Assembly (NCBI GenBank): GCA_902728285.1
Contig: CACVBU010000951.1
Coordinates: forward strand, 97,911 to 161,910
Direction: 5' to 3'
DNA: 64,000 bases
Source: Clytia hemisphaerica
Taxonomy: Eukaryota > Cnidaria > Hydrozoa > Leptothecata > Clytiidae
The position numbers and the translations under genes were made by a program. Positions 1 through 64,000 of this stretch are shown piece after piece. Positions within the stretch are counted from its first letter, which is position 1; each line of letters begins with the position of its first letter. The notes beneath the pieces are model-generated. The model was not told the origin of the DNA and made no database searches. It saw only the letters and a program-made list of their open reading frames with translations.

Positions 1-46
1 TTTCTGAATAATAGCAATAAATTCAAAAACATGAGCTGCAACTAAC

Positions 47-3000
47 CTTGACGAAATTGAGATTTTTGTACATCTCCGGGTCTAATGATGGTAACTCATC
101 TATTGAACTGTAAAGAGCTGATTTTCGCTGAGCAAGCATTTTGTTCAAGAAAAATGAAGCGAATGGGACGTCAACCAAGATTCCCTGTTAAAGAAAAGAA
201 ATAACACTAGGACTTGATTTCTGAACTAGGCCACACCATATTGTGTGCAGGTGTGTCAGGGGCTCTACATATTTCAAGGTTTGAGGAGTTGAAATCAACG
301 GGTTCTGAAATAGTCACATTCTTGGCTTTTTCGAAAAATGACAGCCTTAACATTACAAACCTCGTATAAAGATTTCCCCAACATTTTCCCAATGAAGTTG
401 AACAGATTAAGATGATTTTCATGAATGAAGGACGTTGGCGAAGGGTATAAGCGTTCTTCGTCTCCACCGGTTGTCAACTGGAAGCAGATTAGAATGAATA
501 ACTTATTAGTACTTAGTATTTCAAAGTATTCGAGTATTTCGAGCTTTCAAAGCATCCAGGCATAGCATATGCTTATTATATGCATATGAATTGTTATGCT
601 TTAATTCAACCAACCCAATAGACCTTATCGGAGTTTTTGATTTTTCTAAAAAAGCGATGCATTGTGGGATTATTTCGAGTGCATTACAATAGAATTCCCT
701 CGAGGAATTCCTAAGAGATTTCTATTGTAATACACTCGAAACAATCCCACAATGCATCGCTTTTTTAGAAAAATCAAAAACTCCGATAAGGTCTATTCTT
801 TATGAAGTCTCAGAAATTTTATTAACATCCCATTCAAAAAGCGTTTAGATTTTTGGAGCAGTGGAATAGGGCTAGTCGATGAATGTCTTTGAATGTCTTT
901 TTACTTCACCACTTCCAAACCATTTTGAACAGAAATAATTGACGACTTGAAAAATATTTCAGGCTAAGGCTTCACGAAAACATCCAAACTACTCATTTTA
1001 ACTGCATTAAAGAATAATTGTCTAAAACATGCAAAAAGCCTTTGTGGAAGAAAATTAGGATTCACAGCTTTCATTTTTCTGTACTTGATATTTACAAATT
1101 TAACTGGGGAATAGGTATTTTAAATTGGCGAAAGATAACCTTTTCGAATATCATTGATAGTTGTCATAGTTACACGTTTTTTTGACCAGGCTTTAACTTG
1201 TTCTTGAAAACTAATAGTTTGGTATTGTCAATAAAGGCTATTGCAGTGATTTATTTGACGTTAAGGCGAAGCCAATTTAATTTGTTGTTTTACGGGCCAA
1301 GCTACCCAAAAAAAGAGGGTCGGTCGATCGGCAAAAAATAGAAATAAAATAAGAATTTTACCTATAAAATCTCCTAAAAAGGCAGCAAAAACAAAAAAAT
1401 GCGAAATAGAAAATAAAAAGACACAAAAAGCTCGAACTCATGGATAATATGAAAAACTACCAACATTTTGAAAATTTGGCAGTCTGTAAAACAATGAAAA
1501 TAAAAATGTGCTACCAAAATCAATTTTACTTTTATTTCGATTTTTGAATTTCAGGGTCGCCTAAAAACAAAACGACATCTGAAACTTACAGTTGGAATAG
1601 GATAGATACCTTAAACAAATTAAGTTGTGGGTTGAAAGCTTCGGTGATAACATCTTCAAGAAATTCTTTAAACACTCCATCTTGGTCGATACCAGCTTCA
1701 TCGAGTCCCTGCAAATGAAAGATTGTTCGCTAATAAATTGATCATGGTCCCTAGTCAGTTATGGAGATCTTTACTACAGCAGTTGTACGTTTCGTATCAG
1801 TTTGAACTATACCATTTTTATATACATTACACATACATTAAATATATAAAACTTTCTTGTAAGAAGAAGCAATATATTTTTGTTTGGAGATCAAGAAAAT
1901 CGTGATAAAAAAATGTCGCTGTAAGTACCAGGACTGAAAATCTCGAGAAAGCTAACGTCAAAGTTACGTATTGACGTCGTTCCCAGTCGATTTACTCGAG
2001 TTACGTTGGGAAATCGACTATGTTCAAGTTCTTAATATCATTTTTATAGGGCTTTCGATCGGTATAATTGGTTTCGGGTTTTATTGACTTTGAAATTTCG
2101 TCAATTTTTTGGCGTCAAAGGATTTTGCCCGTGACGTTAACTTTGAGTCCTAAAAAATATTCCTAACCCTTATAGAAACCCTCGCGTAAAACTCTTTAAA
2201 TACTTCATTCTGGACCAGGTTTGGTTGCATCGCATAAGATATGCCACGGGTCCAAAGGGTTTGCCCCTACTATAATTGACGTGATTTACTAAAATAAAAT
2301 ATAGACTAGGAATACCAAACCTGTTCATTGATGAATTTGATTCGAATTATTCCCTTCAATGTAGATCCAGTGAAACGATTCAATTGCTCATATCCATCCT
2401 GTGAAAGAATACAATAAACATTAATTCTTCTGTTGCAAGGTTCTCTAAAAACAAATTCACCAGTATAGCAAAGATTTGACTTGCTTAAAGGTTTTATTTT
2501 TACATAGGTATTCTCGTTTCATATCAGACACATATTTCATATCAGGACAACGTCTGCCTACTGTTATATTGTGCTGAAATAAGCAAAATCTTTTCCTCTT
2601 TCTGAACAATCTTGCTCCACATCCGTGTCAATTCCATGTGAAGAAACTTGTAAATGAGTAAGCAAACGATGTCACTCTTATTCAAAAACAAAACCTTTAA
2701 TTCTTCTGTTGCAGAGAACAATTTCACCAGTATGGCTTCATCTTTGAGTTTGACTTGCTTAAAAAGAATAGATTTATCCTTGTGATAGAGTTCAATTTAA
2801 GTATTAATCAAAGGGGGCGACAGAAAACGTTAGATACTAACCTCTAGGATCCTTGATCTTCTGATACTAACGAGCGCAGTCGGTCTGGACGATTCCTTAT
2901 CGATATCCAAAGATTGTTTATCGCCTTCAACCCATTTGTGAAAGATCTTCACTCGCTATAAAGGTGCGGAATAAAAAACTTTATAAAACAGAAAACAACC

Positions 3001-4726
3001 AAAATTATTCACCTTTATAAGAGACTTTTAATGAGCTTACGGAAGTGCCATTGGCGGTTAAGCAGATTGGTTATTCGTTAAAACTGGAAGAGCATTCCCC
3101 AAAATGTTTAAGTCTATTTTCACTTAAGAAAATCTGGAATTTGAAAATTGACGTGTTATCATACAAACCTCCATATGAGGGATAACATGTGACATGTTCT
3201 GCAAAATACTCGTTGACCGTTCCGTTTTTTCTTTCAATTCGTTGTTGAAAGCACTCATCTTTATCTCTCTAAAATAAAAACGTAAGAATAAAAAGTAAGA
3301 AAGTGGTTGCAACCTTTAATCACAACATTTTTTTATTCACACTTGATGAGATTTCCCGGACGTACGCTCTATCCCAGTTACCTAGACCACACGAGGCCAT
3401 TCATTTCTTAATTACTGTCTACATTACAACGACTACAATCTACGATACTTGGAAATAGTAGAAATTACAAGCCCTTGATATCAAGAGAAAAGTATTACTT
3501 GATGAGCCATGATGAAGGTTCCATGAAGGCTCTCCTACAATCTCGATCATACAGCAAGTGAAGTAAGTGTAATGCCAACCATTTGACCGAGTCATCCACT
3601 AGACTGGCATTTTTCTTTTTTACTTCTCCTTTACTCGCAGATGACTGTGGTGAGGTCGGACAGACACCTAGAAAAGAAAATCAAGGAGTAATGTTTAATT
3701 TGAGATTGAAATCATTATCGAGTTTAACTGTGATGCCTTTCAAATGCCAAATAGAAAGAATTTTCTCCCGTTTTGGAAGTGCGTGTGCGTAAATTTCGAG
3801 AAATTCGATTGTGTTTTCTGTTTTGCCAGCATAGAGGCGCGCCTCCTTTTAAAATCCTACAAAAGAATATCTTTGAAGCTTTAAAAGACTTTCAATATTA
3901 GATTTCATCTAACTATTATTCAGACAACACCTGGGGCTGCCTGGGGACTTTTTCAAAAAAATGCGAATTCATGTATGGGCATACCGACATTGTTCCATAT
4001 TAACTTGAACACGAGTAGATTTAAGAAAGATGACAATTTGATGAGATCAGTACAACTGAACGGCTTCTGTTTCTCGTACAGTTCTTCGTCATCTAAAATA
4101 CTGCAATGAAATAAAAAGTAAACAATCTTTCTCCATCTACTTCCGACCTATGATAATGATAATGATAATGATACAGACATGTTAATAGTGAAAACTCCAA
4201 GAACTTTTAATGAACGTCAGCGTAATGTACTGAGAATCAGTTTAGCATGCTAAAAGATTGTCATACCAAAAAATAATGGAAGGAACAAATTGGAGAGGGA
4301 ACGCCGAAAATGCTAACGGGTGAAAATCTGGTTCTAACTGCAGTGTATTGACCACATCATAAACGAAAGGCTTGTTCCCATAATATCTTTAAGCCTAGAA
4401 TCATTGAATCTCAAGTAAATTAATTGGTAAAGTATAGGAAAATCAAAGTCTAGAATAACTCAATTTCGCCCTTTATAAACAACCATGGTAAGAAAAATTT
4501 GAGACTACGCGTAGTGGTTACTAGAGCAATAAATTCACAATCCACACATACGGTATAAGTTGGCATGTACATTCGCAAAACAATTTGAGCAGGGATGCCA
4601 GTGGTGTCGGTAATTCCAGAGTGTTTCCATTGATATAGTTGAGAATACTCTTCATACCAGCACCAGGACCAAGAGAGTAAATAAACCTCCATAACCTGAC
4701 CAAAACTTCCTCTTGTAAACTCAACC
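47..4726 (-). CDS. UBE3B: UBE3B exons 17-25 (start of the HECT domain)
   Basis: In transcription order: 4552-4726, 3985-4100, 3499-3667, 3169-3268, 2842-2955, 2321-2398, 1610-1708, 361-477 and 47-184. Choices are fixed by phase. The acceptor for 3985-4100 is the CAG just past 4100, not the later TAG, because only that gives the conserved [14 protein letters not shown]. For 3499-3667 the TTTTCTAG acceptor restores phase after IWNNVG. The last four exons encode the HECT N-lobe, which binds the E2, including [20 protein letters not shown] and [13 protein letters not shown]. The donor at 46 shows that coding continues to the left of the window. Confidence 0.92.
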
Positions 4727-7700
4727 CTTAAAAAGAAAAAAAACTAAATCAACATATAATGCAGAGGGGTCCAGCATCCACCGTTTTTCAGGAGGGCTAA
4801 GGAAAATAGCCCCCGCTGAATAAAAACTTAGCCCCCACCCTAGTCCTATAACTCAACTCTCAGGGGACCCCTTGCAAGCTAGGCCCCAGTACTGTTTTAA
4901 AAATTCAGCCCCCAATCAAGCAAAAATGGTTTATCCCTCCTAAGCTCAGGGGGGGGGGTGCATTCCATGATTAATGTCCATCTATTTCTGAATTTCAAAA
5001 TAAAACTCCCTTATAATTTAGAAGGCTATAATGGGAACAAAAACACAAAATATATCCAAGAATTCATCAATATTTCACTAAAAACAGATATTCGTTCAAA
5101 ACAACTTGACATTCACCAAATTTGTAGCCCACACTTTTGGCCATAACTGACTTTGACTTTGACTTGAGTTGGGTTGAAGTCTGTCTAATGTCTGTCTAAT
5201 GGTTACTAAAACCATCGTCTAACTCTCAACCTACAAGTTTTTATGCCATTTTGAGATTCAGAAAATTTAATTTGGAGACGTGTTTTTCTGGAAAGGCCCA
5301 ACAGATGACAAGTCATTGATCCAAACATTTTAGAGTTCCTGTCCAAGTTAGTAGAAGGGTCAAGACGCTGTATAACAGCCAAGAAGTTTGTAGTAGTCTT
5401 AAGTGGTTTGTGGTTTTTCCAAATTATGAAAATCTTTGAAGGAGAAACTCTCTGGGGAGACACACCGAAACATTTTACGCAAATTCGCCTAGCGAGAGAT
5501 GGTGTGAGAAACACATGGTACAATATTCGTGGGAAGATGGGTTATGAGGTTCACCGCAAAACAAAACCAAGCGGTCAGTAACAAGAACATTTAAGTTCAC
5601 TTTCTCTCTCTCTTTATTATGAGTAAATTGAAGAAGTTCGGGAAAGTACAATCAGAGAAGTACCTCTGTATGCTATGCAACAACGAAAGTCATTTAGATG
5701 AATGATTCCATTGAAATTTGTTCGTTTCGCTTTCCCTTCCTTCCTCAGAAAAACACAAATTCTCATATAGTCAACCATAGAAACAGTGATCGATACCGTC
5801 GAGTATAAAGAATTGATAAAAATTCCGTATGACTTTTGTAAGAGCACCCTCCCCCAGCGGACCTTCACGAAATCACGCAACTTTTTTTCGAAATTCACGC
5901 ATTCTCTTAATGGTAACCAATCGAGTGGAGATTGATCCCAAACCAATAGTAATATTTTTTACGTTTGAAATTCTACAATATGGATGTTCATACAATTAGT
6001 GATTGTAACAACTACCAACCTACGGAACAGGAAGGATGGCCCTCCTTCTAAACCGACCGTCCAAAAATTATCAACTCCAATCACCTTAAAGTTTGAATTC
6101 AAAATCGGGAATTTTCAAAGAACAACTATTCATGCTAGTAAACCACTGATGAAGCAACTTTACAGTTCGGGCCCCTCTTTAAATCGAAAACATTCTTCCA
6201 AGACACAACATTGAGTGAAAACTTTACATTAACTAATTTCCATGAAAGAAAATCAAAGCCCTGAATCAATTAAAGCACTATAGAAATTGGACCTGGTACT
6301 CAAACGGTTAGGAACTAAAATGAAATTACAATGAAGAGGCAGAGAAAGCAATATAAAAAAACCGCCTTAACTAATTGCTCTTAAATTGAGTGACATTTTT
6401 TCGAGAAAGAAAAATCCATTCTTTAATATCGTGACATGCTTATTATATGTCAATAATGAGAATTTAAGTAAGCATCTTGCTGTACTAAACCTACAGTTGA
6501 CGCTCTCTAATTCGATATTCAAGGGGAATTGGATTTTCATCGAATAAGGGAGCGTCATTTATGAGGGTTTCTTGTTGACGCTGGTTGATGGGGACTTTAA
6601 ATTTCATGGAATAAGGGAGCCTTTCGAATAATAGAACGTTGAATTAGAGTGTCAACTGTATATAAAAAGTCTGTTTCAAAAAAAATGCCAGTCCCGTACA
6701 CATAAAGCTGTTGATGGAAAAAGATATCATTAAAAGTAATATGTCGCCGGAAAGATAATTTTATGAAAAATGAAAAAGGAAAAATAACGCTGATTTCATA
6801 TTTCAATTCTGATTTTTCCTATTTTCTTGGATAAGAAAAATCTAATTTTAGCGAGTAGTATGTAATGCAGTGGAGTCTCCGTAACTCGAACACGGAAGGA
6901 AAACGCAAATTTGTTCGAGTTAAAGAAATTTCGAGATATGGTGTAAGGTTTATTATGCATTGTTAACAGAAGGGACGAGAAAACTTGTTCGAGTCAAGCA
7001 GACATTCGAGTTAAAGAGACTCTATTTTAGTTTGGATGATATACTTTGCAGACTATCCGGAAAAGTACGGACGTACGAATATCCAGACGAAGTCGTAAAA
7101 GAAGGTATCAAAACAATGGGATCACTTCTTAATAACGAAAAACATTCATCTCTAATGATAGGTATAAAGGGGTCAATAAGAGGTTTTATTGATCTCCCAC
7201 TGGTCTCTGTAAGTAAGCTTAAGTGATGAATTAGATCGATTCTTTGCATGCGCACGAAACAAGGTTTTCTTATAAGAACAAGAAGTGAAATAAATGATCT
7301 GAAGTGAAAGGAATTTCCAAGCGAAAAGGCTTATAATTTGCTCAAAGAACAAGATACGTGTTCAACAACATCCCAAATTAAGTAACAAGTAAAGTACTGG
7401 ATGAGCATTCTCTGCTTCTCTCCAAATTATAAAACTATCGTATCAGCTCTTACTCCGTAGCTTTCAATGATCGCCCCGTCAGCACATTTTCTCTCACATG
7501 GAATGAGCTGACCCGGGCGAAGGTTTATTCACTTACCAAGTGAACCGCGAGTGGGAATAGAACCTTAACCGCCTGTGTAGCAACCAGGGCTTATATAGCA
7601 ACGATGGCACAGCGTCCCATATAAGCAAAATGTATGAAATAGTTCTTGTAATTAAACATATAGAGGTATGGAACTTCATAAAGAGGGCTAATTATGATAC

Positions 7701-10700
7701 TTATCGTGTCATTATCATTGATCATTAAATCATTTATGAACAACTATCTTGCTAATGACCCATCTATGTGATATCTTGATATCAAGTCTTGTTGGTTGGT
7801 ACAAGAAAAGTTTCGTTGGTACTACTTCTTATTGTTTTGTTATCATTTATTGGTCAATATATGGGAAGAATTTTTATGAATTTTAAAATCTTCAACTTTT
7901 TGAATGTGGTGTGAATTTTGAAATAAATTTAAAACTCTGTGTGTTTCTTGTATTGAGCTTGTTTATTTCTAATTCTTAGTTTAGCCCTACAAAATACTTT
8001 TGATTTTCTTTTTCTTTGATGTTCATTGTTCTTAACCTATTCTTACTTTTAGTCCAATATAGAGTTATTTTAGGCTTATTACCAGATTTCTGCCAATTAA
8101 AAATTTTCAGGGCTCAGCTAAAAGTTCTTATTTTTCGGCATTTTCGATCCTCTTTGTTCTTATAGAAATGTTCTTCTAAAAAAGTGTGTAGTTACAATCA
8201 TGGTCGAAATATATTGAGATTTTAGTGTATTTTTTAACGTTTTTCAGAATTTAAAGTTCGGGCGAGAATTGCTATTTTAGCACTTCCATTTCTTTCATTG
8301 AATATTTCGATTTTAGAGGGGTTCGGTGGCTTCTAGGCTATATTCCAAGCCTTAGTCGAGCAAATTTGAGCTTCTAAAACCTGAGATCCTAAGGTCTTAA
8401 GTCTCATGTTAAAACTCAGAGTTAAAACTCTACTTGCCAACTGTAGTTCAAAGGCGCTTAAAAATCATTTGTGGTGTTTAGAATTTCGTCGGGAAATCCC
8501 CTTTGTCTCAAATATTTTGTCCATGATTGTAGGACCAAGCTGATGAGTGAAGATAAATCGAAAAACAGTAGTCAACGAAATAACTTTTTCATTCATACAT
8601 ATATGTTTCTGTTATTTAAGCTAATAATTACAAAGACCGTTTTATGTTTCCCGAGTTTCATCCGGAAAATTATTTTTTTACAAGCACTTTATTTAAAAGT
8701 TGAGTTTGACGGTGAAAAGAAAAGGTTAGTACTGAAAAATCGTTAATAATTATCCAAATCAAACTGGACGGACTATATACCTAGACAAATTTCGCCCAAT
8801 TCCAGGAAACTGGAAGCCTAAATTGTCCAGTTGACCTCAAAATTTGTTTATTTTATAAATTCTTTTTCCGTGTTTATAAGTGTTATAACACAGCTACAAA
8901 ACATCTCGACAAAGAAGTAATGTTTGGCCTTATTATTTAAAACAATTTCCTCCCTCCAAGCGAAATTCCTCCCCCACATTCCTCTTTTTCTTGGATAAAT
9001 CCCCTAATTACAAAAAAGTCCCTTTTCTAATGTAACAGGTATTATAACATGTAGGAGGTTTTTGTAGATTAAAAATGTTTCAAAAATGAAGGAGAAAAGT
9101 TTGCTATGAAATTATTTGCTGAAGATTTATTTTTCACTTGTAAGTGACGAGACTTAGAATGAATTCCAATGGAAAAGTCGAACGTAAATTATTAAGAAAA
9201 ACTACAGTTCAGAGATTAGAAATTTGAAGAGTCGAGTAAAATCAAATGTTAAACATAGACTTACTAATTTAAAAGAGGAAAAGAAAATAAAAGTTTAGAG
9301 ATAAGGTAATACTGTAAGACCGTTCATTGAAAATCAAAATCGGGCGAGATTGAGAAAGTTATCTTGAAGAAATTAGAAAAAGTACATCAAGTTACAACCT
9401 TTACAAGTTGCAGGGATTTTTATATGTTTTTCTTCATATAAGAGGTTTGAAAAACACCTTATTGAAAAAAGTAGTGTTTAACACTAATACCACGCACGCG
9501 TCTAATGTTTAGTCGCACGCATCTAATGTTGCGTCTAATGTTAGTCGCAGGTGTTTAATATTAGACGCGCATATAAAAGAATTTTGATATATGCGACTAA
9601 GGTTCAAAGACACCACATTGGTAGACAAGATTTTTTTTCACTAAGTACGTGCGTTTAATATTGAACACCTGCATCTAATATTGAACGCGTGCGACTAAGG
9701 TGTGCACCGACTATAGTTTGTGTGGCTTTTTGTTGCTTTGTGGTTTTAGTTTTTAGTTTTAAAGCGTGTGCGACTAGTGTGAGACGCCACTTCTGTCATT
9801 AAGTGAGTACCAAGCTTTACTGATATCCAAAAGTTCGCTCAACGATTAAATGGAAACATTTCCGCTGAATATGAAAATGTCCGCATAATTTGAAAGACTA
9901 GCCAATGATTAGAATTATGTGTACCAGTTTGGATTTGTCTTTTCAAAATGGTTGCGCACCACAGCACTATCCGAGACTTTGCAATTTTGGCGCGTTTGAT
10001 TAATGAGCTGACTTTTGAATTGTTAGCAGTGAGTACGGTATGTGGGGAAAAGGTTGTTGCAAGGGCTGTAGTAATAAACGGTGAGAAAATAGGACAAAAA
10101 TAAATCTTAACAATATATCTTTTTTGAGGTAGATATAAATCACACATGGAGAAAATAACGACTCAAATTGGTTTTTCCTCCATGACATAAATCAAATGTA
10201 TCCATAACCTAAACGGGATTGCCAGTCCTTTAACAGAAGCTTAAACTATAATTCATCTTTAACATTTGAACTCTCCTTAATTTAAACGATTACAGTACCT
10301 GTTGCTCCTTCTTCGACGCTCTAGTTATTGAAACTTTACTGTACAAACTAACTTTGTCAAACTCAAAGTACATATCCAAAAGGCTTACTCTAATTTCATT
10401 TTTGTCTTTCGTAGAAAGTTACAAAACATAGCAAATAATGAAAACACCTACGACCTGTGGCAACAGACAAAATTGACTCCAATAAAGAGATGAAAAAACA
10501 TGTAAGAGGATTGGGTACGACACCACGTGACACTGAGAAGAAAACAACGCACCCATATTGATGAAAGCAGTGACCAAGATTCGTTCGCAAAGCGAACATA
10601 CAACCCCATCACAAAAAACTCAAGATAAAGATGAACTGGAGAGACTTTTCCGTCAATTATTCACAGAGAAACACTGGCAGAACGCCATTTTGTATACCGT

Positions 10701-13700
10701 TGTTAAGACAAGCCTCACAAATCCGCAACTGAAAGTGAAAATTAAAATGGAAGCCGATAAAAATTACCAAGGAGGAAGACTACATCGTCGATTAAGCAGC
10801 GGTATATCCAATTTCTATCAACTCCTTGAAGTACATAGAGCAGAGTCACGGAAAGGCGAACACCCTGATTTAATGTCTTTGTCACACGTTTTGACTTATA
10901 TTTTGAATAATAAAATCATCGTGAAACAGTTGGAGCCCAGTCCACCATCAAGGATTGGTGTTGGAGGGCATAGGAGAGGCCGAAGAAACGCAATATGTGA
11001 AAGTTCGACGGTCGATCGAGAGTTAGTAGTAATGATTGTTAAGAAATATCTGTTGGAAAGGACGTTAGCACAATACGCGCTGGATTGATTGGCTTCAGCT
11101 GGGTACGACGTTGGTTTACCATTCATCTTACGTTTAGCACGTTCATAAAATGTAAGATGGACGTTGAAATAAGGTCGGCAAGAAATGTTTATTGGAAGTT
11201 CTGTTTTAAGGTTGAAGGGCCAAAAATTAAGAATTCTTGTTATCAGAAATTAATATTTTTTCTCCAAATATGAATTTCAAATATGAATGAATTCAAATTG
11301 ATTCAATTAAAGATTTTGTCATGTCCTCATATAAACCACTAGACCTACAAATACGTTGAATACGTTAGTCACTTTTGAAAAAATTATTATTATCTACTCA
11401 GATGTAAAATTTATTCCATTAAGCAAAAACTCATTTCTTTTCGTTTTGTAAATAGATAAAAACAGTAGATTTGTTTAAAGTTAAAGAGAATTTATAAGGA
11501 GTAGAGTTTACTCGAAATCAAAACGAATGGTGTCGTGTTTTGACAGGTTATGACGTAAGCCATATTCTTTGTCCCAGGGCATGACGTCAGAAATGGCCGA
11601 AAACAGAATCTATGGTCTCACTCTCTAAAGATTTATCGTAGATGTTCAAATGGTTTTGCGGGTTGAAGGATTATAAACACGCGCTTCTTTTTTGGCCGAA
11701 AGTCTTAAAGTTTATCAGAAAAAAAAACTGTTGGCATGGTCACTAAATATATGTTAAAAAACAAAAAAATACCAATCACTCCTGATTTTGAGTATAAGGT
11801 GGTCTTGTATGCCCCTGCGGGCACGGTCACCATTGTTCTTTAGATACAAAAAAACTGAACAAACAACTATCAAAAACAAAGAAAAGTGTGATGTGATGAA
11901 TTATTGTCTCTGGGTGAGGAATTGACCAAACACATCCTTATATACCCTGGTCGAACATTCTAATCGATGCAAAACACCTATAAATAGAAACTTGGAACCA
12001 TCAACGTACGTACAGGACGAGAAGACCAAAAGCTTGAACGAATTATTCGCGAAATCGATAAAGCAGATATCTGTGCCCTATCTGTGCCCTACAGGAAGTT
12101 AGACGTTTATCAGCTTCTATCCCTATCAAAACAAACGACTTTATAAATAAATATGAAGTATACTGGAGTGGATACACTCAAAAACGAATCCATGTGTTGG
12201 AATAGTCGTGAAAGTCAACCCAAAAATTGAAGTAAGCGATATTATTTATGTTAACTCAAGGATTATTGTTGCAGAAATCACCCTCTACGGATGTCATTTG
12301 AAAATTATTTGTTGTTACGCTCAAACAGAGGAAGACCCGAAATCCTCAAAAGATAAATTATACAGCAAAATAAGAACTCTGGTCACTAATACCGAAACTA
12401 ATCGTGAAGTTATATGTCTCAGGGACTTTAATGCAACAACATCGGTCAGTTGGTCAAACACACCACTACGTGAAAACTCAATAGTAGAAAACCTTGAATT
12501 CAATGACAATGGGGAGCGCTTCTATAACTTCTTCGACAATTGTCGTCTATCCGTCCTAAACACATGGTTCACTCACCAAAAGTGCCGCAGAGTTAACTGG
12601 TATTCCCCCGATGGGAAAACACAAAAAGGATATGACTTTATTCTCACTTGCAGCTGGATTCGACAGTACGTTAGTAACTGCAGAGTGCACCGAAGCTATG
12701 ATTTCGACAGTGATCACCGTTTAGTTATCGCGACCTTGAATACGCCATGCACCAAAGCTGCACGTTACAGAAAAAGGAGCAAAAAGAGAAAAAACGAAAA
12801 CCTCGATTTGAAAATGTTATTTTGTCTTTTTGTAGAAAAGGCTGCTAGCTTCGTTGCCGCCTCGTTAAAAGCATAAAATGAAACAATAGATTTTGATGAT
12901 ATACCACTTGGCCCACTTGGGAATACCTTGCTAAAAACGTCAAAACTTCGACAAAAGTCTCTGTTGTTCTACTCTTCTCAAGTCGTTTATCTGTATCATA
13001 ACAAAGATAACAGAGGCAAAATCATCGTCAGCTTGTCAAAACTCCGACTAATATTTCTAAATTTTGACTTAAAAGTGTCTAATAATTTTAGAGAGTGTCA
13101 CATTCTAATTTCGATTTTCTTATGAAACAGGCTCTCAACTTTGGCAAGCTATTTTGTTCAAGCTCGATCAATCCTTTTACCTAAATAATTCAAAGAAATA
13201 AAATTATGACGGAATATTGTCGGATTTGTTATACCAATTTTGAAATACAGGCGGCAACGAAGCTCGCTTCAAAGAGACAATAAAAGATAGAAGTCCAGTC
13301 GTTTATATGTTCATGGTTTATACAAACTGCAATCGACAACATTAACACTAGAAATCTTGAGTATGAAAATAATGACACTATAAATCGACATTTTATCCAC
13401 TCCATAAATTCTGCTGCTGAAACAAATATTCCGAAACTGACCAAAAACCGTATAATTCACCCATGGCACAACGATGAAAAAATTAGATAATCTATACCAT
13501 CAAAAAGACAAATTGATGGCAAAAAACATTGATTCCGCAGATATTCAAAAACTTCGTAAAAAGATCAGATTACGAGCACGTTTTCTTAAGAGTATCTGAA
13601 AACAGAATCTGAAAAATTGAACCAGCTAGCAATTAATCGTAACCCACAAAAACTTTTCAAACGGGCAAAAGAGCAAAGTAGCACTCTTTCAAATATTCAA

Positions 13701-16700
13701 GCTTCTTGTCCAACCCAAAGTCTTTTCAATCACTTCAAATCTCATTTCAACCCTACCAAACGGCAAAACAGGCCAACCGAACTATCGAATGATGATCTTC
13801 CCCACTATGTTACACAACTTCGACAAATTTCAGCCACAACAAACATCAAAAGTGAACCCCCTGATACTGACGAGATAAGTCAACAAATTACGAAACTAAA
13901 AGTCAATAGAGCTTTCAACGATATTGACCTTATTCTAATCAAACGGCTCGATCGTCCAGTTATGCTTCAAGTGATACACAGAATGTCTTCCAATCTCTGG
14001 GAAAATCTTGACGTCCCGACTGCATGGGGGAATTCCCGTCTGCAAGCCATATGGAAAAAGAAAGGATCCAAAAAAGACCCCAAAAAGTATCGTGGGATAA
14101 GTATTGGCTCAACCGTTTGTAAACTCTTGATCAATTTAATTCTCGATCGACTTTGTCCTTGGTACGAGCTATAACTAAGCGACGAACAGAATGGTTTTCG
14201 GAAATATAGGGAAACAACTGAAGGAATATACACAATTAAACGGATCCAACAGATTACTGATCGAAAAAGACAGCACAGCCCCTCTTTCTCCTTTTCGTCG
14301 ACCTGATAGCAGCATTCGACCACATCCCTCGAGACTGGCTTTTCGAATCGATTCGTTTGCGATTCGATAACCGTCAATCACCCCACTGTTCGACATTCTT
14401 GATAAACTTTATCAAAATACAAGTCTAACTTACGAAGATGCAAATAAAACGTTTCAAACCTCATCTGGTGTCCGACAAGGAGGACCAGAAAGTCCCTTCT
14501 TGTTCAATCTCTATATTGACTTTGTCATGAGACTCTTCAAAGAAAAATCAAATGATATCAACTTTTTCAAGCACAAATATCGCATCAACTTGAAAAGTCT
14601 CACCCGAACACAGCGGTACCAAATACGAAATAAAAACATCCAAACGTTTGGACAAGCGGAACTCCCATGGATTGGGTATGCGGATGATTTAGTACTTTTC
14701 TTTACTGACAAAGAAAGTCTTTTATCTGGTTCTGAACTTCTATAAACCAAGTTTTCGAAAGTTTTGGGCTTTTAGTTAACAAACTCAAAACCAGAAACTA
14801 TGGTTCTGAATCACAAAATTCTTGAACAACACTATTAGGGAGGGGACTTAGAAAAAAACAATTGGTGGCATATGTACAAAAGCTGCCAAATTATATAAAA
14901 AGAAGAAAAAAATCAAAAATTTTGACCGGGGACCCTTTTCAGGGTCCCCCCGGGCCCCATTTCTGCGGGGTACCCAGCGCAACCCCGGACCAATAGTAGC
15001 CTAACACCAGCTTTCTCAAAACATAGTCATGTGGCATATCAAATTATCAGAAATTTTATGCTGATTCCAAAAAACATTAGTAGTAAGGGTCAGAAATAAA
15101 GCTAAAAAAAGTTATGACCATATCTTGGACCAGATTTTGAGTAAATTGCATAATTTGCAAGAAATTTGAATAGAATCTTGATTATGACTAACTATCATGT
15201 AGTTAGTAGTTAAACTTTGGCATAATTCTGGATAATTGAATGTAACTGTTTTCATGATATGAAGACATTTTCAGGTTTATTTAATTTTTTTTTGGAGAGA
15301 AGGATTATGAATGTAGACAAGGATGGTGAAGCTGAGGTACTTCGAACAAGAGCAAAAGATATTTTATCAAGCCAGAAATTGCCAAGTAAAAAATCAAAAC
15401 AAACACAGAGAAATAAAAAGTTTTCAATTGCAAAGAGCATCACAAACTGCCACATGAGTGGACAGATAAATGTAAAGATTGTAATACCTGTGTTAATTTT
15501 GAGATGTTGGAAAGATAACCTTTGGATGTTCTATCAAATGCCAAGAAAGCGTTGGAATATCTATTCGCCACTAAGATGGTCAATACAGGAAAGAATAAGA
15601 ATTTTGAAAAAACTGTTGCAAGAAGGGTGTTGTATTGAAATGGATTTATTGCAGTGTTTATCCAAAGAACTATTGAACAGTGGAGCACGATATCAAAAGA
15701 TTATTATTACAATTTTATAAATAATTAAAATAATATATAAATAGTTATGAATCATTGAAAAAAAGAAGCACTTCGAAGAAACCAGATGATTACTGGCCTA
15801 AGTTTGAGAAATACAGCTTAAAGAATTGTTTGACATTATTGGTAAGATTTCTTTTTGATTATTGAATAGTCAATTGCTAGGGCAAATTCTCTCCGAACTG
15901 ACAGTGATATCCAATTCAATTTTTTGTAATTTTTGTTTAGGTATACAAGTTGAGTTTAATCCATAGACCATGATTTATGGCACCTTTAAAATTTACATTT
16001 GCAGGATGCAGAATGAGGAGGCAGAATGGCAAGAGGTTGAGTTCAAGGGGGGGTTCAAAATGGGTTAAAAATATATTTTGAAGGCACCAGATCAGCTACC
16101 AGTATCTCAGTGGCAAGTCTTAAGAGCATCCTCAGGGAATTGGAAAGTTAAAAAAAGAGAGAGTCTATCAGTGAAACTGGTACGAAACCCTTCTACTGGC
16201 ATTTGTTTTTGGTTATTGTAAAATGTCCGGTCATTTTGCCACATTTTTACACCCAGGTTGTTTCTTGTAGCCTTACCCTTTCTTTTGAACTTTTAAATTA
16301 AATTTAGTACCAATCAATGACTGTACCCTACAATGCCTTTTCAAATGAAATTTAAACTTTAAAGGTGCCATCATGGTCTATGGATTGAACTCAACTTGTA
16401 TACCTAAACGAAAATTGCAAAGAATTGAATTGGATATCACTGTCAGTCCTAGGAGAGAATTTGCCCTAGCAATGGACTATTCAATAATCAAAGAGAAATC
16501 TTTCCAATAATGTCAAACAATTCTTTAACCTATTTGCTTAAAATCATCTGTTTTTTTGAAGTGCTTCTTTTTTTCAATAATTCATAATTATTTAATAATG
16601 TTTTAATATCGTGCTCCGATGTTCGATAGTTCTTTGGATAAACATTGTAAAAAATCCATTGCAATACAACACCCTTTTCAACAGCTTTTTCAAAATTCTC

Positions 16701-19700
16701 ATTCTTTCCTGTATTGACCATCTTAGTGGTGAGAATAGATATTTCAACGCTTTCTTGGCATTTGGTAAAGAACATCCAAAGGTTATCTTTACAATCATTC
16801 TGTCCACTCATGTGGCAGTTTGTGATGCTCTTTACAATTGAAAAACTTTTTATTCCTTGATTTTTTACTTTGCAATTTCTGGCTTGATAAAATATATGTA
16901 TCATCACAAGCGATTTGAAGTACAAATAAAACGGAGCGTTCTTGAGACGTTCCTGAACGTTCACGAACGTTCCATAGCGTTCCAGAACGTCCTCGATCGT
17001 TCTAAAACGTTCAGGGACGTTTCTGAACGTTCCAGAACGTTCAACAACGTTCCAGAACGCTCGAGAACGTCCCGGAACGCTCGCGAACCATCTTTTGAGT
17101 CTAAAGGTTAATATTGACTCAATAAGAACGTTATTGAACGTTTGAGAACGTTCGAGAACGTTATGGAACGTTCAGGAACGCTTCCGAACGTTTTTTGACA
17201 TCCTTAAACTTGTAAATAAAAGGGAATGACCAGGAATGTTTAAGAACGTTCTCTAGCGTTCTTAGAAAGTTCCTAAAAGTTCAAGAGCGTTCCATATCGT
17301 TCGTCTTGCTGGAACGTTCCATTTCATTCGTATTTAAAGTTGCTTGTGATGACACATATTTTGCTCTTGTTCAATACAAAGTATCTCAGCTTCACATTCA
17401 TAATCCTTCTCTCTAAAGAAAACTTAAATAAACCTGAAAATGTCTTCATATCATGAAAACAGTTACATTCAATAAACCAGAATTTTGTCAAAGTTTAACT
17501 ACTAACTACATGAAATGTTAGTCATAATCAAGATTCTATTCGAATTTCTTGCGAATTATGCAATTTACTCAAAATCTGGTCCAAGATGTGGTCATAACTT
17601 TTTTTAGCTTTATTTCTGACCCCTACTACTAATGTTTTTTGGAATCAGCATAGAATTTCTGATAATTTGATATGCCACATGACTATGTTTTAAGAAAGTT
17701 GGTGTTAGGCTATTTTTGGTCCGGGGTCGCGCTGAGTACCCCGCAGAAATGGGGCCCGGGGGGACCCTGAAAAGGGTCCCCGGTCAAAATTTTTGATTTT
17801 TTTCTTCTTTTTATATAATTTGGCAGCTTTTGTACATATGCCACTAAATTCTTTCTAATTTTCTTTTTTTAAGTCCCCTCCCTAACACTATCACAACACA
17901 ATCATCTCACTCGACGAGACACCAATCAAAAACGTCACCAACTTCACATACCTTGGATCGATAATTAGTCATGACGAGCCTAATACCGGAAATGCAGAAG
18001 TCAATAATCGCATTCAAATAGCATCTGCTAAATTCAACGAAATGTCTAACCTCCTTCAAAATCAACGAATGAACCTTTGCACCCGAATGAACTTCCTCAA
18101 TAGTTTTGTGAGAAGTCGGCTTACGTACGCGTGTCAAAACTGGAACCTAACGAAAAATGAATTTGAAAGATTGAATGTTAGTTATCGTTCTTTTCTTCGG
18201 CGAATGATACGTAATGGTCGAAAGTTTGTAAATCCGACTGAAAATGATTATCGTTTGATTATATCTAATCAACGTCTAAACGAAATTTGTCAGACACGTG
18301 AGTTAGAATTCTTCATAAGAGATCAACAAAAGAACTATATGTCACATGTTATTCGAATGAACGTGGAACGTTCAATCAAACAGCTGGCTTTTAATGATGA
18401 TAAATATACGAAACGAGGAAGGCTTGTGAGAACTCTACTCGACCAGGTCTTAGATAACTTAGATATTTCTATTGATGAATTTTGCACTCTTGCCCTTAAG
18501 GGCAAGAATTAAAATTTGATGGAGAGATGTGTGACTGAGAACACAGGGACTTATCCCAGGTTTCCTCTCCTTGCACATCTCTCCATCTCTGTTTAACCTA
18601 GGAATAGGGATACAGTAAATTTTATATAACGACTCAACGGAACCAACGGAAAAACAGAGGAAAGACAGCGGTAGGCCGAGTATTAATGAAGATACAGGAT
18701 CCTATTTTATTGGCTGTTAAACAATTGTTGAAATTATTGTTTTGATTGGAAGTGCGCAAATCTGATTGGCTAACCTTATCAACGGCTTTTTTGGCACGAA
18801 ATTCAAACCAAATATAAACAAATTCACACTGGGTCATCAAAAATACCATACTCTCACTGAGTAGCTTCTAATGGTTTTTTTTATTATGCGGTGTAAGTTT
18901 TGGTTAGAGAGTATGGATCTCCAGACTATTACAATGGTATAGGCCAAGGGAATCTTAAAATATCGCCTAACTCTTTTCTGGGGGAGTCTGTGAGAGCCTG
19001 TATGGTTTTACTCACGCTGAAAAAAGGCGTACCTGCAACAATTTCAAGCCTAAGTTGAGTGAAGGTGGTTGTTAACGTTTGATATAAATCACAAGTCATG
19101 CATATATCAATAACTACAGGCTCATTCAGGTCCACCAGGCTACCACTGTTCCTCTTGAACGTTTTCATCAATGCACGACGAAGGATTCCACCTGGAAGTA
19201 AAATGTTGAGAATCAGTGGGTTAGATATTTAGGGTAAGTAAACGATTACTATTGAAGAAGTAGTTCTGGATAAAAAATTAGATTAAGTGCACCTTTCAAT
19301 CTAAGCTTTCTGGTACAAAGAAGGAAATCAGAATTTTCGTGTCATGTGTGGACAAGCCCTTGCTTTAAAAAGGAGATATTCCTTCTTGGACTAAAGTTTG
19401 AAGAAATAGAGTTCCAACTAAAACTGGTATTTTCCAAGCATCTTCAGAAATAAAAAGTTGTCAAAATTCAGATATCACAAAAAATACCTTTTGAATCTGA
19501 TCCATCCCCACCAGAAGTGATGACCGCTTCTGATTCACTCAATGTTGGTAAACTCTCAAAGAAATATCCAACCAAGGGCTGTTTCCATAGCAACTGTAAT
19601 TGACTCAGAATATGGTAACTTGAATCTTGAATAGACCTTAAAAAAGACGAAATAATCATCCCTTTTAAAACTAAATTGGCATATGTTTGCTTTTGTGTTA

Positions 19701-22700
19701 CTATTGAAGATTTAATAAGTAAGTTCTTGCTAAACATGAAGCTTACAAAAAAATTCTTCAGATTCATGATACGATCTTTAAAATGAAATCACATAAAATG
19801 CACAAAAAAACTTATCCAGGTCTCTCTGCAAAATGACAAAGTTAGATCCTTCATTTCCCAGCAGAGTCGTGAAAAGAAAAATAAGAACCTATGAAAGAGA
19901 AAAGATGTGACTAAATAAAAATCCTTCACATACCGCTGCCAACAGTGAAACATTTGTTAAGACTTTAATTTAAAGATTTACTTTCCGAGATACAAACAAA
20001 TGAACAAGCAAGAGAAATTCAGGATACAAACCTTGTTTTATGAGCTGAAGAGCACCAACCAAATATGGAGTTCCATTGTGTGTTACCATGGTGACGTCCA
20101 ACGAATGTTTTGCAATGTTTCACCAGACTAATCAGTACAATCTACATGAAAATACAAATACTACTTTGCTAAGGAAAGATTCTGACAATCAAGAAAAGTA
20201 TTTTTCCTTGAAAAGTACGATGTTTCAATGAAACTGAAAACACAGTAAAACAAAGGGTAAACTTAATATTGATTGGTATAGGGATCAGTCTGGATTATTG
20301 CAATTTCACACTTTTCAAAAAAACCCCTTGGAATGGGAAATAACCCTTCTTCCCGATAATAAAGGTATATTGTTTTTTTGCTGAAAAATATTCTTATTCT
20401 AAGTGGCTTATTTCTGAATATGATTTTCGTTGCATCTTTTGAATTACCTTAGCTCTAGTTTAGACGGCCGACTTTCTGCCCTGCCTATTCTAATTGTTAG
20501 AGTAGGCAGAAAGAGGGCACAAAGTTGGTTGTTAAAATCTTTGCTTGGAAAGGTTTGAAAGAAGACATTGCATTGACGTCAAAAGAGGGCTATGCATCGA
20601 CTTTAGACAGCCCGCTTTATGCCCTCTTTAATTTGCAATTAGAATAGACAGGGCTAAAAGTGGGCCGACTAAACCAGACCTTAGTACTTTATAAAGTTAC
20701 TCTATCAAACATTTTCATCAAGCCCAAGATAAATGTTTCTATTGTAAAAAGGACTATTTAGAAAATCATGAAAAATCTTTCATTTCAGAGTGGTTGAGAA
20801 TATAGACAAATCAGTTTGATACCTTCACTTTATCTTTCAACTGCGAAAATTTCTAAAATGAGACAAAAGAAATCAGGTCAGCAATCTTGATGTTGTTTTG
20901 ATGTCATTTGTAATTTATAATCAATATCTTTAGCTAAAAACAGGACTTACTGTATCACATATCGAACAAAGAGATGCAAGATTGCCTAAAACATAAAAGA
21001 ACGGATTGAGAGCATATCTTTGTCACTTCAAAAGAACTTTCCCACATGTATAAAAAGTCAATCTGTTAAGAAATATATTTCCACTGGTATATGATATGCC
21101 GCTATTTGAGAAAATCTCTCTTAAGACATTTTTTTAGTGGGTCAAAAAAGCCCTTTCCCTGTTTTTGGCCCTTAAAAACCTTTGCCAGACCTAATTCGCT
21201 CTCAGAAAAGTTGTAAAAACTACTTTCGAACTAACGACATGCGGTTGGAGTCCCATGAAAGATGTCATGGATCCTAAGGGATGGCCCCCTACTGTAAGGG
21301 GAAAAAAATTTCATGGAGCCAGGAATATTCAATGAAACTTACCAATAATACAGAGAGTTTCATTGATTCCAGCCGACTCATGTATAGAAGCCATAGCTTG
21401 ATAGTCATGTAAGACATTGAATGACTTCCCAAAAACGTCATATGACAACAAAAGATCTAAAGCCTAAAATTTTGAAAGAAAATACTTTAATCAAAATGAT
21501 TTTCGAATGTTTGCCTTTTTTTCACGAATACTGCACAGAATTGCTGACTTGCACAATCAAATCCAATCAAATTTCTTTAAATAGTATTTTTGGTGCAAAA
21601 AACATTTTCCACTTTTTTGGAAACATTTATATTTTGGCACAATTTCCAGCTAATCCAGGCTACAAAAAAATTTGGGGACAATAAAATTATCAAAACTGAA
21701 AGCTTGAAATTCAAGCTTGAGAAAATCAACCCGTTTTACTTTAACAATTTTAGACCAGGCCAGGCGAATTAGAAATTATTTCACTGATGTATCATTGAAA
21801 TAAAAAAAAGACGACTAGTTTTATAGTACGAAATCTAAGTAAAAAAATTGAAATAAATATTTTGAGGTTTTTCAGGACCATTGAAGAGGAAAATTAAAAC
21901 TATTTTCCTTTAAATTCAACATACTAATTATAAACAAACCTCTGTAGATAATCGTTGAGCATGGTAGATGTAAGCTGGTAAGGTTAAAAATGATTTGACA
22001 AAAATCAAATGAGTTGCAATGTTTTGTGCCATTGATTGGAAGCATCTGAAAGAAACAATTATTACCTGAAGGGAACAAACTTGCGACGAGATTAATTTCT
22101 GTGGAATCTAAGATAAAAAAGTTTTTCACCTGGAATTCTAAGTTACTTAATCTGAGTTTGAGTTTGAGTTTTCAATTACATTATAATGAAAGAAATGAAG
22201 GAATAAAAATTGACCTCAAAATCAGCTTTGTGACAGCAGTGATTGATAATTTGTTTAAACTGATCTCAATACGATTCAAACCTTGATGCAAATATTCCTT
22301 TAAAGTAAAGAATAAAATTGTTCAAGCTTTTTACATGACATGCTAACAATTTGCGAGCAAATTTCGACAAAACAGATTATAAATAAATCTACCACCAATA
22401 ATTTGATGGAGTAATCATAGAACAGGAAAGATTTTTAATAATTGTGTTGTGCATGTGGTGTAATTATTTGGTTTGGTTCATAGTGATGTTTCTTAAGAAA
22501 AACTCAAATAATACTTGTGGGAGTTTTTAAAGCTATTTTTTTAATAATTTTGATCCAACTGATTTTTTTTGGTGATAACTGTAGTGCAACTAACACACAA
22601 CGTTGTTTCAACGTTCATCTAACATTATATGGACATTGTGAACGTTCGATAATCGTTGAAACAACGTTGTATGTCAGTGTATGGGAGTGCTTAAAACAAA

Positions 22701-25700
22701 TACTAAAATTAATTATGATAATGTGTCAAGTTCTCGACTTCATTCGCTTTAATTGCGCCAATTCTTGTCTTACCTTCTATTTTTTGAAATTGTTTTTCAC
22801 AAAAATAATAGGGCTCTATGATCTTTTTAAAGTTATATAATATGTTATTATTGAGAAATTGGTTGAAAAATAGCAAGTAAAACAAAAGTTATTGCACAAT
22901 TAAAGTGAATGGACTTAAGGTTTTTTATCCGAAGACAATTAAATTTTGTTTACCTTAAGTGAAATCAGTAAGCCTTTGCTGGTTAACTCTGTTACAACCG
23001 AATTACATAATTGTTGCATGATTGGCTTAATGTTTTCACCTGCAAGTTAAGTAAAAGGTAAATAATTTAGAATAGAATTTGAACATACACGGTAGAATAG
23101 TTTATATATATGATTTGTAAGACACAATGAAAACTTATAAGGTGAAAACGAAAAATGAAAAATTCTTCCTGTTGGTTGAGCTTTAAATGAAATGAAAATC
23201 TGTCAGAGATGAGATTGGGAAACTAAAATAAGTGACACTTTTCTGATTATCAATAGTAAGGTCGTTAGCTTGTTATTATAAAACAATATATTCCAAACCT
23301 CCTTTCATTAATAATATTTTCCAATTTGAACAGTCAGTAAATATCACAAGCTATAAATAGAAAATAAATTTTCAAAGAAATAATGCAGAATTCACTCAGA
23401 GTATTGATGTATTGATGTATATATGTGTGAGTCGAATACTTGTTAAACTCTTGATGGTGTTATTTTGTTTGACATAGAATTACTGTAAAACCTCTGTTGC
23501 ATTTGTGAATATTATTAAACATTTTGAAGAAAACAAAACTAATTGTGGACAAAGCAAGAGAATTGATAACAAAAATAATTTTTCTCACCATACTCAAGTA
23601 AATTGATGCTTCTTTACTTCCAGAGCTTATTGAATATGCCTGTGAATAAAAGTAAATAAAATTGAGATTAGTGTAATAAGTGACAATATTTTCAAAGAAT
23701 TAAAATGACAAAACAAGTTGCAATAGCCAAGCTGAAAAATTGAGCAAAGACTAGATTTTCTGATGTATATATTCAGAGGTCAAAGCAAGGTTTTTCGTCT
23801 GAGATGGAAAATGGATTTTACACAGCAAATTAGCACAAATTTTGGTGAATTTCGAGACATAAAAGCCTCTTTATATACTTCACTGAGACACTGTATATTG
23901 ATGAATACCTTGAGACTTTGCAGCTTTAAGGAACATTTTAAAAGGAGCTCTTTCAAATGTTTGATCCAAACTGCAGTACAATCTTTCATCAACAATAATG
24001 ACATGTACCAATACTGGAATGCAATAGATAAGTGATGTATTTAGAAAGTTTACATTTACACTTGCCCAATTGATCAGAGTAAATCCTGTACATTACTGTA
24101 CATATCAAATTACAAGGTTTTTTAGCAAATTTGCTTTGTAGTACTCTTGTAGTTCCATGTTGTTACAATCATCCTGTATAAGACTTAAAGTTAACAAATT
24201 TCACCTTTTTTAAAAAATATTTAAAAAAGTCAAAGATAATTGACCTGGGTATATCAATGTTGTAAAAATGTATTTAAATAATACAAAAAATGGTGCATCA
24301 TGTTCCTTCAATTGGTAAAACACCTTTGAAGCAACACTTAAATTAATGATAAATAAAATCGAAATGGGAAGAGATATCTTACTTACCTTAGGTTCTTTAC
24401 CAGCCTCAAGATTGACAACAATCGATCTGCAAAGTGTCAATAATCTCTATAAACCAAACAAAAGCAACATAAACAAAGTGATATTACAGCTTGACAGCCT
24501 TTCGAATGTATGCATGTTTTTTGAATGAGTATCTTTGAATATTAGAATAAATTCATATGTCGAATTAAAGGTTTGAAAACTTGAAAATTTTCAGATTTTG
24601 GCATTTTGGTATTTACCAACCACTAACACTCAACTTAAACATCCCCAATACATATACAAAAGTGTATTAAAAATTCAAATTTCATTTGTCCAAATTTTCA
24701 GCCTATTCCCAACTAAGGTTATTTATTAAATAATAAAAAAAGACTAGCCTTTTTATATTTTTCTATCTTGTTAATTGATTATCATAAAGCTATTTCCGCA
24801 TCTATGCTGAAATACTTAAAGCAGGCTTCTTCTGATGTATATAGTACGAAATGTTTGAAAAATGCTAATCAGTTTAATTTACTTGTTCATCTTTTGGAGA
24901 TTTGTAAATCAACAGAAGCCTTCTGCCTTGCTTGAAGAGCTGTAATGCTGGAAAAAGATAAACATTAATTTTAACTATAAAAAGGGCTGTACGACAATCC
25001 AGTCTGACAATTTTGATTAGGGTTACCAAAATAAAAAGGTTGATTTGGCTTTTTCCCATTTTAAAACTTACATTTCATAATACTTGTACAGAAATTATAA
25101 AAAATGACACTTGAAAGCTTACAAACTTTATTCTAATGACAATCCTTAAGAAAACTGCTGATAGCATTCAAAGCAAATAGCGTACCTGTTATCAATTGAT
25201 TGGATGTATCATTTATGCAAGAATCGAAATCTGATCTAAAAAAAGAAAGTTAGTCAATTTCTTTTTTGAAATGAATACAAAACAAGACAGTGTCAGTAAA
25301 AATCTTTTACTTCAGCATAATCAAAATTGGCATACAAAGAATGTTTTCTTTATTTTCTCTTTTTTATGCAAATTGATTATATACCTAATGTTTCTGCAAA
25401 ATCTTCTTTGTTCCAAGAACATTCTCACAAGAGCCTATAAAAAACAATAACAAAAACTTTATAAAGAAAATCATAACATTTTGTTGCAAGATACAATCAT
25501 CCGCTAAATATTTGAGACAAAGGGGAGTTCCCCGTGTAATTTTGAACACCACAATTGATTTTTAAGTGCCTTAAACTACAGTTGGAAAGTAGAGTTTTAA
25601 CTCTAAGTATTAACATGAGACTTAAGACTTAGGACCTTAGGATCTCAGGATTTGAAAGCTCAAATTTGCTCGAATGAGGCTTGGAATATAGCCTAGAAGC

Positions 25701-26586
25701 CACCAAACCCCTCTAAAATCAAAATATTCAATGGAAGAAAGTGGAAGTGCTAAAATAGCAATTCTCGCCTGAACTTTAAATTCTGAAAAACGTTAAAATA
25801 CACTAAAATCTCAATAAATTTCGAGGGTGATTGTAGCTTCTTCTCCCATCAAAACGTTTTAAGTAAAAATACATGGCAAAGTGATGTAAAATTAGGAGTC
25901 ATTGTCCAAAATGTTGTGTTCTCTTCTTGGTATTTCATCAAAAAATATATTTTGGGTGAGGGCAATGTCTGTCAGCATTTCTACTCTATTTCATTTGATA
26001 TTTTTAAAAATTACTGGGTTATCTGGGTTCTTGCTTTTTTCACTAAAATGAAATAACTATAAAATGAAAGTGATAATATTTGACAACAATTCTCTGCAAT
26101 ATTTTACAAACCAAAAATAATTTTTAAGTGCTCAAATTCACTCACTTCTGAAAAGAAAGGTTCTAGACCTTTTAGATTCAAAAGCTCAAAAATGTTCCAT
26201 AAGGCTGGGAATATAGCACGGAGGTCACTAAACCCCTCCCAAATCAAAAAATTCTGAAAGTACTGAAATTGAAATTCTTGCTCAAACTTTAAATTAGTAA
26301 AAAGACATTAAAAGCTACTAAAATTTTGACGTTGATTGTATGGTAAAAATCGAAATCAGTTGTTCAGTGTTTCCACTTTAGATAACAATGTGAAAAATGT
26401 CAAAGAAAGTTAGTCTCCAGTACAGTCCAGTACCCAAATTTTTTGAAAAGGAACAATGTCAGTTGAAAGCGTTACCTGTATTTTCACAATGGCAACTTCT
26501 TTCTTCTTAGAATCCTGTCGTTGCTGTCTTTCGATTTTTGCACTCTTCAAGAAGTCAGATTTGGTGTCTTTCTTACCTCCAAACAT
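47..26586 (-). CDS. UBE3B: HECT-type E3 ubiquitin-protein ligase UBE3B, 3' part beyond the window
   Basis: UBE3B-type ligases take ubiquitin from an E2 onto a HECT-domain cysteine and pass it to substrates. I joined 25 exons by canonical splice sites; all junction phases agree and the 2,472 coding bases give 824 uninterrupted codons. Recognition rests on remembered similarity along the whole length: an IQ motif near residues 33-50, the block [19 protein letters not shown], the block [15 protein letters not shown], and the HECT N-lobe blocks [19 protein letters not shown] and [19 protein letters not shown]. The remaining HECT C-lobe, including the catalytic cysteine, must lie to the left of base 1. 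Human UBE3B is about 1,068 residues, so roughly three quarters is present. The gene is intact as far as seen; its oddity is one 14.3-kb intron full of mobile DNA. Identity is very likely; a few exon edges (23594 in particular) are uncertain. Confidence 0.93.
617..797. repeat. Near-perfect palindrome (fold-back MITE-like) in a UBE3B intron
   Basis: Two arms of about 80 bp, starting AATAGACCTTATCGGAG at 617 and ending with its complement at 797, flank a short centre near 707. Only a few mismatches are visible. It lies in the intron between exons 361-477 and 1610-1708. No target duplication is evident. Confidence 0.85.
4727..6867. other. Intronic DNA (start of the 14.3-kb UBE3B intron), nothing recognised
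   Basis: No coding block with recognisable protein similarity was found here. At 4760-4960 there is a patch with several AGCCCCC runs and a G-run, possibly a worn G-rich repeat. Open frames near 5206-5523 and 5617-5946 have no recognisable domain and look like chance. Confidence 0.5.
6868..7028. repeat. Pogo/Tigger-like MITE
   Basis: The left end reads CAGTGGAGTCTCCGTAACTC and the right end, on the other strand, contains GAGTCTCTTTAACTCGAA, giving worn terminal inverted repeats about 160 bp apart. The CAGTG start followed by a TAACTCGAA block is the style of pogo/Tigger relatives. The right boundary is approximate, and no transposase is present. Confidence 0.45.
7029..8189. other. Intronic DNA with a possible tRNA-derived SINE on the minus strand (about 7440-7625)
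   Basis: Read on the minus strand, the segment near 7530 contains GGTTCTATTCC preceded by GGCGGTTAA, which resembles an RNA polymerase III B box in a tRNA-derived SINE. The A box is not convincing and no flanking duplication was seen, so the SINE reading is weak. The rest holds nothing recognised. Confidence 0.3.
8190..8520 (+). repeat. Dispersed repeat, copy 1 (inverted relative to the copy at 25508-25838)
   Basis: This stretch matches the reverse complement of 25508-25838 over its whole length, for example the shared block around TTTAGCACTTCCA and the later block with TTGGAATATAGCC on the opposite strand. It lies in a UBE3B intron. No coding potential was recognised. Confidence 0.75.
9482..9779. 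mobile_element. Short CACTA-like element with subterminal repeats
   Basis: The left end is CACTAATACCACGCACGC and the right end, on the opposite strand, is CACTAGTCGCACACGC. Inside, variants of GCGTCTAATGTT and AGTCGCACGC recur many times on both strands. CACTA starts plus dense subterminal repeats fit the CACTA/EnSpm superfamily. The flanking triplets are TAA and TGA, so a 3-bp duplication is only suggested. No transposase is encoded. Confidence 0.5.
10558..11088 (+). CDS. Unidentified 176-codon open frame inside the UBE3B intron
   Basis: An uninterrupted frame starting [20 protein letters not shown] encodes a basic, mostly helical-looking protein. It has a segment rich in charged and leucine residues ([20 protein letters not shown]) and an Arg/Gly patch ([11 protein letters not shown]) near residue 135. 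It is antisense to UBE3B and has no visible introns. I recognise no domain. Its length is well above background for this AT-rich DNA, so it may be a real intron-nested gene, a processed retrocopy, or a fragment of a mobile-element ORF. Nearby sequence offers no terminal repeats to decide. Confidence 0.35.
   Translation: MMKAVTKIRSQSEHTTPSQKTQDKDELERLFRQLFTEKHWQNAILYTVVKTSLTNPQLKVKIKMEADKNYQGGRLHRRLSSGISNFYQLLEVHRAESRKGEHPDLMSLSHVLTYILNNKIIVKQLEPSPPSRIGVGGHRRGRRNAICESSTVDRELVVMIVKKYLLERTLAQYALD
11998..12876 (+). pseudogene. LINE endonuclease domain (decayed)
   Basis: The frame from about 12208 to 12780 encodes the middle and end of an exonuclease/endonuclease/phosphatase fold: [22 protein letters not shown] and [16 protein letters not shown]. 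The catalytic Asp-His pair of the final SDH motif is present. The N-terminal part lies just upstream in a shifted frame, with a small duplication of CTATCTGTGCCC near 12075. Coding similarity stops near 12810, where a short inverted-repeat insertion begins. Confidence 0.8.
12844..13267. repeat. Short inverted-repeat insertion within the LINE
   Basis: GCTAGCTTCGTTGCCGCC at 12844-12861 is mirrored by GGCGGCAACGAAGCTCGC at 13250-13267. The intervening 390 bp interrupts LINE coding similarity, so it is probably a small TIR element. A clean target duplication is not visible. Confidence 0.4.
13617..14830 (+). pseudogene. LINE reverse transcriptase domain, N-terminal part (decayed)
   Basis: The frame 13617-14174 runs up to the start of the reverse transcriptase ([20 protein letters not shown]). 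After a stop, a shifted frame continues with [18 protein letters not shown] and a FVDL-AFDH-type catalytic motif A near 14300. The frame from about 14455 then carries [16 protein letters not shown] (motif B) and [13 protein letters not shown] (motif C). The sequence is inactive because of several stops. The protein is cut at 14835 by the fold-back element. Confidence 0.85.
15259..15720 (+). CDS. Hypothetical open frame in the left arm of the fold-back element
   Basis: A 153-codon frame in the left arm contains [17 protein letters not shown] and [17 protein letters not shown] and is rich in lysine. The right arm carries the inverted counterpart on the minus strand (about 16530-16964, with [20 protein letters not shown]), shifted in frame. 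I know no family with this sequence. It may be a leftover of the element's own protein or captured host coding sequence; it is probably not functional. Confidence 0.3.
   Translation: MKTFSGLFNFFLERRIMNVDKDGEAEVLRTRAKDILSSQKLPSKKSKQTQRNKKFSIAKSITNCHMSGQINVKIVIPVLILRCWKDNLWMFYQMPRKRWNIYSPLRWSIQERIRILKKLLQEGCCIEMDLLQCLSKELLNSGARYQKIIITIL
16530..16964 (-). pseudogene. Mirror copy of the arm open frame (right arm, minus strand)
   Basis: The minus-strand frame contains [54 protein letters not shown] and [13 protein letters not shown]. The same words can be found, broken over different frames, in the left arm at 15400-15720. Its first 25 or so codons run into the nested 460-bp element. Function is unknown. 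Confidence 0.35.
16896..17355. mobile_element. 460-bp TIR element made of tandem 10-bp GAACGTTC-type units (heat-shock-element-like)
   Basis: The outer ends are inverted repeats: TGTATCATCACAAGC after 16896 and GCTTGTGATGACAC up to 17355, each followed inward by about 30 bp of weaker match. ATAT flanks both sides, and the left arm of the host fold-back element (15347-15372) gives the approximate empty site. The body holds two blocks, about 16931-17090 and 17125-17200, with a weaker continuation to 17330. In these blocks a unit close to NNGAACGTTC repeats every 10 bp, at least 16 times in the first block. Alternating nGAAn and nTTCn pentamers are the known heat-shock factor site pattern. No open frame of note. 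Confidence 0.82.
17885..18512 (+). pseudogene. LINE reverse transcriptase C-terminal segment (decayed)
   Basis: Coding similarity resumes right after the fold-back element with [19 protein letters not shown], then [19 protein letters not shown] and [19 protein letters not shown]. This is the connection/C-terminal region typical of RTE- and jockey-like LINE proteins. It ends LALKGKN and a stop at 18510-18512. The piece is intact for about 205 codons. Confidence 0.85.
18518..18590 (+). other. Hairpin in the LINE 3' untranslated end
   Basis: GATGGAGAGATGTG near 18518 can pair with CACATCTCTCCATC near 18575, leaving a loop of about 45 nt that contains a GGGACTTATCCC mini-stem. Stem-loops at LINE 3' ends are commonly recognised by the element's reverse transcriptase; that role is inferred here. 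Confidence 0.6.
19033..22297 (-). CDS. UBE3B: UBE3B exons 9-16 (central helical region), with a 30-bp microexon
   Basis: In transcription order: 22215-22297, 21940-22045, 21343-21463, 20951-20985, 20823-20852, 20032-20141, 19488-19636 and 19033-19191. The 30-bp exon at 20823-20852 encodes [10 protein letters not shown]. It has a strong polypyrimidine acceptor and a GTATCA donor, and including it makes this stretch the same length as the human protein. The last exon encodes the well-conserved [19 protein letters not shown] and ends with one base of a glycine codon, completed 14.3 kb away at 4726. No enzymatic motif is expected here; this part of UBE3-type ligases is a scaffold ahead of the HECT domain. 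Confidence 0.88.
20453..20677. mobile_element. 225-bp TIR MITE, family copy 1
   Basis: Left end CTCTAGTTTAGACGGCCGAC and right end (opposite strand) CTGGTTTAGTCGGCCCAC form inverted repeats of about 45 bp that share CTATTCTAATTG. ACCTTAG is repeated directly at 20446-20452 and 20678-20684. A second copy lies at about 49173-49393. It sits in a UBE3B intron. Confidence 0.82.
22585..22680. repeat. Short palindromic MITE-like repeat, copy 1
   Basis: ACACAACGTTGTTTCAACG near 22595 is mirrored by CGTTGAAACAACGTTGT near 22653, with GAACGTTC inside. The segment at 48901-48991 has the same layout and partly the same words. Confidence 0.6.
22954..26586 (-). CDS. UBE3B: UBE3B exons 1-8 (N-terminus and IQ motif)
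   Basis: In transcription order the exons are 26476-26586 (ATG at 26584-26586, protein starts [20 protein letters not shown]), 25385-25434, 25186-25235, 24883-24947, 24387-24446, 23909-24013, 23594-23639 and 22954-23039. The IQ calmodulin-binding motif [17 protein letters not shown] is built across the exon 1/2 junction. Exon 5 ([20 protein letters not shown]) and exon 6 ([20 protein letters not shown]) match the corresponding human UBE3B segments as I remember them. For exon 7 a donor at 23593 keeps phase (ends with one base of a codon), whereas the nearby GTGAGA donor would break the frame. The stretch around exon 7 is about 17 residues shorter than human, so a small exon could be missing or the protein is simply shorter there. 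Confidence 0.88.
25508..25838 (-). repeat. Dispersed repeat, copy 2
   Basis: Full-length match to 8190-8520 in the opposite orientation. It lies in the UBE3B intron between exon 1 and exon 2. Confidence 0.75.
26150..26342 (-). repeat. Dispersed repeat, diverged partial copy 3
   Basis: Same orientation as copy 2 and aligned to it over about 190 bp (for example AAAGCTCAAAAATG against AAAGCTCAAATTTG), but with many differences. It ends about 130 bp from the first UBE3B exon. Confidence 0.5.
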
Positions 26587-28177
26587 TTTCTTATATTGAA
26601 TACTGCAACGTATACTAATTTAATTATCAGATTTACTACCGGGCGTCCCAGAAAAAAGTCCTTCTCTTTGAAGTGAGTTTTCTTGAGTTCTATGAACAGT
26701 TAAAGAATCAATCTTTTTGCATTGAATTGAACTTCAAGTTTATCCTTCCTTCCTTTCCAATCTGTTCCAATACAAATGATTGATTCTTTAAAAGAATGGG
26801 TACACCTTTTGCTAGTATAGATGTCATGTTGAATAATTAAATGCATATATAATTATCTTAAGTGTGCATTAATTTTTCTTATCATTGTTTTGATGCTGGA
26901 GTTTAAAATACATCTTTCCTGAAACAAATGAACGTGCATTATTTAGTCTCTGGAGGTAAACAAAGATATTCTGCCTTAGTTTCCTTTGGGAAATTTGGGT
27001 TTTTTTAAACCTTTTCTTAAGTTCTGTCAATCAAAATCCTCTCAAATTTTAGTTTGTTTTTTCTATCCATGATGTAACACCCTGCTGAAAACTGTTTGCC
27101 AAAAATGATTGCTATCAAAAGTTAGAAGCTAAAGACCCACTTTTCCTAACCCCTTGCAGGCAAAAACGCCTTAGTTTACCTCCCAAACTATTTTGTACAC
27201 AATGGTGGAGCACAAATCCAGGCCATTTCTCAGAAATTTGAATTATGGCCTTTATGGGAAGGTTGTATATCGCAACAAGACATTCTAACTAGCAAAATGT
27301 GGCTTTTAAATCTCTAATTTTTAGCAAAATAACTGTCCAGCATCAGTCAGTCACACTAGGAAATCAAAAACAAAAACTGTATAACATAACATAAAGCCAG
27401 GAAGTTAGTGGAAGTACCTAGATTTTAAGCATGTTTAAACAGTTAGTCACACTAGGAAACTATTGTTTATACGCTAAAGTAAAAATAATTCTGCATATGT
27501 AAATGGGTCAGTGTTTGAGGTCCGGCAAACTTTCCGGGGAAAAAGCCTATCCGGCGGTGCGCGGATCTAGGTGGGTTCCATCTCCCCCGTAGATCTTTTT
27601 CTTGGGAAATTGATCTTCAGATTAGTTTTTAAGGTTAGCTTGGCTCAAATTCTTTCATCTATAGCTCAAATTTTAGGCAATTTCTCATAGTTTTCTAAAA
27701 TATTAATTTCATTAAAAGCGCTGGGTTATTTTCTCATTAATCCCTTTAGAAGTTTTGCGGCGCATTTTTTGCTTGCGAGTCAAGTAAATGATTAGCGCTT
27801 TCGCAGCATTAATCTTTGATACGTATTTCAGCGGGACGCTAGCTAGTATGACTAACTGTCAAAGCTCACAATAACGACTTTCTTTTTATTACAGAAACCA
27901 AACGAGTGAGAACAAGTCATAAAACTAAAAGTCAACGCTCCGTGGTTGTGACGTAGTTTGCGAGATTATTAAGATCAAATGACATTTTCTACGTCATCTT
28001 TTTAAAGCCATTTCGTAGGAGAATGTGTCTTTCTATATAGTATAAGGAATTTTATAACACTTCATGGCAGATTAAAAAGACAATCAGAAAACAAAAGCTT
28101 CTTCGTTTTTCATTTTCACATTCATGGGGAAGAATGAAATTTTCAGAAGATGCTCTATTCGATATGACAATGAAATA
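26587..28177. other. UBE3B 5' flank and possible promoter region
   Basis: No coding sequence is recognised. The stretch 27520-27580 is locally CpG-containing (GGCGGTGCGCGGATC), unlike its surroundings, and could be near the transcription start. AGTCACACTAGGAAA occurs twice (27350 and 27448). Promoter function is inferred from position only. Confidence 0.3.
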
Positions 28178-28398
28178 CCGTAAGTTGGTCTAATCTCAAC
28201 ATCTTTCTTCTAATTTCGACACCCTTCTTTAGAGATCGGAATAATATGAAAGTTGGAATTGGTGATTGAAAAGGAATTTTTCGTCTCTTAGTAGTACCAC
28301 TAAGCAAAGAAAAATAATTTTGATTATTCTATTATTCTTAGCTCTAGAAAAGGGTGTCGAATTTAGATGAGGGATGTCGACATTAGACCAAGTTACAG
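28178..28398. mobile_element. 221-bp mariner-type MITE with TA target site
   Basis: Ends are CCGTAAGTTGGTCTAAT and, on the other strand, CTGTAACTTGGTCTAAT, both directly flanked by TA (28176-28177 and 28399-28400). The inverted repeats extend about 45 bp (shared TTCGACACCC and TCTAATTTCGAC). No protein is encoded. TA duplications are typical of Tc1/mariner. Confidence 0.85.
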
Positions 28399-29214
28399 TA
28401 ATGAGGATTCCCAATTCCGTAAAATATCCCATTCCCCCTTCTCAATGCAGCTCACACTACTGGGTCAGAAACCGTTCGATTCGGACACACGAACGCTTTT
28501 CCATGCGTGACGAACGGGTCACCCGTTCGCGACGAATGCTTATGATTTTTTTTAATAAAAGCGTTCGTCACGAACGGGAAACCGTTTTTATAGAAAACCG
28601 TTCGTGAAGAAAGCTTTAGAAACTTCAAGATATAAAACCATACGCGAAGAATGCTTTTCCGTTTACCACGAATGCTTTTGAACAATCGTTTAAAATCGTT
28701 CGTCACAAACGGCTGTAAGTTTTTAAAAATGTGTGCTGAATGGCTCTTCTTAACAATTGTCAAAATTGTCGTCCTTAAAAGTATTCTATAGGAATAAAAG
28801 GAGCTTATTTTATGCAGTCTTTATGCTGAGCCAGATAAATCAAAGCTACTTTTTTACGCAACGATATCCTGTAAACAAGTGAAAGATCAAAATTTGTTTG
28901 GAGATGTGACCTCGCATTCTTTTGCTTTTGTAAACAAAAAAACTAAGTTGATTTCGAGCAATTTTACAATCGAATGTTTTGATTATACATAAGATAGAAA
29001 ACGTTCTATTTATTATAAACATAAAAAGATTCGAAAGAGTATCAGTAAAAGTCTGAGGAATGAGGAATGTTTTTTTATTCAATGTATATTCATTTTTTCA
29101 AAACCTTTTTCTAATCTTGTCACACTTGTTTTTACTACATCCGCATCATCAGACCTTTCAATCAAAACAAAACCTTTAACAGAGGTTTTCCTCACATTGA
29201 CTGTTTTTAAAGTT

Positions 29215-29400
29215 TAATGATGATAAAAATAATTTGATTTTTCTTTGACTTTAAACGGAGTCACTGAGACAGGGGTGTATAAGGAAAGTTTAATAATAAT
29301 TAAAATCATTTGATTATTCTTTGACTTCAGTTGGAGTCACTGAGACAGGGGTGTAAGGAAAGTTTAATCTACTAAGGATGAAAATCATTTCATTTTATTG
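29215..29400 (+). repeat. Direct repeats of about 75 bp inside the CACTA-like element
   Basis: A unit containing GGAGTCACTGAGACAGGGGT and GGAAAGTTTAAT occurs at about 29255-29295 and 29330-29370. A third version is at about 31805-31850, and a shorter relative (GTGAGACAGGGGTATC) near 33168. They may be remnants of internal duplication. Confidence 0.65.
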
Positions 29401-31612
29401 GTCAGCCTAAGCTGAGCATTCAAATAGGTAAAATTTTCCACGTCCAGTTCCATAAGACGGCAAAAAAAAATCCGATTTCCCGATCGATCTCACTTTGATT
29501 TCTAAACTTTCTTCCGATCGGGTTAACTTTTTGGGTACTTTTAGCGTGCGTTGTTTATCATAATGTGGTGTTTCAAGATGGCGGCTCAAGCGATAAGTCA
29601 GATGTGATAAGTCAGTGTTGTACCAAAGTATTTCCAGTGTAAATCTGTTGCAAGCTTCAATTTCTGTCATTTATTTTTTTAACTCGGCAAATCAAACACA
29701 TGATTTTCATCAAGGGGATTCTTTTTCTACATCTTTTGAAGGTTTAAAGCCGTTTGCTCAAAGTTTTTGTTTATGTTGAATTTTCTGATACTTTTTATTG
29801 CTGCTTTTTATTAGTTTTTGCAATAAAAACATATTTTTCTTGTTTCCTCTAGGTGGGATTGATGGTGTTATAATGTTATTGGAATTTGATAAAGTTTACA
29901 AAAGTACAGCTACTGTCTAAATTTGATAAAGCCTGGATGCAATCGTGCTTTTTTGGACTTGGTTTGGAAGTGTTTGATAAGGCGAATCGCAAAAAATTAT
30001 TTGATTCCCGTCATTTTTTTTAAAAAGTGGGGGTCATTCGGTCGGTCGGTCGGTCGGTTGATCGGTCGAAATTATTTTTCTTTTAAGAAGCAGCTATACA
30101 TCTTGTTGAAAGGGAATCCGTGTGGACTGATCCGAATTAAGAAATTGAGAAACCGTGGATAAACTGGTTTTCGGTTTACTCTCCATTAGCATGCGGCTCG
30201 CTACTTCGATTTGAAAACTTGTAAACACAGAGCGTGCAGAGGTCGACATTGGAAATCCAGCAAAGCAGCGGAAAAGCTTTCCGACTCTCCAACTCTACCT
30301 GCTGACCGTAAATCAGGGTCGGTCAGATGACGGGAACCAAATGATGACATCACATCTCCTATTATTGGACTTGCAAAATTATGACAAATATGGTCTTTGA
30401 AATTTGATCAATTATATTAATATTAATGTATACAGTTCTTGTTGAAATTGATCTAACTATTTTTCACGCAGTTCCGGACGCAGATTGTGTTTTTCTAACC
30501 TTTTCTAACCTTGGCGCACGTTTTGACTGAATGATGGAATGGAATGAATGGCGATAACTTTTTATACATATCTCTTATCAGACTTGCAGAAAGCGGACTG
30601 CAGAAAGTTATGAAAAATGGTTTCTAGAATTTAATGAATTATACCGTCAAGTTACACAACATGCACACTCACGTCACAACTTGCACAGTCATAACAAACA
30701 TATCCATCTGGTCTTCATTTAACATTGTTTTAAAGTTTAAAAAACACTGCCAGTGCTTGGCACAGAAGAGAGGACTCCCAGAGTTGAAATTAATTGCTAC
30801 TCCGCTGCCCTGTTGAATTTATTTATTATGGTTGTGTGTTTATTCTGTCAAGGCGGTAAAGCGATCGCCCAAATTCATAGACCAATCAAAAGGGAGTTTA
30901 AAGCAAAATGGGGGAAAAATGAGCTTCCCTGAATAGTTATGAATTTTAAGTTTTGCTTTCGATTATCATTTGCGACCAGCAAAGTCTTCAAGATGGTTGT
31001 GTGCATGTTGTGTAACTTGACGGTACTAAACTACAAAATTTATTTACGAAGACTGGATGTAAATTATGTTTTTCTGACCTTGCCAAATTATGGCTTTGAC
31101 TGAATAGCAGTCAGTTTTTACGTACTCATTGGCCTTGCAGACAACTGACAAATGGTTTCTGTAATTTGACCAAGTCTACCAAAATACAGTTCCTGTTGAA
31201 ATGTTATAAATATGAACTACGTTTTGCAAAGATTTTGATGCAAATTGTGTTTTTCTGGAGTTTGTGCTTTGTGACTTAAAGTTTGTAGCTTGTTAGTTTA
31301 AAGTGTTATTGGAGTTTTATCAAGTAAAACAAAAAGTACAATTTCTATGTATATCTGATGGATATCTTTATTTTGGTTCTGACGTTTTGGCAATTTGCTA
31401 ATTTATTTCTAGATAACACTTTGGTTAGATATGGATATTTTCTACATCCAACAGAAGAAAATGTATCATAACTGACTGGAATGAAATTAACAAAAAGTTT
31501 TAATTACACTATGTTTCTCTTTTATTTTATAGTAATGAACTATAGCTTAATTGTTTGATGTCGTAGAAACAGTGCTACAATGCTAAAGAGAAGTATACTT
31601 TGATCTTCTCGT

Positions 31613-31627
31613 GGGGGGGGGGGGGGG
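31613..31627 (+). repeat. Run of 15 G
   Basis: Uninterrupted poly-G within the CACTA-like element. It may be prone to length change or to G-quadruplex formation. Confidence 0.9.
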
Positions 31628-31929
31628 TGGAGGAGCTCTCAGGCTTGTTTTAAATAATTTTAAATCAAGTTATCAAATGTTTCACATTTTGTACATTATT
31701 CAACATTTTTGATCTACTCTGTTTCAGTACATCTGTTAACCCACTTATTAAAGCTATCTAGCTAAGCTCTATTGGCTGACCTTCCAGCCTCGGCTGGTTT
31801 ATTTTGACTTCAAACAGGGTCACTGAGACATGGTGTAAAGAAAGTTTATTTGATACTGATGAAAATCATTTGACTTTTCTTAAACTTTTTACATAATTTG
31901 ATCGGGTTCTTCGATTTGGGAGGGCTTGG

Positions 31930-32010
31930 CTTTGAGGCTATAATTTCAGCCACGTTGTAGGTTGTACACATCCCTTCTGATATGAGTTGTTATAGGAGAT
32001 GCTGTATATC
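31930..32010 (+). repeat. Fragment related to the MITE at 57607-58058
   Basis: TTGTAGGTTGTACACATCCC and the following words resemble the left end of the 57.6-kb MITE (TGTAGGCTGCACACATCCCC), including the later block ending in ATAGGAGATGC. Only one end is visible. Confidence 0.45.
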
Positions 32011-32689
32011 GTCTGGAATGTCGGTGAACAACCCTTGTCGAGGTACAAGGTAAGAAAAAAGAGCTAATCCTCTGTGGAAATTCACTTTAAAGCATATTTC
32101 ATTTCATCAAGGATTTCATCGATACTTAACATGTCATTTCTGCTCTCTGTGAAGAAAAAGGAAGACAACGCAGTGTCATTTTATCAAGATAAAAAAGACC
32201 GCCATTCTTGGGCAACATTTTCTCTCCTTTTTTGCAACATTTAAATGAAAAAGAAGACATTCCAATGCTTATTACGTGATAGAAATCTCCCACGCTCTAA
32301 GAAAAGCTCTGATTTTCATTTTTACAATGTATATAACCTTTTCTTAAAATTAAAGAAGGACGGAAGTAGAAAAACGTGCAAGTTTTCGTACTAAACGCTA
32401 GTGACGAACGCTACCTTCTTAAAACGCTCGTTGCATAAACGAGTCGAATTCTACGTTTATAACGAACGCTTTGGAAAAGAAAGTCGCTCGAAAACCCCTG
32501 TCTCTTACTCTATTCTTTATCGAATGCTTTCTCCGTAACTTTTACGAGTACGTGTTTTTTTATAAGCATTGCGCTTATATAAGCATATCTAGGCTCATGT
32601 ATGGCAAAAATTTTAGAGTTTTTCAGAATTTGTTTGCTTTTGGCTGGATTTTCGAAATTTCTCTAAAATTAATCGCTTTTTTCGAATCG

Positions 32690-33040
32690 CTTTCTTTGCA
32701 ACTTTTAAGAGAGTTTCTAAGATCACTTTTATCAAATCGCTTTCTTCGTAACTTTTAAGAGTGTTTCAAAGATCACTTTTATCAAATCGCTTTTTTCGAA
32801 ACTTTTAAGAGTGTTTCAAAGATCACTTTTATCAAATCGCTTCGTTTGTAACTTTTAAGAGTGCTTCTAAGATCACTTTTATCAAATTGCTTTCTTCGTA
32901 ACTTTTCAGAGTGTTTCTAAGATCACTTTTATCAAATCGCTGTTTTCGAAACTTTTAAGAGTGTTTCAAAGATCACTTTTATCAAATCACTTTCATCGTA
33001 ACTTTTAAGAGTGTTTCAAATATCACTTTTATCAAAGTCC
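32690..33040 (+). repeat. 50-bp tandem repeat, about seven copies
   Basis: The words GATCACTTTTATCAAATCGC and AACTTTTAAGAGTGTTTC recur with an exact 50-bp period, for example GATCACTTTT at 32721, 32771, 32821, 32871, 32921 and 32971, and TATCACTTTT at 33021. Copies differ by a few bases. The array lies inside the CACTA-like element; no coding meaning is apparent. Confidence 0.9.
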
Positions 33041-35090
33041 GATTGCAGCCCTGCATTGTCGAAAATAATAACAAAGAATTTCAATGAGTGGGAAAGGGCT
33101 ATATATACCAAACTTAATTTTTTATTAGGTTATTCCGATACAGGTGTTCTCTAAAAGATCTTTCGTGGTGAGACAGGGGTATCTTCAAAGTTTTTCTTTT
33201 AACTACTTAAATATTTCTGGTTTTGACTTTCTAGACGGAAGGAAGATTTGATTTGGACTTGAAAAGAAAAGTTACAAATGATTTTTACCTAAAGTTTCCT
33301 TATACCTTATCGACCCCGAACAGTTTTTTAAAGCAATTTTGCTGCAAATTTTTAATGACTTTTATTTCAATTTTGACCTCTTCTATAAAGTTATCCTTTT
33401 GAAAAAAACATAAGTAAATTCATTCCCCGTTCCATAAATTCGAGTACATGCTAAGTAAATTTTCTTAGAAATCTTTCCCATTAAAATCCATTCGTTGCGT
33501 TTGTGACGAACGGTTTTTTGAATAATTCTTTAAAAGCATTCGCGGCAAACGGAAAAGCACTCTTCGCATACGGTTTCATTTCTCAAATTTTTGTAAGCGT
33601 CCTTCACGAACGCTTTTCCTTTTAAACCGTTCGTCACAAACGGGTTAAAAAGAAAAAGCGTTCTTCGCGAACGGTCGCACTAAAAATTTTTTGTAGGGCG
33701 TTCGCGAAGGATGCAAAAGCACTCGTCGCGAACGGTTAACCCGTTCGTCACGAATGGAAAAGCGTTCGTGTGTCCGAATCGAACGGTTTCTGACCCAGTA
33801 GTGTCAATGGTTGCCGGAATGGTGTGGATAATTCCTTTGTTCTTTTGCCATTTTCTTTGTTCTAAGTGAGGTAAAGACGCTTCACAAATCGAAGTACTTC
33901 CACTAACTGCCGGGAAAAAGACACCTTTTTTGTATTTTCAAGGAATTTTGTTTGGGCGGAGCAAGGAATAATAGGACCCTGCCAACCCAGCGGACTGTCC
34001 GGTGGCAAAAAGTATCCTTTCGCTACACCGGACGCAATAAGTCTGGTGTCAGTCTGGTGTTGCATACAGGGAATTTTGGACGCCGGACATTTATGAAACA
34101 AAAAATTAAGAAACACCGGACGCACCGGACTGGTCATATCCAGTGTTTTGATTGTCGGGTGGAAAAAATATCCTTCTCTGACACCACACCGGTCACTTTC
34201 GCGTGTCCGGTGTTTGATAAGTCTGGTGTTTGATAAGTCCGGTGTGAGTTAACAATTTTGTAGAGTTTTAATTTTAGTTTTAGTTGACTTGTTCTCACTT
34301 GGTTGGTTTCAGGACCCTGCCGACGCACACCGGACTGTCCGGTGTATTTGTCCGGTGGCAAAAAGTATCCTTTCGCTACACTGGACGCAATAAGTCCGGT
34401 GTCAGTCCGGTGTTGCATACAGCTACAGGGAATTTTGGACGTCGGACATTTATTAAACAAAAAATTAAGAAACATCGGACGCACCGGACTGGTCATGTCC
34501 AGTGTTTTGAATAGACCTTTTCGCCTAGTTCCATCCGCCATATTGAATTGTATGCAAAAATTATGGTGGCCGAATTGCCGTGGTGAAATTCCCTTAGAAA
34601 GTATGCAAAACATATGCAAAAAGAAAGTATTAATTAAAAACTTACATGCATAATTGGCATTATATTAAAGTGTAATCTTGTAGAAGAAAGATTAAATTTG
34701 CTTCTCTTGAAAACTAAAAACAATTATATTCACTCATCTCTTAGAACAAGCACTTCAAAAGACCATAACATTAGACAGAATCTCAAACTGAAAAATCACC
34801 CGCGAAGGTAAAAAACAATCCTTATTCGGCTGACGGCAAATTATTCTCCTGGGAATAGAGCCGCCAAATGATCAAATCAAAACATTGATAAAGTGTGACG
34901 TCATAATTACTGCTTTCAGTTTGCGTGTTTTGAAAGTTTGATGTGTGTACTCCGTCTTCGTGGAATTTCTTAATGGCATGAAAACAGAACATGCAATGTC
35001 TTTAAGAACAAATTCCTAAAAGGCTTTTGTTGTTCTGTAAATATTTCTTTTTGGATTAAGAAATGCCATCTTTTATTGTTCTAATGATTA

Positions 35091-35567
35091 CCGTGAGTGG
35101 TCCTAAATCCGACAGCCCTGCCTAAATCCGATGGGGTCTTTCAAAGATACAAACTAAAATAAAAACAAACCTTTCGCTGTGACACAATGAAGATACGATA
35201 GTATCTAAAGATATAAGAGTGTCAACTAAACTGAGAGATTTGATACACTGAACCAATTGAACCAAATAACAACAATTGCTTCTTATACAAAACATAATTT
35301 TTTATTACAAAATTGTTAAACGTTTTAAACACGAGCAATGGATTCAGAATAATAGAGGTAATTATTTTTACAACTCACATTTTACTGATCACATTAATTG
35401 ACATCTTGACATTATAGTCATTTTGTTAGATGTTTTGTTTCCAGAGTTCTTGCAATAGTTTGTTGCTCAACTTGGAGAGGAAATTTTGGTAAACATAGAT
35501 TTTTTTCATAGCAGTTATTTGAGGGGTCGGATTTAGGCAGGGATGTCGGATTTAGGACAACTCACGG
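35091..35567. mobile_element. 477-bp mariner-type MITE with TA target site, copy 1 (uninterrupted)
   Basis: Ends CCGTGAGTGGTCCTAAATCC and, on the opposite strand, CCGTGAGTTGTCCTAAATCC are flanked by TA on both sides (35089-35090, 35568-35569). A nearly identical copy at 41487-43086 is split by another element, so this copy gives the pre-insertion sequence. Confidence 0.9.
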
Positions 35568-36335
35568 TATAATATTTCTTTATAAGATGCTTTGTTGTCT
35601 TTTTAATCTTTGTGTAAACTTGCATATGTTTTGCATACATTCCAACTAAATCCAACCACGGCATTTTCGTTCCTGTATTTTTGCATACAATTCAAGATGG
35701 CGGACGGAAAGGCGAAAAGGTCTATTGATGATTGTCCGGTGGAAAAAAATATCCTTCTTCGACACCGGACATCCGACTTCCTTAAGTCTGGTGTAGAGAT
35801 TGTCCAGTCGAGGATACACCCTTAATAAGAGATATACTCTATTTAAGAGAAGGTCTCTTAAGTAGGAGATTTCTTTCTCTTAACTAGGAGACTTTTCTCT
35901 CTTCGTTAATTTTTGGCCTTCCCATCATTTTGCGCAAGTTTTGAACTTCATAGATCTACTCAGCATGTTTTTTCTCCCTTCTAGCAAAATTTGGTTGAGT
36001 TTTGCTTATGTTTTGTGGACCTAGGATGGTTAGGGTCTATCAATCTAAAAGCCGATCTACATCATGAGAATTTTGTGAAAAGTAATAATATAGATCGGGC
36101 CATATTTAAGAAACGCGTTTAAAGCGCGGTCAAAACGCGGGTCAAACAGAAAGTGAGTCGCTCTTGTCTGTCCTAAATAAGGGGGTTGAGAAAAAACGCG
36201 TTTCGAAGGTCGAGGGTGTTTCTTCATTATTTTAAAAATTACGTCAACACATGCAAATGAGGCTATTTATGGTTTTTCGAAGTTTGAAAAAGAATGAAAA
36301 GGTATTTTATTTTGGTTTTTGGGTCATCAGAATCA

Positions 36336-36630
36336 CGGAAATAGTAAGATTAAGCGAATACTTACTAGTATGAAGCTTGATCGATGTTTCCGTGAGTCTT
36401 CTTTCCGAAGGGTAGTGTAAATGAGAGACAACGTCGATCCAGATCAATCTTTGTAGCTAACTGCCAGGAGACCTGTATATCTCATAAACTTGTAATATTT
36501 GTAAAATATGGATATACAGTAGGGAGGGAATCAAGCGGCGGGCATTTACACTACCCTTCGGAAAGAAGACTCACGGAAACATCGATCAAGCTTCATACTA
36601 GTAAGTATTCGCTTAATCTTACTATTTCCG
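36336..36630. repeat. Palindrome with 88-bp arms
   Basis: ACGGAAATAGTAAGATTAAG at the left is mirrored near 36630, and the arms also share TCGATGTTTCCGTGAG and CTTTCCGAAGGGTAG. The spacer is about 118 bp. It borders the recombinase fragment. Confidence 0.8.
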
Positions 36631-36809
36631 CTCGCTTCTTTCCGAAGCGTAGCATAAATGAGACTTGAAAGAACTCCTGGCAACGAAGGCGTGTTTGTGA
36701 AATATTTGAAATCTTTACGAATAAAAAAGATTAAATATGCTAACGCGAATAGGACTAGTAAATGTGAAACTAGATACAACTCACTATAGAGTATATAGAC
36801 TCTTGAAAA

Positions 36810-37361
36810 TTAATTGTCCATAATGACATTGAAATCCGTAATATTTTTGTGTATAAAACGTTCATAATGTTTGAAAAATGTTGTCTCCTTCTTCCAACAT
36901 GCTAATCGTAACACTTCCTCGAGGTCAATGTTTAATGCCAGCGCCTTTGATGTACTTGCAGAACGGCAGCTGTGAGCAGAAAAATTAAAAATACCTGCTT
37001 TGGTTAATGTGTCTTTGACCCACCTTCTAAGAGAGTCTGTTGAAGCAGCTCTGTAAGGTTTCTTAGTGGTAATAAAGAGCTTTGTCACTTCTTTAGGTGC
37101 AAGCTTATTCCTACAGTTTAGGTAGGTTGCCATGGCCTGAACTACACATAATTTTTCATTTTCAAGATAGGCACTGTATTTAAACACGTCACCTCTCCGG
37201 TTTTGTGTGGAGTGTTTAAGTACATTGGAAGGGGTGATGGTGACTCCTATATTGCTGGCCATGATTTCATCCACATGAAAATTGAAGGCCGTATTAATCC
37301 TCGCACCGTTCAATAGTAATAAAAGACATAAAGTTTGATCTGGATCGACGTTGTCTCTCAT
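36810..37361 (-). pseudogene. Tyrosine recombinase catalytic-domain fragment (DIRS/Crypton-like)
   Basis: The 183-codon frame reads through the C-terminal catalytic domain of an eukaryotic tyrosine recombinase. It shows LLLLLNGARINTAF with the first catalytic arginine, then FSAHSCRSASTSKALALNID with the His-x-x-Arg motif, and CWKKETTFFKHYER with the final His-Tyr. These enzymes cut and rejoin DNA through the tyrosine and mobilise DIRS-like retrotransposons and Cryptons. No N-terminal domain or reverse transcriptase is nearby, so it is a remnant. Perfect inverted repeats containing CTTTCCGAAGCGTAGCATAA bound it (36631-36664 and 37358-37390). Inverted terminal repeats favour a DIRS origin over Crypton, but the evidence is thin. 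Confidence 0.75.
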
Positions 37362-37684
37362 TTATGCTACGCTTCGGAAAGAAGCGAGCGGAAAGAAGCG
37401 AGCGGAAACGTGATCTTTCACGTGATCTTATTTTCATATTGCGCAAATAGTCTGCTCTGAAGTAAATTGGTGAAACGTACAGAATTCTCCTAGTTTAGGT
37501 AACGTTCTCTTAAATAAGAGACTGAAAATCTCCTAATAAGGTAATCCTCTAACTTGGGTATTCTCTTATTTAGGGTATAATCCTCGACTGTTGTCCGGTG
37601 GTAAAAAAAATTCTCATTTTACACCGGACTTTAGCGTGTCCGGTGTTCGTTAAGTCCGGTGCGTCGGCAGGGTCCTGGAATAAT

Positions 37685-40600
37685 AAAAAGCTGAAAGAAA
37701 GAGGATAGAAGAAAAAAGGGTTTCATTGATAAATAATTGAAGGCTCAAGAAGATCCAGAAAATACCAACCCCTGAGAATGGTCATTTGCCAGGCCTGGGA
37801 TTTGAAGTTTTCCAGTTTTCCTGTGAACTGGATCTGTCTTGTGTTGTAGACAATAAACTAAAAGCAAGAAAAGGATGCTGTCATCTGCCTGTCTATTTTT
37901 CTAAAATAATTTTGTTTTGATCTTTAGAAGCATGAGCTTTATCTGGTCAAAAGCAAAGTCGATGCTTACGGCATTCTAAAAGATCGCCTTTGCATGGGCT
38001 CGATTGTTCAAGTTCTACTCATAGATCCCAAGTAATTTGCCGTTAGTAAGCAAGCCGAAAACTAGCCTGTTGACGAAAACCGCTTTTTTATCGCGATTTA
38101 ACGTCTGTTACTTTTTGCCGTGGAATCGAATGTTTTTGGACGGGAAAGTCCGTCCAAGATTTTCTCTTCGGCGCGGCGTATTTTGCCGTGACTTTGGACA
38201 AGTTGCACTCCATCGCATGTGCCTTTTTCTGATTTTTAAGAAGTCATTGCATTGCTTCGAGCGGTAAAGTTCAAATAGATTTTCGAACTTTCGAATTTTG
38301 TGATTCGAATGTTGAAAATTGTTATTGAGCGATTTTTTTTGTTTTGAAAAGTGAATGGCTCTTTCTTGAAAAGAAACAAAAAAGCAGCAGTGTGAGCTGA
38401 ATCTGCGGAAGGAGGAGAAAGAAGATGGAAATTTTTTATTGCATCAACAGCAGCAGAGTTGTTGGGTTATTTCCATAACAGGATTGTAGAAGCCGAGAGA
38501 TTAAACTGTTAACATGGTGAATGAAAATTATCAAATCATTTCTTATGCTTTGGGTTGGATCCTAGCCATAATAGTGCTGATGATGATATACTAAACTTGG
38601 TTTGGACTTTTAGTATGCTTTGGGATGGCAACGAACATCTTTTGGATATGACTTGAAACCTAGAAGAATTTATCCCTCGCTTATTCCAGTGGAAAGAAGA
38701 ATTGTTTTTATTGGCTGTTCGACGTGGTTTGTGATCGCTAGTTTGAAAATGTGACATAAATTGAAATTGAATTGTAGAATGTAAATTGACATATGATTGA
38801 AAGTAAACTGAAATTTGATTGTATTCGATTCGAAAGAATTTAATTATTGTTGCTGGGTATGGAAATGATTTTCTTCAGCTCTCTCAGCACCAGTGGCCAT
38901 TGTCATTGACAAATCTTGACATATCAAAACTTGACAATATTTTTTTTATTTTGATTTAAACTTATGCGCTGAAGTTGATACAAATAATGACAGATTTTTT
39001 ATAATTTTATGTGAAAAGTTTTGTTTTGTATAATTAGAGTTTAAAGGTTTACTACCAATTAATTTTGAGTGAAGATTAAAAACTTTTAAATTTCTCAACT
39101 TTGGAAACTAGATAGCCAGTAAAATTTGGAGGTTTTGCTTCGAACTGTGGGAGGAATCTAATCAAATTTTATTATTTTTATCTGACTTTTCTTTTAAGAT
39201 TTTACAGTCATGGTCATAGTTTTATTACAACTTTTATAAAAACTTTGATAATTCTTTAAGTAAATAATGATGTAGCAAATATTTATTTTTGTTTTGTACC
39301 TCTGTATCTTGAAATTGCACGAGATCAACTTGTTCCATCAAATAATAGTCTTGGAATCCTCATTATTTTACATTCCTGTTTCAAAGACTGGCTATGGCTA
39401 GTGTTGAGAGTTTTCTTTGATTTTGGTTGTTTCTCAGCAAGGAAGAAAACCTTTTGAAGAAAGGGGGTTTCCTTTATTAAATTAAGAGCCTGTTGACAAT
39501 ACCTTTAATTTGAGCTGCTTGGAGACTTTTTTGCTTCTATAGTTCTTTCGTTATAAAGGGGTGTATCAAAATATTCTCGTTTTGAAAAACAATTATTTCT
39601 AGCTCACCAAAACCGATCCCGATCCCGAGGATTCTTTTGTTTTGATTTTATGCACGGAACTCTAAAATTAAGACTAGATTTAACATCGACGCGCAACCTC
39701 TCTACCAAGAAATTCTATTCGGTCGTCCATTCCAGTCTTTGCTTTCCAGTTCCGTGTTTTTCCCGCCTTTATGCACTCCGCACGGAATCGACGCCACCCT
39801 CCACCACAGTGCGATAACTTTCGACAAACGCTTCAAAGTGTAACTGACCATAAAAGAAAGAAAAAATTTGGTTTGTGGGAAGTTACTGGCTAGCCGAAAA
39901 CTAACAAATCGTGATCAACACGAAAAACTCTATACACAAATCTTCTGATCATAATTTCTTGGTATGGCAGACGATATCATCCACCAGGATGCATGATTAT
40001 GGCCTGATTCTCTGACATCGTTAAGTTAAGGCCAGCCTCCATTGGTATATCCCAACAAAGTTAACTTATTTTTTGGGTAAGATTTCTTTTATCTTGCTTT
40101 TAACCAGCCTCACAGATTGATCAGTTTTTTATCAGGTGGTCAGCATTTGTTGTGTTTCTTATCTTATTAAGGCCGATGGAATTTGATTTTTTGTTTACCA
40201 TAAGACAGTGTAGACCTAAAGCTCTAAAACACCATCTAATAACATGAAAACCAGAATATGATTCTTCAATGGGAATCAAAACTATAAAGTGCACTTACAA
40301 ACATCAATTTGTCAGATCTAACAAAATTAATAACCGCACTGTCATCATTGACAATAAAACAAACGATTTTCTGTCAAGAGCCTTGTAAACATTCCAACAA
40401 CTTCCATCGAAATGATCTATCACAGCTCAGTCTACCATTTTTAGCGCGGACCGAGGATTGAGCCGAGAACGCTCCGCGAACTCCTGCGCGGGTGAATACT
40501 TCAATCTGTGAATCATTTTCTCAAGCGAAGAGTACGCGAAGCGATTCTAGCTTTACGATAGTGTCGTTGGACATCAATGGATAGTATTCAATCATCATTA

Positions 40601-41159
40601 TCCCTTTATTTTCATTCCTAGAACTTTTGCAAAAAAAAGGAAAAATAGAAAAGTTGTATTTTTTACTGCTCCATTCACATACTGAATTTGAAAGATCTTC
40701 TATGTGGCGTTTTTTTGCAAACTTCAAAAAACTGATTTTTGTCCCGCCTTTGCGGGACTTTGGCTTAAGTGCTTGAGTGCACCATAGGGTACAAAGTCCA
40801 AACATGCGTTTCCCGTAATTTTTGTATGAAGAGCTAGGTCTATACTGTAAGATCAATTTTCTGAGGCCAAGTTGTCATTATTCATTATTCATTATTTTGC
40901 AATACATGCGAAAAACATTATAGGAGATATAATTCTTAAATAATTGGCATTTCTTTGCCAGTTTTCTATTCATGGTGCACCAATTGGGGTACCATGCTTT
41001 TTAAAAATTGATTTAACCAACTCAATTTCAGTTAGGAACATTTGGCGACTTCTTGTACGCAAATTCAATCAAAAAAATCCTTACGGCACTCATAAAAAAA
41101 TTATGTTTCCACAAACCTTTGTGGTAAAATATTTTTCTTTTTATAAAGATATTCTTTAT
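37685..41159. other. Intergenic DNA, nothing recognised
   Basis: No gene, LINE domain or paired terminal repeat was recognised. GC-richer patches at about 39680-39800 and 40440-40560 stand out and could be regulatory or old repeats. The open frame at 40521-40856 on the minus strand has no recognisable domain. Confidence 0.4.
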
Positions 41160-41470
41160 CTTTTTAAAGTTCATATATATGCAAACGAAGAAGACAAAAA
41201 TACAGTGTTAAGAGCTATCACTAAAGGAGAATGATTGCCTATCCGGGTGACAAAAGATCTTACGAAAAGTGAAAGGAAGACAATCAAAGAGTGGTGTATG
41301 AAAGCCTAAGAGATGAATACTTCACTAAGGGACACAAACTTTAAATTCAAAGTCAGGGGGAGCCCTAGGAAAAAACTCTACCTTATGAAAATTGTAAGCC
41401 GGACAAAGAGCGGTTCATAGAGGCCCGTGTGCTCGCACGGTGGCCTGGAAACTTGTATAGCATTATTATT
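41160..41470 (+). pseudogene. LINE ORF1 C-terminal remnant with 3' hairpin and ATT tail
   Basis: ANEEDKNTVLRAITKGE, then in another frame VTKDLTKSERKTIKEWCMKA and FKVRGSPRKKLYLMK, align with the end of the ORF1 at 50704-51405 (ANEEDKKRIMASVHKL, SKKERETIKEWHEKA, WKVRGSPRA). Just after it come a small hairpin (GGCCCGTGTG...CACGGTGGCC) and an ATT-repeat tail at about 41461-41476. The fragment is broken by a frameshift and stop codons. Confidence 0.75.
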
Positions 41471-41546
41471 ATTATTTATTTATATACCGTGAGTGGTCTT
41501 AAATCTGACAGCCCTGCCTAAATCCAATGGGGTCTTTTAAAGATAC

Positions 41547-42642
41547 CCAGGCGGTGTCAATCAAACAACTTCAAACAAAAAAGCGCAATCGAACCAAGCG
41601 AACCTAATCGAACGCGATAATTGTGTTTGGTTGTCGAACGTAATCAAATCTCAATCGAACGGCCGATTCCTGGGTAATATTCGATTGTGTTCGATTGCGT
41701 TGGAGTAAGGTTAGATTAGTTCGATTGATAGTTGAACTATGTTCGATTGTCATTTGCATTCGAATAATCTTCGATTTCGTTCAATTAGGATTATGTTTGA
41801 TGAGTTTGATTAAACTCCGTTAGGGCTTTTTTCCGCTTTTTAGCAGGTGGCCGAGTGCTTAAGTACCGTACCAAAGCGAATAAAATCTATGATTGAATCA
41901 ATCGAACGTAATTGAATACAATTGAATGTAATCGAATCAATCGAACAGCAAATCCTGGGTAATTCAGGGGGGGTCTTGCAGTTACTCCTTGACACTATGT
42001 GGAGTAACTGCAATTTTGGACATTTTCTACAGACACCACCACCCTTGCAGTTATTCCATAGTGTACTAACTGATTTTACCCTCAAAATTGGTGTATACCA
42101 CCCCAAAAAATGCCAAATTTGGCAATTTTTTCACTGAATTCCTCATTTTTGATACCATTTTACTGGGTACGTCTTATTAACGACCGTTCAAGAGTTAAAT
42201 ATCTCAATAATTTTCCAAGTTTGTTAAAATATCTTTCATGCCTTGATTGAAGAAAAAATTTATGTTTTTTTTTTACTTTTGAAAAAAATGTTTTGAATTT
42301 TTTTGCTTCCGGAATTTTTAAAAACCTAAAATTTTAAGTGAAAAATAAAAAAATGTGCTCACTTAGTACACCATATCCTACCAAAATCGACAATTTTGGG
42401 CTTAGGCACCACCCATGTTGCAGTTAGTCCACTGGTGGAGTAACTGTTTTCCCAAATTTTGGTTTATATACCACCACGGTAGTAATTGTCATAGTGTTTA
42501 TATAATAACTGCATGACCCCCCCCCCTGGGTAATTTTCGATTGCAATTCAATTGCGTTCGACAATCGAATTGCAATTATTCGATTGCGTTCAATTGCGCT
42601 CAATTGATTTGGCGTTCAATTCATTCGATTGACACCGTCTGG
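41547..42642. mobile_element. TIR element A (CCAGRCGGTGTCAATC family), 6-bp target duplication
   Basis: Ends CCAGGCGGTGTCAATC and, on the opposite strand, CCAGACGGTGTCAATC. AGATAC occurs at 41541-41546 and again at 42643-42648, and only once in the intact host MITE at 35091. The body is built from many variants of AATCGAACGTAATCGA. The family resembles no element I can name; 6-bp duplications are unusual (Dada-type elements make 6-7 bp). Confidence 0.85.
41965..42526. mobile_element. 562-bp G-run-ended TIR element nested in element A, 9-bp target duplication
   Basis: The left end reads CAGGGGGGGTCTTGCAGTTA and the right end, on the opposite strand, a G run then GTCATGCAGTTA. TGGGTAATT is present on both sides (41956-41964 and 42527-42535) and occurs once at the matching place elsewhere in the host repeat (near 41670). 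Inside, GCAGTTA-TCC and GGAGTAACTG words recur. A 9-bp duplication fits Mutator-like elements; no protein is encoded. Confidence 0.8.
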
Positions 42643-43154
42643 AGATACAAACTAAAATGAAAATCAACGAAGACTGTGACTCAACAAAGATACCAAAGTG
42701 TCAACTAAACAGAGAGATTTGATACACTGAACCAATTGAACTAAATAACAATAATTGCTTCTTGTACAAAACATAATTTTTTATTACAAAATTGTTAATT
42801 TTTTAATGAAATTTTTTTTATTGTTATTTTAAACACGAGCAGCAGATTCAGAATAATAAAGGTAATTATTTTTACAACTTACACTTTTTGATCACATTAA
42901 TTGACATCTTGACATTATAGTCATCTTGTTAGATGCAGGTTAAATGTTTTGTTTCGAGAGTTCTTGCAATAGTAGTTTATTGTTCAACTTGAAGAGGGAA
43001 TGTTTGTAAACATAGAATTTTTTTTCATAACAGTTATTTGGGAGGTCAGATTTAGGCAGGTCTGTCGGATTTAGGACCACTCACGGTATAAAGGATTCCC
43101 AAAAATCACTTCCCTTAAAATAATAATTTTCTCAGGATTTCTAAGTGCATTGCC

Positions 43155-43493
43155 ATGACTATGTTCAATTACATTCGATTGATTCATTGTATTCGATTTT
43201 ATTCACTCTCGAGTACCATACTTAAGCGCTCGGCTGTCCATGCTAAAAAAGCTCTAAAGGAGTGGTCAAATTTAATTAATTGCAATCAAACTTATCAAAC
43301 ATAATTGTAATCGAACATAATCAAAGATCAATGGGAAGGTAATTTACAATCAATCGAAGATTACTTGCACGCAATTGAACACAATCGAATATTACCCAAG
43401 AAGCGTTTGACAATCGAATTGCACTTATTTGATCTCGTTTGATTACGTTCAATTGCAATTTTCGTTTGAAGTTGTTAGATTGACACGGTCTGG
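43155..43493. mobile_element. TIR element B, truncated copy of the element A family
   Basis: The right end, read on the minus strand, is CCAGACCGTGTCAATC. The interior matches element A in reverse, including the GTACCATACTTAAG-type centre. The left terminus is missing or worn, and no target duplication was seen. It ends about 170 bp upstream of CFAP119. Confidence 0.65.
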
Positions 43494-43659
43494 GCATTGA
43501 AGGTCTCTCTTGGGAATCAAATCCATTGCTGAAGCCATTGCCATCTTAAAATAAAGAAAGACCAGTTTTTCTGGGCTATTTTTAGGCTTGTGGTTGAGAA
43601 AAAAATCAACATAATGATTAACCCCTAATCTTTGAATTTTATCTCTTAGAGCAAAAGAC

Positions 43660-46600
43660 ATGGGCAAACCATCAGTTTCTATTTGGTAAGGTCATTATCT
43701 TTATTTTATTAGCAATTTGTGTTTGTTATTTTTCTATATCAATATTCTATATTTGTTTCTTTGTTTGCATATCCCAGGCTGCTTTGCTGCAGTAAGGGCT
43801 AAAAAATTCGACTTTTTAGATTTCTTCTTGATTCAAAGAAAGTATATCTCCAAATCCAGGGCAATACCCTGGGTTACAAAATAAAGTCTACACTAATGTA
43901 GAGTGCCTGTCATGTGGTATTATCATTAATCTTTGCAATTGAGCCTCCCCTAATCAGAAGAAAAAGTTACAAATTACAGCTTACAATAATACACCTATCG
44001 ACCCTGTTGTGGTCAGCATGAGGAGACTGGTAAATGAAGCTGAATTTGACCCTTATCTGTTTCCAGATGGTGTCAATCGAACGAATTGAACACCAAATCA
44101 ATTGAACACAATCGAATGCATTTGAATGTTACCCAGAATTTGCTGTTTGATTGCTTCAATTATTTTCGATTATGTTTGATTAATTCAATTGTATTGTACT
44201 TGTGCACTCACTCTTAGCTAATTTTCTTATGGTGTGGGCCAATATGATTACAATAAAACTTAACTTCAAACATTATATCATAATCAAACATAATATTAGC
44301 TCAATCTAACATAATCAAATATTACCTAGGAATTGGCCTTTCAATTGTGTTCAACAATCGAATTGCAATGATTTGATATTATTCGATTGCGTTCAATTAC
44401 ATACGATTGGTTCAATTGGGATTTTAATTCGAACGTCTGTTCAATTAAACTGTCTGGCTGTTTTAGTACATTAAATATTTATAATAGATGTCAATGATAA
44501 TAAACCTTCAGTTTCTTGTATTTATCCATTTTTTTTTACTTTATTCCAGGGAGGATATACATCTAAGTGATGCAACAACAATATTATCATTTGAAACTCC
44601 TCAAGAAATAAAAAAGTTAGTTCCTAAAATAAATACTTATGAATATTGAAATGGAGTGTTAATTATTCTTTTTCTTTGGGTCATTTTAAGCATTTAATTG
44701 GTTCGATGGTTGATGTTGTATATTGTGTTGTTTTCTATTGTAGTGCAAATTTTAAAAGTAAAAGAAATTCTTTAAAATATTTCATTTGACTATGATTATT
44801 TGATTATTTCTTTGTTACTTTAGTTTCATTGTGAAGAAATTTAACATTGACTTAATAAAGGATGGTTTACGTGGAAAGATAATCTTGGACCTCTATTATT
44901 ACACTTTGGTGTATCCTTTTCAATGTCACTGCTATCATTAATAATTGAATAAAAAAATAAACTTTGTCAGGGTACTTGCTTTGCAAGATAAGGTAGATTA
45001 GACATGTCTAAGCCAAAGTTCAAAAAAGAATTTTATAAATTCTATACAATTTTTGAAGCTTTTATGCCCCTATGTAAGACTTTTTTTTCAAAAATTACAA
45101 AATTAAATCGAAATTTCAAGAACATATGATGTTTCAAGGAGTTAATTTTTGAGTATTTGCAATTTTGGAACCCAGCTTATTTATGGTTTTTGTACCCATT
45201 TCAAGAACTTTTGCCATAATTAATCCATTTTTTTCTAAATATTAAAAAGTTGTTTATCACTGGGCTATCCTTGTAAAAATCCTGTATTAGTGAATTATAA
45301 GGTTTTTTCAAGTAAAATTACTTAGGCTCTTCTTTAACATTGCTTTCATCATATCAGTTTTGCAAAAGAGAATGGTTTCAATGAAGAGCAAACATCTGCC
45401 TTCTTTTCGATTGTGAAAAGAACTCATGGCAAAACTATTGGTAATGAATTTTTGGCTAGCTTTGATGGCCATTCTATTTAGAGCTTAAAGCTCAAAAAGT
45501 TAAAAACTTCTGAAGGCTTCAAAATTTTTGGATGCTCTTGTGTATATAGGTATATAAGGGGAATGCATTTGAATAATATTCAATTTGCTGCAATGACTTC
45601 ATGAAATTATGTAACTTTCCTGTTTTTTTACCAAATGCCCAAAATACTGAATCAGCTATCCCTCCTGTAAAAGTGACATAAGGTTGCATATCCTTAAGAT
45701 TGTGATGTTTTTCAAATCTTTTAATATCTTTTTCATTAGAGACTCCGTATGGTAACACGGAAGAAGCATTCCGTTTTTTCCAAAATATGCTAACATGTCA
45801 TTCTGTAAAGGTATCATGAATTATAATTTATTGCTAACTGTTTTTGTTTTTTTACGGGGTATGTCACAAGTTTTTACGCAATGCAATTGTTCTTTTCACA
45901 TGACAACGGGCTTACATAGCAAGGAGTTGCCCGTCATTAAGAAAATTCATTGTGACGTCAATTATTTTCAAAGAAAATGGACACTACATTGAAATCATTT
46001 GTCTTCATTTATCATGTCTGACATCAGAAATTCACACAATAATTCACTTTATCTTTTTTAGTCGTCTATCCCAGTCCTTTAGGCTATAAAGTGTTGAAAA
46101 TTGGCCAAAAGTTATTCTCAAAGGAAACAGTTTTACAAACACAATAATGACCGATTAGTGAGGGTTGTACTGAAGATATTGCCCTCGGTTTGTAACTTGA
46201 CCTCAGGCAATATTTTCTCGGTACAGAAGCTCTCACTAACCGATAGTCATTGTTTTATTACTGGAATTCTGAAATAAAATAAAATATACTGGTTCCACTT
46301 TACTGGGTAGGAAATTTGAAGGTTCCAGGAGGGGGGGGGCAATAAGCAGTTACTGTCCTCGATTAATTATGACTTTTTGGTGTGTTTACTGACTGAAGAT
46401 CTGATATCTTTGAAATGGATTTTCTTTTGTATTTTTCAGCGTCCACCTTTCTATGTTGATCTGTTTAACATCCAGCAAACAAAGATAATTACTGACTATG
46501 TTCTAAACACGTAAGCATTGTATTTGGGAATTAAATCAGTTCCTTAAAAACGTGGATTGAATTAAAACATAGATTACTGATTTTGATATCCAGCTATGTT

Positions 46601-49600
46601 TAGAAATTTCAGTTATGCTTACATTGAACAAACCAATTTGATTTACCTTTAGATATTTCAAACATTTCAAACTGTACAAGTATGCATTCACACCAAAGGT
46701 AGGTCTCAAAATATTACATAAAGTAGTCCAGGGAAATTTGACATGAGATAACTCAGTAGCACTTCACTCTCATCATCTTCTTTTCAGGTTACGATGAATG
46801 TCTCGATTACATACCAAGGCTTGAAACCTGAACCTGAACCTATACGTAAGAAGAATCTCAAATTCTCCTCCTCCTTGATCTCATCTAGAGAGCAGACAAT
46901 ATCACTCTTCCTCCCCTCCCCTCTCTCAAAGTTTCTCAAATGTGTAATACTGCAGGTTGTCTTGGAACGGTGGTCAAAGAAGGTTTGAGGGAGAGCAATT
47001 ACTCCCATTAAAAAAGTGACATCAAAAGGAAAACTCTCCGCCATTGATTTAGTTTCGCCCACTTTGTAACAGCCGTTGTGTCAACAGAAACAGGTTTTCT
47101 TCTCCTTAATTTATATAACTGGGTACAAGGGGGTAACATAATTGCTCGTTGATATACAAATTATTGTAATAGTATTTTGATTCTTCTCTTTTCAGCGGAA
47201 ATCACTGCAGAAGATTGTGACGAAAATCGCGATGAAATACCTTATGATGAGTCTTCAATAAATGTAAGAATATTTTTTGTAGATTACGATGCCCGCTGGG
47301 ATGGCCATTTTTTTGGTCGGCCCTCTTGCTTACTTTTTATCAATGTTTAGTAAGCGAGATATAACATATCACTTATAAAGGCCGGTCTCCACTTTCGCGC
47401 GAAATGGGCGACAGTTTTTTCTTAACCTTTTTTGCCTGAAGAAAAGATTACGTCATAAAAAAGTTTTGCGCAAACAAAAAAAAAAGTTGAAGAGAGTTCT
47501 ACTTTTTTCATCCGTTGCGTCAATTTCGACCAATCGAATTGCTTCATTTTTCAACCAACCAATGACTTTCCAAAAACATCAAAAAAATTTTCGCTCATTT
47601 CGTGCGAAAGTGGAGACCAGCATTAAAGGATTGATTTCCACAAAGTATTGAAACTTAAAATATTGTTTGTGAGTTTATTGTGAATGAACCATACTAGACC
47701 AGTGACCGAGGTTGTGAATTGTGTCACTTCGTAGGGCACCCCCTAGATCAGGGCGAATTTTTGATATTATGCTGCTAATAAGATGTAGAATTGACAAAAA
47801 AAATTTGCGCTTCAAATCTCCTGCAGTTTTCGAGTGAATCGATTTTTAGTTAATCAAGGGTCTCCCCTTTACTAACGTTTTTTCCGAAGTTTGAAAATCA
47901 TGTATTTGATGCTATAATCAGATTCAGTGCTAGAAGTAGGTAAAGAAAATGGCGATATTTGTTATGTTTTAACAATCTGGTGCCGAGAAATGGCATTTTT
48001 AAGGCGAAAAATCAACGTTTTGGGCGTTTTCCGATGACGTCAGCATTTTGATAAGAGCATTTCAAAAGAAAATCATTCTCACCGTTGGATAGCCTTGAAT
48101 TAGTACTATCCAAAAATGGTATGGTTTGTTAAGTTTTGGTGTCTAGCTCTCGTGATATAGATATGCTGAAAAACTGCTGACTCAGCAAAAAATATCGATA
48201 ATTTTTGATATCTAAACCAAAATATCTCGAGATCTAGACATCAAATGAAAACTGCAGGAGATTCGAAGGGCAAATTTTTTTGTCAGTTCTACACCCTATT
48301 AGGAGCGTAATATCAAAAATTTGGGGTGCCCTACAAAAACCTGTTTTAAGGCTTTTTCTGAATCTCGGACACAGGTCTATACAAAAAACATTGTATCTAA
48401 ATAAAAAACCTTGGATCTTAAGACCAAGCAAAGACAATTCTTTGTTGAGTGCTCCTTTTAAACGTTATTTTATTGTAAAGTGAATTTTAACATTTACTCT
48501 TAGGTTCCAAATAAACAGGGGGGTTCGAATAAACGGGGGGGGGGGTTGGAAAATTTTCAAAATTCAAATAAACGGGGGGCCTAAATTGCCGGGGGGGGGT
48601 TGCAAATTGTACTTTGGAAAACCCAAAAATAAGGTAAATATAGGCTAAAATCGGGCTATTTAGAGCAGAATAAGGGACTTTTCTTTGAAAGCTGATAAAA
48701 TTCTTAAGAATTAATAAACGGGGGGAGGGTCCTAATAAGGTCCGGGGGGTTGGAAAATTTTCGAAAAATTAACAAGCGGGGGGGGGGGGCGTTTATTTGG
48801 AACCTAAGAGTAAATAGTAATACCTTGAAATTTAAGTAAGACTATCCTCTTTCTAACTTTTAAGCTCAACCAGTAACCAAGACTCTTTTTGCCTCTTGAC
48901 CCAGCTGACGATGTTTCAACCATTATCTTTAATGTTTACAACGTCTAAATAGCGTTAGATGAACGTTGAAAGAACGTTGTGTGCCAGCTGGGGAGGTCAT
49001 CAAACGTACAAATTTTATTTTTGAGTCCTTTCTGTAGTTTTCTTTCCTTATCAAAATATTTTTAATTTTTAGGAAGGGAGTGAAATATCAGTGGAACCTA
49101 AAGAATCTGAAGATGGTGCTTTGTTTGTTTTATTTCATTTGATGTTTTTATATCCCATCAAGGAAAATTCTTCTGCCGACGACCCATTTTTCGCCCTGCC
49201 TATTCTAATTGTGAATTAAAGTGGGCAGATAGTTGGCTGTCTAAAGTCAATGCATTGCCCTCTTTTGACGTCAATGCCATGTCTTCTTTCAATCTTTTCT
49301 AAGCAAAGATTTCAACTGTCAACTTTGCGCCCCCTTTTTGCCTACTCAAACAATTAGAATAGGTAGGGCAGAAAGTTGACCGTCTAAACTAGAGGTAAAC
49401 AATTAAAATGGAAAATTTAAATTGAAGGTTTATTTCCTATGAAACCAATCATATGGAAATAACTTTGCTAATAAGATTACATTTTTATAAATAAATTGCA
49501 TACATAAGTGTTGATTTTAAATCATGTTTGAAGAGAAGCACTTACTTCATAAGTTCTTTATTTACATGGGGTCGAATTTCAAAACACGTGAATTTTGTTG

Positions 49601-50294
49601 AAAGTCACACCACTTGTTTTCTATAACGCGTGACTTGGTCCGATCATGTTGTCATAGATATTCATTGCTTGTATTACGAGTTCTCCCTTAATTGGTGTTC
49701 CCAACTCTAAAATTGTTTTTTATACCTTTCAGAAAATCCTGCTATGCGAGAGTTGAAGAGGATTATACGAACCACACTGGACGAACAGATCAATAAAGTA
49801 TATTTTGTACTATTACAAAAAAACTTTCAGTTTCACTCCCTTCGATCTACCAGACTTTTTGCCGTTCAAAAGTTTCAAAGAAAAGCTCTCAATCAGGGTC
49901 TCAATCTCAATCTTGCTGAAGCTGCACTAAGAATTGTATCATAGGTTTCTCAATTAAAGAACAACATTTACCAATTCTATCAGTAGCAGTAATAATCTTA
50001 GTTCCAAAAAAGGTCTATCGACCCCTTGAACACATTTCTGCACGAGTTCTAAAAGGTTCAACAAAACGATTTGATCTCTCCTTTTTTTTAAATCTGTGTT
50101 GATTCTTTTAATTGAAAATCCATGTATTCAGCAAACCAATAACCGTATATTCATCAAAATTATTTTAGTTAAAACTAAACATGGACCAGAAGTTGAAGTC
50201 GAATGAAGATACAGTGATGTCAAAGATGACGGGCGTGTCTGGGCGTGATCAGCCATCTGCAAAGGGAGGGAGAAAAGGAGGAAAGAAGAAATAA
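43660..50294 (+). CDS. CFAP119: Cilia- and flagella-associated protein CFAP119 (CCDC189), complete
   Basis: CFAP119 is an axonemal protein of motile cilia and sperm tails. Twelve exons join in phase to 810 bases (269 aa): 43660-43685, 44550-44615, 44824-44910, 45358-45440, 45740-45810, 46440-46510, 46653-46698, 46788-46845, 47196-47263, 49073-49115, 49733-49797, 50169-50294. All introns are GT-AG. The diagnostic core is ETPYGNTEEAFRFFQNMLTC, HSVKRPPFYVDLFN and TYFKHFKLYKYAFTPK, which closely parallels remembered human CFAP119. A lysine-rich tail (GGRKGGKKK) also matches in style. The start MGKPSVSIWEDIH is the first in-frame ATG after a possible 5' UTR acceptor at 43649, so the start is likely but not certain. 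Introns hold several MITEs but the coding frame is intact. Confidence 0.92.
44063..44457. mobile_element. TIR element C, element A family, 6-bp target duplication
   Basis: Ends CCAGATGGTGTCAATCGAAC and, on the opposite strand, CCAGACAGTTTAATTGAAC. CTGTTT flanks both sides (44057-44062 and 44458-44463). It lies in the first CFAP119 intron. The interior has the same AATCGAA-type words as element A. Confidence 0.85.
46137..46257. repeat. Fold-back MITE-like palindrome in a CFAP119 intron
   Basis: CAATAATGACCGATTAGTGAG is mirrored near 46254 as CTCACTAACCGATAGTCATTG, and the arms also share GCAATAT/ATATTGC. Arms are about 48 bp with a spacer of about 20 bp. Confidence 0.75.
47382..47621. mobile_element. 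240-bp TIR MITE in a CFAP119 intron
   Basis: GGTCTCCACTTTCGCGCGAA near the left end and its counterpart GGTCTCCACTTTCGCACGAA on the opposite strand near the right end form inverted repeats of about 35 bp. The flanks ATAAAGG and ATTAAAGG resemble each other but are not identical. Confidence 0.75.
47731..48334. mobile_element. 604-bp fold-back/TIR element in a CFAP119 intron
   Basis: GTAGGGCACCCC at 47731 is mirrored at 48334. The arms match over about 120 bp, sharing TTTTTGATATTA, GTAGAA-TGACAAAAAAA and ATCTCCTGCAGTTTTC. The TAGGG-type end is hAT-like, but flanking duplications were not seen. Confidence 0.7.
48497..48810. mobile_element. 314-bp TA-flanked MITE with long G runs on the plus strand
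   Basis: The ends are CTCTTAGGTTCCAAATAAAC and, on the opposite strand, CTCTTAGGTTCCAAATAAAC, a perfect 20-bp match. TA flanks both sides (48495-48496 and 48811-48812). At least five runs of 6-12 G occur on one strand, each following or preceding AATAAAC-type words. No protein is encoded. Confidence 0.82.
48901..48991. repeat. Short palindromic MITE-like repeat, copy 2
   Basis: CCAGCTGACGATGTTTCAAC at 48901 pairs imperfectly with GAACGTTGTGTGCCAGCTGG ending at 48991. It shares GTTAGATGAACGTTG-type words with the element at 22585-22680. Confidence 0.6.
49173..49393. mobile_element. TIR MITE, family copy 2 (relative of 20453-20677)
   Basis: Reading the opposite strand from 49393 gives CTCTAGTTTAGACGGTCAAC followed by CTATTCTAATTG, as in copy 1. 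The far end (near 49173) is worn. Internal words such as TTGACGTCAATGC are also shared. It lies in a CFAP119 intron. Confidence 0.75.
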
Positions 50295-50599
50295 CCTGCC
50301 TCTAAATTTTTCTCATGCTCAAATTATGATGAAGAGAATCTCAACTTCTGGATTCTCACATAATAGAACAGTAGAAATGTTCAAAAGTTGAAAACACTGT
50401 CATGACAGGCTCTATTATACTATTAGAATCGAAAGATTGTTCATCCAGAGTTGGATCAGCTAATTGTAACATTCTTATATCTCGGGCTTTTGTATATATT
50501 TTGTAAATAGAATGAAGTATAATATTTTGAATATGAAAGGTTAATATAATAATATGTGAAAAATAGCCAAAATGTTTAAGCTAACCTGATAGTTTATTA

Positions 50600-51690
50600 T
50601 TATAGGAGTATATTTCGCAGGTCTATTGACCTCTATGAAACAATCTAATTCAAATTTACAGTTCATCAATAACGGTCTTTTTACATATTTTCTTAAAGTA
50701 GAGCTAAGCCCGAGGGCTACCTCTCACTTTCCATACACAGCATTCATCCTTCTCATTCTTCGTTTTCTCTTTAGCTTTTTCATGCCATTCTTTAATGGTT
50801 TCACGTTCTTTCTTGGAGAAGTCATCTGTTACACTGAAATTATCTTCGTTTAGTTTATGGACTGAGGCCATAATTCTTTTCTTGTCTTCTTCATTGGCCA
50901 ACGTTACTTTCAATGGCCGCCATCTTTTCGTCTTGAACATATCATCCTTTCGAGCACCGATTCGTTCTGCAGTGACAACATTTATCTTTAATCCCATACG
51001 ATTTCCTACAACTTCCTCCACGTAATATTTATCACCGGCCCGCTGTTCCTCTTTGTTCTCATCTTTATTTTCACCTAAATGATGGACAATGATGTTACAT
51101 CTAGTTAAGTTCTTCCAGCGATCTTCTTCTCTTTCTTCTTTTTCATTTTTGATAAATTTCTTGATGATAACCTCCTGTTTCTTCACCTCTTCCTTTGTGA
51201 TATCTGCATATGTTGCCCGTTTTGGTTCTTTAGCGACGTCTTGTTTGTTCATAGCTATAAGTTCCTCCATTTTCTTCTCTAGATTATGCAATCTAGTGTT
51301 GAAAACAGATATTTGCTGACCTCCATCTTGACATTCTGCTTCCGTTATTGTTTGCGTTATTTGGTTACTTCTGACTCTTTGCTTACTTGTTTTGATTTTT
51401 TCCAAAAGTATTGTGTGTAGCGTGATTGTAACACATTTTTACATTCGAAGTTTTTTGTATTGCAGACAAATCTGAATTTGGTATGCGGGAGGCTCCGAAC
51501 AAGCATAATGAACGAATCTCTAGCATTTCCTACATTGTAACATGTCATTATCCTTTATTATTTCATTCGTGAAGCATTTATTGGCGGTACAGGATCCATA
51601 TTTTTCAGCATTTTCAGTGGATTTTTCATCGATTGTTGCCATTCTTTTTCATTCATTCGCAAGAGCGTGGCCGTGGCCGTACATATTGTA
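50600..51690 (-). mobile_element. ORF1-only LINE-like element (decayed), minus strand
   Basis: Minus-strand order: an ATG at 51642, a PHD-type zinc finger, a coiled-coil/RRM-like ORF1 ending at 50704, then within about 100 bp a terminal segment (GTTTCATAGAGGTC) and an ATAATAATAA tail near 50605. The terminal segment resembles the 3' end at 41400-41476. No ORF2 lies between ORF1 and the tail. Flanking duplications were not identified, so the 5' limit is approximate. Confidence 0.65.
50704..51642 (-). pseudogene. LINE ORF1 protein: PHD-like finger, coiled coil and RRM-like domain (decayed)
   Basis: ORF1 proteins of CR1/L2-like LINEs coat the element RNA. The upstream part (51642 to about 51420) reads Cys-x4-Cys, then CRKC and FVHYACSEPP, a Cys/His spacing like a PHD finger, but has in-frame stop codons. 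The downstream frame (51405-50704, 233 codons) starts after a frameshift. It has a heptad-like stretch (NTRLHNLEKKMEELIAMNKQ), a basic/acidic linker, and an RRM-like core (TRCNIIVHHLGENKDENKEE through VTAERIGARKDDMF). It ends SKKERETIKEWHEKAKEK and VRGSPRA. The broken upstream frame shows it is dead. Assignment to a LINE ORF1 is confident; the clade is less so. Confidence 0.8.
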
Positions 51691-51699
51691 TTTTTTTTA

Positions 51700-53852
51700 G
51701 TTGATCACCTTTTCTATGAACTAATTTAAGAGTCTCAAATTATGTTCTGGAAATATTCCTTGGGTTATTTTTTGAGAACAGTTTTCGATTCGAAAATGGT
51801 TTGAAAATTGTTAGTTTAACAAAAACTTAATTCTCGTGGCAAGAATAGTGATATGAGTTATTGTATAAGTTTTCTCATTCGATCTGTCTTAGGCAAGTAT
51901 AAACATAACATTTCAACACGAGAACACGTTAACACAGAGAAACCAATGGAAAACGAAAGTAAAACATCATTGAGTGACATATTGAGGTTAAAAGAATGCT
52001 AGATGTTGTAATATGACTCTCAAACAACATTAACATATGATCGCATATTTGATAACAACTTCACATTGATCATCTGCAAGGTAAGCATGTCTAGAAATTC
52101 AATTTGTATTTTACCTCTTTTTTGAAAGAAAGAACTTTTGGTGTTTTTTTTTCTGGTTGTGCTTATCAACTATGTTGTTTTTTTGTGATTATTGTATTAA
52201 CTAAGAGTGAATGCCCGCTAATGACATGGTTGTGAGTTCGATTAACGCTGGATCCTTTAGAACGGTTCTGGTGGTTGGAAAGAAGACAACACCAGAGCGA
52301 CTGTATTCACTTCATTATAATTTTCGTTTCATACGATCAACATGCTCGCAAAGTTGTCATTTATCACCTTTCATTAGCTTGTCTGCGTCTAAGGTAGGGC
52401 AAGGTACACCGAAATAAAAATCCAAAACAAAAATTTTGGCTTAAAGGGGGGAGGGTACTTAGGCAAAATGGGTGCTGTGCATGTGCGAGCCATAAGAAGC
52501 ACTTTTTCATACGAAAATCAAAAATCGAATCACTCAAAGGATCAGAAATTCTTGAAATTTGGACTAAGCGTTAAAACATGGACAAAATTTTGGAAATCCA
52601 GTCCCTCTAAGAGTCGATTTTCAAACTTTGGCTCGGAAATACTCGTCATCTTGCAAACCTGGTACTCCCCCCAGCTGGATTTTGGCCCCTTGCCTTTTCA
52701 TATAAGAACCACATGACAGATTTTGCTTCCATTGCTTTTATCTCTATGTAAATTTGAAAGACATAGCTAAAAGTTCCCGTTTGAAAATACACCTTATTAA
52801 CCTTCCTTGTCTATGAACAGGGAAATTTAATTCGTCTATGACTCAACAATATGACATGTAAAAGAACGTTGCGTAAGAATAATGCCTTGTTTCGGTTTTC
52901 AACTGACACTCTTTTTTATTTCAAAGGCAAGTGTATGTATGCCAAACACTGAGCTTCGAATTAATGGATGAAAATATGTCGTATAGTGCTTACGATTTTG
53001 GTGTATTTAACAAGCATTTTATTTTCATTGTATTTCACATAAAAGTTGTTAACGATTATTCAAATGGAAATGGATGGACAGTCATCTTTTTCATCTTTGT
53101 CATTTTTTTATTTCACATACAAGGTAAATCCCGTAACATTAATCGTATTATCATATAACGCCTTTACTACTGTATTACACGCATTATAAACGACTTCAGT
53201 CTAATATTTTTGCCCTAAAAGAGTGATGTTGTTTCAAAATGGTGCTCAGTTTTTTTGTTAGACACAAAATCTTACGCATTTTTTGAACAGTGCACATGAT
53301 TCCATATTTCGGTCCATCGAAGCCAGATTTGCCCTTAAAAATTCCAAAGATCAACCAAGTAATTTGGTGTTTGCAAAGAACACTTAACTTATATTGATAT
53401 TTTCTTTCGGAGATTTCAATTAGCATTATAGTATTTTTATTAAAGTCCTGGGTACCAGAAAGTTGATTAAATTGAGCATAATCCATTCGTCTGAATTTAA
53501 TTCAAAGGTTACATGTAGAAAATAAATAAATTAGCTAAGCAGACCAGGATATTACCATCCAATCGATGCACGCATCTAACCTAAAGGATGACAACCTGTT
53601 TCAGTTAAAATTTGCTCTAATAAGTGACTTTATTTCATAAAGAAAAGTCCTTAAACCTTTTTATCTAAACGGAGCTTACAATAATTGAAATAAGATTAAA
53701 ATTCTTAGTCAAATCTAGAGATATTCAATTCCCATGATGATTGAATAGATCTTACTTTATATAAAAATTTGTCGGCTTTTTTTTTTGGAACACTGTATTG
53801 TCATTCCATTGTCATTTCCTTGTTTTAGAGAATTGCACTTAAAAAATCGAAA
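51700..53852. other. Intergenic DNA, possible SINE fragment near 52225-52420
   Basis: GTGAGTTCGATTAACGC near 52240 resembles a tRNA-type B box, so a worn tRNA-derived SINE is possible; no A box or duplication was seen. An upstream exon of the next gene could also hide here, since that gene's start is uncertain. Nothing else was recognised. Confidence 0.3.
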
Positions 53853-56800
53853 ATGTATTTTTTCATATGTTGTGGTTACTTCTTCAGTTGGTTGCAAGCA
53901 CCAATACAAGCTTACCTGAGACCTGCTCTCTGGTTCCCTGGTCTACGCGCCATCCACCAGAAGAAAGAAAGGTGAGTGTTCATATTTATCACATAACTAA
54001 TACTCTCTAGAATACATTCCGACCTTGTTTAATGTTTTGATTCGAACTCTAGTTCTGAGGATTGCTTTTAGTTATAGCATTCATTTTTTAATTTAGCAGC
54101 AAGCCTTAGTAAAGGGGCAGTAGTTTTAAAAATAGCACTATTCACTATTCTGTCAAGATAAACAACGTATATAGAGGATACTAAATCTAACCGTCCAGAT
54201 TACTGATCTTTACCATCTTTGAGAGGAGTTTTTCGATGTGGATCGAAATATATTTACACGAAGAATTTCATTAACACCGATTAAAGATGGCGGATACAGC
54301 TTAGTCCAGGGTTTATAAAGGTCAGAGGGCGGTAACAAAAAAGGGTGGGAAACTAATTAAGGGTAAGGGTCTATAGTTTTTTTCTTCTCATTATTATAGG
54401 ATTTTCTTTATATTGCTGGATATTATTAGTAAACGATCTTTAATTAATCTAGCTATGTAAATGATAAACATCGGTGGACTTCACTATTAACTTTGTCTCA
54501 CTCACTTCTTCATAGATGGACAGTATTAGGCGATACCAGGTCCAACTTTGAGAACATAAAGAACGGAATACAAACACTGAAAGATTGGAGCACAACTACT
54601 TACGGTGACCACGAAATGAAAATACAAATAGTAAGAACATTTGATTTTAATCATTTGCTTTTTCCATTCAAAATACAGGGGGTAGACGCAGGTAGACGAA
54701 CATTTTCAAGCAAAAAAATAATTCTTGAAAATGTATGGATATCCCACTGGAAAATGATAAAATTAAGATTAGTTTGAAATTAGAAAAGTTTGCCCACATT
54801 CCAGAAAATGAAATGTCCCATTGTTCCCAATAAGGATAGGAGACTAATAACAAGACTGATGGTGGACCCTGAAAACTTGAAAATGTCTCATTACATGGTT
54901 CAGAAACCACATTTTCTTACTCTGAGACACTTCACCAATTTTTGATTTTCTTTATGGACGGTGGTACAATCGTTCTTTCGTCAGCGCCATCATCAGAATC
55001 ATAAAAGTGCGAACTAAAGGGACTGGGGACGAGATTGGAGAAACCGTACAAAATAATTAAGATTTAATTTTGAAACTGGAAAATTTTAGAATAGCTGGGA
55101 AGTTGAATAAATGTGTGAAAAAAAATTTCATGTACTTTTTAGTCTAAACCGCAACTTTTGCACAACAACAGCTCGTTTATTTAACAGAACACGGATTTGG
55201 TTGAGAATGTATGCAGCCTAATATACCTTCTGATATCCTTTGACCTACACAATCAATAAAAACATGTGTATAATGTGCTATGTTAAGTAAACGTTTTTAA
55301 TTGCAGAAGACTCTTGTAAATTCGAACTTCTTTTATTCAAATCTTTCTATAATTCGAACTATTTTTCGAATTTTTTAGTCCCCGTCATGGAAATACCTTC
55401 GTAAAATGCTTTCTATAATTCGAGTTTCTCCCTAATTCGAACTAATGAGATTTCCCATTGAAGCTTGAATAAATGAGAGTTCGCTGTTTTTATCAAAATA
55501 ACCAGTATGTGATTCAGACTTAAAGCACCCTTAATTGAAGCGTTAGTTGAAATGACCCTATAGTGCATCGAATTCTTTTTGTAGGTAGACGAAGAGAAGA
55601 TGTTCATCCAAATGCATTTCTTGACACCTTTCATGCAATGGTTGGACGTGGTGGAGTTGGAGATTAGACCTGGACAACACTCTGGAGCTGAAGTCGAAGT
55701 AAGCTTTTTCCCCGGGCTTACGTGAAATGTCACATTTGAATTTCGCTAATTCGAATTCAAACTGTTTTTTCCTCCACGAAAGGGAGCAAGAACTAGTTCG
55801 GATTATGAAATAAAGAAATAAAGAAATTTGGATTAAAGAGAGAGCCCACTGTGGTTTGTAAAATCAACTAACCATGTGTTTTAAATTAACACTTCCCAGT
55901 GTCATAGACCCGTTGGGACCCCCGCCTCCGAAATTTCGTCCCTTCTGAATAAAATACCAAACAATTTTAGCCCCATTGGGAAATTGACTTTGATTTTTTC
56001 CTCACTTAAAGGTTGAATGGAAAAAAATTGTACTCCAAAACCATCCCTACTGAATTTGTTGTACTGAGAACAATAGAATTTCCATCCCCATTGGGATTTC
56101 CATAGAAATGATCCCAAAATGATACAAGTCATCTGGATGATAGCCGGTCATGCACATCAGGAGTTGTAATAACAGAGATTATAGGATTATTAGTAAAGTG
56201 TTAAAAGGCCAAAATTAGTCGAAACAAACTGAATGTGATTTGTGTGAGATCTTGCGATTGGATGTCAAAGTTGTCGCTCCTATAATTTTAAACCTTTTTG
56301 CTATAAGGGTGGAATATGCAAAAATGTGCATATGTATTTGGTAACTAGGAAGAAGAGCCCCAAGACTGTGCAATTACATGGTTGAATTAAAAGAGAAAAA
56401 ATCTGGTAGAATGTCTTTGGGGTGAAAATAGACTAAAATTGCAAATTTTATGCAATGAGGACTGCTGTAGCAGAAGATCGTGATGTATAAATGTGAAATT
56501 AAAAATGAACAACAGGGGGCTGTGAGATAGGGGTGTAGTAATATACGATAACCGAATGTTATTTTACATAAACTATACTCATGTCCTTTATTTCATTCCC
56601 CTCACAATACCCTATATTTAAATTTAACAGTCGTCTAGTGTTCTATTCCTTTATATCGATAGTTCAGCATATCCTCAATTCAATTCACTCTTGATATGAA
56701 TAATAATTCGACATCTTTCATTCGTGTTTTAGGCTCATTCATTTTCGACGGGTGTTTTCCCAATCTGTTTCCCGTTAGCTTTCGTCATCAATGTGGTAAG

Positions 56801-57476
56801 TGTTTCTATCTTTGGATTGCTATAAAACATACGTTTGTTGCCAAACTCTTTCACAGTGCTTTAGCTTGTATCACATCCATAGAACCATTTGATTCTCCCC
56901 TGTATCAGAAATGCTGCGCCTACACTCCACTGGAAATTTTGGTGAATACTATGCCAAACTACTATTTAAGGTACACTTCATTAACCATGAAAAAAGTTCC
57001 TGAACAATTCCTTTTGGAGAGTATACCTTAAGTGGATTAAATTTGGCAAATTTGGCAAATTAACAAAAATCGTCAAACGTGACCAAATCCCCCCCGGTAA
57101 AATTTAGAAAATCGGTCATTCGCCAAATCAAATTTCTGCCAAATTTAACATAAAATCTTTTCAGGTTACAATTTCTATAGATAATGTGAATTTCTTAGTA
57201 TAATACCACGTAATAATCTTTAGTTTGCCAGAACCTAAAACCTTCACTTCCGAATTTAAAAAAATTAATCATTCGCCAAATTAATCCACCTAAGATATTT
57301 TCGAGCCTAAATAAAGATTTGAGCTTGTTTACAACCAGTATTTAATTTAACAATTTTCTTTTCAGCTGTTATTTTTCGTGCCGTTTTACGATTGGGGGCA
57401 AAATCATGCGAGGTTGGAGAAGATTCGAACATTCTGCAAGATTGGAACTGACATCGAGTTTCTATCCAATTGTTGA
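53853..57476 (+). CDS. Small protein with DUF1499-like C-terminal pattern, five exons
   Basis: Exons 53853-53971, 54516-54630, 55585-55698, 56733-56795 and 57366-57476 join in phase to 522 bases (173 aa). Introns are GT-AG, the last three in phase 0. Recognisable words are LRPALWFPGLRAIHQKKERW, VLGDTRSNFENIKNGIQTL, FLTPFMQWLDVVELEIRPG and FYDWGQNHARLEKIRTF. The order of an aromatic-rich start, a sheet segment with VELEI, and a final (D)xGxNxxRxExIR motif resembles DUF1499 proteins. The exon VFPICFPLAFVINV plus LLFFVPF adds a hydrophobic stretch that could be a membrane segment. The start is uncertain: the ATG at 53853 lies before a good acceptor at 53887, so a more upstream first exon is possible. 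The function is unknown. Confidence 0.72.
55304..55486. repeat. Pogo/Tigger-like MITE in an intron of the DUF1499-like gene
   Basis: CAGAAGACTCTTGTAAATTC at the left is mirrored, with changes, as CAGCGAACTCTCATTTATTC read from 55486. TAATTCGAA-type words recur inside. CAG ends fit pogo-like elements. Confidence 0.55.
57026..57295. mobile_element. 270-bp TA-flanked TIR MITE in the last intron of the DUF1499-like gene
   Basis: CCTTAAGTGGATTAAATTTG and, from the right end on the other strand, TCTTAGGTGGATTAATTTGG are imperfect inverted repeats flanked by TA (57024-57025 and 57296-57297). Confidence 0.65.
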
Positions 57477-57606
57477 AGAAAAAATACGATATGATGATCA
57501 CTTCTTTTTATTGAATTAGTTGTTAAAAATGAATACTGTCTTGGAAAGGTCATCCGACACATTTCAGTGAACTTTCTCTAATTCGAACCTAAACTAAAAC
57601 ATCTGT

Positions 57607-58058
57607 CCCCTCAGCTGTAGGCTGCACACATCCCCTCTGATAAGTTTTGATATAGGGGATGCGAATCAGGCTCACAAAACCGTTCCGAACTTAGCAAAAA
57701 ATCTGCTAACCAAAAAAAGAGTTGAATGATAGAGAACTTTGATTGACAGTTTGTCGTCTTTTGTTATCTTGAGAGTTTTGTCTGCTAATTCAATTAATTT
57801 CGATAAACAAAAAGAAATAGAGGAGAAAGAGAGATTTTTAGCCATATGTTCTTTTTATTTGAATCTTTATTTGATTTCTATTTACGTCATCAAATAACTC
57901 AAACAATACACATCGAGTTTTTTGAAAAATACAAGTCGCCAAAATTCTGCAAAATACATAGCTATTCGGTAATTTTCTCGGAAGCGATATCAGAGCCCGA
58001 TTCGCATCCCCTATATCAAAACTAATTTGGGGATGCATGCAGCCTACCTCAGCTGGGG
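57607..58058. mobile_element. 450-bp TIR MITE
   Basis: CCCCTCAGCTGTAGGCTGCA at the left pairs with GCAGCCTACCTCAGCTGGGG at the right. The repeats extend inward by about 60 bp, sharing TTTTGATATAGGGGATGCGA. A single-ended relative lies at 31930-32010. No clear target duplication. Confidence 0.75.
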
Positions 58059-58739
58059 AGTGATATGAATTGTAATTCAAATTTTTTTATATTTCGAAAA
58101 AAAGAATTTATCCCTTGAATATCGAATTAGAAAGACTGTACGACCCCTTTCGAAACCCACTTCTCTATTACAGTTTACTTAGAATTGAAGTAGGTTTCAC
58201 TTACAGGACCACGAATTCAAGACCCCTTTTAAAAACCACTTCTCTTGTTAAAAATGAGTTATAACACTCTTCAATTTCCAGATTTTTTCAGTTCGTGAAT
58301 AATTTCCTTGTTTTAGGGCGGTAGTTGATAAATTGTTTTTTGATTTCTGGAAGAATATGCTAGACACCTCTTCTTTGAATCCACCCTATGAAGTAATAAT
58401 AGGTTTTAACTACCTTATTACACAAATATTATTAGGTAAGTATTCAACGGTCTTGAACTTAACACGCAGAAAATTAACACGGATTTCATTGGCTTTTTCA
58501 AGGACACGAAGGCTACAAAATTTCTTGATTCGTGTCAATTTTATGCTACTTATTTTCGTGTAATAAGGTAGTGTTTATTACAAATTGTAAAGTCTTAACC
58601 CTTTGAAAATTTTCTTCATTTTTGTAGATATTTATAAACAATAATTTTCTAAATTTTTGTATAAGGAATAAAGTGAAAAATCTTGAACTTTCAATTTGAT
58701 CGTTACTCTCGGGTACCTGATAAGCGCCCCACCCCGCTA
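58059..58739. other. Intergenic DNA, nothing recognised
   Basis: AT-rich. CTTAACACGCAGAAAATTAACACG and nearby GGACACGAAG-type words give a weak palindromic feel near 58455-58560. No coding sequence or clear terminal repeats. Confidence 0.4.
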
Positions 58740-59252
58740 CCGTAATTTCTCTAATTTAATACGTCCTCTAATTAATGCGAGGAAATTATTTTCGTCATTT
58801 TGAACTAATTTAAATCCGCTAATTATTAGTGCGAGCACCCATTTACCTACTTTTGATTTTCCTCTAATTTAATACGGTAAAGTTCAAATTTTCCTCTAAT
58901 TATAGTACGAACTGATTTTTTCAGGATTAGTTTTGTTCTTTCGCTGATCTTTTCGCCCAAATGAGGCAGATGACACGTGAAAAGTTGGAAGAGTTTGAAA
59001 AGAGAAGAAAATATGGGTTAGAAAAAAGCTTAAAAAAGAAAGAAACAAAAAACAGAAAACAGAAAACAGAAAATAAAAAAAATTGTCTTTTTTATTTTTC
59101 CTCCAATTTAGCGCGCCTTTACAAAGTTTTTCCTCTAATTATTAGTACGATAAAAAGATTCCAGATTCAGAGCAATTTATATCCTCCTATTATTAGTGCG
59201 ACACCTCCAAAATAATTATTTTTTTGGTCGTATTAAATTAGAGAAATTACGG
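58740..59252. mobile_element. 513-bp TA-flanked MITE with internal subrepeats
   Basis: Ends CCGTAATTTCTCTAATTTAA and, on the opposite strand, the same word CCGTAATTTCTCTAATTTAA. TA flanks both sides (58738-58739, 59253-59254). Inside, at least six variants of CCTCTAATTATTAGTACGA occur (near 58763, 58810, 58860, 58890, 59130 and 59180). The size and TA target are mariner-like. Confidence 0.85.
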
Positions 59253-59254
59253 TA

Positions 59255-60266
59255 ATTAATTTTTCACCAAGGACATTCTTATTACCCCCCCCCCCCACCC
59301 TCCCTGGCTATTAGGTACCAAAGAGTACCTAGGTTATGGTATTTGACTTCCAAGCCCGAAGCTAGACTGGGAAATATCATGAAGGTAATAAAGATAGATG
59401 GAGAGTCAATGCCTTTTGTTCTATTCTGATTTATAATCGGAAGCAAACAGCTGTGTGGTTGCTTTGGGAATAAGATGATTAATTTTGGGTATGCTCATGG
59501 GAATATTTAAGATGAATGAAAAGACATTACATTTTTAACAAATATATTGAAATATAATAGCCTTGTCATGAAAAATTGAAAAAACTTCACATAATAAGCA
59601 CAATACTCTAAACTTCTAGGGGAAGCTGCCCATAAAGCCATCGATAGATTCAAGGAGGTGGAGGCTTTTGACGTCCTTGATAGATTTAAAAAAAATGTTC
59701 ACAAAATGCCAGCCCAAAAATATATCCTTATGAAAATATGAAATTAATATATTCTTTTATCCTTAAATCAGTTGAAACTATTTCGAATCGCATTTTAACA
59801 AAGATTTCTCGCAAAATTAAGTTTTTCAAAATCAACGGACCAGCCTCTTTCTGTTCTTATAAAGTGATTATCTGGCACCCGATGTAGAAATTTTCTTCCG
59901 ACACGCTAAAGCTCTGAAGGTCAGGAAAATTTTCAACATCTGGAAGAAATACATTACGGAATTTCGCCTGACCGCGTAATTTTTTAGAAAAATGGGCCCG
60001 AGTGCAATTTGGACAGGGAAGGTGTCATGGGAAAATGTTATATCGGATGGCCAAAAGTCACCTTTTCCGCGGAGACATTTTAAAAATATTTTGCAGACCG
60101 GAATGGATCCTGTATTATCAAAATACGTAATCTTTCAAAACGCGCGGGAAAATAGGCGCGGGAAAAAAGCATAGAAACAAAAATAGAAGTCAAATGTGGA
60201 ACATACAAATATTCCGTATACAATATAATCTGATACTGTCAATATAAAATTTAAAATTTGGTGAAA
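59255..60266. other. Intergenic DNA upstream of the 60-kb gene
   Basis: Contains a C-run at 59286-59296. Otherwise no gene or repeat was recognised. The stretch 59990-60180 is somewhat GC-richer, directly upstream of the next gene, and could include its promoter. Confidence 0.3.
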
Positions 60267-61461
60267 ATGAAAAGAAATAAGCCTGGAGAAAAATTCCGAA
60301 AGTTTGCAAATTCAATCCCTGAACTTGTAGCTGCCTCTGACAGTTCTGATTCTGACGATTCCTCTGCTGATGAAGATGAAGAAGAAAAACCATGCAGTAG
60401 CAGTAGTGCTGGTGGCATTTGTAAGTATATTTATCTTTTTTTCTGCAGATAATTGAAACCAACCATACAAAATTCCCAACCATACAATAGCCATTAAGAA
60501 GACATTCTAATCATGTGGACATGGGAAGGTCAAATAGATATAACTTTTTTCCTTCCAATTTCATAACTGACCTGATGTCATTTCAAATTGTCTTTAAGGA
60601 TACTCTTTGAAATTAAAACCCTTATCTAAACGATGACACATAAAATGAACAAGCAGCCAGCAGCCATTCCCCAGCAGGTCCCCCCAGCAGCCACAACTAA
60701 CAGGGACGGATCTTAAAAACTATTTTTCCAGTGCCAGAACTATTTGTTTAAATGAATTTGTACATAGAAGTCAAGCAATTACAGAAATTACAGAAGGTTT
60801 GATAAAAACAGGGAAAAATCTAGCAGTATCTGACCCACCATTGCTGTAAAAAAAGGATTCACTTCCCAGTTTTGTGATGAAAAATAAACTAAATAAATAA
60901 ACTACTTTTTGTACAGAAGACTTTAAATCCTTTACTGGGGAAAGAGGAAGAATATTTTTCAAAAAAGACTAGCTTGTTGGTAAAGCTTTTAGGCTACTTA
61001 AAATGAATTGTACCAAACCATTTTTAATTATTAAAAGTACAGGGTTCCCATGATTTGTCTAGCACTTGAAAGCTTTGGGGTATCACCTTTCTCTTGGTAA
61101 ACTTGATTATAGTTTTATCACTTTTCTCTTTAGCAACTAAATCATATTCACCTCCAGTAAAAAGGCGACTTCAAAAGTTGAATTGTCTCAAGAATGAACT
61201 GTCCAATCTCAAGAGCGATCTTCAAGATCTTGGAAATGATTGTGAATATCAATTTTACTCTATCTCTTTCAATTTTATTTAACTTTCTTTGTTAGTTTAA
61301 AAAATTAATTGGAAAAAAGTTTGTTTTGTCTAAATTTTATTGTTCTCATGTCATAAATGATATTCACATATAATAAGATGATACATTTGCTTTTATTTAG
61401 CTGATGGAGATGAATTACCAGATTTCCCAAGGAGTCCACCAAGCTTGCCACCGACATGCAG
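60267..61461 (+). CDS. Unidentified acidic protein gene, first three exons only
   Basis: Three putative exons, 60267-60420, 61134-61241 and 61401-61461, join in phase. The first (MKRNKPGEKFRKFANSIPEL, then Ser/Asp/Glu-rich runs) looks like a nuclear acidic N-terminus. The second holds a lysine/leucine-rich helix likely to coil (LQKLNCLKNELSNLKSDLQD). The third is proline-rich (FPRSPPSLPPTCR) and ends at AG|GCATGT, which would be a rare GC donor. Both first introns have good GT-AG signals. The downstream 2.5 kb is repetitive and no further exon was found. It may be a real gene continuing past the window, a gene broken by insertions, or a domesticated transposon product. I recognise no family. 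Confidence 0.45.
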
Positions 61462-62119
61462 GCATGTTCCGTTCAATCAATTTTTGACGACATTTCTGGT
61501 CAAAAAATTGAATTTCGATGGTAATTTTCAATTTTCAATTTTCGAGTTAAAAAATTGAAAATTGAATTTTGATTGAAAGTTTCAATTTTATTTTTATTTC
61601 TGCCAGAAATGAACTGAAATTTCCAGTATCATCTTTGATTTTCTAATATAAACTTTTTGTATTGAAAATTGAAAATAATATTTTCAAATACTGAAATTTT
61701 GTCGTGAAGAATTGAATTTGACAAAACCAAACCAATTTGTAAAAAAAACGTCTCCGATAAAAAAATTGAAAGTTGAAAATGATTTACAACCAGTTACAAA
61801 GAAGACAAAGGAAACAATAGTTTTATTCAGTCTCTTCTTTGTTAGTCTAATTTTTCTCTGTACCGATTACACACACGTTTACTTCATTAAGAGCTGAAAT
61901 GGAAGTGGCGAGAGTAAATAAGCACATCCAGACTCGAATTATAGGTGTTCTAATAAACAAAAAATCGGCTAAAGTCAGTACCTTTTTAAAATCTGAAATC
62001 TGAGGCTCACATTGTTCTTAATCCGGGGGGGGGGGGTACTACCCTTGTCGACCGACGGGGGTGCTCCGCTGAGGTTCGAAAAATGGACCCTACGTGGGAC
62101 TCGAAATTTGCGAAAAAAG
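61462..62119. repeat. AAAATTGAA-rich repeat DNA and a G-run-containing repeat
   Basis: From 61480 to 61790, variants of AATTGAAAATTGAA and AATTTTCAATTTTC alternate densely on both strands. At 62023-62119 a run of G is followed by TACTACCCTTGTCGACCGAC. This second repeat resumes after the LINE at 62798 (CGGCATCCGTGTATGAAAAC), so it was the insertion target. Confidence 0.6.
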
Positions 62120-62129
62120 TGACCCTGAA

Positions 62130-62787
62130 TTTATCAGCTCCTCTGGGATTGTTCTCCCTTTAACTTCCAAGAATGGTGTCAATATCAAACTTGTGAAGGA
62201 TTTTAAATATCTTGGCTCTCATATTAACAGCTCTGAAAACGATTTTAAAATTAGGAAAGGTCTAGCTTGGAAAGCTTGTAATAAGTTAAACAAGATATGG
62301 CACTCTAATTTTTCTAACGCTCTTAAACTTCAAACTTTTAGAAGTCTTGTCGAGCCCATTCTTCTATATGGCTCGGAGACTTGGACCATGACAAAAACCA
62401 TGCTGAAGAGCCTTGATGGTTGCTATACAAATCTTTTGAAAAGAGTCCAGAATCTTGATTGGCGCAACCACCCAACCCTTCAAGAGATATATCATGGACT
62501 CCCAAGAATTTCCTCTGTCCTGACTAGTAGGATGCTCTCTTTCTCAGGTCACTGTTTCCGTGCGAAAAACGAAATGGTGTCTGAGATCTTACTTTGGTGT
62601 CCTGCGGGCACTAGGCGCTCGAGAAAGCGCACTTTTCTTGATACTTTGAAACGAGAAACAGGGCTAGAGATTGAGGAACTGGGCACTGCAATGGCTGATC
62701 GAGAGCTGTGGAGGGAGGGTTATTGTTTGTTTCCGACCTAGGTCCATTCGGACCTAAGTCGAAGGATGATGATGATGATGATGATGA
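62130..62787 (+). mobile_element. 5'-truncated LINE with perfect 10-bp target duplication
   Basis: TGACCCTGAA is present at 62120-62129 and 62788-62797. Between them lie the last 200 or so codons of a LINE ORF2 protein, a hairpin (TAGGTCCATTCGGACCTA at 62740-62757) and a GAT/ATG-repeat tail at 62765-62787. 5' truncation plus target duplications mark target-primed reverse transcription. The coding part has no stop, so the copy looks young. Confidence 0.9.
62132..62741 (+). pseudogene. LINE ORF2 C-terminal fragment
   Basis: The frame runs from the insertion boundary to TAG at 62739-62741. It carries the typical post-reverse-transcriptase region: VKDFKYLGSHINSSENDF, then ILLYGSETWTMTKTMLKSL, and a C-terminal segment with FSGHCFRAKNEMVSEILLW and RRSRKRTFLDTLKRETGLEI. 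The reverse transcriptase and endonuclease are missing through 5' truncation. The family differs from the RTE-like LINE at 12-18.6 kb (YLGSIIS version). The open frame begins in flanking DNA, so the ATG at 62094 is not a LINE start. Confidence 0.88.
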
Positions 62788-62790
62788 TGA
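62765..62790 (+). repeat. GAT trinucleotide tail
   Basis: About eight GAT units, the 3' tail of the LINE, merging into the target duplication TGACCCTGAA. Confidence 0.9.
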
Positions 62791-62839
62791 CCCTGAACGG
62801 CATCCGTGTATGAAAACGTCCATTCGATTTTTGGTCAAT

Positions 62840-64000
62840 TTTCAATATTTTGAAAATTGAAAATTGATTTTTTGCAGCAATTTTCAATATTTCATAAAGT
62901 TCAAAAATTGAATTTCAAATTTTGATCCAATTTACATTTTTTTTCACGCCCAAAAAAATTGAGAATTGAATATTCATCCAGTTTTCACTATTTTTCAGTC
63001 TCAAAAAAGATTGAAAATGTAATTTCGGTCTATTATTTTTAATTTCAGAAAATATGTTGACTTTTAAAATTTATTGAAATTCCGATAGGGGTCAAAAGGG
63101 AATGGCACTAGTGAGGAGGCCTGGGAACCAAATTCAAAACACAACAAATTAACACATGTCAGATGGATATCTATTTATAATTTCGTATAAAACACCCCTG
63201 TTCCCATGACCTGGTGGAAAATAAAACTTCACCGGAGTGAGTCTGACAAAGGATTAAAATCGGCTGCGGGAAGATTTTTAAAGAAACTTTCCACTGGGGT
63301 GGAAATTTGAGCCTTTTTTGATTGGTGTGATTTTCGATTAGGTTCTTGGGGATTACTCATATGGCGTTCTAAATCTCCAGATCTACTAAAGGTACACTTT
63401 TTTGTGACTCTAGTTTTTTGGGGGATTTTCTAGTTGATATATACACTTTTCTACCTGTTTTTTTGCCAAGTGCAAGTGTGCTTTTTGACCGGGTAGCCTG
63501 GTTTATATAAAATTTCACCGGGGGTGGACAGTTTTTATTTCAATTTCTCACTGGGGTTGAGATCACTCAGCTTAATTACCTGGGAGTCATTTCTTCAATG
63601 GAGCTTAAATTTAGGCAATTTTTTTCACCAGGTTATTCACCGGGGCGGACCTGACAGGGACACTGATTTAGGTGTATAAATAAGTGTTTTCAAATAAGTA
63701 AATCTACGAGTCAACAGTTGGATTCGTTTAACGATTATTGTATTCTGTATCGTATCATAGCTACACACCTGTTTTCTTGCTCCCAGATCCCCAAAGACAA
63801 AAGGTTGTGTTATGGATTTAGTTCACAGGCTTCCTCCCTACCGCTAGTGCCATTCCCTTTCGACCCCTATTGGAATTTCAATAAATTTCGAAGGTCAATA
63901 TTTTTTATGAAATAAAACTAAGACCGAAATTACATTTTCAAATTTTTTTTAGCGTGAAAAAAAAACTAAAATTGGATAAAAATCCAAATTCAATTTTTGA
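62840..64000. repeat. Long inverted repeat running off the right edge, with AATTTTCAAT-type ends
   Basis: The left arm, about 62900-63125, is mirrored by about 63828-64000. Shared words include ATTTATTGAAATTCC, GAAAATGTAATTTCGGTCT and AGGGAATGGCACTAG. The spacer is about 700 bp with no recognised gene. The right arm continues past the window. Both arms end in AAAATTGAA-type sequence, as does 61480-61790, so all three may belong to one element family. Confidence 0.75.

Follow-up and report, generated by a model that had tools for sequence, protein, structure and literature searches.

The genome of the hydrozoan Clytia hemisphaerica harbours a small element with terminal inverted repeats (TIRs) whose body is an array of decamers resembling heat shock elements (HSEs), and long relatives with the same TIR carry arrays of the same 10-bp phasing at both ends. 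Here, we report the copies of this element and their target site duplications (TSDs), the family-specific sites at the ends of its long relatives, the constraint within the repeated units and the pairing of two genes in the long elements. The arrays probably serve as subterminal sites at which proteins of the transposon itself bind, with the small element as a non-autonomous member, a reading suggested by comparison with the long relatives. The element was found in a stretch of 64,000 nucleotides from contig CACVBU010000951.1, hereafter the window.

The element and its insertion site

A preliminary description of this DNA had noted a TIR element built of units with a strict 10-bp period, in which nGAAn and nTTCn pentamers alternate, and a near-empty site in a sister arm; the data given in this section and the next bear out all three observations. 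With its bounds refined (Table 1) the element measures 460 bp, and its two ends are alike at 14 of the 15 positions of the TIR core TGTRTCATCACAAGC. The ends at 16891–16941 and 17312–17362 are near-inverted, with 80% complementarity over 51 nt, six flanking bases counted in. The element was inserted in one arm of a palindrome of about 3 kb and the opposite arm holds the near-empty site, where GCAAAAGATATTTTATC is read against GCAAAA[TA..TA]TATTTTATC in the element-bearing arm, with one substitution.

Table 1. Positions in the window of the small element, its parts and its host palindrome.
Feature	Position	Strand	Evidence and remarks
Host palindromic (foldback) element	14836..17884		ends TAGGGAGGGGACTTA; likely 7–8-bp duplication ACACTAT; about 3 kb
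Near-empty site, sister arm	15352..15368	+	GA at 15358–15359 compared with TA in the other arm
Left target site duplication TA	16895..16896		sister-arm comparison; 2-bp TSD also in family copies
MITE-like, probably non-autonomous TIR element	16897..17356	+	TIRs, TSD, near-empty sister site, genome relatives
Left TIR	16897..16941	+	15-bp core TGTATCATCACAAGC and extended part; 39/45 identical to 5' end of the C575 long element
Array A, NNGAACGTTC-like decamers, period 10	16933..17092		Tandem Repeats Finder, HSE counts, unit alignment
Array B, 7 units, period 10	17124..17193		Tandem Repeats Finder, unit alignment
Array C, looser units, chiefly CGTTC half-site	17232..17320 (about)		HSE counts, end and copy comparison
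Right TIR	17312..17356	-	core TGTGTCATCACAAGC; 42/45 identical to 5' end of the C575 long element
Right target site duplication TA	17357..17358		sister-arm comparison

Segments of the two arms of the host palindrome are 85–95% alike, and its CpG observed/expected ratio is 0.37, compared with 0.83 for the window once the small element is left out. To its left lies an endonuclease-reverse-transcriptase open reading frame (PF14529), this being the only domain above the cut-off when ten open reading frames of the window were searched against Pfam. To its right is a reading that we take, by eye, to be reverse-transcriptase-like and that has no Pfam match. Elsewhere in the window a 50-bp tandem repeat occupies 32672–33036 (7.3 copies, 89% matches), and a 183-aa open frame at 36810–37361 on the minus strand, without a Pfam match, presumably resembles the C-terminus of a tyrosine recombinase, as judged by eye.

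Phased arrays and their likeness to heat shock elements

The arrays repeat NNGAACGTTC with a period of 10 bp. This period was assigned by Tandem Repeats Finder to 16947–17079 (13.3 copies) and to 17125–17172 (4.8 copies), and self-identity of the element was 0.51 at lag 10 compared with 0.17–0.30 at the remaining lags within 5–15. The motif GAACGTTC occurs ten times in the window, eight of them inside the element, whereas shuffled windows gave a mean of 0.94 and a maximum of 4. Similarly, seven of the eight perfect three-pentamer HSEs in the window fall within these 460 bp. When HSE likeness was scored by the alternation of nGAAn and nTTCn pentamers, runs of at least three alternating pentamers in 5-bp register were present in the element, and at none of six settings did any of 500 shuffles that preserved its dinucleotides reach the observed count. 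Imperfect units also exist, the first G being kept in 18 and the last C in 15 of the 21 units of arrays A and B. For these two arrays the observed count was reached in 0 of 1000 sets of letter-shuffled decamers and in 2 to 8 of 2000 column-permuted sets; a comparison with shuffled decamers had been proposed in the preliminary description.

A scan of GTDB genomes for GAACGTTCNNGAACGTTC returned 74 stretches, near the chance estimate of about 60, and among the 76 sequences made up of these and two viral contigs (longer pattern) the best array score was 9, compared with 30 in the window.

Copies in the genome

The array had been described as apparently mobile in itself, and a genome search for further copies found relatives of the small element at 40 places in the 417-Mb genome, the window copy and three tandem copies counted (of 185 first-look candidates, 40 were scored). 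Of the 37 copy stretches examined, 30 showed both TIRs and 7 did not. Mobility of the element as a unit is evident from the exact 2-bp TSD present in 28 of 31 copies, a set to which the window contributes its copy and the tandem trio a single one; none of these duplications extends to 3 bp. They comprise TA (10), TT (8), AA (5), AT (4) and TC (1). Tc1/mariner elements make a strict TA target duplication, and an origin among them, as suggested by the window copy alone, is ruled out by this spectrum with TA in 10 of 28. Helitrons are without TIR and without TSD, and membership of that group is ruled out by the presence of both.

The TIR pattern matched 101 sites in the genome, compared with 0 for the same pattern read backwards. 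Twenty further stretches were drawn from these matches, and 18 of them contained at least three GAACGTTC sites within one mismatch while lag 10 was the top lag in 17; one stretch belonged to family 2 (see below) and one was without either array. At C523:303814–307675 three copies with identical ends and lengths recur at a spacing of about 1.68 kb, and here the small element has joined a tandemly repeated unit.

Long relatives and sister families

Five long pairs of the same TIR, 7–17 kb apart (C386, C508, C575, C594 and C662), have 10-bp-phased arrays at both ends, with GAACGTTC in one pair and GACCGGTC in four. In the 15.8-kb C575 element (family 1) each end carries the TIR with GGAACGTTCC arrays adjoining it, and the two ends hold 12 and 18 GAACGTTC sites within one mismatch against an expectation of about 1.1. 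In family 2 (C386, C508, C594, C662 and one end on C894) the TIR is followed by GGATAACAT and GACCG/CGGTC arrays with a period of 10. Each of nine family-2 ends has GACCGGTC within one mismatch 2–6 times, which 0 of 300 shuffles reached for any end. Between families 1 and 2 the site thus changes from GAAC.GTTC to GACC.GGTC, by which the CG is kept and the heat-shock core is gone; HSE-like triplets number 13–25 in three family-1 ends versus 0–2 in the nine family-2 ends. The latter retain 1–3 GAACGTTC-like sites, a number that for C508 5', C662 5' and C894 no more than 1 of 300 shuffles attained.

Family 3 (C850 and its near copy C558) was found by way of the BEN-like gene described below, with one end seen, and has CGGCC sites. 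Its TIR, TGTGTCACTGCAAGCGATTTGG, differs at 3 of 15 positions and lies alongside TTCGGCC units, with CG in 7 of the 7 units of the best block. The two family-3 ends, which are nearly identical, have 10-bp-phased CG-containing arrays with no HSE-like triplet. A fourth family (C857) has CGAAC units at a spacing of about 10 bp close to its gene, and the 2.6 kb adjoining that gene yielded no TIR-like sequence with fewer than 5 mismatches in 15. A TIR-like pair (GGCGGTGTCAATC ... GATTGACACCGTC/GATTGACACGGTC) in the window itself, at 41543–43497, encloses many TCGAAY/TCGATT units at a spacing of about 10 bp and appears, from its sequence, to represent another family built in the same way.

Lag 10 was the best of lags 6–14 in all 12 ends examined, and in the best block of each of eight arrays CG was present in 7/7 units (five arrays) or 5/7 units (three arrays). 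By a fixed definition of a phased CpG array (lag 10 top with a value of 0.40 or more, and 8 or more CpG per 150 bp), none was found in 1049 windows from seven interior stretches of the long elements. Control windows fitted it in 9 of 4563 cases, 8 of which represent a similar array elsewhere in the 64-kb window.

Genes of the long elements

C575 encodes an open frame of 312 aa with 135 matching pieces in the genome. We call this protein transposase-like, and infer that it is a transposase, because its gene lies within TIR elements, exists in many copies and is better conserved than the second gene of these elements. No Pfam family was found for it at E up to 1; six aligned members, covering mostly the N-terminal part, gave neither a transposase family nor a THAP match among the Pfam hits, and a search against PDB gave a single hit at E 1.5. 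The second protein of C575 has 290 aa, the last 90 or so of which recur at 22 loci, C575 counted. With a seven-member profile of this part (A1) the BEN domain of BANP made up the three best PDB hits, at a weak E of 0.13–0.2; of the other profiles, A4 gave BANP at E 0.42–0.65 and A3 gave no BANP hit. The Pfam BEN family (PF10523) matches one of the seven members, also weakly (E 0.13). These hits suggest that the C-terminal domain of the 290-aa protein is related to BEN.

Both genes were found in the C386, C575, C594 and C662 elements, and in C508 only the BEN-like one. A transposase-like match lies within 12 kb of 13 of the 22 BEN-like loci, compared with a chance of about 0.5% per locus, for a limit chosen after the distances had been seen and with split transposase-like matches mostly counted once; at the other nine loci, C508 included, no such match lies within 12 kb. 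A phased CpG array was also predicted beforehand beside three further BEN-like genes (C558, C792 and C897), and the prediction held in full for one of them, C558, which is a near copy of C850 and hardly independent. Near the C792 gene a CpG-rich AGCGGCC repeat (C792:805400–806600) has uneven spacing and no 10-bp period, and the expected CGAAC motif was not found there; no phased CpG array was seen in the 1.2 kb beside the C897 gene.

Relative to family 1, the transposase-like protein is 73–74% identical in C386 and C594, 64% identical over 171 aa in C662 and 60–61% identical in family 3, while the BEN-like domain is only 42–45% identical in family 2 and 28–31% in family 3. The BEN-like domain thus diverges more than its partner, as the sites do, which supports the BEN-like protein as the reader of the sites. 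The arrays could instead be read by the transposase-like protein itself, the BEN-like protein being otherwise employed. The THAP domain of the Galileo transposase offers a precedent, with multiple sites in long repetitive TIRs (PMC3688188), and a CxC motif is present at the N-terminus of the transposase-like protein in the three of six aligned members that extend so far. The sites differ between families, however, although this protein is the more conserved one, and we regard such a role for it as possible but rather unlikely.

Constraint within the units

Information content across the 21 units of arrays A and B is 0.07 and 0.18 bits at the two NN positions, compared with 2.0 and 1.72 bits at the central C and G. 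Identity between the units of array A is 0.15–0.42 for NN at lags 1–10 (0.27 at lag 1; 8 to 26 comparisons per lag) and 0.75–0.81 for the core, and in array B it is 0–0.25 and 0.85–0.88, respectively. Since NN is near background while the core is held, a recent tandem expansion cannot account for the array. In the family consensus 33 units were selected that had 6 or more of 8 matches, and in these the central CG between GAA and TTC is the best-kept pair (64/66), compared with 51/66 for the outer G/C (Fisher p 0.0012, the units not being independent).

Differences between individual copies were counted in 20 close copies; of the 26 in the alignment, four that had diverged and two that were tandem duplicates were set aside. 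CpG columns differ from the consensus in 104 of 1617 cells and other columns in 248 of 7473, so that the former change about twice as fast. By class, change is most frequent at NN (86/955), followed in our counts by centre C (42/613), outer C (39/611), outer G (35/611) and centre G (21/611). We read the change at CpG as probable post-insertion decay, superimposed on an ancestral sequence whose CG had been preserved.

The preliminary description interpreted the alternating pentamers as a pattern for heat shock factor (HSF), and of this the HSE-like alternation is supported while HSF as the purpose of the array is not. A true HSE array might be kept where HSF binding helps the element, through chromatin opening or stress-tied mobilisation, as for the HSEs of Caenorhabditis Helitrons, where HSF-1 binds HSE-like motifs in C. 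elegans that are consistent with tandem overlapping HSEs (PMC6927752). The alternation is near-ideal and far above shuffles. Furthermore, the structural account of HSF describes some contact to the base preceding TTC and a TTC-nn-GAA linker that is often pyrimidine-purine (PMC8379338), with which the C at the first NN position in 8 of 21 units and the A at the second in 10 of 21 agree mildly. In the same account the G of GAA is the most conserved base and the GAA-nn-TTC linker is unconstrained, but here that linker is best kept and the outer G/C are the worst kept of the core. The constraint in the family consensus is thus the reverse of that expected from HSF contacts. The preliminary description had also named the loss of GAAnnTTC alternation in other copies as evidence against HSF, and precisely this is found in same-phased sister families whose TIR is identical or related (0–2 HSE-like triplets in nine family-2 and two family-3 ends). 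The position of the C575 arrays at both ends, adjoining the TIR, is likewise at odds with it. HSF as the selector of the array was rejected on the constraint pattern and the sister families; it probably did not shape the arrays, and their maintenance as true HSEs is improbable.

Even so, HSF is likely to bind the arrays of the window family in vitro, because the GAACGTTCTAGAAC form is a proven artificial HSE, employed in reporters and HSF1 probes (PMC4326385). HSF binding may then be a by-product of the transposon site, and a side effect on stress expression near element copies is possible. That the array is kept for structure without a bound protein (foldback hairpin, nucleosome positioning or decaying tandem expansion) is improbable, for although the single strand of the element forms a far more stable fold than its shuffled versions (100 shuffles, z -10.95) and unit number often differs between copies in 10-bp steps, a hairpin or plain expansion should keep NN like the core, and the CpG centres are kept in the consensus even though CpG columns change faster than average between copies.

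Relation to known systems

Among described transposons, CACTA elements of plants (En/Spm, Tam1, Tgm) are similar in being large (8–20 kb), with conserved short TIRs, variable subterminal repeats and non-autonomous deletion derivatives, and methylation is tied to loss of binding in them (PMC2613891, PMC4219821). They combine a conserved transposase with a divergent protein that binds the variable subterminal repeats (PMC2613891, PMC4219821), and it is by this combination that the present arrays are read as transposon docking sites. In contrast to CACTA, the TIR here has TGTGTCA ends (TGTGTCATCACAAGC) and lacks the CACTA ends described (PMC4219821), the TSD is 2 bp and not 3 bp, no convincing Pfam transposase match is found, the candidate DNA-binding protein is BEN-like and the sites are phased at 10 bp. 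The analogy is therefore one of working and not of descent, since membership fails on TIR and TSD.

Galileo-type elements also contain internal tandem repeats near their ends that hold extra transposase sites (PMC3688188, PMC4079207), but have a THAP transposase and TIRs much longer than the 15–45 bp found here. Caenorhabditis Helitrons are comparable in that HSE-like motifs, apparently in tandem, are spread by a transposon (PMC6927752); the present elements differ by their TIRs and TSD, by HSE likeness confined to one of the families seen and by a constraint at variance with HSF contacts. BANP and BEND3 favour DNA in which CpG motifs are unmethylated (PMC11472053), and a BEN relation of the transposon protein is suggested by the profile; the similarity reaches only E 0.13 and the protein is here found in mobile elements. 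In the open-access literature we found no paper that brings together the BEN domain, DNA transposons, transposases and terminal inverted repeats and none linking miniature inverted-repeat elements with heat shock elements and HSF, and the one paper that combines HSEs, MITEs, tandem repeats and transposable elements is a general review.

Proposed working of the arrays and implications

Under the docking-site reading the window element would be a non-autonomous member of a DNA transposon family whose long, same-TIR elements (7–17 kb) encode two proteins, one transposase-like and the other BEN-like in its C-terminal domain. The phased GAACGTTC arrays are candidate docking sites for these proteins, and the likeliest to dock is the BEN-like one, which would load side by side on one helix face at each end, a spacing near one helical turn lining up the bound proteins on that face. 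Once loaded, it could assist the transposase in pairing the ends and cutting them, in the manner of TNPA on CACTA subterminal repeats. The centre CpG would be the main recognition feature, and loading could be methylation-sensitive. HSE likeness would follow from the family-1 site (GAAC/GTTC) and is absent from the sister families. That proteins bind the arrays, which of the two does so and the role of methylation are matters of inference.

In a wider and more tentative view, to which we give somewhat less than even credence, the elements could constitute an undescribed superfamily of animal DNA transposons with 2-bp TSD, TGTGTCA ends and a transposase without a Pfam family. A BEN-type protein would there read helically phased, CpG-centred subterminal arrays as an independent counterpart of the plant CACTA TNPA system. 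The site code would diverge by family and in one have drifted onto the HSE, so that copies offer HSF a ready-made array.

If these readings are true, a striking, regulatory-looking pattern is a transposon docking array, and one genome holds several families whose ends are related and equally phased and whose sites, lying beside their candidate readers, differ. The co-evolution of a transposon DNA-binding protein and its site would then be directly testable, and a transposon's own binding code could coincide with a stress-response element of its host.
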